A DNA stretch of 51,985 nt, from assembly GCA_018384375.1 (NCBI GenBank), contig JAHAYJ010000081.1, positions 1 to 51,985 on the forward strand. The letters run 5' to 3'. Made by a program: the position numbers and the translations under genes. Position 1 is the stretch's first letter; every line of letters starts with the position of its first letter. The DNA comes from Lachnospiraceae bacterium (GTDB lineage: Bacteria > Bacillota > Clostridia > Lachnospirales > Lachnospiraceae). This document shows, one piece after another, positions 1 through 51,985 of the stretch. The notes under the pieces were generated by a model that saw nothing but the letters and a program-made list of their open reading frames with translations, was not told where the DNA came from and did no database searches.

Positions 1-28
1 TTTTGTCTTGTTCAGACGCAACTCTGAT

Positions 29-57
29 ATAATACCATGACCTCGCGTCTTCGTCAA
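29..57 (-). promoter_or_regulatory. Strong sigma-A promoter reading off the left edge (P2)
   Basis: Read on the minus strand: TTGACG, a 17-nt spacer and TATTAT. A-tracts lie upstream of the -35 box, like an UP element. It is the downstream member of a tandem pair with the promoter at 127-156, the -10 boxes being 98 nt apart. Tandem strong promoters are typical of rRNA operons, so a stable RNA operon probably begins just outside the window; that part is inference. Confidence 0.6.
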
Positions 58-67
58 GCACTTTCCT

Positions 68-120
68 AAATTTTTTATTCAAAAAATTTGTTCTTTTCCA
101 CCTGCCTGTTTCGGCGGTGG
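68..120. repeat. Two inverted repeats between the tandem promoters
   Basis: Positions 68-89 form an A/T inverted repeat (AAATTTTTT, ATTC, AAAAAATTT). Positions 98-120 form a GC-rich hairpin with arms CCACC and GGTGG and an inner GCC/GGC pairing with one bulge. Both lie in the leader that would be transcribed from the promoter at 127-156. The A/T repeat also sits where an UP element of the downstream promoter would be. Confidence 0.5.
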
Positions 121-126
121 AGTTAC

Positions 127-156
127 ATTATAGCATTATTATTTAAAAACTGTCAA
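127..156 (-). promoter_or_regulatory. Perfect-consensus sigma-A promoter (P1 of tandem pair)
   Basis: On the minus strand TTGACA (151-156), an 18-nt spacer and TATAAT (127-132), both hexamers matching consensus. It lies downstream of the tRNA-Ser terminator and fires leftward towards the second promoter at 29-57. No coding sequence follows inside the window. Confidence 0.65.
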
Positions 157-184
157 TGCAGAATTATAAATAATTTTAAAAAAT

Positions 185-210
185 TTGGAAGTATCAAATG
201 ATACTTCCAA
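185..210 (-). terminator. Rho-independent terminator of tRNA-Ser
   Basis: Perfect 12-bp inverted repeat with a 2-nt loop, followed on the minus strand by a T-rich tract. It lies 20 nt beyond the 3' end of tRNA-Ser. Confidence 0.8.
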
Positions 211-229
211 TACGAATTGATAGCTAAAC

Positions 230-316
230 GGAGAAAGAGGGATTTGAACCCTCGCGCCGCGTGAACGACCTACACCCTTAGCAGGGGCGCCTCTTCAGCC
301 TCTTGAGTATTTCTCC
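230..316 (-). tRNA. tRNA-Ser(GCU)
   Basis: 87 nt on the minus strand. The acceptor stem GGAGAAA pairs with TTTCTCC. A long class II variable arm follows the anticodon stem, and the T-arm carries GGTTCAAATCC. The anticodon loop CTGCTAA gives anticodon GCU, reading AGC/AGU serine codons. CCA is not encoded. It has its own consensus promoter at 373-401 and a terminator at 185-210, so it appears to be a monocistronic unit. Confidence 0.95.
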
Positions 317-372
317 ATAATCTGAATTACACCGCTACCAATATTTATTGTGCGCTTTGCAACGCAAGTGTT

Positions 373-401
373 ATTATACATAAGCAATTTTTGTTTGTCA
401 A
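373..401 (-). promoter_or_regulatory. Promoter of tRNA-Ser
   Basis: TTGACA, 17-nt spacer, TATAAT on the minus strand, a perfect consensus. The 23 nt from the -10 box into the leader (356-378) are identical to 25242-25264 in front of tRNA-Lys. Confidence 0.85.
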
Positions 402-453
402 TGCTTTTTTCGCATATGCCACTTGCCGAAAAAATCTGCCTTTACTGTCAATA

Positions 454-1173
454 TTATGCCTCTTCCTGTTGTGTATATTCTGTAATTGTTCTTTCTATTC
501 TCCTTCTAACCTCCTGCGCAATTTCGACTGTCTTCATATCTTTATATTCTTCATAATAAATAGGCGGCATATAAATCAATTTCACCGTGACCGGTCGGAT
601 TGATTTTTCATCGAAAGGTTTAAAAGAATCAATCAAAGCACATGGGACAATGGGGCATTTTGCTTTCGTAGCACTTTTAAAGCTTCCCCCCTTAAACTCC
701 AACAGCTTATTACCCTGCCTGCTCCTCGTTCCTTCTGCAAAAATCAAAAAATTTTTTCCTCGTTTAACGTCCTCTGTTACCGCATTGATTACTTTCATGG
801 ATTGTCTGATATCATCTCTGTCCATAGCATATGCTCCCAGAGCTCTCACTATCTGCTTTAATAAAATGATATTACTTGCTTCCTTTTTAATCACAAAGGA
901 AAACGGTCTTGGGCAGGAATCCAGAAAAACAAGGACATCAAACAGTCCCTGATGATTGGGAAAGAAAATGAAACCGTCCTCTTTCGGAATATTTTCCAAG
1001 CCATACGCTTCAATATTTACTCTTCCTGCGTGGTTTGCTTTTTTAGTCACTTTCTTAATACATTGAAAGGATTGTTCAAATGAAATATTTTTATTGACAC
1101 TGCACCACCAGATCTTCAAAAAGTAATATGGAGTTTTCAAAAAAAGTCTGATAATCATCAATGCAATTCTCAT
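454..1173 (-). CDS. plsC: 1-acyl-sn-glycerol-3-phosphate acyltransferase (PlsC family)
   Basis: 239 aa, normal for PlsC. The enzyme acylates lysophosphatidate to phosphatidate at the membrane, the second acylation of phospholipid synthesis. The sequence has a hydrophobic N-terminus, the catalytic NHQGLFD block (NHx4D) and the substrate-binding FAEGTRSR block. The ATG lies one base after the fumarase beta stop, and AAGGAAA upstream serves as ribosome site, so it is the last gene of the fumarase operon. The function is well supported; acyl-chain preference cannot be read. No clear terminator was seen between its stop and the tRNA-Ser promoter. Confidence 0.9.
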   Translation of the reverse strand: MRIALMIIRLFLKTPYYFLKIWWCSVNKNISFEQSFQCIKKVTKKANHAGRVNIEAYGLENIPKEDGFIFFPNHQGLFDVLVFLDSCPRPFSFVIKKEASNIILLKQIVRALGAYAMDRDDIRQSMKVINAVTEDVKRGKNFLIFAEGTRSRQGNKLLEFKGGSFKSATKAKCPIVPCALIDSFKPFDEKSIRPVTVKLIYMPPIYYEEYKDMKTVEIAQEVRRRIERTITEYTQQEEA

Positions 1174-1174
1174 A

Positions 1175-1726
1175 TTAAATTTCCTTATATGTCTCTATTG
1201 CTGTCTCATAAAGATTATTTCCCTGTGCATCAATTACTACAATAACCGGGAAATCCTTAACCTCAAGTTTGCGAATTGCTTCTGTGCCCAAATCATCATA
1301 TGCAATCACCTCGGAACGAAGTATTGACTTTGACAGCAACGCACCCGCTCCGCCAACTGCTGCAAAGTAAACTGCACCGTTACGCACGATTGCCTGCTTT
1401 ACTGCATCTGATCTCTTTCCTTTTCCGATCATCCCCTTTAGCCCCAGGTCCAGAAGAGATGGAGCATACTTGTCCATCCTGCTTGCTGTAGTCGGCCCTG
1501 CTGACCCAATCGGTCGCCCCTCGCGTGCCGGAGAAGGGCCCATATAGTAAATAACATTATTTTCCATCTGAAAAGGAAGCTCCTTATTCTGCTCTAATGC
1601 TTCATACATTCTTTTATGAGCAGCATCACGAGCGGTATAGACTGTTCCCGTTATGTATACATAATCTCCACTATGCAGTTCCTTTACAGTTTCTGTATCA
1701 AAAGGTGCTGTAATATATCTATCCAT
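1175..1726 (-). CDS. Fumarate hydratase class I, beta subunit (C-terminal half)
   Basis: 183 aa. Two-subunit Fe-S fumarases/tartrate dehydratases split the enzyme into alpha (cluster-binding) and beta (swivelling) polypeptides; this is the beta part. It shows the family's GDYVYITGTVYTARDAAHKR and GPTTASRMDKY blocks and GLKGMIGKGKR. Fumarase hydrates fumarate to malate in the cytoplasm. The gene starts 28 nt after the alpha gene and is followed one base later by plsC. L(+)-tartrate dehydratase is the main alternative; a lone pair in a central-metabolism setting favours fumarase. Confidence 0.9.
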   Translation of the reverse strand: MDRYITAPFDTETVKELHSGDYVYITGTVYTARDAAHKRMYEALEQNKELPFQMENNVIYYMGPSPAREGRPIGSAGPTTASRMDKYAPSLLDLGLKGMIGKGKRSDAVKQAIVRNGAVYFAAVGGAGALLSKSILRSEVIAYDDLGTEAIRKLEVKDFPVIVVIDAQGNNLYETAIETYKEI

Positions 1727-1754
1727 AATGTTCTGTTTCCTCTCTTCCCCATTA

Positions 1755-2597
1755 TCAGAGAACTCTTACACAATGTCTGTTAACATGGCAGCAAATATTC
1801 ACTGCAACCGGAAGTCCAGCAATGTGTGTTGGATAAGTATTGATATTTACCGCAAGCGCTGTTGTGGTTCCTCCCAATCCTCCGGGACCTATTCCCGTTC
1901 TATTAATTTTATTCAGAAGATCCTCTTCCATCTCTCGAATATATGGAATATCGGAACGTTCATTTACAGGACGTGTCAGTGCTTTCTTTGCAAGAAGTGC
2001 ACACTTCTCAAAAGTTCCTCCCACTCCCACTCCAATAACCATAGGAGGGCAGGCATTTGGACCTGCATCTCTTACTGCCGTAAGAATTGAGTCTTTAACT
2101 CCTTCCATTCCATCCGCAGGCTTAAGCATAAAAATGCGACTCATATTTTCACTTCCAAATCCTTTTGGAGCAATCGTAATTTTTATCTTATCTCCTTCTA
2201 CAATATCATAGTGGATAACTGCAGGCGTATTATCTCCGGTATTTTCTCTGATAATAGGGTCCTTTACTACAGATTTGCGAAGAAAGCCTTCCTGATAACC
2301 CTGTCTTACTCCTTCGTTAACCGCATCCGTAAGCAGGCCCCCTTCCACATGAACATCCTGCCCAAGCTCTATAAACAACACAGCCATACCGGTATCCTGG
2401 CAGATCGGAATCATATCTTCCGATGCAATGTGAAGATTATCGCGGAGCTGACAAAGTATCTGCTTTCCTAATGGAGAATTTTCTGTGTCTACCGCATGTG
2501 CAAGAGCCTGCTGCATATCATCTGTCAGGTAATGATTTGCCTCAATACACATTTCCTTTATATTATGAATAATTTCTTCAACCTTTACTGTTCTCAT
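1755..2597 (-). CDS. Fumarate hydratase class I, alpha subunit
   Basis: 280 aa, usual for the alpha subunit. Three conserved cysteine sites can hold the oxygen-sensitive [4Fe-4S] cluster: Cys66 in ICQDTG, Cys183 in GPNACPP, and the pair near residue 270 in NICCHVNRH. With the beta subunit encoded just downstream it forms the complete hydratase for fumarate/malate interconversion. The ATG is preceded by a purine-rich stretch, and the HIT gene ends 20 nt upstream, consistent with one operon. An oxygen-labile class I enzyme fits an anaerobe. Confidence 0.9.
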   Translation of the reverse strand: MRTVKVEEIIHNIKEMCIEANHYLTDDMQQALAHAVDTENSPLGKQILCQLRDNLHIASEDMIPICQDTGMAVLFIELGQDVHVEGGLLTDAVNEGVRQGYQEGFLRKSVVKDPIIRENTGDNTPAVIHYDIVEGDKIKITIAPKGFGSENMSRIFMLKPADGMEGVKDSILTAVRDAGPNACPPMVIGVGVGGTFEKCALLAKKALTRPVNERSDIPYIREMEEDLLNKINRTGIGPGGLGGTTTALAVNINTYPTHIAGLPVAVNICCHVNRHCVRVL

Positions 2598-2617
2598 GTA
2601 GCTGTCTCCGCCTGCTT

Positions 2618-3028
2618 TTACTCTGTAATCATTTTCCTAATCTGTGCAAGTTCTTCCTGATCCGGTTCACCTGCAACATATTTTAAAATTTCCCCATCAT
2701 TTTTATATCTGGGAATCAGGTGCATATGAAAATGGAAAACTGTTTGGCCTGCCACCTCACCATTATTCTGGACAATATTAAATCCATCACAATTTAACTT
2801 CTCTGTCATCTTAATCATCATTCTTTTTGCAAGCTTCATTGCTTCTGCAGCATCTTCTTCCGGCAGTTCATACAAATTTGCATAATGATTTTTTGGCAGA
2901 ATAAGAGCATGTCCTCTGGTTGCCGGTCCCACATCAAGAATCACCTTAAACTTCTCATCCTCATAGAGTGTCTGTGACGGAATTTCTCCGGCAACAATTT
3001 TACAAAAAATACAATCATCCTGTTTCAT
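2618..3028 (-). CDS. HIT family nucleotide-binding hydrolase (HinT-like)
   Basis: 136 aa, the size of a HinT-type protein. The histidine triad H99-F-H101-M-H103 is intact and an N-terminal CIFC pair (Cys6, Cys9) matches the zinc-binding subgroup. Such proteins hydrolyse nucleoside phosphoramidates and are usually housekeeping. The start ATG has AGGAAAA at good spacing. It lies between the flavodoxin-SCP2 gene and fumarase in a leftward operon. The physiological substrate cannot be inferred. Confidence 0.9.
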   Translation of the reverse strand: MKQDDCIFCKIVAGEIPSQTLYEDEKFKVILDVGPATRGHALILPKNHYANLYELPEEDAAEAMKLAKRMMIKMTEKLNCDGFNIVQNNGEVAGQTVFHFHMHLIPRYKNDGEILKYVAGEPDQEELAQIRKMITE

Positions 3029-3054
3029 TTCTCATTTTCCTTTCTGCTAACTGT

Positions 3055-4062
3055 TTATAGCGTCTTTTCCATAAACGCAAATATCTGATCTAATGTGCGG
3101 AGAATTTTAAAATCTCCTTTCATTTTCATAGCGCCACCCATAAATGCCCTCTGGAAGGTCATTCTCGCATAAATAATATCATCCATCGTTTCCCGACTAA
3201 TCTGTATCTCTACATCAGGATTTTCTACATTTCCATAATAATAGTTATTTACTGCACCGTTTACCTCTATAATAAGAGGTTTTCTTTTTCCCTCTACTTG
3301 GATCTTATATATCGCTTTAAATCCGGGTTTAGGAACAAAATGATCCCTAAACTCCTTAATAAATTCCTCTCCCTGTTCCTCCTGCTCATTACTTCCCATT
3401 AAATCACGAAACATACTGGTCAGCTCCTGAATATCCTGCTTCTGCCTTTTTACATAGCTGTCATCTGCTGCATAATGAGAGAGCTGTTCAGACTCCTGAG
3501 GTGTCAAATCAATATTTTTCGTAATGGAAACCATCTGCTTTACAGCCTGATTACTTGCCGGGAAACTGGCCATCCGCTGATTAATGGTTCGATATAAATT
3601 TTCGGCTTTTTTTTCTATAATTTTATTGTAATCTTCGTTTTCTTCTAATAGGGAGGTATCTGCAATATAGCCACAAATACCGCTGCTTGGAAGGCCTCCC
3701 AGAATTTCCCATGCTTCTGCAAGCGTCAGTTTTCCCTCCCTCTCACCATAGGTCGTGGACATAACGACCGGGCACATATAGGTTTTTGCTATCTTTTCCT
3801 TATCTCCGTAAAGCCAGCATGCATCCAGGAACTGATGCATATATCCGCCTATTCCGTACCATTCAACAGTAGATGCAAGAATAATTCCGTCTGCTGTTTT
3901 AATGGTCTGCGGTAATGTAGGAATATTATTTTTAAGTTCATACAGATTGAATCTCTCCACTGTTACATGAAGTTCTTCAAGTACCTCCTGCATCTTCTTG
4001 ATCACATATTGGGTAGGATCATCCATCAAACCTCTTCCACCATAATATATGTTTATCTTCAT
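3055..4062 (-). CDS. Flavodoxin-like/NAD(P)H FMN reductase domain fused to an SCP2 sterol-carrier domain
   Basis: 335 aa. Roughly residues 1-170 resemble NADPH-dependent FMN reductase/flavodoxin folds (KINIYYGGRGLMDDPTQ start, then ILASTVEWYG and MSTTYGEREG loops likely around FMN). The last ~100 residues, ending with FMGGAMKMKGDFKILRTLDQ, look like an SCP2 lipid-binding domain. The fusion suggests a flavoprotein acting on a hydrophobic ligand, but this is inference. It is first in the operon, with the promoter at 4097-4125 only ~35 nt upstream. Confidence 0.75.
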   Translation of the reverse strand: MKINIYYGGRGLMDDPTQYVIKKMQEVLEELHVTVERFNLYELKNNIPTLPQTIKTADGIILASTVEWYGIGGYMHQFLDACWLYGDKEKIAKTYMCPVVMSTTYGEREGKLTLAEAWEILGGLPSSGICGYIADTSLLEENEDYNKIIEKKAENLYRTINQRMASFPASNQAVKQMVSITKNIDLTPQESEQLSHYAADDSYVKRQKQDIQELTSMFRDLMGSNEQEEQGEEFIKEFRDHFVPKPGFKAIYKIQVEGKRKPLIIEVNGAVNNYYYGNVENPDVEIQISRETMDDIIYARMTFQRAFMGGAMKMKGDFKILRTLDQIFAFMEKTL

Positions 4063-4096
4063 ATCGTTCCTGCCTTTCCTTGAAACTACTATATTT

Positions 4097-4125
4097 AGTA
4101 TAAGGCGCTTTTTTCTATCTGTAAA
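4097..4125 (-). promoter_or_regulatory. Promoter of the flavodoxin-HIT-fumarase-plsC operon
   Basis: TTTACA, 17-nt spacer, TATACT on the minus strand. It overlaps the stop region of the FHA gene, so the end of the Tad operon and the start of this operon are interleaved. A small palindromic TACTAAATATAGTA covers the -10 and start region. Confidence 0.6.
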
Positions 4126-5380
4126 TAAATTTTAGTTTTCCCATACGAATTTCATCTCCCGGTTCAATGATCTGTGATGCATTTGGCTCCAGGCGCATTC
4201 CATTTTTAAAGGTTCCATTCGTAGAATTTAAATCAGTAATATAAATTTTGTTTCCGGATCTGGTGAAACGGGCATGCATTCTGCTGATGCTCTTCTCATT
4301 AATTACCATATCTACAACCCCTGCAAGCTTTCCCACTGTAAGAGGAAGATTTTGAAGATCAATGTGACATTTATTCTTCCTGTCCATACCATATAATTTA
4401 TTTTCACAATTTTCTGCCCATGGAATAAACACAGTATTTCCAATTTCTTCCTCCAGTTCACGTCTGTCTGTTTCATGAGTCTGTACAAAGTCTTTTACGC
4501 TTTCCTGTACTTTGTAGGGCTTCCTCTTCTTCTTGCTATAAAAATACGGTTTCAAATACCATATAGCGACACCCAGCAACACTGCTGCCACCACTCCCCA
4601 TCCTGCTATGAGATATATGGTTTCTTTGTATGACAATTGATAAAAACACATGATGTAAACCAGAATGCCCGCTACAATTGCCGAAAGTCCTACTGCAGGA
4701 AGAATCCAAATAGTTCTCCTGTCATTTTCCGCCATACTTCCATCGTCCTTTTCCATATATGGTTTTTCTACTTCATAGGAAGTTTCATATCCATCCTGGC
4801 TGAAAACAAAATTCTTTTCAATAGGTTCCTGCTCCTTCTCTTTATGTTCGTCCTCAAACCATTGTAAAACCTCATCCAGAACAAATTGCTCTCTTTGTAT
4901 TAAATCCGCAATTCGATAAACAGTTTCAACAGCCTCCACATCATCTTCATCTACCTTTGTCATCAGAAAGTCCATCAATTCCGTAAGATTACCGGCCTGG
5001 GGATCAGGATAATATAGAAAGAAAATTTCTTCTGTCTCCACGTTTTGAAAAATATATTGCGGAGAAAATACAAGACATGTCCCATCCAGCAGATATTTTT
5101 GTAGTGCATCATTTACCACCTTAAGCTGAATAAAAAACTTTCTTAGGTGTTTCATCTTAATGGATTTTCCGTCAAAATAGCTTTGCAGACTTTGCTTTGA
5201 TGTAATTTCATAATAAAGAAGCAGTTCACCGTTAATATGCTTTTCACTGGTTGGAAGCAGTCCCTTTATTCTGTTTTCCGTTATCATCTTCCACTGAAAA
5301 ACATTCTCTGACAGGCTTCCGTTGTCTTTCACAATAAGATAATTGTGTCTGTAATCCTTAAAATACTTTACCTCAAGCAT
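4115..5380 (-). CDS. DUF6382 + FHA domain protein, last gene of the Tad operon
   Basis: 421 aa. Residues 1 to ~190 match the DUF6382-type N-terminus found with clostridial Tad loci. Two hydrophobic segments lie around residues 225-280. The C-terminal ~80 residues are an FHA domain with INEKSISRMHARF and TDLNSTNGTFKNG, the phosphothreonine-binding loops. The protein is probably anchored in the membrane with the FHA domain in the cytoplasm, reading Ser/Thr phosphorylation and linking it to pilus assembly; the link is inference from position. It begins 2 nt after the TadE-like stop. No Ser/Thr kinase is in the window. Confidence 0.85.
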   Translation of the reverse strand: MLEVKYFKDYRHNYLIVKDNGSLSENVFQWKMITENRIKGLLPTSEKHINGELLLYYEITSKQSLQSYFDGKSIKMKHLRKFFIQLKVVNDALQKYLLDGTCLVFSPQYIFQNVETEEIFFLYYPDPQAGNLTELMDFLMTKVDEDDVEAVETVYRIADLIQREQFVLDEVLQWFEDEHKEKEQEPIEKNFVFSQDGYETSYEVEKPYMEKDDGSMAENDRRTIWILPAVGLSAIVAGILVYIMCFYQLSYKETIYLIAGWGVVAAVLLGVAIWYLKPYFYSKKKRKPYKVQESVKDFVQTHETDRRELEEEIGNTVFIPWAENCENKLYGMDRKNKCHIDLQNLPLTVGKLAGVVDMVINEKSISRMHARFTRSGNKIYITDLNSTNGTFKNGMRLEPNASQIIEPGDEIRMGKLKFIYR

Positions 5381-5382
5381 AC

Positions 5383-5799
5383 TTATCTCCTTCCTTCTCT
5401 GATCAGACTTACTGGGTTTATTCTTCGAATTCTCTTGATAATAGATCTTCTCAGTCCTTTTTCTCTTATTTCCACAACAGCATCTGTCTCAGTTATCCGG
5501 CATTCCCCTCCTGTGGTAGGATATCCGGGATAAGTATTCTTTTTTTGACTGATTCTCTCCATAACATATTGCTCCGACATCCATTCTTTTTCTTCCTCTC
5601 CGTATATGACCTCTCCATAATTATTTTCTCCATACGTGAATCGTTCTGCTCTTACACAAAGGAGAAAAGTATCCTGTGAAATAGCACATCTACAATATAA
5701 ATAGAGAGCTGCGAGAATAATTAAGAAATAAAGAAAGAGTACAATTGGAAGAATCATAGACGCCTCCAAAGATAAATATCCCTTCCACTTTTTACACAT
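5383..5799 (-). CDS. TadE-like pseudopilin
   Basis: 138 aa from ATG 5799. An upstream in-frame ATG at 5823 would add eight residues, but MCKKWKGYLSLEAS is the usual TadE start and GGAGG lies 13 nt upstream. The N-terminus has the charged-then-hydrophobic class III signal (SLEASMILP, then a ~20-residue hydrophobic helix), with Glu at the +5-like site expected by the prepilin peptidase encoded just upstream. The rest is a short extracytoplasmic domain. It overlaps the peptidase gene by 8 nt. Minor pilins of this kind help initiate or cap Flp filaments. Confidence 0.8.
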   Translation of the reverse strand: MCKKWKGYLSLEASMILPIVLFLYFLIILAALYLYCRCAISQDTFLLCVRAERFTYGENNYGEVIYGEEEKEWMSEQYVMERISQKKNTYPGYPTTGGECRITETDAVVEIREKGLRRSIIKRIRRINPVSLIREGRR

Positions 5800-6211
5800 A
5801 AAATAAACTAACCTCCATTCCAATTAATAAAAAGGGGACAAACGGAATTAATCTTTTTTCCCCAATAATCCAGAAAAAGAAACCACAAATTCCTGAAAAA
5901 ATGATTCCTGTGCATACTGTTATTGTCGTAAACATTATTCCTGTCCACAATCCAAATACAGTAACTACGATTCCATCCCCTAAACCAATGCTTTCTCCTG
6001 TCAACACTGCAAGTAGGATCAGCATGCCTCCCGGAATTAAAGATTCCAAAAAATCTCTCCCGGAAAAGGAACTGATAAGTAATCGATATATTGCTCCCGT
6101 CACCGCAAAGAACATAATTTTTCTAGCAGAAAGCTTATTTTCCTTAATATCCTCTGGTGTCAAAATTCCAAGAAAGAAAAGCATTACGCAATATGCTATT
6201 TGCTCTGTCAT
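5792..6211 (-). CDS. Prepilin peptidase, A24 family (TadV/CpaA-like)
   Basis: 139 aa, the short form lacking the methylase domain. Several hydrophobic helices are present. The catalytic GLGDG motif (GxGD) is seen near residue 95 and an acidic TPEDIKENK stretch near residue 20 provides the first aspartate. It would cleave the Flp pilin and the two TadE-like pseudopilins of this locus at the membrane. The start has a G-rich ribosome site. It overlaps the downstream TadE gene by 8 nt. Confidence 0.85.
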   Translation of the reverse strand: MTEQIAYCVMLFFLGILTPEDIKENKLSARKIMFFAVTGAIYRLLISSFSGRDFLESLIPGGMLILLAVLTGESIGLGDGIVVTVFGLWTGIMFTTITVCTGIIFSGICGFFFWIIGEKRLIPFVPFLLIGMEVSLFYV

Positions 6212-6235
6212 AGCCCCCCTCTGTCCCTACATTCT

Positions 6236-7117
6236 CTATTTAGCACACTTACTGCAAGGACTATATCCAATTGCCTCCTCCAGTAAAATCAAATGGACGG
6301 TTCGATGAAGAGAAGGACAATCCGCACTTCCATGAAATCGATTTCCTTCCGATGAAATAAAAACCATACCGTTCTTTCCCGGATGACATCTCTCGCAGGC
6401 ATAATATTTTTCTCCTGACTCATTCCGCATAAATGACAACATATGATAATCAACACTTCGCACCTGAATTCTCAGATAAGTACACTCTCTTGCCAGATGA
6501 TATCTGTTTCCTGTTTCCGTAATATAAACATAAATTTGCTCTGCCATCTCTCCGTCTGACAGTTCTCTCCCGCAAAAGCCGGTCCATGCATGCGTGTAAA
6601 TCTCATCTTCAAAATATCTTTCTCCAATTGACAACCATGAAATAAACGGTTTCATCTGATAGCTGGCTTTTATATGAACCAACCCATTCTCTGCCACAGT
6701 GGAAAGGTTCTCAACCTTAATACCATCCTTTCCACCACAGACACACAAATATGGATAAATCTGCTCATTCATATACTCTCTGATTCTGCTTACCGAGCTG
6801 TTCTCTTCTTCACCCTCATATTTTTTTAGATAACCTGTAAATGCATTTTCATTTCCAGCCTGATGCAGAGCTTCCTGAATGTTGGATTGAAATCGTACCA
6901 TTTCCAGGCTAAATAAAATTGTCATGATAAAAAACAAAAAGAGCGGAAGCACCAGGCTTCCCTCTATCGCCATGCTGCCTTTCAATTTTTCAGAGGAATG
7001 AAAAAGTGCTTTCTTTTTTGACACTTGTCTGTTTTTATGTTCTTGTCGCGCTTTGAGAGAAGGGATCTTAGGCCAAAAAACTGAATTAATAATTACCATG
7101 TCTATCAAAGAAAACAC
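6236..7117 (-). CDS. TadE/TadG-like pseudopilin with two C-terminal His/Cys modules
   Basis: 293 aa if started at GTG 7117, which has GGAGG nine bases upstream; a TTG at 7135 is an alternative. A pilin-like segment (SMAIEGSLVLPL plus hydrophobic helix) follows a ~45-residue basic N-terminus. The C-terminal 90 residues hold two copies of GNR[YF]H-x4-C ... C-x2-C: H207, C212, C241, C244 and H262, C267, C288, C291. These look like zinc-type modules. The pilin part is well supported; metal binding is inference. The long N-terminus before the signal is unusual for a pseudopilin. Confidence 0.75.
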   Translation of the reverse strand: MFSLIDMVIINSVFWPKIPSLKARQEHKNRQVSKKKALFHSSEKLKGSMAIEGSLVLPLFLFFIMTILFSLEMVRFQSNIQEALHQAGNENAFTGYLKKYEGEEENSSVSRIREYMNEQIYPYLCVCGGKDGIKVENLSTVAENGLVHIKASYQMKPFISWLSIGERYFEDEIYTHAWTGFCGRELSDGEMAEQIYVYITETGNRYHLARECTYLRIQVRSVDYHMLSFMRNESGEKYYACERCHPGKNGMVFISSEGNRFHGSADCPSLHRTVHLILLEEAIGYSPCSKCAK

Positions 7118-7138
7118 TTTTCCATTCCTCCGCAATAC

Positions 7139-8530
7139 TCAAAAATATCCGTATCTCCGCCTTATCTGATAGATACCTCCGCCGCTTCCTTCGACACTTA
7201 TCTGCGCTTCGAAGCTTTCAATACACCAATCCATACAAAAGCCTGCATTTCCATTTTGAAGCCGGATATCCATTTCCATTATGTCCATTGCTCGCAACTG
7301 CAATATTTCATCCTCCAACAGCAATAGCATGCCCGCAAGATACTCGCCATAAGAAAAGCCCTCAATTCCATCACTATGGTACATAATCCCTGCAAGAACT
7401 TTATCTACCTCCATTTGATGATCAATCTTTCTCAGCGGTATACTTCCACCGGCATAGATGGTTCTTAAATCTGCAATGCTTTCCAAAAAAGCGCATGCAT
7501 ATAAAATACTTTCTGCCACAGGAATTTCAAATTCATTTTTCAGAATCACTGCCTGAAGATCTTTTGCTGCCGCAGCCGCCTGCTCCCTGAGATTTCCATC
7601 TGACAATGCCAGACTGACATTATCTGCAAATCTCCATCGCAAAAGCCTGTCTGTCACAGCTTTCATATTTTCCAAATCAGAATCCTTTCCTTCTGCTAAA
7701 TATTCTATTTGACAGCATAAAAGAGAGCCTTCTTTAGGATTTCCATAATACCCCATTTTTTCAAACAAATAGGCAAAAAATTGTTTTTCTTCTTTTTGAT
7801 AAATGCGATTGGATGCAGTTATATTTTCAATCTGTCTGTGAGTAATATATTGATTCAAATCAATTCCAACCGGACTGATTTGCTGCATATCCACTTCTCC
7901 CAAATAAAAAGCATCACTTTCTAAAAGACAATAAACCCAATCTGCCGGATTCGAGAGCGGGACCTCCTCCCACTCTCCTTCTTCATTTAAGATACGAGGA
8001 AGCTCCATTCCGGCTATTTGTTCCATAATTCCTTGCCATGCCCCAAATGGATCCTCTTCATTAAGATCATTTATCTGTGTCCTATAGTCAGTAACATCAC
8101 TTTCTTTCTTTACAATCCCCGAATCCTGCACCCATAAAACAGCCTGATGTCTCATGGATGCCCCCTCATCTGCAGCAGCAGTACTAAAAAACGGAATTTC
8201 CACATGGGTAACAGCAAGCTGCCCCCATGGGGCATTTTTCTTTCTCATAACGGATGATGTATTCTTTTCCATATAGTAAAAAATCCTTTTTTCCACCTCT
8301 TCTATTCCAGGATTTTCCCCCAAATAAGAAGCATCCACATAAAGCAATCCATATCGCTCAAATAAATTAACATGAAATTCCGAAAGAACTGCATTCATAG
8401 CCGTATCCGATGCACATTCGAATCGGATTTTCTCTCCATTTCTTATTGCACAGGTTGTCAGAAATAAGATAAACCCTGTAAATATGGATAAGGACATTGC
8501 AAGAAATATTGTCAGATATCCTTTCATCAT
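7139..8530 (-). CDS. DUF5702 protein of Tad loci
   Basis: 463 aa. The N-terminal ~25 residues are a hydrophobic anchor (YLTIFLAMSLSIFTGFILFL) resembling TadG-type starts. The rest is predicted extracytoplasmic and matches the DUF5702 family seen in clostridial Flp loci (FERYGLLYVDASYLG near residue 57). Its ATG overlaps the Flp pilin stop as ATGA, implying translational coupling. The function is unknown; a structural or surface role in the pilus is inferred from the cluster. Confidence 0.8.
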   Translation of the reverse strand: MMKGYLTIFLAMSLSIFTGFILFLTTCAIRNGEKIRFECASDTAMNAVLSEFHVNLFERYGLLYVDASYLGENPGIEEVEKRIFYYMEKNTSSVMRKKNAPWGQLAVTHVEIPFFSTAAADEGASMRHQAVLWVQDSGIVKKESDVTDYRTQINDLNEEDPFGAWQGIMEQIAGMELPRILNEEGEWEEVPLSNPADWVYCLLESDAFYLGEVDMQQISPVGIDLNQYITHRQIENITASNRIYQKEEKQFFAYLFEKMGYYGNPKEGSLLCCQIEYLAEGKDSDLENMKAVTDRLLRWRFADNVSLALSDGNLREQAAAAAKDLQAVILKNEFEIPVAESILYACAFLESIADLRTIYAGGSIPLRKIDHQMEVDKVLAGIMYHSDGIEGFSYGEYLAGMLLLLEDEILQLRAMDIMEMDIRLQNGNAGFCMDWCIESFEAQISVEGSGGGIYQIRRRYGYF

Positions 8531-8712
8531 GCCAAAATAGCAGAACTGTCTGCTGATATCTTCTCAAAAACAGTGGTTGTAAGCTCCATGATCTGTGTTT
8601 TGAAGATTAGTACCAGACCAATGAGAACCACAATAATCAAGATCATTTCAACAGTTCCCATACCCCGATTGTTTTTGCCCCATTTTTTGAAATCTTTTCT
8701 TTCTTTACTCAT
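8527..8712 (-). CDS. Flp-type (type IVb) major pilin
   Basis: 61 aa from ATG 8712, chosen because AAGGAAGG lies just upstream; an in-frame ATG at 8748 has no such site. A basic leader (KKWGKNNRG) precedes MGTVEMILIIVVLIGLVLIF, with Gly before the mature end and Glu at the conserved +5-like position, then a short tail. This is the size and layout of Flp pilins, cleaved by the peptidase of this locus and polymerised by the CpaF/TadB/TadC machine. Confidence 0.85.
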   Translation of the reverse strand: MSKERKDFKKWGKNNRGMGTVEMILIIVVLIGLVLIFKTQIMELTTTVFEKISADSSAILA

Positions 8713-8756
8713 AAACCTACCTTCCTTCTTATGTTGTTTTAATTCCATTTTGTATT

Positions 8757-10082
8757 CTAAATGCTTCCAAAGTCTAAATAAGCAGGCAATAAAATAAAAA
8801 ACATTACCAAAAGCAGCATCAGCATCATCGGAAACAGTAGCTTTGTTCCCGCCTCCTCTCCTACTTTTCTTGCCTGATTTCTTTGATCCTCTATCGCATT
8901 GTCCGCCTCCTTTGCCAGATTCTTTAATAACTGATCATTTCCCTTGGTAAGCTGTACGCCAAGCAGTGAACTCAGCCTTCGAAACCGCATTTCTCCACAG
9001 CGCTGTCCAAAGTCAAAATATACCTGTTCTTCGGCCATGCCATTTTCTAATTGAGAACAGCTTATTTTCAATTCTTCATATAAATAATGCTTTTTTCCGT
9101 TTCTCCGATTCTTTTCATATTCCTTTGTAATTCTCATAAACGCATTTCTGACCGTCAAACCTGCCGAAAGATACAGGCGGAGCTTGTTTACAAAGCCTGC
9201 ATATTCTCTTTCCAACTGCTTACTTCTCTTTTGTAGGTTTCTTCTCAAGTCGTAGTCCATCCCTTTACCAGCAAGTATGCTTCCCAAAAGGAAAATCAGA
9301 AGTACATATATACTGTTATCCTCTTTCTCTTCCTTCCATCTGACTATTTTCCCATTTATCTCTTGCGGCAGCTGTATTTTTGTTTCTTCTGCGGTTTTCT
9401 CATCTTCTTTTAAAAGTCTCTCATCGAGTATTTTGAAAAATATATCTTTCTCATCTAAAATCTCCTGTAAAATATATATTTGATAAGTGACTGTTTCACT
9501 CTCATTCTGCTGACTGTCATTAATCATTGCATGAATTGTCACCCACTCTCCCTCAGTCCTTATCCCCTCTCTGTTTACTTTTCCATTTGTCTCAACCCGC
9601 TTCGTATTATCACTCTTCCAAGCTAAACCAAATGGATATCCGCTCACATGTGTGACAAAATTAAGGTTCTCTGTCACATGATATAGATCCTGATTTTCCC
9701 CTTTAATAATTTCCGGAAGCAGTATTTTCAGCTGATCTTTCCGTTGTTCTTTCTCTTCTCTGGTAAGCGCTCTCTCCTCAACTAAAAAGGAGAATTCTTT
9801 ACTCCATTCTTCCGTATTTGCAACCAGATTAATTTGATAATCACCTGCACCCCATTCATTTCTGATTAAATGTGCCCCTTCCGCAAGTCTGGTTTTCATC
9901 TGGCTGCATAAATGTAATCCCAGTGCGGACACTAACCCTATTATAATCAAACCGATCATCAATCCGATTTTTCTTTTTTGATAATTCCGATATAATTCCT
10001 CACCTTTTTCCTTTGGATAAAGCCTTTTCAGAGTCTGTCTGGCTGTCTTGTTCTGTTCTATTTGAAGAATCATCTCTCCCAT
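8757..10082 (-). CDS. tadC: TadC-like inner-membrane platform protein (T2SS F family)
   Basis: 441 aa, longer than a usual TadC (~300) because a ~220-residue N-terminal region with its own membrane helix (near residues 38-60) and extracytoplasmic segment precedes the T2SSF-like part. The C-terminal half has the F-family features: NKLRLYLSAGLTVRNAF, a GEMRFRRLSSLLGVQL block and a final hydrophobic helix ending AYLDFGSI. It works with TadB as the assembly platform driven by CpaF. It follows tadB by 16 nt. Confidence 0.8.
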   Translation of the reverse strand: MGEMILQIEQNKTARQTLKRLYPKEKGEELYRNYQKRKIGLMIGLIIIGLVSALGLHLCSQMKTRLAEGAHLIRNEWGAGDYQINLVANTEEWSKEFSFLVEERALTREEKEQRKDQLKILLPEIIKGENQDLYHVTENLNFVTHVSGYPFGLAWKSDNTKRVETNGKVNREGIRTEGEWVTIHAMINDSQQNESETVTYQIYILQEILDEKDIFFKILDERLLKEDEKTAEETKIQLPQEINGKIVRWKEEKEDNSIYVLLIFLLGSILAGKGMDYDLRRNLQKRSKQLEREYAGFVNKLRLYLSAGLTVRNAFMRITKEYEKNRRNGKKHYLYEELKISCSQLENGMAEEQVYFDFGQRCGEMRFRRLSSLLGVQLTKGNDQLLKNLAKEADNAIEDQRNQARKVGEEAGTKLLFPMMLMLLLVMFFILLPAYLDFGSI

Positions 10083-10098
10083 CCTGCCTCCTGCTGTT

Positions 10099-10875
10099 TC
10101 AAACTTCTATATCCACCAGTTTTTGAGAGATCATATATGCAGTCAGATAAATAAGCAGGCAAATACTCATAATTGCTGCACCTGTTGCAGTTTGATATAA
10201 AGCATCAAAATATCCGGGTGATGTGAAATTTATGTATAACATAATGAAAAAAGGCATACCATTCATAATTTTCTGTTCCATTTTTCTGGCACTAAGCATG
10301 ACATCAATTTCCTTTTCCGTCTCCAGCTTCTGAACAATGATTCCGGCAGTCCTTTCCATCACTGCAGACATATTTCCACTGCTTGTATAAGAAATCTCAT
10401 AAACCTCTGCGAATTCTTGAATTTCCTGGATCCCAGCACTTTCACCAATCTTTTTCCATATCCTGGTAAGCGGAATATGATTTTCTCCGCCGTTTTTTAA
10501 AACAGACAGCATCTGACAAATACTGCTATTCTCTCCATACATATTTTTCATTTCCTGATAACCGGAAAGAAATGCATTTTCTGCCGAATATCCGGCTCTT
10601 TGTCCTGTAGAGACCAGAAACATCAGTTCCTTAAATTGTTCCTTCGCCATGGCTTTTTTCTTTTTTGTCAGAGATTTTCTTTCCATTTGATAATAGAGAT
10701 AGCCGAGAAAGGACAATGGGAAAAACGCCCACAGTGCTCTATAAAAAAAATAATCAAACAACAGAATTACAAAAATACTTTTCCCAATTAGGAAGATTTT
10801 TTCTTTTGTATTTACCCATGTCAACTGCTTTTTATACCTCAACTTTCTTAAGTTCCCCCAATATTTTTCCATTTT
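10099..10875 (-). CDS. tadB: TadB-like inner-membrane platform protein (T2SS F family)
   Basis: 258 aa from ATG 10875 (GAGG about 11 nt upstream); TTG 10896 is an alternative. Either start lies inside the 3' end of cpaF, an overlap of 44 nt or more. Hydrophobic pairs near the N-terminus and C-terminus flank a cytoplasmic T2SSF domain with LVSTGQRAGYSAENAF and the EVYEISYTSSGNMSAV block. The role is the pilus platform, in partnership with TadC and the ATPase. Confidence 0.82.
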   Translation of the reverse strand, partial: KMEKYWGNLRKLRYKKQLTWVNTKEKIFLIGKSIFVILLFDYFFYRALWAFFPLSFLGYLYYQMERKSLTKKKKAMAKEQFKELMFLVSTGQRAGYSAENAFLSGYQEMKNMYGENSSICQMLSVLKNGGENHIPLTRIWKKIGESAGIQEIQEFAEVYEISYTSSGNMSAVMERTAGIIVQKLETEKEIDVMLSARKMEQKIMNGMPFFIMLYINFTSPGYFDALYQTATGAAIMSICLLIYLTAYMISQKLVDIEV

Positions 10876-12004
10876 TATTAAAGCCTCTGCTTTCAAATTG
10901 AAATATAGTTCTCATTTGTACTTCTCCTTCTGAAAAACCGATTGGTTCCGCGATTTCCAGAACCCGTCTGCTGCCATCCTTCAGCCTTCCTAAGTGAATC
11001 ATGAAATCAAATCCGGACGCAATTTGTCTTCGAATGGCTGAAATTGGCATTTCCATTCCCATCAGAACCATTGTTTCCAGACGGCTTACTACATCTCTGA
11101 CACTGTTGGCATGCACCGTAGTCATTGCGCTATGTCCGACATTTACGCTCTGTAGCATATCTACAGCTTCCTTTCCACGAACTTCTCCCACAATAATCCT
11201 GTCCGGACGCATACGCAGTGAAGTCTTAATCAAATCTCTGATTGTAATTTCTCTGCAGCCCTCCACATTTGCATTTCTGGTTTCCAATCTGACAAGATTG
11301 GGAATACTTTTCAGCTGCAGTTCTGCACTATCCTCTATAGTAATTACCCGCTCCGTCTTCGGAATAAACTGTGACAAAACATTAAGAAAGGTTGTTTTAC
11401 CCGAACCGGTACCTCCGCTTACTAATATATTGCAACCCTCCTCCACTTTCTCCCTTAGCCAATCCTTACATATCTCCGTTAATGTTCCAAACGAAAGAAG
11501 TTTTTCCATGGTAATCGGTATTTCAGGGAAACGACGTATTGTCAGAATTGGACCATTTATTGCGATCGGATCCAGAACTACATTGACTCTTGCCCCATCC
11601 GGGAGGCGAGCGTCCACAATTGGTGAAGCTTCATTAACCACCCGATTGCATCCGGCAGTTATCTGCCAGATTACTTGTCTTAGCTTTTCTCTTGTATCAA
11701 AGCTACTTTCCAACTGCCTTAGCTTTCCATCCTTTTCAATAAAGATTCCTGCTGTTCCGTTAACCATGATCTCTGTTATTTCGGGATCTTCAATCAGCTC
11801 TTGCAAGATTCCAAGCTGCCTGATGGCATGAAAAATATTTTTACGAAGCTGTTCCCGCACATAAACGTCAATTGACTGCTTTTTGCTTTCCTGTCGTATC
11901 TGTTCGTCAATCAATTCCCAGATTTCTTCCTCTGTCATCTGTTTCGAAAGATCCATCCTGCTGATCATGGTCTCCAGCAAAGCCATTTTCATATCCTTGT
12001 CCAT
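10832..12004 (-). CDS. cpaF: CpaF/TadA-type secretion ATPase
   Basis: 390 aa. The N-terminal ~170 residues contain the family blocks VNGTAGIFIE and DARLPDGARVN. The Walker A is SGGTGSGKT at residues 196-204, followed by the Asp-box ITIEDSAELQ, Walker B-like RMRPDRIIVGEVRG and the His-box VNVGHSAMTTVHAN. This hexameric cytoplasmic ATPase powers Flp pilus extrusion, and in TadA families retraction too. The ATG has GAGGGGATGGA directly upstream. All catalytic motifs look intact, so the locus is probably functional. Confidence 0.93.
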   Translation of the reverse strand: MDKDMKMALLETMISRMDLSKQMTEEEIWELIDEQIRQESKKQSIDVYVREQLRKNIFHAIRQLGILQELIEDPEITEIMVNGTAGIFIEKDGKLRQLESSFDTREKLRQVIWQITAGCNRVVNEASPIVDARLPDGARVNVVLDPIAINGPILTIRRFPEIPITMEKLLSFGTLTEICKDWLREKVEEGCNILVSGGTGSGKTTFLNVLSQFIPKTERVITIEDSAELQLKSIPNLVRLETRNANVEGCREITIRDLIKTSLRMRPDRIIVGEVRGKEAVDMLQSVNVGHSAMTTVHANSVRDVVSRLETMVLMGMEMPISAIRRQIASGFDFMIHLGRLKDGSRRVLEIAEPIGFSEGEVQMRTIFQFESRGFNKNGKILGELKKVEV

Positions 12005-12029
12005 TCCATCCCCTCTTTCCGGCTTTTCC

Positions 12030-13043
12030 TCATTCCTTTGTTCCTAACAAATCCGGAAACACCTGACTTTTAACATATGCTGCCAGATCACCATAAGTCA
12101 GTTCCTCAAATCTTGCCGGAAGCTCTTTAAAAATGGGGAGCTTCCACTTTACCGTTTTTGCACTGACATCTCCATAGTTCATGTTTTCAAGTGCTTTTTC
12201 GTATTGCTCTATTTTTGCCTTGGCAAGGCTGTCATCCCTGGAAATGGTATATACACGATCGCAGCTTCTTAGAACATCCCACAGATCCAGTACTCCTTCC
12301 GTCAGATCCAGAATTAAGAATTCATATTCTGTTGCCCTTTCCATCTCATGAAACAAATCGATCCATTGTTCCCCCCTGATTCCGGCAAGATTTTGATACA
12401 ACTGTGCAGGCGGAATAAAGTCCAGTCCATTCACCGTTTCTACTATGCTTTCTATCCGATAGGAAAGCTTTTCCCTTGCACATTCAAAATAATACATAAG
12501 ATCTGAAATATCGCTATGAAAGCTCCTGCTGAGCATCTTAGAAAATCCTGAATACGTTTCAAAATTCAAATATAGCGTTTTATGATTTCTTGCAAGCATT
12601 TGTCCAAATGTAAGGGAAAAGGTAGTTTGTAAGCATCTTTTAATTGGTGTATAAATACCGATTACCTGCATTTTTCTAAGATCTGTACGAAATGTAGAAG
12701 GTATCGTCTCCGATTGATCTGTATAATACTCCATGATTTCGTGAAGAATATTTTCACTTGATTGATATTTGCTGATATGGCGCAGAGCTTTGTTCAGATT
12801 TTTGCCGCTTTCGCTCAAAATTATGATATGTGGAATTTTCAGGGCCTCCACATCCCTGTTATATGCGCTTTCTGATATGAGAAGGCATTCGATATCTTTG
12901 ATTCTGGTACAGGAATAGAATTTTTCATCCTCTGTGAAGACATAAACCTCAAAAGGTAGATTTGTCTTTTCCCCGATAAAGTCCATTAACCGATATGCAT
13001 AATTCTCCTCGCTGTCAAAAATCGCAAGGATCTTTTTATCCAA
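12030..13043 (-). CDS. CpaE/TadZ-like localisation protein with degenerate P-loop
   Basis: 337 aa. The start is TTG 13043, with AGGAGG eight bases upstream; no better start was seen. Residues 1-115 resemble a receiver-like domain without clear phosphorylation residues. Residues 120-337 resemble a MinD/ParA-like fold (MQVIGIYTP, then TLYLNFETYSG). The P-loop position reads PIKRCLQTTF (133-142), lacking the GKT lysine-threonine pattern, so ATP hydrolysis is doubtful. TadZ proteins direct the pilus machine to a cell site. It is the first gene of the Tad operon. Confidence 0.82.
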   Translation of the reverse strand: MDKKILAIFDSEENYAYRLMDFIGEKTNLPFEVYVFTEDEKFYSCTRIKDIECLLISESAYNRDVEALKIPHIIILSESGKNLNKALRHISKYQSSENILHEIMEYYTDQSETIPSTFRTDLRKMQVIGIYTPIKRCLQTTFSLTFGQMLARNHKTLYLNFETYSGFSKMLSRSFHSDISDLMYYFECAREKLSYRIESIVETVNGLDFIPPAQLYQNLAGIRGEQWIDLFHEMERATEYEFLILDLTEGVLDLWDVLRSCDRVYTISRDDSLAKAKIEQYEKALENMNYGDVSAKTVKWKLPIFKELPARFEELTYGDLAAYVKSQVFPDLLGTKE

Positions 13044-13180
13044 AATTAACCTCCTTATGAAAAAACTGATTTGTCAAGGTACTGCTCTTACTAAAATAAT
13101 GATTTTCGGAAGGAATCCTTCCAATTGAATCTTAGAACCAGATATCGTAAATATCCTTTTTTGAAATAAATGAATTGTTA

Positions 13181-13205
13181 GAACTATTGGTTCACAGAAC
13201 GTTCT
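13181..13205. repeat. Palindromes in the Tad operon leader, possible operator
   Basis: A perfect 10-bp palindrome AGAACGTTCT (13196-13205) lies next to GAAC-N5-GTTC (13181-13193), just downstream of the predicted transcription start. The paired GAAC/GTTC half-sites suggest a dimeric regulator site. The spacing does not fit the usual Firmicute LexA box. The regulator is unknown. Confidence 0.4.
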
Positions 13206-13219
13206 TGTTTGTGAAATCG

Positions 13220-13248
13220 ATTATATAAAAATATTCTTTGCTTGTCCA
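13220..13248 (-). promoter_or_regulatory. Promoter of the Tad operon
   Basis: TGGACA, 17-nt spacer, TATAAT on the minus strand, about 175 nt upstream of the TadZ-like start. It is the only good promoter seen upstream of the ten-gene run ending at 4115. The 13044-13219 leader also holds a GGAAGG-AAT-CCTTCC hairpin near 13110-13125. Confidence 0.6.
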
Positions 13249-13284
13249 GTATCGTTTTCAAAATTTTTTATTTTTGTGAAATTC

Positions 13285-13557
13285 TTACAAAATCATATAG
13301 AAATTTATTCCATAAAGCATTGCAACCCCCGGAAATCCAAGGATTGCGGATGTCAAAAAGGTCACTAGATTATAGCCCATTTCCATAGCGGGATACTGCT
13401 TTTCAAATAAAAAATTTAAAAAGTAAATCATCAGCATTCCCGATATTCCTCTTAGGATAAGATTGATGATCCATTCGGCGCGATTCTTAAATACTCCGAT
13501 GAACAACACGATTGCAAGTATTGCCACAATATAAAAAATACCCGTATAAGTATCCAT
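13285..13557 (-). CDS. BofA family protein (pro-sigma-K processing inhibitor-like)
   Basis: 90 aa, three hydrophobic segments. The C-terminal TFLTSAILGFPGVAMLYG matches the conserved end of BofA, which in Bacillus holds the SpoIVFB protease inactive in the forespore membrane. The start ATG follows AGGAGGGATGAGCCT. It lies head to head with a YaaL-like gene; yaaL and bofA are neighbours in Bacillus too, which supports the call. Whether this organism forms spores is not shown here. Confidence 0.75.
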   Translation of the reverse strand: MDTYTGIFYIVAILAIVLFIGVFKNRAEWIINLILRGISGMLMIYFLNFLFEKQYPAMEMGYNLVTFLTSAILGFPGVAMLYGINFYMIL

Positions 13558-13582
13558 AGGCTCATCCCTCCTTCTCTTCTTA

Positions 13583-13612
13583 ATCGTATGATATAACTTT
13601 TTAATCCATGAC
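13583..13612 (-). promoter_or_regulatory. Possible sigma-E-type promoter of bofA
   Basis: On the minus strand GTCATGGA, 14 nt, CATACGAT. The second block fits the sporulation sigma-E -10 element (CATACAnT) with one mismatch; the first fits the -35 only partly. BofA is a mother-cell protein, which makes this plausible but not proven. Confidence 0.35.
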
Positions 13613-13740
13613 GGAATAAACCAAATTTTTTCTGCTTATACTCATAGCATAGAGGTAATTATTGGATAATCTCGGAATAATATGTAGAGAGAGAAAAATC
13701 ACAATATTTTTTTGCGATATTTCATTGAGAGAGGATTATT

Positions 13741-14043
13741 ATGAAAATGTATTTTAGTCAGAGTTCCAGAGTAAATCGTACTCTGTCAGAAGCAGAAATC
13801 GAACGTAATGCCCTGCTTTCTGATCTGGAAAAGACCAAAAAGGCTTTAGAAATTGCTTATGCAGGATTTGATAATGTAACAGAGCCTGACTTGATTGACT
13901 GCTACATCTATGAAGTGAATTCTGTCCTAAAAAGGTATAAATTCTTAATGGAACAGGCAGCGAAGCTGTCCCCGCTGCCTGAAGTAACTACTCATTCTGC
14001 ACCCTTAAGCACGGAAACCCCTGTTACTTCCCTGGTCGGCTAA
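13741..14043 (+). CDS. YaaL family protein (DUF2508)
   Basis: 100 aa, largely helical and charged, with the DUF2508-like core LLSDLEKTKKALEIAYAGFD and DLIDCYIYEVNSVLKRYKFL. The function is unknown. GAGAGGATTATT precedes the ATG. It is divergent from bofA and its 3' end overlaps the fliS 3' end by 39 nt in convergent orientation, leaving no room for a terminator between them. The last ~25 residues, over the overlap, look unstructured (Ser/Thr/Pro-rich). Confidence 0.75.
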   Translation: MKMYFSQSSRVNRTLSEAEIERNALLSDLEKTKKALEIAYAGFDNVTEPDLIDCYIYEVNSVLKRYKFLMEQAAKLSPLPEVTTHSAPLSTETPVTSLVG

Positions 14044-14481
14044 ATTTTCCGTCAGGTCGTTTTTTCCGTAAGTAAGCCCGGCATAAACAGTCTGGGTATT
14101 TGCCATCACAGGCTCTGAAGCATCCTGACTGCTGATTTGCTGATACGCTGCATGAAGCTTTGTCATGATCATCCTTACATGCTCCAGTTCTTCCATGCTG
14201 TTTCGTATATCAGCCATTGCCATTTCTCTGTTCGCATAAAGATAAAGCTGAAGCAGGTTCATGGCAGGTTCATATTCAAAATGCAGTGATGTCATCAACT
14301 CCTTAAGACAGCCTCTTGCCTTTCTGATGGCCTCACGAAAGCCGGCTCTGTCTGCATTCTTGTGAGCATCCTGCGCTTCCTCCAGGTAGCTCAGGAGCAT
14401 TTCATATAGAATGACTATTAACTGCGTCTTATTTGCCTGTGTAATTCTTAATGTGAATTGCTGTTTTAATTCCTTTGTCAT
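14005..14481 (-). CDS. fliS: Flagellin export chaperone FliS-like protein
   Basis: 158 aa, slightly longer than typical FliS (~125-135). It has the FliS core: QLIVILYEMLLSYLEEAQDA, then a KARGCLKELMTSLHFEYEPAMNL helix and a LQLYLYANREMAMAD block. FliS binds the flagellin C-terminal helices in the cytoplasm and prevents premature polymerisation. It starts 20 nt after the flagellin stop with GGAGAAGCT before ATG, so the two are co-transcribed. The extra length is a C-terminal tail that overlaps yaaL. Confidence 0.85.
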   Translation of the reverse strand: MTKELKQQFTLRITQANKTQLIVILYEMLLSYLEEAQDAHKNADRAGFREAIRKARGCLKELMTSLHFEYEPAMNLLQLYLYANREMAMADIRNSMEELEHVRMIMTKLHAAYQQISSQDASEPVMANTQTVYAGLTYGKNDLTENLADQGSNRGFRA

Positions 14482-14501
14482 AGCTTCTCCATTCTACAGG
14501 T

Positions 14502-15620
14502 TTATTGTAAAAGCTGAAGCACCTGTGCGGGTCTTTCATTTGCCTGAGCCAGCATGGAAGTGCTGGCCTGGGAAAGCACCTGCACGGTCGTGTATTCTGT
14601 CATCTCCTCCGCCATGTCAACATCCATAATTCTGGAATATGCCGATGTCATATTTTCACTGGAAATATCAAGGCTGCTAATGGTGTGCTCCAAGCGGTTC
14701 TGATAGGCACCCAGACGGCTTCTGGTTGCAGAAACATACTTAATTGCACCGCCCATTCTTGAAAGAGCATCCTTTGCTCCTTCCTGTGTACTCAGATCAA
14801 TTGCAGAGATTCCCATATTTTCCAGTGACATTTTAGGGATACGAATGCCAAGCTGCTGTCCTTCGTTGGCTCCGATCTGCATATCCATAGAGCCAAAGCC
14901 CGTCAGATCCACTTTAATATCTTCTTTCGTGTAATTTTTTGTTACGCTAATTTTTAACTCAAAATCATTACTACCTGAAAAGGTAATGATATTTCCATCG
15001 ATCTGACTGATCCGGTAATCAGAAGGAACGCTTGTTCCTGAAATTCCACCACTGGTATCAAAGTCAACTGTATCAGGATCAATACTTCCATCCGCCTTAA
15101 ATCCTACATTCAGGCCTTTAATCTCATAGCTTCCCGCAATTATGGCATCACTGTAATAAGCAACTTTTACATTTTCATTGCTGGTATAGCCCTTTAGATC
15201 AAAGGAGCCATCCAGAATCTTCTGTCCGTTAAACTCCGTCTCCGATGAAATTCTGGTAATCTCCTCCTTTAACTGAACTACCTCCGAATTGATCAGTTCC
15301 CTGTCATCGTCGGTAATAATTCCGGTGCTTGCTTTAACACATAGTTCATTGATCCTCTGAAGCATACTATGAATTTCTGACATTGTTCCGTCAGCAATTT
15401 CAATAACGGAAATAGCATCTCCCGCATTCTGAGTTGCCATATCAATTCCTTCTATCTGGGCGTTCATGCGCTTACTCATTGCAAGACCGGACGGATTATC
15501 CTTTGCATTCACGATCTTAAGACCTGAAGATAATCTCTCCAAAGATTCTGAAAGCCTGTTGTCATTTCTTGTTAAAGCATTGTTTGCAATTACTGCCGAT
15601 GCATTGAAATTAATTTTCAT
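14502..15620 (-). CDS. Flagellin
   Basis: 372 aa. The N-terminal D0/D1 region is typical (SESLERLSSGLKIVNAKDNP, then GMATQ-like MATQNAGDAISVIEIADG), and so is the C-terminus (AEEMTEYTTVQVLSQASTSM, ending AQVLQLLQ). The central ~120 residues (145-265) are variable and surface exposed. There is no signal peptide, as expected for export through the flagellar secretion system. Its ATG lies within the last codons of the DUF6240 gene (11-nt overlap), which is unusual for such a highly expressed protein and suggests coupling. Confidence 0.93.
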   Translation of the reverse strand: MKINFNASAVIANNALTRNDNRLSESLERLSSGLKIVNAKDNPSGLAMSKRMNAQIEGIDMATQNAGDAISVIEIADGTMSEIHSMLQRINELCVKASTGIITDDDRELINSEVVQLKEEITRISSETEFNGQKILDGSFDLKGYTSNENVKVAYYSDAIIAGSYEIKGLNVGFKADGSIDPDTVDFDTSGGISGTSVPSDYRISQIDGNIITFSGSNDFELKISVTKNYTKEDIKVDLTGFGSMDMQIGANEGQQLGIRIPKMSLENMGISAIDLSTQEGAKDALSRMGGAIKYVSATRSRLGAYQNRLEHTISSLDISSENMTSAYSRIMDVDMAEEMTEYTTVQVLSQASTSMLAQANERPAQVLQLLQ

Positions 15621-18549
15621 ACTCCATATTTCCTTTCTTTATTCCCATTTGCTGTATATACCCGATAAATGCTCTTGCTGCCTTATAAAGATCTCCTGCC
15701 TCCTGTCCGGGCTGTCTGTCAGCAGACTGCTTCACCGAAAAAGTGACCAGATCAAGACTTTCTCCGGTTGCAAAGTAAATATCTCCAACAGGAATTTCTT
15801 CTTTTTGCAGTTGTTCCTCCAAAAGGTCTTTTTCTTTCTTAAGTAATTCTGTTCCTTCTTTTGTACTGCAAACACAGAAGCCTGCAAGTCTTTGATCTTC
15901 CAGTTTAAATTCTGCTGCAATTTTGCCAAGGGACTGTGCCTCCAGAGTAATTGCAACCTTGCTTTCCTGTTGCCCATCATGAACGATTTTTAAATTGATG
16001 GAAGTCAGCGAACCATTAATATTCACAGGAATCTCATAATTTTCTTCCCGTGCCATATTGCTTAAGAAGGTCATCTGCTTGTACAAAGTACTCATTGCTC
16101 TTACGTCAAGTGCTGAATTTTCTTCTGAGGTATAGTACTCATCAAGCACATTTTGTATCTGTTCACAAAATGCTCCATAAGCATTCTGAACTTCTTCTTT
16201 TCCCTCTAAAGCTTTAACGATCTGCTCCCCGGCATCCTCCAGAGAGTCAAAAGAAGCTTCCCGATCCGTCAGCTTTTCTGCCTGCTGCCAGATTTCTCTC
16301 GGCTTTTTCATCATGGAAGCCGCCATCAAAAGATAATCTGCTGTGACAGGTTGATTATAGTTCAGAAGCTGCTGTAAAACCGGGTCTTCCGGACTCACTG
16401 CTGCTCTTATCTGCTCATTCACCATTCTGTCATATTCTCTGCCGGCTTCCTCCTCGCCAACCTCTTCCACAAAATCTCTGAGCTTGATGCCGCCAAAATT
16501 ATCATCTACAGTATAGTCCATTGCTTTATGCTTACTGCTTTTTACCATACTAAAAAGATTCTGAAGTGTATGCTCAGCTCCGGTCTGCCATACAGCTCCT
16601 ACCGAAGCATCATCAGCCTTTTCAATCTGACGAAGCAGCCTGTAAATCCCTATATAAGCACTTCTTTCTTCTTCAGAAATATCCTTTTTCTTTTCCAGCT
16701 TATAAAGGAACTTACTGTAGCTTTCCATTTCCTCTGCAGGACTTTCCTGCTGCCTTAAATATTCCTGCAGCTCTTCAAGAGGCATTACCAAAGGATTAAC
16801 GCCTTCTCTGATCATATTAAGGACTCTGGCCGGTTTCATTTCCTTCACAACACCGGTAAGAAGGTCATCCATTTTTCGGATTTCTTCGACATGTGTCTCG
16901 CTAATCTCAATGCTGTTATACCCAAGAATTCTCACAGCCCGTCTGTTTTCATCAGAAAGCTCTAAATCCAGATCCGTCAAAATATCATCTACATTCCGGA
17001 ATGCCTTTTTGATGGAATCTCCCATATCCTGTCTGGGAGCTGTCATCAATGTCTCATAGCTTATGCCTGCTTTTCGATAAGCCGCCGCTCTCTCTTCTCC
17101 TGCAACCGATACCTCTCGTAAAGTGCTGCTAACTGTAAGATCTGATAAAACTGCTGCCGGTGAAACCCGGATGCCCTTAAGTACATCCAATGTTTCCTGA
17201 TAAAGGGACATCTTTTGTCCAGCCTTCGCCTCATCAGTCTCTCCTGTCAATGACTTAGCCCAGTCAGTTTCTGCCTCCTTCAGTTTTTCTACCAGCTGCT
17301 GCAAAGGAGCTGTTTCTATCTGATAACCCTTTTTGAGAAGTCTTAAGTTGGCTTCCACGCTCATGGACAGTCTCACTTCCTCCAGGAGCCGTCTTCCTTG
17401 TATACTTTCCTTGACTTCTTCCTTTCCGGAGCTTGATTCTGTTTTTAAAAAGATATCCTGTGCTGCCAAAAGGTTTTTTAATGTTAACGGCAATTCTCTT
17501 GCAAAAATAATATCTACGGCTTCCTCCTGAATAGAAGAGGTCTGTTCCACTAAAGATATTGCCTTCTCATAATTGCTTTCTGTTTGGTTTAGGTCAGCTG
17601 CAGCTGGTTTTACTCCATCTGAAAGAGCAGAGACTGCTGCTTTTAAAAATTCCTGCTCAGAAACGGGGAACTGTATATTTCTAATATCCTTCATCAGCGA
17701 AAAGGTATCTGCATTCAGAGGAATTCCCTTTTCTACCAGCCAAAGAGCATCCTGCAGATTTTCTTCGCTTATCTCATAGCCTGCCTCCTCGATCAGCTTC
17801 TGCATCTGCGGAAGAAGCTTTTCAAAATCAACTGTTTCCGGCTTTTTTGCATAATAACCTGCCATTTCTCCGGCAGCATAATAGCCTTTTCCCTGTCTCA
17901 GTGCATCTGTCGCTGCAGAATATTTGGCTGTGTAAAAGTTTTCGGGAGAAGGTGAAAGCTCATTCTCTATCATATACTTTATACTGCCATCTGTTGGATA
18001 CTCTGCCTGTTCAAGAATACTCCAGGCCTCCATGACAGAAGAAACATTCTCCTGTGTAAGCGGCAGATCCTGCTCTGCAAACTGCTTCTCCAATTCTCTG
18101 GCAAAGGTTTCACTTCCCGTAATTTCTCTAAGCGTTTCGCTGCTCATGGTATCCGTATAACCGACTACCTGGCTGCCCCCCTTAACCAGCGCTGTTTTAA
18201 TATGGTCGACAATCGTCACAACTGTCTCAATATCCGTACTGCCCGGATGAAAGCCTTCCTCCTGAAGTCTGGCAAAGTCTTCATCTGACATACAATTAGA
18301 CATAACTGCCATGTAATTTCGCCGAGCAGTAATATCCTCCTGCCCCGCTTCCAGCATAACCTCTTCTGCGGTCTGTCCGTGACCTGTGTAAGCGCTGTTA
18401 TCCATAACTGTGCCAGAAATGTCTAATGCAAACCCGGACGCTCCAGTCCTAATAACGGTATCCGGGGTACGATATGAAGTTGTTCCTCTGTCTACATTTG
18501 TATGCGTTGAGACTTTATGATAATCTGTCCCTTCTGTTAAAATATTCAT
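15610..18549 (-). CDS. DUF6240 flagellar-associated protein with FliK-like C-terminus
   Basis: 979 aa from ATG 18549, preceded by GAGGATGGAAAG; an in-frame ATG at 18615 is less likely. The sequence is mostly helical, with degenerate repeats in which a phrase like 'G + I/Y ... T/L xx L' recurs about every 90 residues (residues 180-650). The last ~130 residues (SLTSINLKIVHDGQQ, LEAQSLGKIAAEFKL) resemble the FliK hook-length/export-gate domain. The similarity is by eye. It is first in the flagellin operon behind a sigma-28-type promoter, so it is probably exported or acts at the export gate late in assembly. Confidence 0.72.
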   Translation of the reverse strand: MNILTEGTDYHKVSTHTNVDRGTTSYRTPDTVIRTGASGFALDISGTVMDNSAYTGHGQTAEEVMLEAGQEDITARRNYMAVMSNCMSDEDFARLQEEGFHPGSTDIETVVTIVDHIKTALVKGGSQVVGYTDTMSSETLREITGSETFARELEKQFAEQDLPLTQENVSSVMEAWSILEQAEYPTDGSIKYMIENELSPSPENFYTAKYSAATDALRQGKGYYAAGEMAGYYAKKPETVDFEKLLPQMQKLIEEAGYEISEENLQDALWLVEKGIPLNADTFSLMKDIRNIQFPVSEQEFLKAAVSALSDGVKPAAADLNQTESNYEKAISLVEQTSSIQEEAVDIIFARELPLTLKNLLAAQDIFLKTESSSGKEEVKESIQGRRLLEEVRLSMSVEANLRLLKKGYQIETAPLQQLVEKLKEAETDWAKSLTGETDEAKAGQKMSLYQETLDVLKGIRVSPAAVLSDLTVSSTLREVSVAGEERAAAYRKAGISYETLMTAPRQDMGDSIKKAFRNVDDILTDLDLELSDENRRAVRILGYNSIEISETHVEEIRKMDDLLTGVVKEMKPARVLNMIREGVNPLVMPLEELQEYLRQQESPAEEMESYSKFLYKLEKKKDISEEERSAYIGIYRLLRQIEKADDASVGAVWQTGAEHTLQNLFSMVKSSKHKAMDYTVDDNFGGIKLRDFVEEVGEEEAGREYDRMVNEQIRAAVSPEDPVLQQLLNYNQPVTADYLLMAASMMKKPREIWQQAEKLTDREASFDSLEDAGEQIVKALEGKEEVQNAYGAFCEQIQNVLDEYYTSEENSALDVRAMSTLYKQMTFLSNMAREENYEIPVNINGSLTSINLKIVHDGQQESKVAITLEAQSLGKIAAEFKLEDQRLAGFCVCSTKEGTELLKKEKDLLEEQLQKEEIPVGDIYFATGESLDLVTFSVKQSADRQPGQEAGDLYKAARAFIGYIQQMGIKKGNMEYEN

Positions 18550-18589
18550 CTTTCCATCCTCATACATGTCGCAGACAATAAAAATTATG

Positions 18590-18620
18590 AAAGGGCGAAT
18601 GCCTTCTGCATTCACCCTTT
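18590..18620 (-). terminator. Terminator of glgB
   Basis: Inverted repeat AAAGGG-C-GAATGC / GCATTC-A-CCCTTT with a 5-nt loop, followed on the minus strand by TTTCATAATTTTTATT. It is ~35 nt past the glgB stop and lies where transcription from the flagellar promoter at 18621 begins. Confidence 0.7.
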
Positions 18621-18647
18621 ATTTCGGCATAACTATTCTTTTTCTTA
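18621..18647 (-). promoter_or_regulatory. Sigma-28 (FliA/SigD)-type flagellar promoter
   Basis: On the minus strand TAAG, a 15-nt spacer, GCCGAAAT, close to the flagellar consensus TAAA-N15-GCCGATAA. It lies between the glgB stop and the glgB terminator and would drive DUF6240-flagellin-fliS. Confidence 0.65.
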
Positions 18648-18654
18648 ACTCCTG

Positions 18655-20574
18655 TCAGAAAACAAATACTGCTGCTGCATAAGGTGGAAGATCCAGCACA
18701 ATATGATAGTCTCTGTAATCACAGGCTCCTTTCTTTGCTGTAATTTCCTTTGGTATAACCGCCCCTGTGCCTCCAAACCGTTCCTCTGTGCTGCTCAACA
18801 ATAATTTATATTTTTTCCTTTTGGGAACACCCAGCTTATAATTCTCCCACGTCATAGGGGTCATGTTAATAATAAACAAAAGATTATTCCTTCCATTTGA
18901 AGCCTTTCTGAAAAAGCTATAGGTACTTCTGGCTTTATCATCACAGTTAAGCCATTCAAAGCCTTCCCAGCTATTGTCAAACTCATAAAGGCACGGATAC
19001 TTGCGGTAAAGCTTCAGAAGTTCCTTAACATATTCATGAAGTCCCTTATTCAAATCCTCACCGAGGAGAAACCAGTCAAGCTCTCTCTCTTCGCTCCATT
19101 CTCTTTCCTGTCCGAAATCCTGCCCCATGAAGAGAAGCTTCTTTCCGGCATGGCCAAACATATAAGTATAGCCACAACGAAGATTCGCATATTTATCTAC
19201 CTTGTAGCCCGGCATCTTATTGACCATAGAGCATTTTAAATGTACTACCTCGTCATGAGACAACGGCAAAATATAATTCTCGCTCTCATTATAAGACATG
19301 GCAAAGGTCATAGCATAATGATTGTCCTTCCTGAAATAAGGATCCAGCTTCATATATTCACAGAAATCGTGCATCCAGCCCATATTCCACTTAAAGGAAA
19401 AGCCAAGCCCTTCATTCTCAACAGGTCCTGTCACTTTCGGCCATGCAGTAGATTCCTCCGCAATCGTTAAAAAGCCCGGATAAGAACCCAATACCACTGA
19501 ATTTAAGTGTTTAAAAAATTCAATTGCCTCCAGATTCTTATTTCCACCGTATTTGTTTGCTACCCACTGTCCATCCTGCTTGCCGTAATCCAAATACAGC
19601 ATGGAGGCTACAGCATCTACACGAATTCCGTCAATATGGTATTCCTTAATCCAGAAAAGAACATTGGCAATTAAAAAGTTTTTAACCTCCGTCTTTCCAT
19701 AGTTAAAAATTTTGGTTCCCCAATCGGGATGCTCTCCCTTTCTCGGATCAGGATCTTCAAAAATACATTGACCGTCAAATCTGCCCAAACCATGAGCATC
19801 TGTTGCGAAATGAGCCGGTACCCAGTCTAGTATGACGCCAATTTTATTTTTATGAAGCTTATTGATCAGATACATGAAATCCTGTGGATCTCCATATCTT
19901 GAGGTGGGTGCATAATAGCCGGTCACCTGATACCCCCAGGAACCATCATAAGGATATTCCGCAATTCCCATCAGCTCAATATGCGTATATTTCATTTCCT
20001 TTAAATACTCTACAACTCTGTCCGCGAACTCCCGGTAATTATAAAAGCCTTTCTCCTCCGGCTGGGGATGACGCATCCAGGAACCAATATGACACTCGTA
20101 GATTGCAAGAGGCTCCTTGTTATAATTCTTGCCGCTGCGTTCCTTCATCCACGCATCGTCAGACCATTTAAAACCGGAAATATCAGCGGTTTTCGAGGCG
20201 TTTCCCGGGCGCAACTCCGTACTGTTTGCAAATGGATCCGCCTTATACAGCTTTTCTCCCGAAGGTGTTGTAATGAGAAACTTATACAGCTCACCAACGG
20301 AAACTCCCGGAATAAATACCGTATGAATTCCACCCGGTCCCAGCTTTTTCATGGGATTTGCTGTTTCATTCCATCCATTAAAGGTTCCAATCACATGGAC
20401 ACTGGCTGCATTCGGTGCCCAGACACCAAAAAACATTCCTTTTTTCCCATTCTCCACAGAAGGATGTGCCCCAAGCTTTTTATAAATATCATAATGTGTG
20501 CCTTGGGCAAACAGATATTGGTCTGCCTCAGAGATAAAAATTCTGTTTTCTGCCTTCTTTTCCTTTAAATCCAT
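18655..20574 (-). CDS. glgB: 1,4-alpha-glucan branching enzyme (GH13)
   Basis: 639 aa. A CBM48-like N-terminal domain is followed by the GH13 barrel. The nucleophile Asp320 lies in DGIRVDAVASML, the acid/base Glu in AEESTAWP (373-374), and the transition-state Asp in LPLSHDEVVH. A C-terminal beta domain ends the protein. It makes alpha-1,6 branches in glycogen in the cytoplasm. No other glg gene is nearby. The TPR protein gene upstream ends 25 nt before its ATG, so the two form one transcription unit. Confidence 0.95.
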   Translation of the reverse strand: MDLKEKKAENRIFISEADQYLFAQGTHYDIYKKLGAHPSVENGKKGMFFGVWAPNAASVHVIGTFNGWNETANPMKKLGPGGIHTVFIPGVSVGELYKFLITTPSGEKLYKADPFANSTELRPGNASKTADISGFKWSDDAWMKERSGKNYNKEPLAIYECHIGSWMRHPQPEEKGFYNYREFADRVVEYLKEMKYTHIELMGIAEYPYDGSWGYQVTGYYAPTSRYGDPQDFMYLINKLHKNKIGVILDWVPAHFATDAHGLGRFDGQCIFEDPDPRKGEHPDWGTKIFNYGKTEVKNFLIANVLFWIKEYHIDGIRVDAVASMLYLDYGKQDGQWVANKYGGNKNLEAIEFFKHLNSVVLGSYPGFLTIAEESTAWPKVTGPVENEGLGFSFKWNMGWMHDFCEYMKLDPYFRKDNHYAMTFAMSYNESENYILPLSHDEVVHLKCSMVNKMPGYKVDKYANLRCGYTYMFGHAGKKLLFMGQDFGQEREWSEERELDWFLLGEDLNKGLHEYVKELLKLYRKYPCLYEFDNSWEGFEWLNCDDKARSTYSFFRKASNGRNNLLFIINMTPMTWENYKLGVPKRKKYKLLLSSTEERFGGTGAVIPKEITAKKGACDYRDYHIVLDLPPYAAAVFVF

Positions 20575-20598
20575 ATTGTAACGCCCCCGAATTTATTA

Positions 20599-23325
20599 TT
20601 AATAATGCATAAAATCTTTTTCTCTGAGAATAATCATATCCTCTTCATCATACCGCTTCCCAAGAAGTATATCAAAAAAGTGCTTGGGAGTCTTCTTATC
20701 TGCATAATAGATTGCCTCATCGATCAACTCTTCTATCTCTGCAAGTGTAACCTCGTGATCACTGGTCTGCATATCAGCTATTCTGGTATGGAGCGCCAGA
20801 ATACCTAATTCATCAATAGAATATTCTTGATCAAGTGCATATTTTTGAGCATATCTTACAAGAGTCTGATCGTCCAGTGCTTCTACATCGACACGCAAGT
20901 TAAATACCTCTGCCAATGCCGGATATTTTACAAGATATGCATTTATCTTTTCTTTCTTGTCTTCAAGAAGAACAATAATACCCTTTTCTTCCTGGTTCAG
21001 TTCCTTAAGGAGCTGGTCCACAGCAGCCTTCTTCATGGCACAGGCACCTTCAATAATCAGTGCTCCTCCGGAAAGCTTACCTAATGTAGCGCCAATATCT
21101 TTCTTGTTCATGGTAGCACCGGAAATCTTCGCTACCTTGCCGGAAAAATTGCTGTCAGAAAGCTGCACTTCCTTGACAAACAGCTTGGCAAGTGCAGTTG
21201 TTTCAGCACTTTCCTCTCCGGTGACGATTACATTTCCCGTATAGGATGCCATACTGATATTATCCAAAACGGTTACGATCTGTCTTCTGGTACGTTTATG
21301 GTGAATAAATGGAGCAAATTGCTCTTTTTCACTATCCGACATTTCTCTGACTTTGCTTTGATTTTCAACAGTCTTATCCTGTTCAGAATCTTCTTGCTTC
21401 TCTTTGCCGTTTGAGGACTCTGTTTTTAATTCCTCTTCCTGAACAGAATTGTCTGCTTCCTCCTCCTCATCCGAATTCTGCTCTTCTGAATTCTTATCTT
21501 CTGAATCCTTCTCCTCCAAATCAGCTTCCTGTTCCGCTTCAGAAACTTCTAAAATTTCATCTTCTTCCTGAATTTCCTCAAGTATTTCTACTTCATCTGC
21601 AGGTTCTGTTTCTATTTCTATTGTTTCCTCAGCCGGAGGAAGGTCTTTTTTCTCTTTCTCGGCGGCTTTTCTTTCAATATCAGCTACCTTTACCACCTTA
21701 GGTTTTTCCTGGTTCGCTTTCACCTTTTCTTCCTTAATGGCAGCAGTAACCATGGCCTTTTCCAATTCTTCCAGAAGACCTGTTTTCGTTGATTCATCAA
21801 AATCTGCAAAAAGAGCATCCGTCTGCTGACGAACACGCTTGCGAATTTCTTCCATTCGCCTACGTTCATTTTCCTGTTTTGTCTTCTCCCACTCAGCCAT
21901 AACATCTTCTATGCTAAGCTGACCTGTGATCTGCTTTTCTATCTTTTCCTGCTCAGGCATCACAAGTGAAATCTGCCCATCATATTCCTGAGAAAGAATA
22001 TGATCAAAACCGGAAGGTTTATGGAATGTTCGGATCACGCCGGTGTTGCTGACTGCCGGGTTAGGGCTTGCTGCTGAGATTACTGTCCTGGCAGATTCTT
22101 CCATCGGCGTCTTAATAGGTTCAAAGGGTGTCTTAACTCCGTTCTGTTCTACCAGTTCCGAAACTACATCCTGGATATTCACTTCCTCTGTATTACCAAA
22201 GAATACCTCCTCAGAAGCTTCTTCAGATACTTTATGTTCAACCCCCGGAACAATATCCTCATGCACTTTTTCACCAAGATCCTCTTCTGTGATAAGCTTC
22301 ATTTCATCTGTATCCTGCCTGAGGGCAACCTGCGGCTCTTCCGATACAGCCTCTGCTTCCTTAGCATCAGAAGCATGTTCCGGATCATCTAACCCCTTTA
22401 CAGGCTCATACACCTGTGTTTTTAAGGTCTCATTGGTTTCTTCAACCGGCATCTGCTGCGTCTTGTTTTTATCCAGGAATTCCTTCATACTCTCTGCAAG
22501 CTCTTTTTGAAGATTGATGGTATTATACTGGCTGACATCAACCGTCTTGACCTCAATATCCATATCCTTTCCGGGTAATTCCTGCGTGCTTCCGGTCAAT
22601 ATATTTTCCTGAAGGCTGAACTCATCCTCGTCTTCTTCCTCAGTTTCCTTGTCGGCTTCCTCTTGAATTGCCTGCTGGTCAACTGCATAGTCAGACGTAA
22701 CAAAACCACCGTTTTGTTTCATCAGCTCATACTGAATTTCCTGTTCCTGCGTCAAGGGCTCATGAAGCTTTTTCAGTTCCAGTGCTTTTAGTACATACCT
22801 ACCCTCTTTGAACATAAGGAATATTTCATTACATTGCTCTATGCATTGGGATTCCAATCCAACTCTGTGATAAAGATATGCAAGCTCATACAACCATTTC
22901 TCACGATACTCGTGTTTTTTAAGCTCCTCCAGAACCTCTATTCTTTCTTCCAGGCTTACTTCCTGTGCTTCATACAACTTATATAATAGGACATATCTTC
23001 CGCTATCATTTGGCGCCAGCTGTACAAACTCTTTATAATATTCAAGAGCCTGTACATATTCTCCCAGCTTAATGGAAAGCTCACAAAGAGAATAAACAAT
23101 CAGTCTTCCCCCTGAATGTCTGTCATAAGCCAAAAGCAGAATATCTCTGCTATCCTCATATCTTCTGTTAATTTTATACAAATCGCTGATGGTGCAAAGC
23201 ATCATGACACTCTTTACCCTGCGCCAATCAATTGTATCTGCTATCTTAGCAGCTTCTGCGTATTCTCCTTCTGCAATCAGAGATTTAATCTCATCTGCAC
23301 GTACTTTGTATTCGTATTTATCCAA
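20599..23325 (-). CDS. TPR-like protein with acidic linker and degenerate AAA+ domain
   Basis: 908 aa if started at TTG 23325 (GAGG eight bases upstream); GTG 23334 is the alternative but lies inside that ribosome site. Residues 1-210 look like tetratricopeptide helices (IVYSLCELSIKLGEYVQALE). Residues ~215-680 are acidic, Glu/Ser/Lys-rich and low complexity. The last ~220 residues resemble a SpoVK/CbbX-type AAA+ module: NVIVTGEESAETTALAKLF sits where the P-loop should be but lacks GKT, then GGALIIEG and IIVLLEDKKEKI. I do not recognise a named function. It probably acts as a scaffold, co-transcribed with glgB. Confidence 0.7.
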   Translation of the reverse strand: MDKYEYKVRADEIKSLIAEGEYAEAAKIADTIDWRRVKSVMMLCTISDLYKINRRYEDSRDILLLAYDRHSGGRLIVYSLCELSIKLGEYVQALEYYKEFVQLAPNDSGRYVLLYKLYEAQEVSLEERIEVLEELKKHEYREKWLYELAYLYHRVGLESQCIEQCNEIFLMFKEGRYVLKALELKKLHEPLTQEQEIQYELMKQNGGFVTSDYAVDQQAIQEEADKETEEEDEDEFSLQENILTGSTQELPGKDMDIEVKTVDVSQYNTINLQKELAESMKEFLDKNKTQQMPVEETNETLKTQVYEPVKGLDDPEHASDAKEAEAVSEEPQVALRQDTDEMKLITEEDLGEKVHEDIVPGVEHKVSEEASEEVFFGNTEEVNIQDVVSELVEQNGVKTPFEPIKTPMEESARTVISAASPNPAVSNTGVIRTFHKPSGFDHILSQEYDGQISLVMPEQEKIEKQITGQLSIEDVMAEWEKTKQENERRRMEEIRKRVRQQTDALFADFDESTKTGLLEELEKAMVTAAIKEEKVKANQEKPKVVKVADIERKAAEKEKKDLPPAEETIEIETEPADEVEILEEIQEEDEILEVSEAEQEADLEEKDSEDKNSEEQNSDEEEEADNSVQEEELKTESSNGKEKQEDSEQDKTVENQSKVREMSDSEKEQFAPFIHHKRTRRQIVTVLDNISMASYTGNVIVTGEESAETTALAKLFVKEVQLSDSNFSGKVAKISGATMNKKDIGATLGKLSGGALIIEGACAMKKAAVDQLLKELNQEEKGIIVLLEDKKEKINAYLVKYPALAEVFNLRVDVEALDDQTLVRYAQKYALDQEYSIDELGILALHTRIADMQTSDHEVTLAEIEELIDEAIYYADKKTPKHFFDILLGKRYDEEDMIILREKDFMHY

Positions 23326-23384
23326 GGTACTCACCTCATACTTATTTTCACTTCAAGGCATAAACAGCCTATTTTCATTTTCTA

Positions 23385-23413
23385 AGTTTACCATATGCCC
23401 CTTCGTATGTCAA
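23385..23413 (-). promoter_or_regulatory. Promoter of the TPR/AAA gene and glgB
   Basis: TTGACA, 17-nt spacer, TAAACT on the minus strand, about 55 nt upstream of the start. Confidence 0.6.
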
Positions 23414-23438
23414 AAAAATATGAGAAAAATCCGCAAGA

Positions 23439-23468
23439 TATGGATAGTACAAGCTCTTCCTATCCATA
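23439..23468 (-). terminator. Possible terminator after rsmA
   Basis: Nine-bp perfect inverted repeat (TATGGATAG / CTATCCATA, 12-nt loop) about 25 nt past the rsmA stop. The following T-tract begins only ~9 nt beyond the stem, so the terminator is imperfect. Confidence 0.4.
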
Positions 23469-23493
23469 GATATAGTAGTCATCTTTTCCAAAA

Positions 23494-24372
23494 TCAGAGC
23501 AGGTCACTGAGTCTTGCAAATTGTGCAAGAGTAAGAGCTTCTCCTCTGATCGTCTGACTAAGCCCCATTTGATCAAGTGCCATACTGACCTCCTGCCGGC
23601 TTACATGAATCATCATTCCATCCTTATCTGCATAAGAAAGCCCGTTTGCCAGTGCATTTACCAGTGTCTTCCTTCTCTGATTAAAGGCTGCACGGATAAT
23701 GGAAAACATCTTTCTCTCATCATCTGTCTTAACAGGCGGTTCTTCAAATCTGGTCAGACGAATAACAGCACTTCCCACATTTGGTCTCGGCATAAAGCAG
23801 GTCGGCGGCACATTCAGCATAATTTCCGGTCTCGCATAATACTGTACCGCAAGGCTTAATGCTCCATAGTCCTTCGTTCCCGGCCCCACTTGCATTCTGT
23901 CTGCCACTTCCTTCTGCACCATGATCGTGATACTGGAAAGCGGCACACGACTTTCAAACAATCCCATAATAATCGGTGTTGTAATATAATAAGGCAGATT
24001 AGCAACCACTTTGATCGGCTTGCCTTCGTTTCGCTCTTTCACAAGTCTGTTGAGATCTACCTTTAAAATATCCTCATTTACTATACTTACATTTTCATAT
24101 CCTTTTAAGGTTTCCTCAAGAATAGGAATCAGATTTTTGTCAATTTCAACCGCTATTACTTCCCTTGCATTTTCTGCAAGATACTGCGTCATTGTTCCAA
24201 TTCCCGGTCCGATCTCAACAACACAGTCCTCCCTCGTAATTTCAGCGGAATCAATGATTTTGTCCAGGATGTTTGCGTCGATCAAAAAATTCTGTCCATA
24301 TTTCTTTTGAAAATTGAAGCCATACTTCTGAATTACCTCTGCAGTAGCCGTAGGCGTCCCCAAATATGCCAT
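23494..24372 (-). CDS. rsmA: 16S rRNA dimethyladenosine transferase RsmA/KsgA
   Basis: 292 aa, normal length. The SAM-binding motif VVEIGPGIGTMTQYL and the catalytic NLPYYITTPI motif are intact, as is the C-terminal helical domain with FNQRRKTLVNAL. It dimethylates the two adjacent adenosines near the 3' end of 16S rRNA during late 30S maturation. GAGGAGAATATTT precedes the ATG. The order tatD then rsmA, 12 nt apart, is common in Firmicutes. Confidence 0.95.
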   Translation of the reverse strand: MAYLGTPTATAEVIQKYGFNFQKKYGQNFLIDANILDKIIDSAEITREDCVVEIGPGIGTMTQYLAENAREVIAVEIDKNLIPILEETLKGYENVSIVNEDILKVDLNRLVKERNEGKPIKVVANLPYYITTPIIMGLFESRVPLSSITIMVQKEVADRMQVGPGTKDYGALSLAVQYYARPEIMLNVPPTCFMPRPNVGSAVIRLTRFEEPPVKTDDERKMFSIIRAAFNQRRKTLVNALANGLSYADKDGMMIHVSRQEVSMALDQMGLSQTIRGEALTLAQFARLSDLL

Positions 24373-24384
24373 AAATATTCTCCT

Positions 24385-25164
24385 CTATTTCAAATGGTAA
24401 AAGTTCTTTGCATTATCGCTCGTAATACGAAGCACCTCTTCCTTAGTAATTCCCTTTAGCTTCGCAAGCTTCTCTGCCACAAAATCAATGTATCCGGACT
24501 GATTTCTTTTTCCCCGGTAAGGCTCCGGCGCCAGATAGGGGCAATCTGTTTCCAGCAGAATTTTCTCCATCGGAATTATTTCCACTGCTTCTACCAGTTT
24601 CCGGGCATTTTTAAATGTAAGTACACCGCCTATTCCAAAATAATACCCCATGGAAAGATATTCCCTTGCTATCTCCTTTGAATAAGAAAAACAATGAATC
24701 ACACCACCCGTCTTATCCTTGTCCCATTCCTTTAAAATCTCCAAGGTGTCCTCCGCCGCATCTCTGGAATGAATAATGACCGGAAGTTTCACTTCACTTG
24801 CCAACGCAAGTTGTCTGATAAACCATTTTTTTTGTATTTCACGATCCGGCTCCGGCCAATAATAATCAAGCCCAATCTCTCCAATTGCTACAATATCTTT
24901 TTGGACAGACGCCTTTTTAAGCCATAGCATGTCTTCTTCCTTCAGTTCTTCCGTTTCCGACGGATGAATACCGACAGCACCATATAAAAAGGGATAACGT
25001 TGTACAAGCTCTATTGTTTTTTTTGTGGAAGCTATACTTGCTCCGACATTTACAATAAACTCTACTCCCTGCTCCTTCATTTTCCAGAGCAATTCCTCCC
25101 TGTCCTCATCAAAAGCTTCATCATCATAATGCGCATGTGTATCAAAGATCATATTCTGCCCCAT
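24385..25164 (-). CDS. tatD: TatD family metal-dependent hydrolase
   Basis: 259 aa. The metal ligands of the amidohydrolase-type barrel are visible: DTHAHYDDEAF at the N-terminus, GEIGLDYYW, HSRDAAEDT, HCFSYS and ETDCPYLAP. TatD-type proteins are Mg-dependent 3'-5' nucleases or D-aminoacyl-tRNA-quality enzymes. A second ATG four codons downstream (25152) is also possible; both have G-rich sites. It starts the unit with rsmA. Confidence 0.92.
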   Translation of the reverse strand: MGQNMIFDTHAHYDDEAFDEDREELLWKMKEQGVEFIVNVGASIASTKKTIELVQRYPFLYGAVGIHPSETEELKEEDMLWLKKASVQKDIVAIGEIGLDYYWPEPDREIQKKWFIRQLALASEVKLPVIIHSRDAAEDTLEILKEWDKDKTGGVIHCFSYSKEIAREYLSMGYYFGIGGVLTFKNARKLVEAVEIIPMEKILLETDCPYLAPEPYRGKRNQSGYIDFVAEKLAKLKGITKEEVLRITSDNAKNFYHLK

Positions 25165-25218
25165 TCTTTTCCCTGATTACCTTCCGAAAAATTCGGATAA
25201 AATTTTTTAAAAAAATGC

Positions 25219-25247
25219 TTGCAAATCAAAGGACATTATACTATAAT
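25219..25247 (+). promoter_or_regulatory. Promoter of tRNA-Lys
   Basis: TTGCAA, 17-nt spacer, TATAAT on the plus strand. From the -10 box 23 nt are identical to the tRNA-Ser promoter at 356-378, including a TTGC-GTT-GCAA inverted repeat in the leader. Confidence 0.8.
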
Positions 25248-25288
25248 AACACTTGCGTTGCAAATGAAGCCTATATAAAATCGCAAAT

Positions 25289-25361
25289 GCGTCTTTAGCT
25301 CAGTTGGTAGAGCACCTGACTCTTAATCAGGGTGTCCAGGGTTCGAGCCCCTGAAGACGCA
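25289..25361 (+). tRNA. tRNA-Lys(CUU)
   Basis: 73 nt. The acceptor stem GCGTCTT pairs with AAGACGC, the discriminator is A, the D-arm is GCTCAGTTGGTAGAGC and the T-loop is TTCGAGC. The anticodon loop CTCTTAA gives CUU, reading AAG. CCA is not encoded. It stands alone with its own promoter and terminator. Confidence 0.95.
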
Positions 25362-25366
25362 CTTAT

Positions 25367-25416
25367 AAGTACCATTTTTGAGGACATATGAGCCTTGGGG
25401 ATGGTGCTTCTTTTTT
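25367..25416 (+). terminator. Terminator of tRNA-Lys
   Basis: AAGTACCAT pairs with ATGGTGCTT (one G-U) across a 25-nt loop, followed by CTTTTTT. It lies 6 nt past the tRNA. Confidence 0.6.
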
Positions 25417-25423
25417 GCGCGTA

Positions 25424-25557
25424 GGCATGAGCCATGCCACCAGAAAAATGCAGAGCTGTTTGTGAGCTTGCTCACACAAACGGCTCTGCATTTTTTGGTG
25501 ATAGGGCGAAGCCCGCGACTGAGATGCGTTGGCGCATCGATGGGCGCGCAGGGCTCA
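25424..25557. repeat. Hairpin-rich GC-rich spacer, possible dispersed repeat
   Basis: At least four stem-loops in 134 nt: GGCATG-AGC-CATGCC (25424-25438), the long bidirectional terminator (25438-25500), GGGC-GAA-GCCC (25504-25514) and GATGCG-TTGG-CGCATC (25523-25538), then a GCGCGC-containing GC-rich end. No coding sequence is seen. It is much richer in GC than the flanking spacers, so it may be an inserted palindromic element. Confidence 0.5.
25438..25500. terminator. Strong bidirectional terminator
   Basis: Near-perfect inverted repeat with AAAATGCAGAGC on one side and GCTCTGCATTTTTT on the other, an inner GTTTGTG/CACAAAC stem and outer CACCA/TGGTG pairing. T-tracts occur on both strands, so it can stop both the tRNA-Lys transcript and the leftward GGDEF-EAL transcript. 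Confidence 0.8.
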
Positions 25558-25560
25558 ACT

Positions 25561-28368
25561 CTATATTAATTTACTGAATTCCTCCGCCGGCATAGGCCTA
25601 TAAAAGTAAAATCCCTGCACACATTTCCCGCCCTGTTCCCTGACAAAATCAACCTGTTCTTCTGTTTCGATACCCTCAGAAACCGTTTCAAATCCCAGAT
25701 TCTCAGCAAGGCGCATAATTGCCGAAATTACAGCCTTATTTTTATAATCCAGTTCATTCTTAAGGAAAAATCCTCCATCCAGCTTAATGACATCAACGGG
25801 AAGTGATTTCATAAGGCTTAAAGTTGAAAATCCCGCTCCGAAATCATCCATGGAAATTACATATCCCATATCCTTCATATTCTTAATGATCCCGACCAGA
25901 CGCTCTGTATCTTCGAAGAAGACGCTTTCCGTAATTTCCAATTCTATTTCTTCAGGGCGAAGTCCATATTTATCACTTAACTGCTTTATGTACTCAGGAA
26001 GACCATCATTCAGCAAATGAAGTCTGGATAAATTGACGGAGATCAAAGGAACCTTCTTCCCTTCATCCATCCATTTTCGCATCAGCTTAAAGGTTTCTTC
26101 ATAAACAAACTTATCTATTTCCACGATCATTCCATTTTCTTCCGCAAGAGGAATAAATTTCCCCGGCGAAATTAAGTTTCCATCCGCATCGACCATTCTT
26201 ACCAGAGCCTCTGCACCGATGATTTCATTGGTAAGAATATTTACCTTAGGTTGAAAGAACACCCTGAAATATCCTTTCTCGAGAGAATCCTTCATGGCCC
26301 TATTGATAGCATCTTTTTCTATTTCCTGAAGTTCAAACTCCCTTGTATAAATATAGGTGCCATTTGTCTCATAGATACTCCTCAAAGCCATTTTTCTTGC
26401 CTTCATCGCTTTATCCAGGCATCGACTGATATATTCCTCTCCTTCCGGTATCCGATAGATACCTGCAAAGCAATTGATTGCAATATTCGGAAATTTTTTT
26501 CTGAATTTCTTAGCCAGGTCATCAGAAAGTTCTTTCATCGTTCTATATTTACCATTTCCATAATTAACAGTTTCCGTTAATGCAACAAAATCATCTCCCT
26601 TTATACGGCAGAAAAGTTCTCTCTCCTTGAGGCCTTCCTTAATCTTTTCCACAAACGCCCTTAGAATCTGATCCCCTGTTTCATAGCCATATTCATCGTT
26701 AATCCTGGAAAAATCCTGAATCCCCATAAAAATCAATATCAGGCCTTCTCCTTGTCCCTTTTTTAAAGCTTTTGTTGCCTCCATTCTGAACTTCTCATAG
26801 GACATGGCTCCTGTCAGCTGATCGACACCTTTTACTCTCTTTAAAAAATCTGTTACGTTCGATTTACAGACCAGAATCTGTCTGCGCTCCTCTGTTGATT
26901 CCATGTAGGATGCTGTCAGTGTATACCAGTTATCCTCCTCGCCATCATAGATTTCTACTGTACTATCTTCCTTCCCTCTCTTACAGTCGGAAAGTGGACA
27001 CAAATCACAAGGAGCTTCCTTCCCCATAATAGCCTGATAACACAGTTGACCGTAATCTACATCCGGATATTGTTCCTGTGCATAACGACTCATATACCGG
27101 ATCTGGTAAGTATCCTCATCAATCACATAATAAATCTGGTTTAGGATGTCCATTGCCTTTTTGCCAATTATGTATTCTGCCTCCAATTCTGCCTTTGTCT
27201 GACGTTGAAGGAGATAGCTGGAAATCATCCTGGTAACACTGGACAAGGTGTTGATTTCCATCTTGTTCCATTTCCTTGCCTCCCAGCATTCAAAGGTCAG
27301 GACACCTGCCATCTTATCCCCATCCATTATTGGGAATTGAATTGCCGACACCGGCACCCTGTTCATTGCATATACATCCTCTGCGAAATTTTCACGCGTA
27401 TCCTTGCCATTATCCAGAATATTGTACTCAATATCTCTATAGTATTTCTCAAGAATATACCAGTTTTTGCTCGAGCTTTTCTCCATCCGACAGACATCAT
27501 CTCCATCGTCCGCTCTGGTCCATCTGGCAGTTACCCGGATTCTCCTGCTGACCTTGTCACATTCAAGAAGCGTACTTCTATCCAAAGAAAAATACAGACT
27601 TATCTCTTCAAATATTGCTTGTATCGCCTGATAGAAATTTTTTTCAGTACTGATGATCTTAAAGGCAAAATCAAACAGGTCCTTATTAATATTGGTAAGT
27701 CTCTTTTCAACAGACAGCTTTCTTTTTTCTTCCTCTTTCATCTTGCGATAAGTTTCACCCAGGCAAGTTCCATAATCTCTTCCCGGCTGATAGATATGGA
27801 ATCCGTTTTTTCCATACTTCTTCGCCTCAAACAAGGCAATATCAGCACTGTGATATAATTGATCATAGGTTTCCCCATCTCTGGGGTATAATGCGATTCC
27901 TGCGCTGATCCAGCATTTATTCCCATCCCGTTCTTCCATAAAATCCTGAAAACGCAACAGTATTTTATTGACAAGCTTTTCCGCAGCAGTCTCATTTTCT
28001 ATTCCGGAGCAAAAAATGAAAAATGCATCTCCGGCTATTCTCCCAACAATATCCTTCATGCGAAAGCTGGTAGATATAATATTGGATGCTGCCTCTAAGA
28101 CAGTATCACCATATACGCGTCCATAGGTATCATTTATTACTTTAAAATCATTCAGGTCTACCAAAAGAAGAGCCCCCGGCTCATCGGGTGCCTCAAAAAG
28201 CTTCTTTTCTATCATTTTTGTTGCAGCTTCCCGCTCATATAGCCCGGCAACATCATATTCCCAAAGCCCACTATCTTCCGCCACAGCCTGTTTTACTTTT
28301 TCAATTATCAACTGCTTCTTGAGCTCGGAAATTTGATTCTCAAGCTCTGCTACCCTGTCTGTACCCAT
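25561..28368 (-). CDS. GGDEF-GAF-PAS-like-GGDEF-EAL protein, probable c-di-GMP phosphodiesterase
   Basis: 935 aa, no membrane helices seen. After a short coiled coil (6-30) comes a GGDEF domain (~40-195) whose signature reads AGDAF, then a GAF-like region (~235-395), a PAS-like region with clustered cysteines (CDLCPLSDC) and a second GGDEF with signature KGDDF. The C-terminal EAL domain keeps EALVR, SVNLSRLHL, ELEITESVF, MDDFGAGFS and IKLDGGFF, the metal and catalytic residues. Cyclase activity is therefore doubtful and phosphodiesterase likely. The cysteine cluster could sense redox or metal; that is inference. Confidence 0.88.
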   Translation of the reverse strand: MGTDRVAELENQISELKKQLIIEKVKQAVAEDSGLWEYDVAGLYEREAATKMIEKKLFEAPDEPGALLLVDLNDFKVINDTYGRVYGDTVLEAASNIISTSFRMKDIVGRIAGDAFFIFCSGIENETAAEKLVNKILLRFQDFMEERDGNKCWISAGIALYPRDGETYDQLYHSADIALFEAKKYGKNGFHIYQPGRDYGTCLGETYRKMKEEEKRKLSVEKRLTNINKDLFDFAFKIISTEKNFYQAIQAIFEEISLYFSLDRSTLLECDKVSRRIRVTARWTRADDGDDVCRMEKSSSKNWYILEKYYRDIEYNILDNGKDTRENFAEDVYAMNRVPVSAIQFPIMDGDKMAGVLTFECWEARKWNKMEINTLSSVTRMISSYLLQRQTKAELEAEYIIGKKAMDILNQIYYVIDEDTYQIRYMSRYAQEQYPDVDYGQLCYQAIMGKEAPCDLCPLSDCKRGKEDSTVEIYDGEEDNWYTLTASYMESTEERRQILVCKSNVTDFLKRVKGVDQLTGAMSYEKFRMEATKALKKGQGEGLILIFMGIQDFSRINDEYGYETGDQILRAFVEKIKEGLKERELFCRIKGDDFVALTETVNYGNGKYRTMKELSDDLAKKFRKKFPNIAINCFAGIYRIPEGEEYISRCLDKAMKARKMALRSIYETNGTYIYTREFELQEIEKDAINRAMKDSLEKGYFRVFFQPKVNILTNEIIGAEALVRMVDADGNLISPGKFIPLAEENGMIVEIDKFVYEETFKLMRKWMDEGKKVPLISVNLSRLHLLNDGLPEYIKQLSDKYGLRPEEIELEITESVFFEDTERLVGIIKNMKDMGYVISMDDFGAGFSTLSLMKSLPVDVIKLDGGFFLKNELDYKNKAVISAIMRLAENLGFETVSEGIETEEQVDFVREQGGKCVQGFYFYRPMPAEEFSKLI

Positions 28369-28423
28369 ACACTATTTCCTGTAAATACCCTCGTAAAAAT
28401 CTAAAAGTTTCATTTCTATTTTC

Positions 28424-28452
28424 AATATAACATAAGGCCTTCTACCCTACAA
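28424..28452 (-). promoter_or_regulatory. Possible promoter of the GGDEF-EAL gene
   Basis: TTGTAG, 17-nt spacer, TATATT on the minus strand, ~55 nt before the ATG. The -35 box is weak. Confidence 0.4.
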
Positions 28453-28466
28453 TGTCTTTTCACAAA

Positions 28467-29339
28467 TCATGCTCTATGCTGCTTCTTAAACTGTTTCGGT
28501 GTGACACCCTTCCATTTTCTGAATATCTTAATCAAGTGACTGCTGTCAGAAAATCCTGTTTCCTGACTGATATAGCTTAAGTCAAAATCTGTAAATAAAA
28601 GCAGATCCGTCGCTTTACTCACCCGTATAAACTCAATATACTCCTTACAGGAGCGTCCATAATATTGCTTAAAATTTTTGGCAAAATAGGAATAACTCAT
28701 ATTACACATGTCTGCCAGTTCTTCTACCCGGATAGCCTCTCCGGCATGAGCATCAATATATGCTGTAATATCATGTATAGACTCCGTTTCTGTAGATCGT
28801 GTTGCTGCCACATCTGTATTAAAACCATGTTCTCTCCATATACGGATCAATTGCACCAGCAGATAACAGATTTGATTATGTACCACAATATCATATCCAT
28901 AGTTTTGATTTTGAAGTTCTATACGACACTCTTCAAAAATTTTTTTAACCGGCAGATCACGAATCTGATCCTCCTTGAAAAAGATATCTGCTTCTGAGCT
29001 TTTGTTGGCACTTTCCAAAATCACTCTCAATTTAGGCGCATAGCTGTTTTCCGTATACAGCTTATTTACATCAAATTTCAAAACACCGTACTTTAGAGGG
29101 AAATTGGTAGCAGTATAAATCGCATGGACTGATTCCGGATGAAACAAAATCAAGTCTCCTTCTTCCACAACGTAAGTTTTCCCGTTGCATTCCATCAGAC
29201 CCGTTCCCTCCAGCATATAAATAATCTCCATAAAATAATGCCAATGCGGACGGATAGGAAACGGCATATCAGATGTATCATATAAAAAAGCTTCATAAGG
29301 TGATTTCAAGGTATCATGATATTCAAACAGGTACTGCAT
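28467..29339 (-). CDS. AraC family transcriptional regulator with cupin sensor
   Basis: 290 aa from ATG 29339, which has AGGAGAAAAGAT upstream; an in-frame ATG at 29384 is less likely. The N-terminal ~150 residues are an AraC-type cupin (RPHWHYFMEIIYMLEGTGLM, then DLILFHPESVHAIY). The C-terminal ~100 residues carry two helix-turn-helix motifs (VEELADMCNMSYSYFAKNFK and LSYISQETGFSDSSHLIKIF). It is divergent from the GH113-like gene across 116 nt, so it probably activates that gene in response to a sugar. A -10-like TATAAT serves its own transcript near 29388. Confidence 0.9.
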   Translation of the reverse strand: MQYLFEYHDTLKSPYEAFLYDTSDMPFPIRPHWHYFMEIIYMLEGTGLMECNGKTYVVEEGDLILFHPESVHAIYTATNFPLKYGVLKFDVNKLYTENSYAPKLRVILESANKSSEADIFFKEDQIRDLPVKKIFEECRIELQNQNYGYDIVVHNQICYLLVQLIRIWREHGFNTDVAATRSTETESIHDITAYIDAHAGEAIRVEELADMCNMSYSYFAKNFKQYYGRSCKEYIEFIRVSKATDLLLFTDFDLSYISQETGFSDSSHLIKIFRKWKGVTPKQFKKQHRA

Positions 29340-29455
29340 ATCTTTTCTCCTGAATAGATTTTTACAATTTTTATATGAGTACATTATACCGAAAATTTCT
29401 TTGCAGTGCTATAGTTTTATCAGAAACCTTTAAAAGATTTTGAAAGGAATGGAAG

Positions 29456-30388
29456 ATGGATTTTATAAAAGGAATTACTTTTGCACCATTTTGTCCCAGG
29501 GGCAGTTTTCAAACGAAAGAAGCTTATGAAAGTCTTGACAATTTAATTGCAGGAACAAGCGCAAATTTTATTACTCTGGTTCCGAATGCTTTACAGGAAA
29601 CACCTCAGTCAGAGGATATCTCCTTCACCTCAAACGCAACTCTGAGTGATAAAGAATTAACGGAAATGATCGACTATATCCATAAAGCCGGACTTCGTGT
29701 TGCATTAAAGCCAACTGTTAACTGTAAAAACGGAACCTGGCGTGCCCATATCAATTTCTTTGATAAAGATGTGCATTGTGAACCCAAATGGAGCAACTGG
29801 TTTGCTTCCTACACAAATTTTCAGCTTCATTTTGCAAAGCTTGCTGAAAAAACCGGTTGTGAAATGTTTATTGCAGGCTGTGAAATGGTCATGTCAGAAC
29901 GCCGGAGTACTGAATGGAGAAAACTGATTTCCGATATTCGCAATGTTTACAGCGGTCCGGTAACCTACAATACTGACAAATATCAGGAAGATAATGTAAA
30001 CTGGTGGGATTGTACCGACTATATTTGCTCCAGCGGCTACTATCCTACAGATGACTGGGATCAGGAGCTTGATCGTATTGAACAGGTTGTCCAAAAATTT
30101 CAAAAACCTTTCTTTTTTGCGGAATGTGGCTGTATGTCCGTAGAAGGTGCCTCCAAGGTCCCCAATGACTGGACTGTCCGAGGAGAAGTTTCACTCAAGG
30201 AACAGGCAGATTGGTACACTGCAATGTTTGAAGCCTGCAAAAAGCGCAGCTGGGTTGGTGGTTTTTGTATTTGGGACTGGGCATTTAAGCAGTATCCTTT
30301 ATGTAAAGCAAGTACCCATAGCGGATATGATATTTACGGGAAACCTGCCCAGGAGGTTGTTAAAAAATATTACGAAACTTTTTCATAA
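29456..30388 (+). CDS. GH113-like glycoside hydrolase (probable beta-mannanase)
   Basis: 310 aa, a TIM-barrel size. Motifs fit GH113: KGITFAPF at the first strand, FIAGCEM with the likely acid/base Glu, and FFAECGC with the likely nucleophile Glu. There is no signal peptide, so it acts in the cytoplasm on imported oligosaccharides, probably beta-mannan type. GGAATGGAAG precedes the ATG. The ABC exporter gene follows by 15 nt and the AraC gene is divergent. The family call is by motif recall; the substrate is inference. Confidence 0.75.
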   Translation: MDFIKGITFAPFCPRGSFQTKEAYESLDNLIAGTSANFITLVPNALQETPQSEDISFTSNATLSDKELTEMIDYIHKAGLRVALKPTVNCKNGTWRAHINFFDKDVHCEPKWSNWFASYTNFQLHFAKLAEKTGCEMFIAGCEMVMSERRSTEWRKLISDIRNVYSGPVTYNTDKYQEDNVNWWDCTDYICSSGYYPTDDWDQELDRIEQVVQKFQKPFFFAECGCMSVEGASKVPNDWTVRGEVSLKEQADWYTAMFEACKKRSWVGGFCIWDWAFKQYPLCKASTHSGYDIYGKPAQEVVKKYYETFS

Positions 30389-30403
30389 CGTCAGGATAAA
30401 ACC

Positions 30404-32209
30404 ATGATTACTAAATTTACGCAGCCTGAAGACATCAATCTGGATGAATCGGAAAAAGCACTGCTTGGAACCTTCAAAAGAAATGAGGGAAACAGCTTAA
30501 AGATATTACTTGGTATCTATAAAGGACATTATCTAAAGCTGTTCTTTTCTATTCTTCTTTTTGCGGTGAAGCATTCTCCTGTATGGATTCTTCCGATCAT
30601 TACCTCGAACATCATTAATATTGCTACCGATCGGCCAGAAAATTCAGGCATTAAAATATTAATCAACGTTCTGATCATGTCCTTTTTCGTGATTCAGAAT
30701 ATTTTTACAAACTATATTCATACATGGCTTTACGCAAAGACAGTCAGAAGCGTGGAACAGGGATTACGAAGCTCTCTTGTAAGAAAGCTTCAGCAGCTTT
30801 CCATCTCCTATCACAATGAAATGCAGTCCGGACGTCTGCAGTCCAAAATCATGCGTGATGTGGAGCAGATAGAAACTCTGTCCTCACAAATATTTATTAC
30901 TGTTTTAAGTATTCTCCTAAATGTTGTGGTTGCTTTTGGAGTTGTCATTTTTAAAAGCCTGACCGTTTTTCTTTTTTTCCTTGCTACCATACCTGTTGCT
31001 GTATGCCTTATGGTTACCTTCCGGGGAAAAATTAAACGATACAATTCCGATTTCCGAAAGGAAATGGAAGAAACTTCTGTAAAAGTCATGGAAATGGTAG
31101 AGCTGATACCGGTTACCCGTGCTCACGCACTTGAAAAGCAAGAGACAAAGAAAATGGACAGTCAGCTGGCACATGTTGCCGAAAAAGGACTTAAGCTGGA
31201 TATGATACAAACCTATTTTTCTTCTATCAGCTGGGTTTCCTTTCAACTGTTCCAGGTTGTCTGCCTTGGCTTTACCGGTTATCTGGCATCACAGGGAAAA
31301 ATATCCGTTGGCGAAGTAGTAATGTATCAGACCTACTTTTCCTCCATTGTGAATCAGGTTTCCAACGTAATTACTTTACTTCCCACGATTTCCAAAGGAC
31401 TTGAGTCCGTAGATTCCATTGGTGATATTCTACTAAGCCATGATATTGAAGATAACCGGAACAAGAAAAAAGTAAAGAAAATTGACGGTGATATTATATT
31501 TGACCATGTTGCTTTTCAGTACCATAATGCCGATACCCCGGTTCTGGAAAACCTGAGTTTTCATATTCATCCCGGTGAAACAGTTGCCTTTGTAGGAAGT
31601 TCAGGTGCAGGAAAGACAACCATCCTTAACATGGTAATCGGATTCCTGAAGGCTACAAGCGGACAGGTTCTGATCGATCATCAGGATATTACCAGCCTGA
31701 ATCTGCAAAGCTACCGTTCCCATATTGCCGTTGTACCCCAACAGTCCATTTTGTTTTCAGGAACCATTCGGGAAAATATTACCTATGGAATGGACAATAT
31801 TTCAGATGACAGACTTTGGGAAGTTATTAAAGCTGCTAATCTGGATGACCTGATTCTTTCTCTACCGGATGGACTTAATACCATGATTACTGAACACGGA
31901 AGCAATCTCTCTGGTGGACAAAGACAACGTATTTCCATTGCAAGAGCATTTATCAGAGATCCCCGGATACTGATTCTGGACGAAGCAACCTCCGCTCTTG
32001 ATACGGTTTCCGAGAAAAAGATTCAGGAAGCAATCCACAATCTGATACAAAATCGTACAACACTTATCGTTGCCCACAGATTATCTACGATTCGTGATGC
32101 TGGCAGAATTGCGGTTGTCGGTAACGGCGGTCTGAAGGAATTTGGTACTTACGATGAATTAATGGCTATGAAGGGTGAATTTTATAATCTACAGGATCTG
32201 CAAAGATAA
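30404..32209 (+). CDS. ABC transporter, fused permease-ATPase (type I exporter fold)
   Basis: 601 aa: about six transmembrane helices (residues ~45-330), then the nucleotide-binding domain with Walker A GSSGAGKTT, Q-loop VPQQSILFSG, signature LSGGQRQR, Walker B ILILDEATSALD and the switch His in VAHRLST. This half-size exporter would work as a homodimer or with an unseen partner. It is co-transcribed with the GH113-like gene, an odd pairing since the hydrolase needs import rather than export. The cargo is unknown. A terminator follows at 32256. Confidence 0.88.
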   Translation: MITKFTQPEDINLDESEKALLGTFKRNEGNSLKILLGIYKGHYLKLFFSILLFAVKHSPVWILPIITSNIINIATDRPENSGIKILINVLIMSFFVIQNIFTNYIHTWLYAKTVRSVEQGLRSSLVRKLQQLSISYHNEMQSGRLQSKIMRDVEQIETLSSQIFITVLSILLNVVVAFGVVIFKSLTVFLFFLATIPVAVCLMVTFRGKIKRYNSDFRKEMEETSVKVMEMVELIPVTRAHALEKQETKKMDSQLAHVAEKGLKLDMIQTYFSSISWVSFQLFQVVCLGFTGYLASQGKISVGEVVMYQTYFSSIVNQVSNVITLLPTISKGLESVDSIGDILLSHDIEDNRNKKKVKKIDGDIIFDHVAFQYHNADTPVLENLSFHIHPGETVAFVGSSGAGKTTILNMVIGFLKATSGQVLIDHQDITSLNLQSYRSHIAVVPQQSILFSGTIRENITYGMDNISDDRLWEVIKAANLDDLILSLPDGLNTMITEHGSNLSGGQRQRISIARAFIRDPRILILDEATSALDTVSEKKIQEAIHNLIQNRTTLIVAHRLSTIRDAGRIAVVGNGGLKEFGTYDELMAMKGEFYNLQDLQR

Positions 32210-32255
32210 ATTGCTTTCATTTCCCTATTTTATTATTATATATCCCCCTTTGAAG

Positions 32256-32289
32256 AGACTGTCAGCAAATGCTGGCGGTCTTTTCTTTT
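32256..32289 (+). terminator. Terminator of the GH113/ABC operon
   Basis: A 12-bp stem (AGACTGTCAGCA / TGCTGGCGGTCT, two G-U pairs) with a 2-nt loop, followed by TTTCTTTT. Confidence 0.8.
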
Positions 32290-32328
32290 GTGGAATTTAC
32301 AGGCTCGTATTTTGACAAATTCTTTTTA

Positions 32329-32357
32329 TTGGTATTTTACAAGTATTATGGTATACT
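32329..32357 (+). promoter_or_regulatory. Promoter of the metal permease gene
   Basis: TTGGTA, 17-nt spacer, TATACT. A perfect TTGACA at 32312 is too far from this -10. The leader is only ~26 nt, leaving no space for a riboswitch. Confidence 0.5.
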
Positions 32358-32389
32358 TACTTAATCATATTTTTGATAAGGGGAAAACA

Positions 32390-33250
32390 ATGATACTGGA
32401 TGCTTTAACAGATACCTTAATAGATGGATTTAAGCTGCTTCCCTTTTTATTCCTTACCTACCTGGCAATGGAATACATTGAGCACAAAACAGGTAGCAAA
32501 GCAGCGCAAATCATGAAAAAATCAGGGAAATGGGGGCCATTACTCGGAAGCATACTGGGTGTAGCTCCTCAATGCGGCTTCTCTGCAGCTGCCTCCAACC
32601 TGTACGCCGGCCGGATCATTACATTGGGAACACTCTTTGCAGTATTTCTGTCTACTTCAGATGAAATGCTTCCCATCCTGATATCCGAACAGGTAAATCC
32701 CATCACAATTATAAAGGTTTTACTTGTAAAAATGATTATCGGCATGCTTGCCGGTTTTCTGATTGATTTTATAATCCGAAAAAGAAGAAACGGATCAGAA
32801 GAGGAGTTTCGGATTGAACACATGTGTGATCATCATCACTGTCATTGCAGGGAAGGAAAAATACTGCGGTCAGCATTGAGCCATACCCTTCAGGTATTCC
32901 TGTTTATTCTGCTGATCTCATTCCTTCTAAACCTTGTAATTGGCTTTACCGGTGAGGACAAGCTGGCGGCATTTATTTCTACGAAACCGATTCTGGGACC
33001 CATGCTTGCAACGCTGGTCGGTCTGATTCCTAACTGTGCTTCTTCCGTCATACTTACGCAGCTTTATCTCGAAGGTGTGCTTGGTGCAGGCGCTATGCTT
33101 GCAGGACTTCTTGCTGGTTCGGGCGTAGGCTTGCTTGTTCTTTTTAAGGTAAATGATGATTTAAAGGAAAATATAAGAATCACTCTGCTTCTTTATGCAA
33201 TTGGTGTTGCTGCCGGTATTCTTATAGAATTAACAGGCCTCGTCCTTTAG
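32390..33250 (+). CDS. Putative heavy-metal/manganese exporter (10-TM ArsP_2-like)
   Basis: 286 aa from ATG 32390, chosen because AAGGGGAAAACA precedes it; an earlier in-frame ATG at 32288 lies inside the terminator tail. About nine or ten hydrophobic helices fall in two halves with related motifs: APQCGFSAAASNLYAG (near residue 60) and IPNCASSVILTQLYLEG (near 215). The loop between halves is HMCDHHHCHC (144-153), a strong candidate metal site. Families of this type are annotated as arsenic or manganese exporters; the metal is not known here. Confidence 0.75.
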   Translation: MILDALTDTLIDGFKLLPFLFLTYLAMEYIEHKTGSKAAQIMKKSGKWGPLLGSILGVAPQCGFSAAASNLYAGRIITLGTLFAVFLSTSDEMLPILISEQVNPITIIKVLLVKMIIGMLAGFLIDFIIRKRRNGSEEEFRIEHMCDHHHCHCREGKILRSALSHTLQVFLFILLISFLLNLVIGFTGEDKLAAFISTKPILGPMLATLVGLIPNCASSVILTQLYLEGVLGAGAMLAGLLAGSGVGLLVLFKVNDDLKENIRITLLLYAIGVAAGILIELTGLVL

Positions 33251-33267
33251 ACGAGGCCCTTATTTTA
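33236..33267 (+). terminator. Terminator overlapping the permease stop codon
   Basis: Nine-bp perfect stem GGCCTCGTC / GACGAGGCC with loop CTTTA, then CTTATTTTA. The TAG stop lies at the loop-stem junction, and the stem reaches the convergent GH3 gene's 3' end. Confidence 0.75.
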
Positions 33268-35466
33268 GATAAAATTGAATGTTGCCTGATTATCCGTATC
33301 GCTGTCACAGCCGATATAAACCGTAAAGCTTCCTGCTTCTGCCTTATAATCCATATTGATATCATGGAATTTCAACATTTCTTCTGTAATTTTAAAGCTT
33401 ACCTCTTTATCCTCTCCCGGCTCAAGCCAGATTTTTTTAAAGCCCTTTAGCTCCCTTACAGGTCTTGCCACACTTCCGCAATCATCTTTGATATACAGCT
33501 GAACCACTTCAGCTCCTTTTTGTTTTCCCGTATTTCTTACAGTGACAGAAGCTGTCAGTTCATCTCCCTTTTCCATCAAATTGTTGCTCAGCCTTACTTC
33601 GGAATAAGCAAACTGCGTATAAGAAAGTCCATAGCCAAATGCATAAAGCGGTTTATTCGGAATATCTAGGTATCGGGACTGGAACTTGTTATCCAGATTA
33701 GAATAGTCCAGCTTTCTACCCGTATGAAACTCACTGTAAAATACAGGTACCTGTCCTACCGAATAAGGAAAACACATTGGAAGTCTGCCACTGGGAGATG
33801 TTTCCCCATAAAGAACCTCCGCAATTGCATTTCCTCCTTCACTTCCGGGCATCCACACCACCAGAATTGCTTTTGCCAGCTCTTTTATCTTTCTGATATC
33901 TAACGGTCTCCCATTAAAGAGAACTACCACAATATTTTTATTTACTCTTGCCACTGCTCTCAAAAGTTTTTTCTGCTGCTTGGGAATGGTAATATCTCCT
34001 CTGCTGGCCGCCTCTCCTGTCTGTGCCATATGCTCACCAATACACAGTACCACCTTATCAGTCTTAAGCGCCACTTCAACAGCCTCTTCAATCATAGCAT
34101 CTGCTTCTTTTTTTGTCCGTCTGCATGCATACCGGGGTCCCATTCCAATCATTTCTTTTCCGGGATCTATGGAATCACAGCCCTTTGCAAAAATGGCATT
34201 TGCTCCGTAATGATCTACACCCTCTTTTATGGATACAACATCTTTTTCCTCTCCGAAAATACTCCATGCCCCGATAATGCTTTTCTCTTCTGTAAAGGGT
34301 CCGATAAATGCAACCTTTTCCTCCTTCTTCAAAGGAAGAATCCCGCTATTTTCAAGAAGAACAAAGGTTTCTTTTGCTGCTTCCTTCGCCTTTTCCCTAT
34401 GTTCTGCACAAAGCATAATTGTTTTTTCAGCCGCTTCATCTGCATCTTTGTACGGATTTTCAAAAAGACCCAGCTTATTTTTTAATTCAAGTACTTTAAG
34501 AACAGCTTCATCTAACAGTCTTTCACTTATTTCTCCGCTTTCAATTAATTCCTTTAAATAATTGCAATAGCAGGTGGTCATCATGTCAATGTCCGTTCCT
34601 GCCTCCATTGCAAGCTTGGCAGCTCCCTTTTTGTCCTCGCACAGCCCATGATTTTTAATTTCCTCAATCGCTGCCCAGTCTGAAATAACAGCCCCCTCAA
34701 AGCCCATCTCCTCACGTAAAATATCTCTCATCAACCATTTGTTTGCTGTAGACGGAATGCGATTCAAGGTATTAAAGGATGTCATTACCAGAAGTGCTCC
34801 TGCCTTAACGGCTGCATCATAGGCCGGAAGATAGTCATCCCTTAAGGTTCTTTCTGAGAGTTCCACATTATTATAATCTCTTCCACCTGTTGGCGCACCA
34901 TAACCCGCAAAATGTTTGACACAAGCCCCAAGCTTACCCGGTTTCTTAGGATCATCTCCCTGATAACCCTCCACCAAAGCCTTTGCATATACACTGTTCA
35001 GATAAGGATCCTCTCCTGTAGACTCCATGACCCTTCCCCATCTGGCATCTCTTACCAGATCAACCATCGGTGAAAAAGTTACATGGATACCTGCTGTGGA
35101 TGCCTCCTTGGCTGCCACTTCCGCTCCTGTATATGCCACGCTGGGATTAAAAGCGGCTCCCTGCGCCAGCGGGATTGGAAAAATCGTCTTATATCCATTA
35201 ATGATATCTGCCATAAACACAAGGGGAATATGGTGAGGATGATTTTCCATGTGGTGCTTTTGTATCTTTCTAATGGTTTCCGCACCGGCTACGCTCAAAA
35301 CGCTTCCTGCTTCCAGGATCGTCTTTTCCGAAAATCCTTGCTCTGATGCAGGACCGGTGGCAACACTGCCTTCTGTATAAAAGCTTCCACATCCCTGAAA
35401 TAGCTGATTGATTTTTTCATCCAATGACATTTCACCTAATAGATCAAGTATTCTCTGCTGTTCCAT
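33265..35466 (-). CDS. bglX: Beta-glucosidase-type GH3 glycoside hydrolase
   Basis: 733 aa, typical three-domain GH3. The N-terminal barrel has IPLAQGAAFNPS, the substrate KHFAGYGAPTGGRDYN block and VISDWAAIEE with the nucleophile Asp. The (alpha/beta)6 sandwich follows (EAASRGDITIPKQQ), then a fibronectin III-like C-terminus (VTVRNTGKQKGAEVVQLYI). There is no signal peptide, so it is cytoplasmic and trims oligosaccharides from the non-reducing end. Beta-glucosidase is the best call; beta-xylosidase remains possible. The gene follows the DUF1624 gene by 24 nt. Confidence 0.88.
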   Translation of the reverse strand: MEQQRILDLLGEMSLDEKINQLFQGCGSFYTEGSVATGPASEQGFSEKTILEAGSVLSVAGAETIRKIQKHHMENHPHHIPLVFMADIINGYKTIFPIPLAQGAAFNPSVAYTGAEVAAKEASTAGIHVTFSPMVDLVRDARWGRVMESTGEDPYLNSVYAKALVEGYQGDDPKKPGKLGACVKHFAGYGAPTGGRDYNNVELSERTLRDDYLPAYDAAVKAGALLVMTSFNTLNRIPSTANKWLMRDILREEMGFEGAVISDWAAIEEIKNHGLCEDKKGAAKLAMEAGTDIDMMTTCYCNYLKELIESGEISERLLDEAVLKVLELKNKLGLFENPYKDADEAAEKTIMLCAEHREKAKEAAKETFVLLENSGILPLKKEEKVAFIGPFTEEKSIIGAWSIFGEEKDVVSIKEGVDHYGANAIFAKGCDSIDPGKEMIGMGPRYACRRTKKEADAMIEEAVEVALKTDKVVLCIGEHMAQTGEAASRGDITIPKQQKKLLRAVARVNKNIVVVLFNGRPLDIRKIKELAKAILVVWMPGSEGGNAIAEVLYGETSPSGRLPMCFPYSVGQVPVFYSEFHTGRKLDYSNLDNKFQSRYLDIPNKPLYAFGYGLSYTQFAYSEVRLSNNLMEKGDELTASVTVRNTGKQKGAEVVQLYIKDDCGSVARPVRELKGFKKIWLEPGEDKEVSFKITEEMLKFHDINMDYKAEAGSFTVYIGCDSDTDNQATFNFI

Positions 35467-35490
35467 AACGATATTTCTCCATTATTATTT

Positions 35491-36270
35491 TTAAAAAATA
35501 TTGAATTCCCTCATGCCAAAAAGTAACCCAAAAATCAAAGGCTGATGCGCCATATATATGGATAGCGAATGTTTTCCCAAAAAAGAAAACGGCTTGAAAC
35601 CATCAACAAAATATTTTTGCAATAAATCCTTTTTTCCTTTCATCATGCGATAGATAAAATATCCTGACAAGAATAAAAACAACCATGGGAACAAAGAAAA
35701 GTAATCCGTTGAATAAAAACCCGGCTCCGGGAAACCGAGAAAAGTCATGAAACCGCCTCTGTATAAAAACTGTGGAAGTCTAAAAAAATTCCATTCTTCA
35801 AAGCCAAGATAACCTCTGTTCACATTTTTGGTGCCAACAAACAGAAGTACCATGACGGCAAAACCCGCCAGGGAAGGTATCCGCCTAAACAGTCTTTCCA
35901 GTGGAATCATAATCAAGGTACAGGTTCCCAGCATCGTAAGAACACCAAAAATAACCCTGTTCTCAGGCATAAAAACAACTGTAATCAGAGAGATGACTCC
36001 TCCTGCTGACAAAACCAACAGCCCTCTCTTCAAATGTCTTTTCCCGAGCGGCCAGCAAAAACCGGAAAGAAGTATAAAACTCCAGCAGATGCTCTGTTGC
36101 CAGATATATGCCCCTGCTTCTTTGTACCAACCCCACTTTATTCCAAAAATATATACTAAATCCCAGCAAGTATGAAAAAGGATCATGCTGACCAATACCA
36201 GGCCTCTTAAGCTGTCCAAAAGTTCATACCGCCTATGTTCCTGTATTCTTAGGGGCTCCGCAGACTGCAT
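35491..36270 (-). CDS. DUF1624/heparan-alpha-glucosaminide N-acetyltransferase-like membrane protein
   Basis: 259 aa with about seven hydrophobic helices. The start YELLDSLRGLVLVSMILFHTCWDL has the RGL...H pattern of DUF1624/YeiB-type membrane acyltransferases, and the end (FLGKHSLSIYMAHQPLIFGLL) matches their last helices. The reaction would be acyl transfer to a surface sugar, but no substrate is indicated. AGGAGGATATTAAA precedes the ATG. It is co-transcribed with the GH3 gene downstream. Confidence 0.8.
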   Translation of the reverse strand: MQSAEPLRIQEHRRYELLDSLRGLVLVSMILFHTCWDLVYIFGIKWGWYKEAGAYIWQQSICWSFILLSGFCWPLGKRHLKRGLLVLSAGGVISLITVVFMPENRVIFGVLTMLGTCTLIMIPLERLFRRIPSLAGFAVMVLLFVGTKNVNRGYLGFEEWNFFRLPQFLYRGGFMTFLGFPEPGFYSTDYFSLFPWLFLFLSGYFIYRMMKGKKDLLQKYFVDGFKPFSFLGKHSLSIYMAHQPLIFGLLFGMREFNIF

Positions 36271-36313
36271 TTTAATATCCTCCTGCTAAAGTAATATATC
36301 ATTTATCAATCAT

Positions 36314-36341
36314 ACTCTACCACAGTAAATTCTATTGTAAA
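36314..36341 (-). promoter_or_regulatory. Promoter of the DUF1624-GH3 operon
   Basis: TTTACA, 16-nt spacer, TAGAGT on the minus strand, ~45 nt before the start. Confidence 0.5.
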
Positions 36342-36374
36342 AGCATAAAAACCACAAATCTCAATAAAAATTGA

Positions 36375-36403
36375 TTGGAAATATGAAGCAAATTGATTAT
36401 AAT
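36375..36403 (+). promoter_or_regulatory. Promoter of the HD-GYP gene
   Basis: TTGGAA, 17-nt spacer, TATAAT on the plus strand, 32 nt before the ATG. It is divergent from the promoter at 36314-36341. Confidence 0.6.
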
Positions 36404-36435
36404 AAAACTACATTTGGATAAAAGCGGAGATACCT

Positions 36436-37527
36436 ATGATTAAGCGAACTTTTGTCAGAACCAGAGAACTAAAAATTGGAATGATTATTGATCAGTCCCT
36501 GATCGATCGAACCGGACGTATTCTGATTGCCCGAGGTACTCCCTTAGACGAATATCTGATTGATTCTCTGCTTAAGCTGGGCGTCACCAGTGTCTATATT
36601 CGTGAAGGTGAGGAGGATCCCGAGGATGAAAATATTTCTCCTCAAACACTGGAGACAATTGAAAAGCTTAAGGTTCCTGACCGGGCCAAGGTTAAATTAT
36701 CGGAAAGCGTAAAAAAAAGAGTATCGGAAGGAATCCAATACCTTTTCAACAATACATCCTCAGATACCTTTACCGATACGGCCAACAACATTGCACATGA
36801 TCTGATGAAAGCAATTTCCGATAACGATGCCATTGCCATCGACATCGGGACTCTTAAGGTTAGTGATGAATATACCTTTAAACACAGTGTGGATGTTGCC
36901 ACTATGGCAATGATCATTGCAAGAAAGCATGGCATGTCCGAAAAGGAAGTACAGGAGATTGGGATTTCAGGTCTTCTCCATGACGTGGGGAAATCACAGA
37001 TTCCCAATGAAATTCTAAATAAAGCCGGAAGGCTGACAGAAGAAGAATTCGCCCTAATGAAGCAACATTCTTTGTTTGGCTTTAAGATCCTGAAAGAAAA
37101 AGGATCCATTTCCCAGTCTATTTCTCTTGGTGTCTTACAGCACCATGAAAAAATAAACGGGCAGGGTTATCCTCTTGGTCTTAGCGGTGATCAAATCACT
37201 CCCTACGCCAAAGTTCTTTCGGTAGCAGATGTTTATGATGCACTTGTAACAGAACGCCCCTATAAGAAGGCTTTCTCCCAAAATGATGCCATTGAAATCA
37301 TTATGTCCATGACAACAGATCTCGATATCTCTATCATGGAAAGCTTTTTAGGCAGTATTATCCTGTATCCGGTAGGCTACACTGTTCAGCTCAGCAACGG
37401 AGAAAGAGCACGGGTCGTTGAAAACAGCACTGAATATATTCTTCGCCCCAAGGTGGTTGGATTGAAATCTGGCAAAGTCTATGATCTTGCCAAAGATTTA
37501 AGCTGTGCAAATATTGTCATTCAATAA
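36436..37527 (+). CDS. HD-GYP domain protein, probable c-di-GMP phosphodiesterase
   Basis: 363 aa. Residues 1-130 have the DUF3391-like start (VRTRELKIGMII, ILIARGTPLDEYLIDSLLKLG). The HD-GYP domain runs ~145-310 with the metal ligands HSVDVA, LHDVGKSQIP (HD at 182-183), QHHEKINGQGYP (GYP motif 244-246) and SVADVYDALVTERPYK. The C-terminal extension ends in a small beta domain. These proteins hydrolyse c-di-GMP to GMP or pGpG in the cytoplasm. All motif residues are intact. It is monocistronic. Confidence 0.92.
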   Translation: MIKRTFVRTRELKIGMIIDQSLIDRTGRILIARGTPLDEYLIDSLLKLGVTSVYIREGEEDPEDENISPQTLETIEKLKVPDRAKVKLSESVKKRVSEGIQYLFNNTSSDTFTDTANNIAHDLMKAISDNDAIAIDIGTLKVSDEYTFKHSVDVATMAMIIARKHGMSEKEVQEIGISGLLHDVGKSQIPNEILNKAGRLTEEEFALMKQHSLFGFKILKEKGSISQSISLGVLQHHEKINGQGYPLGLSGDQITPYAKVLSVADVYDALVTERPYKKAFSQNDAIEIIMSMTTDLDISIMESFLGSIILYPVGYTVQLSNGERARVVENSTEYILRPKVVGLKSGKVYDLAKDLSCANIVIQ

Positions 37528-37542
37528 AGAAATAATTTCATC

Positions 37543-38154
37543 TTAATAAAAGACCTTACCCTCTTCCTCAACTTCTATTTTACCATCCTGCACCTTCAGG
37601 ATAGTAACTGCGCAATTCCTATGAACCCCTTCACCCCAGAACTGTTCGACCGGTGTGTGATTTATGTTTGCAAGAATAGCCTTTAATGCACATCCATGAG
37701 TGGATATTAAAATTGTCTTATCTGCATATTCCCCTCTATTGATTAATTCCTCCATAAAGCATCCGGTTCTATCTATAATCTGCTGAAAACTTTCGCCCTT
37801 TGGCGGCGTCTGATAATGAGACGGATCATCAAAAAAAGCCAAAAAATTCTTATCGGGAATGTTATATCCGTCCTTACTGCAGCAAAGACCTTCATATTCC
37901 CCAAATGCAATTTCCTGTATTCTCGGTTCCTCTATAAACGGAATGCTCTTTTCTCCGACAATAAGCTGTGCTGTTTCCTTTGCTCTGATCAGAGGAGAGG
38001 TAACCACCAGATCAAATCTCACATCCTCAAGACCTTTTCCTGTCCTCCTGGCTAGCTCCCTTCCCCATGCATTTAAGGGTATATCACTTTGTCCCTGTAT
38101 TCTTCTCTGCCTATTAAAATCCGTTTCTCCATGTCGTATCATGTATAAAATCAT
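37543..38154 (-). CDS. Histidine phosphatase family protein
   Basis: 203 aa, phosphoglycerate mutase fold. The catalytic MIRHGETDFN is at the N-terminus and the second histidine lies in ISTHGCALKAIL. The RIQGQSDIPLN block follows the phospho-His. It could be a phosphoglycerate mutase-like phosphatase or alpha-ribazole phosphatase; no cobalamin gene is near. It is the last gene of the leftward run from pdxK or from a nearer internal promoter, and begins 9 nt after the EamA gene. Confidence 0.87.
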   Translation of the reverse strand: MILYMIRHGETDFNRQRRIQGQSDIPLNAWGRELARRTGKGLEDVRFDLVVTSPLIRAKETAQLIVGEKSIPFIEEPRIQEIAFGEYEGLCCSKDGYNIPDKNFLAFFDDPSHYQTPPKGESFQQIIDRTGCFMEELINRGEYADKTILISTHGCALKAILANINHTPVEQFWGEGVHRNCAVTILKVQDGKIEVEEEGKVFY

Positions 38155-38163
38155 TTTCCGCTC

Positions 38164-38577
38164 CTACAATACCATAATTAATGTACCTGCAGTAATAAGA
38201 ACAGCTCCCACAAGAGACTTTGCTGTAAAGTTTTCATGAAGAAATACAAATGCCAATACTAATGTAATCACCACACTCAGCTTGTCTACCGGCACCACTT
38301 TGGAAGCTTCCCCAATCTGCAATGCCCTGTAATAGCAGAGCCAGGATGCTCCTGTAGCCAGTCCTGACAAAATTAAAAACAACCAGCTCTTTTTACTGAT
38401 TGCCGATATTCCTCCCTGTGTATTTGTTAGGAAAACCATTCCCCATGCCATGACAAGTACTACCACTGTACGAATTGCTGTTGCCAGATTGGAATTGACC
38501 CCTTCAATGCCTACCTTGGCAAGTATAGATGTCAGCGCTGCAAACACTGCAGATAAAAGTGCAAATACAAACCACAT
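38164..38577 (-). CDS. EamA family single-repeat transporter
   Basis: 137 aa with four to five helices, half of a usual DMT transporter, which fits small EamA proteins that work as dimers. It starts MWFVFALLSAVFAALTSILAKVG and has VVPVDKLSVVITLVLAFVFL near the end, the conserved EamA pattern. AAAGGAGAATGAGGTC precedes the ATG. The substrate is unknown. Confidence 0.82.
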   Translation of the reverse strand: MWFVFALLSAVFAALTSILAKVGIEGVNSNLATAIRTVVVLVMAWGMVFLTNTQGGISAISKKSWLFLILSGLATGASWLCYYRALQIGEASKVVPVDKLSVVITLVLAFVFLHENFTAKSLVGAVLITAGTLIMVL

Positions 38578-38602
38578 GACCTCATTCTCCTTTGTATACT
38601 AA

Positions 38603-39118
38603 TCAATTTTTTTTAAACAGGATACTTCTCATCAATCCACCATATTTTTCTTTTACTGCTACTTCCCGATAACCTGCCCTTAGAAATGTACTTTGACTGG
38701 GAATATTGTGCGGTGCTATCGTTGTTAGCAAAAATTTGTATCTTTCCCCGTCTATCTGTTCCTCAGCAAATTTCAGCATCTTTCCCTGTAGATGATTTCC
38801 GCGAAATTCGGGAAGAACAACAGCAGAATCCATATGTGCCACCATGACCCGTTCTTCCCCGGAAAGTCCGATATCATAACCCAGATTATCTTCTCTCTCC
38901 CCCGGGAACCGCACCGTAAGACTTCCTGCAATGCGACCTGTTTTTGTACAGGCAACTACCGTAAATCCCTCCTCGTCTATATGCTTTTTCACATAGGCAA
39001 GATCATCGCAGACAAACAGAGATTTATCCTCTAAAGCCGTCAAAGTTTCCTGCATGACCTCGTAAATTTCTTCTGCATCGCTTATGGTCGCTTTTCTTAT
39101 AACAATCTTTTCTTCCAT
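38603..39118 (-). CDS. GNAT family N-acetyltransferase
   Basis: 171 aa. The GNAT core is visible: VACTKTGRIAGSLTVRFPG, then DSAVVLPEFRGNHLQGKML as the acetyl-CoA loop (R/QxxGxG/A variant GNHLQGK) and a C-terminal VKEKYGGLMRSILF. The substrate is unknown. The ribosome site is weak (AAGG). The radical SAM gene ends 61 nt upstream, so it may be read from the same transcript. Confidence 0.85.
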   Translation of the reverse strand: MEEKIVIRKATISDAEEIYEVMQETLTALEDKSLFVCDDLAYVKKHIDEEGFTVVACTKTGRIAGSLTVRFPGEREDNLGYDIGLSGEERVMVAHMDSAVVLPEFRGNHLQGKMLKFAEEQIDGERYKFLLTTIAPHNIPSQSTFLRAGYREVAVKEKYGGLMRSILFKKN

Positions 39119-39179
39119 AGGACAACCTTATTCTTTTTCGCATACAATGTCAATGGCAATTGGCAACAGCTCTCTATAT

Positions 39180-39776
39180 TTATGAAAATTTTCTGATCTT
39201 TAAATAAATTCCTCTCTCATCCGCAATCCTTTGGCATTCCTTAATTTCCTCCTCAGGCAGAACATCCACGATAGAAAACTGAACATGCTCAAAAGCTCCC
39301 TTTGCCAATTCGGCAAATTCAAGAAGCGCCGGAAATGCATTCTCAAACTGAGGTCTTGTCACCTCCTGATATTTCTCTGCAGTAGGTGCATTTAAGCTGA
39401 CAGATACACTGTCTATGACTTTGGCAAGCTCAGGAATAATATTGCGCTTATGATACAGGTTTGCCAGTCCGTTTGTATTCAGCCGGATTTTTATATTCTG
39501 CTTTTCCTTTGCATAAGCAGCACTGGCAAGCAGATTGTCAAGTGCACAGGTCGGCTCTCCGTAACCACAATATACTAATTCATCATAGCCCTTGAAATCG
39601 AATGCATCCATAGCCTGTCTGATTTCTTCTAACGTAGGTTCACTTTTATGCCACAGATTATCTGCCTCCCCTACGCTGTCCTTGTGTGAGCGAATGCAGA
39701 ACTGACAATTGCAGTCACAGCGATTCGTAATATTTGCATAAACCTGGTTTTTATACGTGTATAAAATATCTGCCAA
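39180..39776 (-). CDS. Small radical SAM protein paired with an ECF S component
   Basis: 198 aa from TTG 39776 (AGGAGG seven bases upstream). The cluster motif is CX3CX2C: Cys20, Cys24, Cys27, with an extra Cys22. YCGYGEPT resembles the SAM-binding GGE region, and KIRLNTNGLA the following strand. No auxiliary cluster or extra domain is present. I recall this protein family being defined as a partner of the neighbouring membrane protein family (TIGR04100/TIGR04002 pairing); the reaction is unknown. It follows the S-component gene by 11 nt. Confidence 0.82.
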   Translation of the reverse strand: MADILYTYKNQVYANITNRCDCNCQFCIRSHKDSVGEADNLWHKSEPTLEEIRQAMDAFDFKGYDELVYCGYGEPTCALDNLLASAAYAKEKQNIKIRLNTNGLANLYHKRNIIPELAKVIDSVSVSLNAPTAEKYQEVTRPQFENAFPALLEFAELAKGAFEHVQFSIVDVLPEEEIKECQRIADERGIYLKIRKFS

Positions 39777-39787
39777 AATGAAGCCTC

Positions 39788-40339
39788 CTACTCAAAAAAT
39801 CTTCCCTTAATATGCGCCTTGTCCAACGCAACTCCAAAAATAAGAAAAAAGATTGCACTACCACCGGACTGTATCAGGCTTCCTGCCATGGATGTCAGGA
39901 AAACAGACCATGTTCCAAAGATAAGATATTCTGCCAGGAAATAGCTGATTCCCGAGATAAAATATGCGACAATTGCTGCAATAACATTTCTGGTTGATAC
40001 AATCTTATTTGATTTGTTGGTAAAAGGAAGGGTAATCAGCATCTTGATAATGATGGTCGCCGGTGCCCACATAGGTGCTGTCAGGAGATCTGCAAGTCCT
40101 CCTCCGATTGCAGCTGCCGCAAGGGCATAGGGTCTCGGAAGCAGCACTGCTGCCAGATAAATCAGAGAATCACCAAAATGAATATACCCTCCGTTTGTTC
40201 CAACAGGAATATGACAGATATACGCTGTCATAAGCGTAATCAGTGCTGCCATGATGCCTGCCGTTGCAAGGTATCTGATTTTCTCACTTTCCTTTCCCTG
40301 TATTTTACTTTCATATTTTATTTCTGTCCGTGTACTCAT
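39788..40339 (-). CDS. ECF transporter S component (TIGR04002-like)
   Basis: 183 aa with a ~20-residue cytoplasmic N-terminus and about six hydrophobic helices (YLATAGIMAALITLMTAYIC, YIHFGDSLIYLAAVLLP), the S-component pattern with an acidic loop GGGLADLL. Such proteins bind a vitamin or micronutrient and need the shared EcfAA'T module, not present here. Position directly after pyridoxamine kinase and before the radical SAM gene suggests a vitamin B6-related ligand; that is inference. AGGAGGAGCTAACA precedes the ATG. Confidence 0.83.
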   Translation of the reverse strand: MSTRTEIKYESKIQGKESEKIRYLATAGIMAALITLMTAYICHIPVGTNGGYIHFGDSLIYLAAVLLPRPYALAAAAIGGGLADLLTAPMWAPATIIIKMLITLPFTNKSNKIVSTRNVIAAIVAYFISGISYFLAEYLIFGTWSVFLTSMAGSLIQSGGSAIFFLIFGVALDKAHIKGRFFE

Positions 40340-40351
40340 TGTTAGCTCCTC

Positions 40352-41200
40352 CTATAGTAAGCGGGATAAATACTTTTCAAAGTAAACCCCATGATTGCGG
40401 GGAATGTTTTTTCTTGAAGCCTCCTCAATTGCCTCCTGCAAAAAAGAAACTGCCTTTTCCATTGCCTGGTCTGCAGACAAGCCGTTTATAAGGGCACCGC
40501 AGACAACTGATGCAAACAGATCTCCGGTTCCTGAAAAACCCTTTCCTGTATACGGTGTCTCCAGATAAGTACTTTTTCCCCCGGAAACGGCAAGATTGCC
40601 AATCATTTCCTTTTCTGCCTCTTTTCGTAAAATTCCTGTCACAATCACCGTTTGTTGCACATGCGCCCTGCCAAGAAGCTTTTCACAAATATCCTGTATT
40701 CTCTTGACATAGTCCTGCTCCTTTGCATAATTCGTTATCTTCTCATAGCTTACCTCTGCAAGAAAACACAACTCCGTCAGATTTGGTGTGATCACATCCG
40801 CCTCCAAAGTGAGTTTTTTCATTTCCTGTAGAAGTTCATTACTGAAGATATGAAAGCCTTTACCATGATCTCCCATAACAGGATCGGCCAGATATAAGGT
40901 ATTCCGCTTCCGAAATTCCTTTAGGAAAAAGAGAACCTTTTCAATCTGCAAAGGGCTGGCAAGGTATCCGGAATAAATGCCATCAAAAGATACCTCCATC
41001 TTTTTCCATTGCTCCGTAAAAAAATCCATACGATCTGTAAAATCATCACAATAATAATTTTGAAATCCTGTCTGTGCAGACAAAACGGCTGTCGGAAGCG
41101 GACAAGCCTGAATACCCATTACGGAAATAACAGGAATTGCCGCTGTTAGGGAACATTTCCCGAAGCCTGACAGGTCATTGATCAAAGCAACTTTTTTCAT
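40352..41200 (-). CDS. Pyridoxamine/pyridoxal kinase
   Basis: 282 aa, PdxK/PdxY size. The ribokinase-fold motifs are all present: INDLSGFGKCSLTAAIPV, the DPVMGDHGK phosphate loop, ITPNLTELCFL and the catalytic GFSGTGDLFAS (Asp as base). It phosphorylates B6 vitamers for salvage to PLP in the cytoplasm. The start has GGGAGAATTTTAGC. It is first in the operon with the S component and radical SAM gene and lies behind an inverted repeat at 41251-41289. A bifunctional hydroxymethylpyrimidine role is less likely. Confidence 0.9.
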   Translation of the reverse strand: MKKVALINDLSGFGKCSLTAAIPVISVMGIQACPLPTAVLSAQTGFQNYYCDDFTDRMDFFTEQWKKMEVSFDGIYSGYLASPLQIEKVLFFLKEFRKRNTLYLADPVMGDHGKGFHIFSNELLQEMKKLTLEADVITPNLTELCFLAEVSYEKITNYAKEQDYVKRIQDICEKLLGRAHVQQTVIVTGILRKEAEKEMIGNLAVSGGKSTYLETPYTGKGFSGTGDLFASVVCGALINGLSADQAMEKAVSFLQEAIEEASRKNIPRNHGVYFEKYLSRLL

Positions 41201-41250
41201 GCTAAAATTCTCCCGGGGAATTTTGTATTATGTATAATCTATCTTATATT

Positions 41251-41289
41251 TGGTCTTATAAAAATATCCAGTTCTTAAATATTAGACCA
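41251..41289. repeat. TGGTCT...AGACCA inverted repeat upstream of pdxK, possible operator
   Basis: Six-base arms TGGTCT (41251-41256) and AGACCA (41284-41289) separated by 27 nt, with further GGTA/TACC and CTGGA-like copies around. It lies 50-90 nt before the pdxK start, where an activator would bind. TGGTCTA-like half-sites are, as I recall, reported for MocR-type PdxR regulators of vitamin B6 genes. No regulator gene is in the window. Confidence 0.35.
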
Positions 41290-41313
41290 TACCAGTTCGA
41301 GAATCTACATTTC

Positions 41314-41342
41314 TTGACAATTTTTGTTTACCAAGCTAATAT
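41314..41342 (+). promoter_or_regulatory. Promoter of the TauE/SafE gene
   Basis: TTGACA, 17-nt spacer, TAATAT on the plus strand, ~35 nt before the ATG. It shares the intergenic region with pdxK. Confidence 0.6.
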
Positions 41343-41376
41343 CTAATTTAATTTGACCCTTAGGAGAGTGATTTAA

Positions 41377-42159
41377 ATGGAATATATTTTTTATCTGTTA
41401 GCCGGTTTAGGTGCCGGTGCAGTCACCGGACTTGCCGGCTTATCTGCTGCAGTTGTTATTACTCCCATACTTGTCAGCTTATGTGGCTGGGCTTCCTATG
41501 ATGCAGTCACAGTAGCGCTTGCATCCGATGTGCTGGCAAGCATGTTATCTGCATACACCTACTATAAGAACAAAAATATTGATATTAAGCGCGGTAGTCT
41601 GGTATCTCTGACCGCCTTTATCGGAACAGTGATCGGAAGCTATTGCGGATATCTGTTCAGTCAGTCACAATCGGACGGACTTGGCTACCTTTCCATGCTG
41701 ACAACTATCTTCCTGGGTATTAAGTTTCTTTTTAAGCCGATTACCGGGGGAACAGATGAAACACAGAGCATTTCCTCCTCAAAGGAATTAAAGGAGACAG
41801 CCCTTGCCATGCTTTGTGGCTGCGGAATCGGATGGGTATGCGGTTTTACGGGAAGTGGCGGCGGCATTCTGATGCTGACCGTATTTACAATTCTCTTACA
41901 GTATAATCTAAAAATCGCAGTTGGAACCAGCACCATGATCATGACACTTGTTGCCCTGACCGGCACTGTCAGCCACATTTCCATGGGCGCAAAAATATAT
42001 CCCTTTCCAATGATTATAGTTGTTGCATCCTGCCTGTTTGCAGCTGCTGTTTCCGCACGTTTTGCAAACAGATGTGAAATCAGAAGGCTGAACAAGGTTG
42101 TAGGACTTACACTTCTCATTTTGGGGATACTTACAATTGCAATTAAGTTATTTTCTTAA
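41377..42159 (+). CDS. TauE/SafE family (TSUP) sulfite/organosulfonate permease
   Basis: 260 aa, about seven to eight helices. The TSUP start GAGAVTGLAGLSAAVVITPI and the second-half CGFTGSGGGILMLTVF repeat are clear. Members export or import sulfite, sulfonates or related anions across the membrane. AGGAGAGTGATTTAA precedes the ATG. It is convergent with the EamA/ABC operon, 5 nt between stops. A sulfur role together with the ABC operon is suggestive only. Confidence 0.85.
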   Translation: MEYIFYLLAGLGAGAVTGLAGLSAAVVITPILVSLCGWASYDAVTVALASDVLASMLSAYTYYKNKNIDIKRGSLVSLTAFIGTVIGSYCGYLFSQSQSDGLGYLSMLTTIFLGIKFLFKPITGGTDETQSISSSKELKETALAMLCGCGIGWVCGFTGSGGGILMLTVFTILLQYNLKIAVGTSTMIMTLVALTGTVSHISMGAKIYPFPMIIVVASCLFAAAVSARFANRCEIRRLNKVVGLTLLILGILTIAIKLFS

Positions 42160-42164
42160 GTTTG

Positions 42165-43061
42165 TTACTCTGTAGCTTTATTCACCTGCCAGATACCAAA
42201 CAGAATCAAAAATGCTCCAATGATTGTCATAGGCGTAATAGGTTCATGTAAAAACAAAATGCCCCCTGCCATAGAACAGATGGTACACACTGCACCAAAC
42301 ACCGAAATTTGCACCACGGGCATTTTCGCTGCTGCATAATTCATCATCATATTTGCCCCTACTGAGCTAAATAACCCCAATGCAAGTACAGGCAGCCAGA
42401 ACTGTGGCATGGATAACGGTTTTACCAAAGTAAAAAGATTTCCACGTATATCAACAATTCCTGCTATTGTAAATGCTGCTGCCGATACCAAAAGCACCAC
42501 ATAAGTCCGCTCAAATGCTGTATAAATCTTGACAATACTTCTGTTAATCACACGGAATACAGCCGAGCAGATACATCCACCGATCAACAGTACAATTCCG
42601 ACTGGCTGAATTTCTCCGGCGATTCCTTCCGCAACTGTAATCATAATGACTCCGGTTACTGCGACAACTGAAAAGACTGCCTGTCTCTTCGTTGGCAACT
42701 CCTTAAGGAAAAGTGCGGCAAATGCCGTTGAAACAATAGGTGAGACCGCTAAGATCACCCCTGAACAGGTCACATTAGTGTATACAATGCCATAGCTCTC
42801 ACAATAGAAATAGATTAACTCAATAAACCCCAATGCTAACACTCTGAGCAAATGGGGTTTATGAAAATTCAATTTTTCCTTGCCCATGAAAATAAGGGCA
42901 CTCATAACAAGGATTGTCGAAGAAAATCTGACTGCCAACACGATGGAAGGTAAGGCTACATTGATTGCAACCTGTGTCAGGGTATTACTGAAACCCCAGA
43001 TCAGATTCCCTGTTATGGCAGCAGCATATGGCATCCACGAATAATCTCTTAACTCTTTCAT
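42165..43061 (-). CDS. EamA/DMT family transporter, two-repeat form
   Basis: 298 aa, ten helices in two EamA halves (ITGNLIWGFSNTLTQVAINV first; FSSVGANMMMNYAAAKMPVV second). Members export amino acids or metabolites such as O-acetylserine and cysteine, but no specific substrate motif is known to me. It starts 14 nt after the ATPase gene and is the last gene of the ABC operon, so an import/export cycle for one metabolite class is possible. Confidence 0.85.
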   Translation of the reverse strand: MKELRDYSWMPYAAAITGNLIWGFSNTLTQVAINVALPSIVLAVRFSSTILVMSALIFMGKEKLNFHKPHLLRVLALGFIELIYFYCESYGIVYTNVTCSGVILAVSPIVSTAFAALFLKELPTKRQAVFSVVAVTGVIMITVAEGIAGEIQPVGIVLLIGGCICSAVFRVINRSIVKIYTAFERTYVVLLVSAAAFTIAGIVDIRGNLFTLVKPLSMPQFWLPVLALGLFSSVGANMMMNYAAAKMPVVQISVFGAVCTICSMAGGILFLHEPITPMTIIGAFLILFGIWQVNKATE

Positions 43062-43075
43062 TTTATCCGACCCTG

Positions 43076-43828
43076 CTAAATACTGTAATCATAATCAGAT
43101 AATGTTCTTCTTAAGAACCTGCGGGTACGTTCATCCTTTGGATTTGTAAATATTTCCTTAGATGTTCCCTCTTCAACCACAATCCCGCCTTCCATATAGA
43201 CAACATGATTGGCAACCTCCTGAGCGAAGCCCATTTCATGAGTTACAACCACCATAGTGGTACCTTCCTTTGCCAGCTTCTTCATGACATCAAGCACCTC
43301 TCCCGTCAGCTCCGGATCAAGTGCTGAGGTAGGCTCATCAAACAGAATTACTTCCGGGTTGGTAGCCATTGCTCTTGCGATTGCCACCCGCTGTTGCTGA
43401 CCGCCCGAAAGCTGATCCGGGTAGTAATTTGCCCGATTGAGCATTCCAACCTTTTCCAGCATTTGCAGTGCAGTCGCTTTCGCCTCTGTAGAAGGTATTT
43501 TTCTAGCCACTGTCTGTCCAATCATGACATTTTCCAATGCGGTCTTATTTCTGAAAAGATGATAACCTTGAAAAACAAATCCCATTTTCATGCGCAGTCC
43601 GCGAATTTCTTTATTAGTAACCTTTGTAATTTCTTTACGAAAATCGTCAAAAATGATTTCTCCCTGATCTGACTTTTCCAGAAAGCTGATACAGCGAAGC
43701 AGGGTTGTCTTTCCGGAACCACTGCTGCCAAGTACTGCAATTACCTCGCCTTTTTCAACCTTAAAATCCACCCCTCTTAGGACTTCATTTTTGTCAAAGC
43801 TTTTATGCAGATTTTTTACCTCAAGCAT
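43076..43828 (-). CDS. Polar amino-acid ABC transporter ATP-binding protein
   Basis: 250 aa, GlnQ/TcyC type. Walker [10 protein letters not shown], signature [14 protein letters not shown], Walker [13 protein letters not shown] and the switch His in VVTHEMGFA are intact. It energises the permease encoded two genes upstream. CAGGAGAGAAAAG precedes the ATG. The gene is separated from the permease by the CxxC-containing protein gene, which is unusual. Confidence 0.93.
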
Positions 43829-43843
43829 CTTTTCTCTCCTGTT

Positions 43844-44353
43844 CTACAAAAGTTCTGACTGCACCTGCAAAATGTCATTAAAATAATTATTGGCAATCAT
43901 AAAAACACCCATGGTGGTAATCACCACTATTTCTTCCTCCGTGTACCGTGCCTTTAGCTGTTCAAACAGTTCATCAGATACATTTTTAGGATCATCCGCA
44001 ATTGCTCTTGCGTAAGCAATCAAGAGTCTTTCCTCATCTGTAAAGTTAAAAGTATTAAAATCATCGATCCCGTTCTTTTTCAAAAGCTTTGTAAAGTAAG
44101 TACTGCAGACAAGACAGTCATTTTGCAATGAAATCGCATATTCGTAAAAGTCCGCCGCACGCTTTCCGACAATTTTCTGCAGTTCCCGGTCAAGCTTATA
44201 GGATTCCAGCTCCAAGGCATTAAAAGACGGAACATGATGGAGCAGTGTCAGCTTTTCATTGGTAATGCGATAGCCGTCAGCCACATGATCGGCAACTACC
44301 TTTTTAACCTCTTCACTTGCAGTTTCTAAATCAATCAGTGATATTCTGGGCAT
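43844..44353 (-). CDS. Carboxymuconolactone decarboxylase/AhpD-like protein
   Basis: 169 aa, helical. The core SLQNDCLVCSTYFTKLL has the CxxC pair (Cys80, Cys83) of AhpD-type peroxidases, but the usual downstream His of the family is not at the expected place. The C-terminal FTDEERLLIAYARAI is typical of the fold. It would be a thiol peroxidase-like or carrier protein in the cytoplasm. It overlaps the permease gene by 23 nt, with GGAGGAAGAAA before ATG, so it is translationally tied to the transporter. Confidence 0.78.
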   Translation of the reverse strand: MPRISLIDLETASEEVKKVVADHVADGYRITNEKLTLLHHVPSFNALELESYKLDRELQKIVGKRAADFYEYAISLQNDCLVCSTYFTKLLKKNGIDDFNTFNFTDEERLLIAYARAIADDPKNVSDELFEQLKARYTEEEIVVITTMGVFMIANNYFNDILQVQSELL

Positions 44354-45035
44354 TTTCTTCCTCCGTTTCGACCGGTTTTACCCAGGTCAATTTCTTTTCT
44401 ACCGTAGCCTGTAGCCAGGTTAATAAAGTACAAATAAGTAAATAGATTACAGCAGCCTCACAATAAAGCGCAAACGGCTCATAATATCTGGCTGCAACCT
44501 GTTGGGCAACAGAAAACATCTCTATCAATGTAATACTGGAAGCCAGCGAAGTATCCTTGGTAAGGCCAATCAGGGAATTAAACAGCGGCGGGAACGCAAT
44601 CCTTCCGGCCTGGGGTAAAACAATTTTTGCCATAAGCTGTGGATAACTGAGGCCAACCATTAACGCTGCCTCCGTCTGCCCGGCCGGTACTGCCAGGATA
44701 GCCGAACGGATTACTTCGGCATTATAAGCAGCCAGATTCAAGGAAAATGCAATCACCGCTGACGGAAAAGCGTCCAACATGATCCCCAGGGACGGCAAAC
44801 CAAAAAAAACGATGAAAAGCTGTACCAACAACGGAGTCCCTCTGAAGATCCATATGTAAAATCTGGCAAACTGCTTTAAGCCTCTTATATTGGCTATCTG
44901 TACAATTGCCAAGAATAAAGCAAGTATCAAACCTAAAATAAACGAACAGATTGTAAGCGGAATGGTAACCTTAATACAGGGAATCAATATTTTAGGAAAT
45001 GCCTGAATCAATATTTGCAGTACTCTCTCACTCAT
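44331..45035 (-). CDS. Polar amino-acid ABC transporter permease
   Basis: 234 aa, five helices. It contains the HisM-type segment GTPLLVQLFIVFFGLPSLG and the EAA-like loop AALMVGLSYPQLMAKIVLPQA that docks on the ATPase. It starts 34 nt after the binding-protein gene with AAGGAAGAAAGTC. A single permease gene implies a homodimer. Together with the ATPase and lipoprotein it makes an importer for a polar amino acid or cystine-type substrate. Confidence 0.92.
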   Translation of the reverse strand: MSERVLQILIQAFPKILIPCIKVTIPLTICSFILGLILALFLAIVQIANIRGLKQFARFYIWIFRGTPLLVQLFIVFFGLPSLGIMLDAFPSAVIAFSLNLAAYNAEVIRSAILAVPAGQTEAALMVGLSYPQLMAKIVLPQAGRIAFPPLFNSLIGLTKDTSLASSITLIEMFSVAQQVAARYYEPFALYCEAAVIYLLICTLLTWLQATVEKKLTWVKPVETEEENAQNITD

Positions 45036-45069
45036 GACTTTCTTCCTTACTATAAATGAATACCATCAA

Positions 45070-45966
45070 TTAGTTTTCCTGAGACTTTGAATAATCAGCA
45101 TGGAAATACTTGTTGGAAAGCTCGGATAAGGTCCCGTTTTCACTAAGCTCTGCCAGTGCACCATTAATTTCATTCAATAAACGGGTTTCTCCTTTGCGTA
45201 CAGGAATTGCAATCTGCTCCTCAGAATCGGGAATCACGAAGCCAACCTCTATCTCGGCATCCGGATGCTGCTCAAGATAATCAGCTAATGTAACAGAGCT
45301 GATCGTTCCGAAATCTGTACGTCCCGATAAAATCATGCTGACCTGTTCCTCTGCAGAATCAATCGGAATAATCTCAGCTCCTAATTTTTCAAGTTCACCA
45401 ATAAATGCATGTGTAGAATTAATTGCTACTTTTTTGCCATTTAAGTCATCTAAAGAAGTGATACTCTGGGGATTTCCCTTTTTCACAATGATCTGTCGGG
45501 AATTAAAATAATATGGATCTGAAAAATCATACTTATCCTTTCTTTCCTCTGTAACAGTTACATCATTGATTACCGTATCAAGTCTTCCGCTGTCAACACC
45601 GGCCAATAAGGAATCCCAATCTGATTCAACAAACTCAACCTCTACTCCAAGATACTCTGCAATTTTCTGAGCCACTTCAACATCATAACCAACCAGTGTA
45701 CCGTCATCATCATGATAGGTAAACGGAGGAAAAGTTCCTTCAACACCTACAATTATTTTCCCGGCGTTTTGTATCGCTGATAATTCATCATCAATTTTCT
45801 CTTCCTTGGGCTCTACAGCATCTTCTTCCACTTTCTCTTCCTTAGCTGTTTCTGTCGAAGCGGTTTCCACTTGTGTTTCTGCTTTCTCGCTGCTTCCGCA
45901 TCCTGTTAGCAATGATGCAACTACTGCAATGCTTACAATTACACTGATCAAATTTTTCTTTCTCAT
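45070..45966 (-). CDS. Amino-acid ABC transporter substrate-binding lipoprotein
   Basis: 298 aa from ATG 45966 (AGGAGATATTATT upstream); an in-frame ATG at 45990 is less likely. The signal ends in LLTGC, lipidated at Cys23, then an acidic Glu/Lys linker. The SBP type 3 domain starts at KIIVGVEGTFPPFTY and includes VGYDVEVAQKIAEYLG and DFGTISSVTLADYLEQ. It captures the substrate outside the membrane. It is first in the operon. The ligand is undetermined; cystine/glutamine-type proteins look alike. Confidence 0.92.
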   Translation of the reverse strand: MRKKNLISVIVSIAVVASLLTGCGSSEKAETQVETASTETAKEEKVEEDAVEPKEEKIDDELSAIQNAGKIIVGVEGTFPPFTYHDDDGTLVGYDVEVAQKIAEYLGVEVEFVESDWDSLLAGVDSGRLDTVINDVTVTEERKDKYDFSDPYYFNSRQIIVKKGNPQSITSLDDLNGKKVAINSTHAFIGELEKLGAEIIPIDSAEEQVSMILSGRTDFGTISSVTLADYLEQHPDAEIEVGFVIPDSEEQIAIPVRKGETRLLNEINGALAELSENGTLSELSNKYFHADYSKSQEN

Positions 45967-46019
45967 AATAATATCTCCTTTTCTTTTCATATATTTCCTA
46001 TATGATTGATATGAAATGG

Positions 46020-46048
46020 AGTATATAACTTCCCGCTCCTTTTGTCAA
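46020..46048 (-). promoter_or_regulatory. Promoter of the amino-acid ABC operon
   Basis: TTGACA, 17-nt spacer, TATACT on the minus strand, a strong promoter ~55 nt before the start. Confidence 0.75.
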
Positions 46049-46057
46049 GAGAGCGGG
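46032..46057. repeat. Palindrome over the -35 box of the ABC operon, probable operator
   Basis: CCCGCTC and GAGCGGG form a 7-bp inverted repeat with a 12-nt spacer that contains the TTGACA -35 element. Its GC-rich arms stand out in an AT-rich spacer. The position predicts repression by steric block. It is followed by T-rich DNA on the plus strand, so a terminator-like role cannot be excluded, but no plus-strand gene ends here. Confidence 0.5.
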
Positions 46058-46093
46058 TTATAGTTGTTTTTTTCTGTTTGTTATAGGTTTTTC

Positions 46094-46392
46094 CTATTTT
46101 AGAAACACGAACTCCGTATCTGTAGATAATTCCTCTGCAAACCGATACCCAAGTCCACATTCATTTTTTACAGGTGAAATAATAATTTCGTTTTCATCAA
46201 TCAGATAGGTTATTCGTACCACGCCCATGAATACCTTTCCATAGTTCTTCTTCTCCTGCCATGCATCATAAGCCTGAATTGCTGTTAATTCCCGAACAGG
46301 GTTCCTTTTTTCCGTAAACTGCGGATATAGCTCACTAAATCAGCATGCCTGCTTTGTACATCCTTTGGATAGAAGTACAGGGTCACCTTTTT
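46094..46392 (-). pseudogene. bcp (thiol peroxiredoxin) remnant, frameshifted with an in-frame stop
   Basis: No ATG-started frame exists here, but conceptual reading of the minus strand gives Bcp blocks in order: KKVTLYFYPKD, then (after a small deletion that shifts frame) GCTKQAC, then a TGA where Gly is expected, FSELYPQFTEK, a gap of ~35 residues, and AYDAWQEKKNYGKVFMG and YLIDENEIII, ending at TAG 46094. The catalytic CxxxxC region (GCTKQAC) is read in the MATE gene's frame. At least three lesions show it is dead. Its 5' part overlaps the MATE 3' end (46340-46392). Confidence 0.8.
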
Positions 46393-47707
46393 TACATGTA
46401 ACAATAAAATATGGAATCTCAAAAGCCAGCATCACGGACCAACCAATTATACAGGCAAATGCAATACCCACTATTCCGATTCTGGGAGCAAGAAAATAAG
46501 TACACAGTGTGCGAATGGATATCTGCACAACAGTTCCAAAGATATTGGTATACATCTTCCCCATGCCTCGGAAGAATCCCTGGAATCCATTTGTTAAAGC
46601 CGGCCAGAGGTAAAAAGCCGACATATACATCAGATAATCACTTCCAAGGCGGATAACAACATCTGCACCGTCTCCTGACACAAATAAAGAGACGAAAGCT
46701 ACACGCAAAAATGCTACAATAATTCCGATAAATATCCCATAGCAAAGCTCTAAGCGAATACCTGCAAAGAAACCCAGTCTGATACGATCTTTCTTGCCCG
46801 CACCTCTGTTTTGCGCAATAAATGTCGAAATTGCAGAAGATATACTCTGCTCTGGAATACAGGCAAAATCATCCACTCTTGTCACAGCATTAAATGCTGC
46901 AATGGCACTAACGCCCAAGGCATTTACCTGACCCTGAATTAACACCTTTCCAATAGGTTGTATCGCTTGCTGAAAAGCCGTAGGACCACCAAAACGTAAA
47001 ATCCGCGCTAATATGGACCTCTCAATTTTCCACTGTTCTTTGTCAGGCCATATCTCCTTTTTCTGCATCATCATGTATCTACATGCCAATACTGCACAAA
47101 AGGCTTCCGCTATAACAGTAGTAACAGCACTACACACAATTCCGAATTTGAATATTCCAAGAAAAATCAGATCCAAAATAGCATTTAGAATTGCAGAAAA
47201 AGCAAGAAACTTTAATGGGGTCTTAGAATCCCCCACGCTTTTCAGCCCCGCAGCCAATGCATTATAGAAAAAGGTAAATGGCATTCCTAAAAAGGTAATA
47301 CGTAAATAAATGACGGTAATGGCAAAAATATCCTTTGGTACGGTCATAGACTGTAGAATTATTGGTGTACACAAAAAACCAAGTACTGATATCAAGCTGC
47401 AAACAGCTGCACCTGCAAGCAACATGGTTGCCATTGACTGGCGGAGCAGAAAAAATTTTCTTCCGCCAAAATATTCACTCATTAATATACCACTACCAAT
47501 GCAAAGACCAGTAATAGCAAGGATAACTAGATTCATAATGGGACCTGCAATTCCCTCTGCCGCAAGAGCATCCTTTCCGATAAACCTGCCCGCTATCATG
47601 GAATCAACAACATTATAAGCCAACTGAAGCCAGTTTCCTAATAACAATGGCAATCCGTAACGCCATAAATGACTATGTGCCGAACCCTCTGTCATATCTT
47701 GCATCAT
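46340..47707 (-). CDS. MATE family multidrug/toxin efflux transporter, chimeric C-terminus
   Basis: 455 aa, about twelve helices. The start DMTEGSAHSHLWRYGLPLLL is typical MATE, and the second half (AFNAVTRVDDFACIPEQSIS) also fits. The family exports cationic compounds using Na+ or H+. The last ~18 residues (GDPVLLSKGCTKQAC) are not MATE sequence; they come from a decayed bcp gene whose TGA provides the stop. All helices seem complete, so the protein may still work. Its ATG overlaps the 3' end of a truncated phosphatase gene by 35 nt. Confidence 0.85.
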   Translation of the reverse strand: MMQDMTEGSAHSHLWRYGLPLLLGNWLQLAYNVVDSMIAGRFIGKDALAAEGIAGPIMNLVILAITGLCIGSGILMSEYFGGRKFFLLRQSMATMLLAGAAVCSLISVLGFLCTPIILQSMTVPKDIFAITVIYLRITFLGMPFTFFYNALAAGLKSVGDSKTPLKFLAFSAILNAILDLIFLGIFKFGIVCSAVTTVIAEAFCAVLACRYMMMQKKEIWPDKEQWKIERSILARILRFGGPTAFQQAIQPIGKVLIQGQVNALGVSAIAAFNAVTRVDDFACIPEQSISSAISTFIAQNRGAGKKDRIRLGFFAGIRLELCYGIFIGIIVAFLRVAFVSLFVSGDGADVVIRLGSDYLMYMSAFYLWPALTNGFQGFFRGMGKMYTNIFGTVVQISIRTLCTYFLAPRIGIVGIAFACIIGWSVMLAFEIPYFIVTCKKGDPVLLSKGCTKQAC

Positions 47708-48554
47708 CTGTATACATCCTATTCCTTATGCTTTCGTAGCTTAATAGCATATTTGATTTACCATTATTATGGCGCAATTCTTTTTGGAATTCCTTAACAA
47801 ATATATCCTTTTTATCCTCATTTACAAAAAGATTCAATACACGCGGTTCCAAAGATGGCAGCCTCTCGAGGCAATCCATAATAACAGGATAATCCTGAAG
47901 AATAACACTTTCCGTATTAATATGACCATGGTCCGCCGTGATAAAAAGTAAATTATCATCAAGTTTTTTAGCCATATCAGCCACGTAAGCTTCCATACGC
48001 TTCAGTTCATTCACCACCTCGGGAGATTTTCTTCCATGCCTGTGGAGAAGACCATCCGGCTGATTCCAGTATGCATAAATATATTTCTTTCCCGGTTCCT
48101 TACACAATTCCTTCACATGATTACATACCGCTTCGAAACTATTCGGATATGGATGGATGTATGGAAGGCTGTAATATGCTTTTCCTCCGGTCGCATTAAT
48201 TCTCTCAATTATATCCACATAAGGGGTATATTTTCTGGCAACATGATAATCTGCTGCAGGTTCTTCCGTACCTTGTACCGTATTTAGAAAAACCGTGACA
48301 TTCTTGTCTATCTGCGGATAGTAACAATCCCAGCCAAGCCAGCTGTGCTCACAAGGCTGCTGTCCAGAAAGTATAGAAGTGGTCGCAGCTACTGTCGTTG
48401 AGAGGAATACGGAATTGTAGCTTCCTGCAAGATGGCTACGAAATGATCCCTTCTCATCAAGAGATTCTTCCAAAATCAACTTCCCCATTCCGTCAAGGAG
48501 AAGAACTATGACATTTTTACTTTCCTTTTCATTTTCTCCCTCTCCTGGTATCAA
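47673..48554 (-). pseudogene. Alkaline phosphatase/phosphodiesterase family gene truncated at both ends
   Basis: 293-aa open frame of the PF01663 type: VIVLLLDGMGKLILEESL with the first metal Asp, TTVAATTSILSG with the nucleophile Thr, YWNQPDGLLHRHG and FITADHGHIN. Related proteins, as I recall, have ~35 more residues at the start and ~60-70 at the end, including a last metal His. Here it ends at FGT, running into the MATE start, and opens at a TTG without ribosome site straight after the HAD stop. Activity is unlikely; a short functional product cannot be ruled out. Confidence 0.65.
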
Positions 48555-48559
48555 CTCAA

Positions 48560-49255
48560 TTACAGTATTTTCATAATATCCGATAAATCAGTAACAATAT
48601 AGTCCGCCCACCTGTAATCGGATTCGGATATCTTTCCTTTTGTATAATAACATGTTTTCATACCGTAATTTCTTCCTCCTGCAATATCCGAAGTAAGTGA
48701 GTCACCAATGATAATCGTTTCTTCCGGCATAAGTCCTTCATTACCGTTCTCCTTAAGTTCCGCAAAGCAATAATCAAAAAATGCTTTATCAGGCTTTCCT
48801 GCTCCTATCGCAGAAGATACGAAAATATGTGAAAAATAGGCATCTATACCACCGACTTTCAATCGGTTATATTGTTGTTCATACGGACCGTTACTCGCTA
48901 CACACAAAATATATCCGGTTTTAAGATACTGGATAAGATCCAACGCATGCGGCTCAAAAATAGCACTTTTTCGAAGTTCTGTGCAAAAATAATTTTCAAA
49001 TAAGTCACCGTCAAAAGTTATACCTATTTTTTCGAAGACAAGATTCCAGCGTATTTTTCGTAATTGTGGAAGTGTCAGTCTGTTCTGTTCGATACGCCTC
49101 CACAATTCATTATTAATTTCCTCAAAAATTGAAAACATCTCATCCGTGTAAGATTTCAATCCATATTTCTTAAAACCATCGTGCATTGTTTTCTTAGCAA
49201 ATTCCGAAAAGCTAAATATAGTATTATCTATATCAAGAAAAACGATTTTGATCGT
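48560..49255 (-). CDS. YjjG-type HAD hydrolase (noncanonical nucleotidase) with ACG at the start position
   Basis: 231 codons. The HAD motifs are intact: IVFLDIDNTIF (nucleophile Asp), VASNGPYEQQ (Thr/Ser motif), GAGKPDKAFFDY (Lys) and IIIGDSLTSDIAGG (acidic pair). The family dephosphorylates modified or excess nucleotides. The conserved start MxKIVFLDID is preceded by GAGG at ideal spacing, yet the codon there is ACG (49253-49255). The first in-frame ATG (49186) lies past the catalytic Asp and would give a dead protein. Expression is thus weak or lost. Confidence 0.75.
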   Translation of the reverse strand, partial: TIKIVFLDIDNTIFSFSEFAKKTMHDGFKKYGLKSYTDEMFSIFEEINNELWRRIEQNRLTLPQLRKIRWNLVFEKIGITFDGDLFENYFCTELRKSAIFEPHALDLIQYLKTGYILCVASNGPYEQQYNRLKVGGIDAYFSHIFVSSAIGAGKPDKAFFDYCFAELKENGNEGLMPEETIIIGDSLTSDIAGGRNYGMKTCYYTKGKISESDYRWADYIVTDLSDIMKIL

Positions 49256-49417
49256 GCTTTACCTCACCCCGAATCTAACAATACAATTTACGTTTATGAA
49301 TATCGTTTTCAAGATATTGCATATTTCATAATATCCTATTATCTGATAGGTTCCTCAATTCATGACATTTGGATAAAAGACAAGCCGTCTCCACATGCAT
49401 TGAAACTTTACCTCGCA

Positions 49418-49621
49418 TTAACATTCGCGAATTATCAAACCTTTTTCTTGCATTTCAACGGTTCTCGTTTTTACTGTTCTCTCCGATTTACCAATAGCAC
49501 TTGCTAATTCTCTTTGAGTATTTGTCGGATTCTTTATTAACTCCTGAATAATAGCCAATTCCTCCAAAGTGCAACTTTTGCACTTTAAATCATTACTAGT
49601 TACACTTTGATTTGCATTGAT
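49418..49621 (-). pseudogene. Winged-helix DNA-binding domain remnant
   Basis: A 67-codon open stretch without a usual start at its 5' end. It reads LEELAIIQELIKNPTNTQREL followed by ASAIGKSERTVKTRTVEMQ and EKGLIIREC, a winged helix-turn-helix like that ending AAA-4/RecG-like ATP-binding proteins. No ATPase part is found upstream, so it is probably the 3' scrap of a lost gene. A 9-bp perfect inverted repeat (AAAGTGCAA, 3 nt, TTGCACTTT, 49566-49586) sits in the part encoding the linker. Confidence 0.6.
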
Positions 49622-49785
49622 TTATGACATTGGTAACCGCCGGTTGACACAATTCGACCTTCTATATAAAGCTAACAAACATCAGCTTATTATGGTTAAT
49701 GTTCTTTAGTTTACAACGGATATTCATGAGCAGTAAATGAGAGTCCATACTTCCGGTTAAAACTTACGGTATCATTGCTTACATC
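49622..49785. other. Intergenic stretch with a short open fragment
   Basis: No gene recognised. On the minus strand 49711-49785 is open for 24 codons (VSFNRKYGLSFTAHEYPL before TAA), directly after the hydrolase stop in another frame; it looks like a scrap of coding DNA, origin unknown. AACCG-C-CGGTT (49636-49646 region) is a small inverted repeat followed by TTGACA with a TATAAA only 15 nt away, a poor promoter. Confidence 0.35.
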
Positions 49786-51837
49786 TTAGAATATGGAAGA
49801 ACCTCCTGTAACAATCCAGGTTGCAAGCATCGCAGATACAAATGCACCTACATATACATTGCCACTCTTACGTTCAAACCAGGTACTTAAGAGTGTAAAT
49901 ACTACAAATTGAGGTACCAACAAAATCAAAGCTGACATAAATGGTCCACCAAATGTTGTTCCAAACAATAAATCAACTCCGGGACCATATCCCATGAAAA
50001 ATGGTATATATTCCAGCAACAAAATTACAAATAAGCCGCCTAACAAAACAAATACATTTCCCATCCAACATTTCACAAAATTACCTGCTGAATTACCGTA
50101 TGTTACCTTTTGACGCATCTGCCCAAACAGCTTACACCCAACATTTATCACAAAGAATAAAGCAAAGAACGGAAGATATACCAGGAACTGAACAAATCTT
50201 TCACCGGTAAATTTTTTAAAGAACGGCCAAATGAATCGCAAATCCAAGCTAAATATACTCTGGAATACTGTGACAACAGCATACATTACCAGAATTAATA
50301 CTGCCGCAGCAAGAAAACTCTTTCCAAGAAGTTCCCAGTCCAGCTTTTTGCAATGACTTTCTCTTGATAATCCAAGATCATAATAATCAGCGATTTCTTT
50401 CCCCTTTTTCTTACTTATTGCTCTTGATATAGCCATTGTAAGGATAGAAATAATTGCCAAGGTCATATACCAGGTCATAAATCCATTTCCTATTGTCATT
50501 CGGAACACATTCTCCGGAAGCGGTAATAAACCATGTCCTAATTGGGTCATAAATGGATAGCTTCCTGCGCTTATCAATACTGCAATTAATGCATTTTTCC
50601 ACCACTGTTTCCTTGTCATGAGCATTGGCTCACGTTTCGCACATGCTCTATCCACAATTATTGTCTTAAAAAACGGAACATTGCTTAGCAGTATAACACC
50701 AGGACATAGCGCTACCATAACAGCCAGCATTGCTACCAAAACTAATACTTCCTTGTATAAATAGACTTGATTATCCGGTGTAATCGTCGTATTCGCATTT
50801 AATGCTTTCGTAAACCAGTCAACCGCTACTGCAATTCCATGTCCATCATGGGTAGTTAATCTATGATTGGTTTCTAATAATTCTACACGTCTTGCTGTGT
50901 TATCTTCAAAACTGCCATAGGTTGTATTCCAGGTATAATCTGCTTTTGCCTCTGTTCTTCCGTTTGCAGTGAAAAACTGCTGCCGGATTGCACTGTCTAA
51001 CATTTCATCTGATACAGTTTCCTGCCTGTAATCTCGGAAATAATTAAATTCATCATATCTCGCCTGAAGCATTAATACATTGTGGAATTCTATATTCTCT
51101 TCATCAAATATATTCTCTCCAAACACTTCGCCACACTGCAGAACTACCGCTGCATGCTCCTGACAAGCTGCTGCGACCGACCAGCTCGCCCATGTCCCCA
51201 TAGAATGACCGGTAATACCGATATTATCCGGTTGTATAAATGGCTGACTTTGTAACCATTTGAATGCATCGATTCCACCCATGGAACTGTCATGTAATCC
51301 GTCAGCATCTGCATCAATTTTGATTTCTTCACCATTTACTGCATCTGCTTCTCCCTCAAAGAAAGAAAGTGTGGAAAAATTCATCATGGTTAAAAATCTT
51401 TCAGGTCCACTAAGTCCAACCTTTACTACTGTCTCACTTCCGTCTTCAGACTGTCCCTGAATCTTATAAGTAGTACTTCCGCGGAAACGTAATGAACGTT
51501 CATTGTATCCATGTCCAAATTCATCAATGCAGACTGCTATAATTCCTCTTCTAGCAAGCTCAATTGCATATGCTGCAGAGGTTTCTTTATCATTCTGGTA
51601 TCCATGCAGGCATAACACAGCCGGTAACGGATTGTCTTCGCTTGCCTCTTTTGGAATATACATCTTATATGTAATACTGTAATCTTCGGCATCTTCCGCT
51701 TCCACAACAAAGGAGGATGTTACAATATCCACATTTCCAAAGTTCGTCTGTATCATATTTGCAAATGTCATACACAATGTAGCAATCACCAGACATATCA
51801 CCAATGCAACTGCCGCTCTCTTTGTTTTATTTCTCAT
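49786..51837 (-). CDS. Membrane-anchored alpha/beta hydrolase with C-terminal multi-helix domain
   Basis: 683 aa. One N-terminal anchor helix (residues 8-28) is followed by an extracytoplasmic alpha/beta hydrolase: oxyanion region LCLHGYQ (75-81), nucleophile elbow GHSMGTW with Ser212, and a late Asp/His pair (ARYDEF; LTTHDGHG). After residue ~370 come about seven hydrophobic helices. The hydrolase would act on a surface or external ester/amide; the membrane half is unassigned. GAGAGGAGAAAACAA precedes the ATG. It is monocistronic. The fold call is sound; the substrate is unknown. Confidence 0.8.
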   Translation of the reverse strand: MRNKTKRAAVALVICLVIATLCMTFANMIQTNFGNVDIVTSSFVVEAEDAEDYSITYKMYIPKEASEDNPLPAVLCLHGYQNDKETSAAYAIELARRGIIAVCIDEFGHGYNERSLRFRGSTTYKIQGQSEDGSETVVKVGLSGPERFLTMMNFSTLSFFEGEADAVNGEEIKIDADADGLHDSSMGGIDAFKWLQSQPFIQPDNIGITGHSMGTWASWSVAAACQEHAAVVLQCGEVFGENIFDEENIEFHNVLMLQARYDEFNYFRDYRQETVSDEMLDSAIRQQFFTANGRTEAKADYTWNTTYGSFEDNTARRVELLETNHRLTTHDGHGIAVAVDWFTKALNANTTITPDNQVYLYKEVLVLVAMLAVMVALCPGVILLSNVPFFKTIIVDRACAKREPMLMTRKQWWKNALIAVLISAGSYPFMTQLGHGLLPLPENVFRMTIGNGFMTWYMTLAIISILTMAISRAISKKKGKEIADYYDLGLSRESHCKKLDWELLGKSFLAAAVLILVMYAVVTVFQSIFSLDLRFIWPFFKKFTGERFVQFLVYLPFFALFFVINVGCKLFGQMRQKVTYGNSAGNFVKCWMGNVFVLLGGLFVILLLEYIPFFMGYGPGVDLLFGTTFGGPFMSALILLVPQFVVFTLLSTWFERKSGNVYVGAFVSAMLATWIVTGGSSIF

Positions 51838-51861
51838 TTGTTTTCTCCTCTCAAGATTATG

Positions 51862-51883
51862 GTAGTGTCAAATAAAACACTAC
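51862..51883. repeat. Inverted repeat in the hydrolase leader, possible operator
   Basis: GTAGTGT and ACACTAC, 7-bp perfect arms, 8-nt spacer, 25-46 nt upstream of the hydrolase ATG. A second repeat, AAAGGC-N7-GCCTTT, lies at 51897-51915. Either could be a regulator site or an RNA hairpin. Confidence 0.4.
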
Positions 51884-51890
51884 TTTTTTA

Positions 51891-51956
51891 TTATCTAAAG
51901 GCGTAAAAAGCCTTTATTTTCAACATTTCCTGGAGGTCTACAAATAAAAAGAGCAT
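51891..51956 (-). CDS. Possible 21-codon leader ORF upstream of the hydrolase
   Basis: ATG at 51956 is preceded by AGGAGGTCA, an excellent ribosome site, and the frame runs 21 codons (MLFLFVDLQEMLKIKAFYAF, R, stop). The ribosome site (GGAGGTC, as GACCTCC at 51958-51964 on the plus strand) can pair with codons 7-9 (51932-51938), so a hairpin could hide it. A -10-like GATAAT lies at 51978-51983; any -35 is outside the window. No homologue is known to me; it may be fortuitous. Confidence 0.3.
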   Translation of the reverse strand: MLFLFVDLQEMLKIKAFYAFR

Positions 51957-51985
51957 TGACCTCCTATTTTTGTTATAATTATCCG

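Follow-up and report, generated by a model that had tools for sequence, protein, structure and literature searches.

Described systems for vitamin B6 salvage

The closest described counterparts of the locus considered here are the PdxR-PdxK-PdxU loci (PdxR-PdxKU of Streptococcus), where PMC11619246 has a PdxR-type MocR regulator, a B6 kinase and a PF07155 S component in one regulated unit. A survey of PLP pathways gives about 93% of salvage-only genomes as encoding just the kinase, and its authors take these kinase-only genomes as able to salvage only pyridoxal (PMC9997740). In a 2026 Lachnospiraceae preprint all three vitamers were provided, since predicted activating enzymes were missing from some strains (PMC12934955).

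The stretch analysed, termed the window, is the 51,985-nt contig JAHAYJ010000081.1 of a Lachnospiraceae bacterium (GCA_018384375.1), an anaerobe from a family associated with the gut. It shares the kinase, the S component, the type of regulator and the single regulated unit with the PdxR-PdxK-PdxU loci of PMC11619246; it differs in having an added radical SAM gene, and in that pdxR lies elsewhere in the genome instead of being adjacent. The features are as follows.

40352..41200, minus strand: B6 kinase gene, PRK07105 family; 282 aa, ATG start, first gene of the operon
39788..40339, minus strand: ECF S component gene, TIGR04002/PF07155; 183 aa
39180..39776, minus strand: small radical SAM gene, TIGR04100 (rSAM_pair_X); 198 aa, TTG start
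41251..41296, minus strand: putative MocR/PdxR-type operator ACTGG-N19-ACTGG-N14-CCA, its 5' end lying 96 nt before the ATG of the kinase gene
41251..41256, no strand assigned: TGGTCT, half of an inverted repeat within the operator
41284..41289, no strand assigned: AGACCA, half of an inverted repeat within the operator
24385..25164: tatD beside ksgA, about 14 kb from the radical SAM gene

As the sequence-only reading had described, three genes are closely packed, on the minus strand with gaps of 12 nt (kinase to S component) and 11 nt (S component to radical SAM gene), and in order of transcription they are preceded by the ribosome-site-like stretches GGGAG, AGGAGG and AGGAGG. Given the operator, a PdxR encoded by the host, the co-occurrence of the genes and the lack of any PdxS or PdxH match, all set out below, these genes very probably make up an operon for B6 salvage that is controlled by a regulator of PdxR type. 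The whole statement, in which the radical SAM reaction of this PdxR-controlled operon also replaces PdxH, is a serious possibility that falls somewhat short of an even chance, and the earlier interpretation of the locus is upheld in part.

That reading regarded the radical SAM/S-component pair as having no known function. So it is in NCBIfam, where TIGR04100 and TIGR04002, the curated cut-offs of both of which are exceeded by the window proteins, are each listed as 'hypoth_equivalog' with function not assigned; as a find the pair is not new, both families being already on record at NCBI. What is new here is the link of the two families to a B6 kinase, to PdxR and to the operator. Among open-licence papers, titles and the starts of abstracts yielded none joining radical SAM to B6 salvage (PMC6522883 contains both words), and no such paper, supplements being outside the scope of the search, was found to name the TIGR models.

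Kinase and S component

The kinase reaches 271.3 bits against NF005491 (PRK07105; cut-off 231), also matches PF08543 in Pfam and has 3mbh as its best solved relative (E 1e-57). Important in B6 kinases is a substrate loop that reads SNHT or STHT, the former in 3mbh and the latter in 3h74. This loop of the experimentally characterised enzymes is not present in the window kinase, which has SAQT instead (motif SAQTGF, with SNHTGF in others), and among 60 loci with the motif read, 18 have Q at this place in the loop and 42 have H.

The S component scores 228.8 bits against TIGR04002 (curated cut-off 120) and 68.3 against PF07155 (cut-off 26.7). At E ≤ 1 a single solved relative is found, 4hzu_S, a weak match (E 3e-4) to another PF07155 S component, HmpT/PdxU2 of Lactobacillus brevis, which is reported to bind pyridoxamine (PMC4860826). 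In the alignment W76, Y120, S136 and Q143 of HmpT, residues named in PMC4860826, match W91, Y133, S150 and Q157 of the window protein, whereas Glu41, His84 and Asn140 stand against D57, K99 and S154; of six conserved pocket residues given in that paper, and within the bounds of a weak match, Y120 and Q143 are kept, E41 is D, H84 is K, N140 is S and Q87 is unaligned. Uptake of a B6 vitamer is the probable role of the protein, with B6 transport inferred from these likenesses, in keeping with the B6-type S component of the sequence-only reading.

Since HmpT was the first name of the solved relative (PMC4860826), and since the kinase loop has a Gln, salvage of another small ring compound, for example the thiamine pyrimidine HMP, by a thiamine-salvage kinase and S component merits consideration. 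ThiD has Gln in its loop, as does the window kinase. That the ligand is of this kind is nonetheless very improbable: NF005491 is over its cut-off while the HMP-P kinase model gives 50 against a cut-off of 205, PdxR and its putative operator are present instead, no TPP riboswitch (Rfam) was detected in the window or at 20 of 26 TIGR04002 loci, and HmpT itself carried pyridoxamine (PMC4860826).

A first lead came from queuine salvage. In gut Firmicutes there is a precedent for a radical SAM enzyme with an ECF S component (QueL/QueT), and a QueL structure exists in the PDB. On this explanation the radical SAM protein would be a QueL-like queuine lyase and the S component of the QueT/QrtT kind. 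PMC11130926 mentions QueL and QrtT, giving the latter as PF12822, whereas the window S component matches PF07155 only. The 8 PDB matches of the radical SAM protein at E ≤ 10 include no queuosine enzyme, and neither the window nor the 20 TIGR04002 loci just mentioned gave a preQ1 riboswitch (Rfam). The lead was dropped on this Pfam, PDB and riboswitch evidence and, with the link to the kinase and PdxR also against it, is scarcely credible.

A contrary outcome named in the sequence-only reading, a pair usually apart from pdxK or placed among genes for a different vitamin, was not seen: in Lachnospiraceae TIGR04002 genes adjoin the kinase gene in 24 of 26 cases, and the riboswitch results just given point the same way. 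The radical SAM gene is present in 20 of the 26 genomes, and by coordinates is a neighbour of the S component gene in all 20.

Pocket residues of transporter and kinase co-vary (D57/Q157 with Q-kinases in 19 cases, N/E with H-kinases in 10, four exceptions) and in the clade of the window are non-canonical on both sides, SAQT in the kinase and D57/K99/S154 in the S component. The co-variation counts for the main explanation given below. Taken with the non-canonical residues, it also favours a B6 salvage operon whose radical SAM enzyme has an altered or uncommon form of B6 as its substrate, either phosphorylated or not yet so, and, for instance, releases a vitamer fit for use from some derivative, with no replacement of PdxH. 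Yet ordinary B6 proteins remain the nearest relatives of both kinase and S component, and we know of no candidate modified B6 compound. With the further loci mentioned below also in its favour, the explanation is rather unlikely though well worth keeping in mind.

Operator and regulator

The sequence-only reading had pointed to a TGGTCT...AGACCA repeat of PdxR type. Both halves exist and the site is of that type, but it is no simple palindrome, consisting as it does of two direct boxes and one inverted. The window site matches 13 of 13 scored letters of the operator pattern, and nowhere else in the host genome is the pattern matched exactly.

The first test of the pattern took in 20 of 78 fetched regions and 44 of 80 named loci. 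At least 11 of 13 letters were matched in 28 of 65 upstream regions compared with 0.04 in dinucleotide shuffles, a test that is not independent, since inspection of these same sequences had revealed the spaced operator. One genome is there twice (L126 and L214, Suipraeoptans), and without the copy the count is 27 of 64. Other spacings in this set gave 16 (N14/N14) and 15 (N19/N15) against 28 for N19/N14. With letters and spacing fixed beforehand, at least 11 of 13 were matched in 15 of 48 held-out loci compared with 0.08 in shuffles, most of them from the other kinase-linked clade; the site, whose conservation the sequence-only reading had suggested checking, recurs more often than by chance. 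A site at this threshold is absent from 37 of the 65 first loci and from 33 of the 48 held-out ones. A looser form, written after the loci had been inspected, is present in 10 of 18 loci with a divergent MocR; among the 48 held-out loci it occurs in 6. The upstream count of plain TGGWCW is unconvincing (36 versus 25 in shuffles). Genome-wide, up to two mismatches gave 53 sites versus 73 in the reversed control, so that two-mismatch sites by themselves are meaningless. The host genome has a second operator-like site, placed 65 nt upstream of a further S component gene of PF07155; of 52 sites, none resembles the window operator more closely at the unscored letters.

A search for a MocR regulator had likewise been proposed, and the host genome does encode PdxR, at C97 and not adjacent to the operon (552 bits, cut-off 320). 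Related operons have similar sites beside divergent pdxR genes; of 12 divergent MocR proteins tested, 8 score above the PdxR cut-off and the other four reach 302-320 bits versus 320. Judged from these sequences, the window operon would be regulated by the host PdxR.

At L222 no operon gene but that of the radical SAM protein is recognised under PdxR, and the looser operator is present. This counts for the main explanation given below; together with the repeated inclusion of the radical SAM gene in PdxR-linked loci, it also argues against the gene's being a mere passenger, an explanation to which we return. At L236, L237, L264 and L271 radical SAM and S component genes are under MocR with no recognised kinase, as would suit a modified B6 substrate.

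Distribution and routes to PLP

The family set comprised 250 Lachnospiraceae genomes, 64 with the radical SAM gene and 186 without. The kinase is present in 62 of the 64 and in 113 of the 186 (p = 2.9e-9), and the two genes adjoin in 53 of the 64, being apart in 11. The tight tie of kinase to radical SAM gene that had been read from this one locus, and whose frequency it had been suggested to check, therefore recurs across the family. Named carriers of the operon include Blautia wexlerae (L216), Extibacter muris, Faecalicatena orotica and Butyrivibrio. Because 113 of the 175 kinase genomes have no radical SAM gene, the latter is not needed for kinase-based salvage.

PdxS was present in none of 26 TIGR04002 genomes versus 57 of 224 others (p 0.001), and among radical SAM genomes the S component is in the operon in 2 of 15 with PdxS versus 31 of 49 without (p 0.0009). 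The radical SAM gene itself has no association with PdxS (15 of 64 versus 42 of 186, p 0.86). The kinase-radical SAM pair persists without the S component in PdxS-positive genomes, another point for the modified-B6 explanation. In the host genome, 96% complete, there is no match to PdxS, and none to PdxH (TIGR00558) at E ≤ 0.001.

Across the family, none of the 250 genomes has a PdxH over the curated TIGR00558 cut-off, with weak PNPOx-like matches in 40. Since this absence covers all 250, it does not separate genomes with the radical SAM gene from those without; it is also the reason for proposing the protein as an O2-independent enzyme leading from PNP or PMP to PLP.

A possible oxygen-independent last step

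How might anaerobes finish B6 activation? The radical SAM protein may do so without oxygen, our best guess being that it converts PNP and/or PMP to PLP. In a host lineage that is anaerobic, and in whose genome no PdxS route to PLP was detected, low PLP would leave apo-PdxR, encoded elsewhere, to activate the operon via ACTGG-N19-ACTGG-N14-CCA. Import of a B6 vitamer would fall to the TIGR04002 S component, working through an ECF module shared with other transporters, and the PRK07105 kinase would phosphorylate the vitamer. The small radical SAM enzyme would then perform the step that PdxH does in aerobes: a 5'-deoxyadenosyl radical would abstract hydrogen from C4' of PNP and/or PMP, and the ring-stabilised radical would lose one electron, an oxidation, to give PLP. 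The overall conversion would be that of PdxH, an O2-dependent PNP/PMP oxidase whose fold and chemistry are unrelated to radical SAM; by sequence (TIGR00558) the protein is not a PdxH, and a functional analogy alone is proposed. That TIGR04100 is an O2-independent PNP/PMP oxidase with no auxiliary cluster, PdxR-controlled and providing PLP in anaerobic gut bacteria lacking PdxH, is put forward tentatively, as a real possibility though less likely than not. Against the reaction, extra clusters are a feature of the known radical SAM alcohol oxidases, and the conserved cysteines described below offer no counterpart. The many kinase genomes that lack the radical SAM gene also weigh against it, as does the closely related TatD-linked group, whose genomes mostly lack this kinase.

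If true, a PdxR-controlled radical SAM enzyme in the operon would change the pyridoxal-only prediction for many gut Clostridia and give two function-less NCBI families a testable function. B6 would also become one more cofactor whose final step has an aerobic and an anaerobic version, as in the case of HemF and HemN.

The radical SAM protein and its relatives

Against TIGR04100 the protein scores 292.2 bits (curated cut-off 262; NCBIfam profile search), and it is also above the TIGR04038 cut-off (210 bits versus 129.7). As PF04055 is its sole Pfam match at E ≤ 0.01, no auxiliary domain was found in the 198 residues, which agrees with what the sequence-only reading had said. The CX3CX2C motif is C20, C24 and C27, invariant in the alignment and in all three clades compared. 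In that comparison, from which four rows were left out, the only further cysteines conserved in the window's clade are C22 and C70, with no conserved auxiliary-cluster cysteines beyond these.

The TatD-linked proteins of TIGR04038 have the same size and the same CX3CX2C and CGYGEP motifs; they differ in Asn replacing Cys at position 22 and in a Leu after GEP. Their neighbours are tatD and ksgA, and their genomes are mostly without this kinase; in the window tatD does not adjoin the radical SAM gene. Elsewhere contexts of the radical SAM gene are mixed, and 31 of the 80 nearest named loci, some of them truncated by contig ends, lack a neighbouring gene for kinase, S component or MocR. Beyond the family, 10 of 68 radical SAM genomes (G157, a partial match, left out) have the kinase, versus 15 of 70 radical SAM-poor genomes, taken in listing order and not at random; where both occur they are adjacent in 9 of 10, the exception being G043.

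With the kinase thus rare outside the family, and with most invariant residues common to the kinase-linked and TatD-linked clades, the radical SAM family may have a more general job. Could the protein be a general housekeeping enzyme of anaerobes, like its TatD-linked and stand-alone relatives, PLP-needing or used at low PLP, that rides in the operon and leaves B6 untouched? The shared residues, the mixed contexts, the 58 of 68 genomes outside the family without this kinase and the presence of exactly one copy (E ≤ 1e-50) in each of the 64 family genomes are all to be expected if so. Against it, besides the PdxR-linked loci and L222, C22 is present in 102 of 108 radical SAM proteins from B6 contexts and in 0 of 11 TatD-linked ones (L182 and five duplicate loci left out, with other duplicates between genomes perhaps remaining), and we hold such a passenger role to be unlikely.

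For the trees L182 was dropped, and a careful tree omitted four short or odd rows and was then reduced from 90 rows to 51. An earlier reading of the tree, in which the kinase link arose twice, was given up: unrooted, the tree needs no more than a single change for the TatD/stand-alone clade and another for the one row L139, so that a single origin stays compatible. Tandem radical SAM genes, which a first clustering had indicated in a few loci, were also discarded as a candidate. The copy tested, L155, is a Maf protein, probably pulled into the cluster by a radical SAM-Maf fusion in L182.

The operon and its families

Three genes on the minus strand, read as one operon in the sequence-only reading, are indeed tightly spaced, with 12 nt between the kinase and the S component of an ECF transporter and 11 nt between the latter and the radical SAM gene. 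From the upstream end, the features are:

41251-41296, upstream of the first operon gene: ACTGG-N19-ACTGG-N14-CCA operator, full match of the 13 scored letters
40352-41200, minus strand: first gene, NF005491/PRK07105 'pyridoxamine kinase' (score 271, curated cut-off 231)
39788-40339, minus strand: second gene, S component, TIGR04002 (229, curated cut-off 120) and PF07155
39180-39776, minus strand: third gene, radical SAM, TIGR04100 'rSAM_pair_X' (292, curated cut-off 262)

The radical SAM protein also exceeds the cut-off of TIGR04038 'TatD-associated' (210 versus 130). TIGR04100 and TIGR04002 are already known to NCBI, where both are flagged as hypothetical equivalogs, so the two families were previously recorded, without a function. 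The sole solved relative of the S component at E<=1 is HmpT (4hzu chain S, E 3e-4), from which, according to PMC4860826, pyridoxamine was extracted. Since the families are known, and no published title or abstract opening linking a radical SAM enzyme with B6 salvage was found in an open-licence library, supplements aside, the operon is best described as a variant PdxR-PdxK-PdxU salvage locus with an additional enzyme, one with a candidate reaction amenable to testing. A published survey (PMC9997740) regards genomes with a kinase alone as users of pyridoxal. Downstream, 38164-38577 encodes a half-size DMT transporter, 137 residues long and with one EamA domain.

Company kept by the radical SAM gene

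Among 250 genomes of the host's family, presumably Lachnospiraceae, TIGR04100 is matched at E<=1e-50 in 64, by exactly one gene each, and in 48 the match exceeds the curated cut-off; TIGR04002 was found in 26 and the kinase in 175. With shared ancestry ignored, the kinase is present in 62 of the 64 radical SAM genomes versus 113 of the 186 others (p 2.9e-9), and the radical SAM gene in 20/26 TIGR04002 genomes versus 44/224 others (p 8e-9). The proposed linkage to the kinase is borne out by adjacency, seen in 52 of 63 fetched family regions, or 53 of 64 with the window included. Beyond the family the radical SAM gene is common but usually lacks this kinase as a companion: the latter occurs in 10/68 radical SAM genomes versus 15/70 radical SAM-poor ones, and the two therefore show no general co-occurrence. 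Even so, of the ten genomes with both, nine (families f35 and f65) have them adjacent, the exception being G043. A careful tree of 51 radical SAM proteins contains two well-supported kinase-linked clades and a third that is TatD-linked or stand-alone; being unrooted, the tree is compatible with one or two origins of the kinase link.

On a contig titled Clostridioides difficile HC132 (locus L258) a TIGR04002-like S component immediately precedes the radical SAM gene, within 3.5 kb of which neither kinase nor MocR was recognised. A contig titled Thermoplasmata archaeon (L250) has a relative of the radical SAM protein at 44% identity, so the family may reach archaea.

Operator and regulator

The operator pattern was read off the 65 upstream regions first scored, 28 of which reach at least 11 of the 13 letters (27/64 without a duplicate) versus 0.04 on average over 100 dinucleotide shuffles; the N19/N14 spacing scores best (28), the runner-up giving 16. 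Because of that derivation, the unchanged pattern was scored on 48 held-out loci with kinase or S component, mainly from the other kinase-linked clade, and 15 reached at least 11/13 (0.08 in shuffles): the PdxR-type site suspected upstream of the operon recurs among them. In the window it is the sole full match in the 3.1 Mb host genome. Its two direct boxes and one inverted box are, according to PMC5320631, the commonest form of MocR operators, whose core is mostly TGT or TGG. The operator lies between the operon and a divergent gene for a TauE/SafE-type membrane protein (41377-42159), which could thus also respond to the regulator.

A MocR regulator of the kind that the sequence-only reading called for is encoded in the host, a PdxR of 552 bits on a different contig, with no B6 genes recognised beside it. 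Of the 80 nearest named loci, 16 have a MocR-type gene on the opposite strand. Twelve such proteins, from named loci and others, were scored, eight exceeding the PdxR cut-off (320 bits) and four lying at 302-320 bits. A looser operator of identical box spacing, written after reading the loci, is present at 10 of 18 loci with divergent MocR. Blautia wexlerae (L216) is among them, and so is L222, whose sole recognised operon gene under PdxR is the radical SAM gene.

Elsewhere in the host are 52 further sites with at most two mismatches; as the resulting 53 compare with 73 in a reversed control, only placement and likeness of the one on contig C30 carry weight. It is the closest of the 52 to the window operator at unscored letters (21/33, runner-up 15), and 65 nt downstream of it comes a second PF07155 S component, also weakly folate-family-like (L291:5835-6416), possibly another PdxR-regulated B6 uptake protein.

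Salvage and a candidate reaction

PdxS, for PLP synthesis, is present in 57 of the 250 family genomes; a search of the host genome did not find it. It is in 0/26 TIGR04002 genomes versus 57/224 others (p 0.001, shared ancestry ignored), and in hand-assembled counts the operon includes an S component in 2/15 PdxS-positive versus 31/49 PdxS-negative radical SAM genomes (p 0.0009). Such confinement to, or enrichment in, genomes lacking PdxS is the pattern expected for a B6 transporter. The radical SAM gene shows no association with PdxS in the family (15/64 versus 42/186, p 0.86), and is therefore retained also where de novo PLP synthesis is possible. The host probably needs B6 salvage, and that the operon serves it seems to us highly probable.

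What would the radical SAM enzyme contribute? Conversion of PNP or PMP to PLP requires a two-electron oxidation at C4', for which aerobes use O2 (PdxH), and PdxR-type operons increase PLP supply. No family genome of the 250 has PdxH above cut-off, though 40 have weak PNPOx-like matches. On these three grounds the enzyme might make PLP, and an activated C-H beside an aromatic ring is a plausible target of radical SAM chemistry. At low PLP, then, PdxR would adopt its activating form, as PMC5320631 states for several PdxR proteins; the S component with a shared ECF module would import a vitamer, the kinase would phosphorylate it, and the radical SAM enzyme would produce PLP. Oxidation of PNP or PMP as the specific reaction is a tentative proposal, somewhat against the odds. 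Its weak points are that the enzyme has no auxiliary cluster to accept the electron, that many kinase genomes live without it, and that the TatD-linked clade, with most invariant residues the same, mainly lives without this kinase.

Residues that vary together

The kinase loop is mostly S/T-A/N-QTG in the window's clade and mostly SNHTG in the other kinase-linked clade. S components with Asp57/Gln157 accompany the former at 19 loci and those with Asn/Glu the latter at 10, with four exceptions; neither Lys99 nor Tyr133 varies, and Trp91 is nearly invariant. As the two proteins are unrelated, their co-variation suggests one shared ligand in two flavours, though clade ancestry alone could also explain it. 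An extra cysteine, C22 (C-x-C-x-C-x-x-C), is present in 102/108 radical SAM proteins of B6 context, 0/11 TatD-linked and 35/51 stand-alone.

The tatD/ksgA neighbourhood

On the minus strand of the window tatD (24385-25164) directly precedes ksgA (23494-24372), with no radical SAM gene between them; the host's sole copy at E<=1e-50 is that of the B6 operon, about 14 kb away. In several other clostridia a radical SAM gene of the same superfamily lies beside or between the two. Nearby, 20599-23334 encodes a 911-residue protein, its middle acidic by eye, with zero Pfam matches at E<=1e-8. At L182:6284-7879 a radical SAM-like domain devoid of cluster cysteines is joined through a low-complexity linker to an apparent Maf domain (by eye and clustering), and at L155 a Maf protein comes next after the radical SAM protein.
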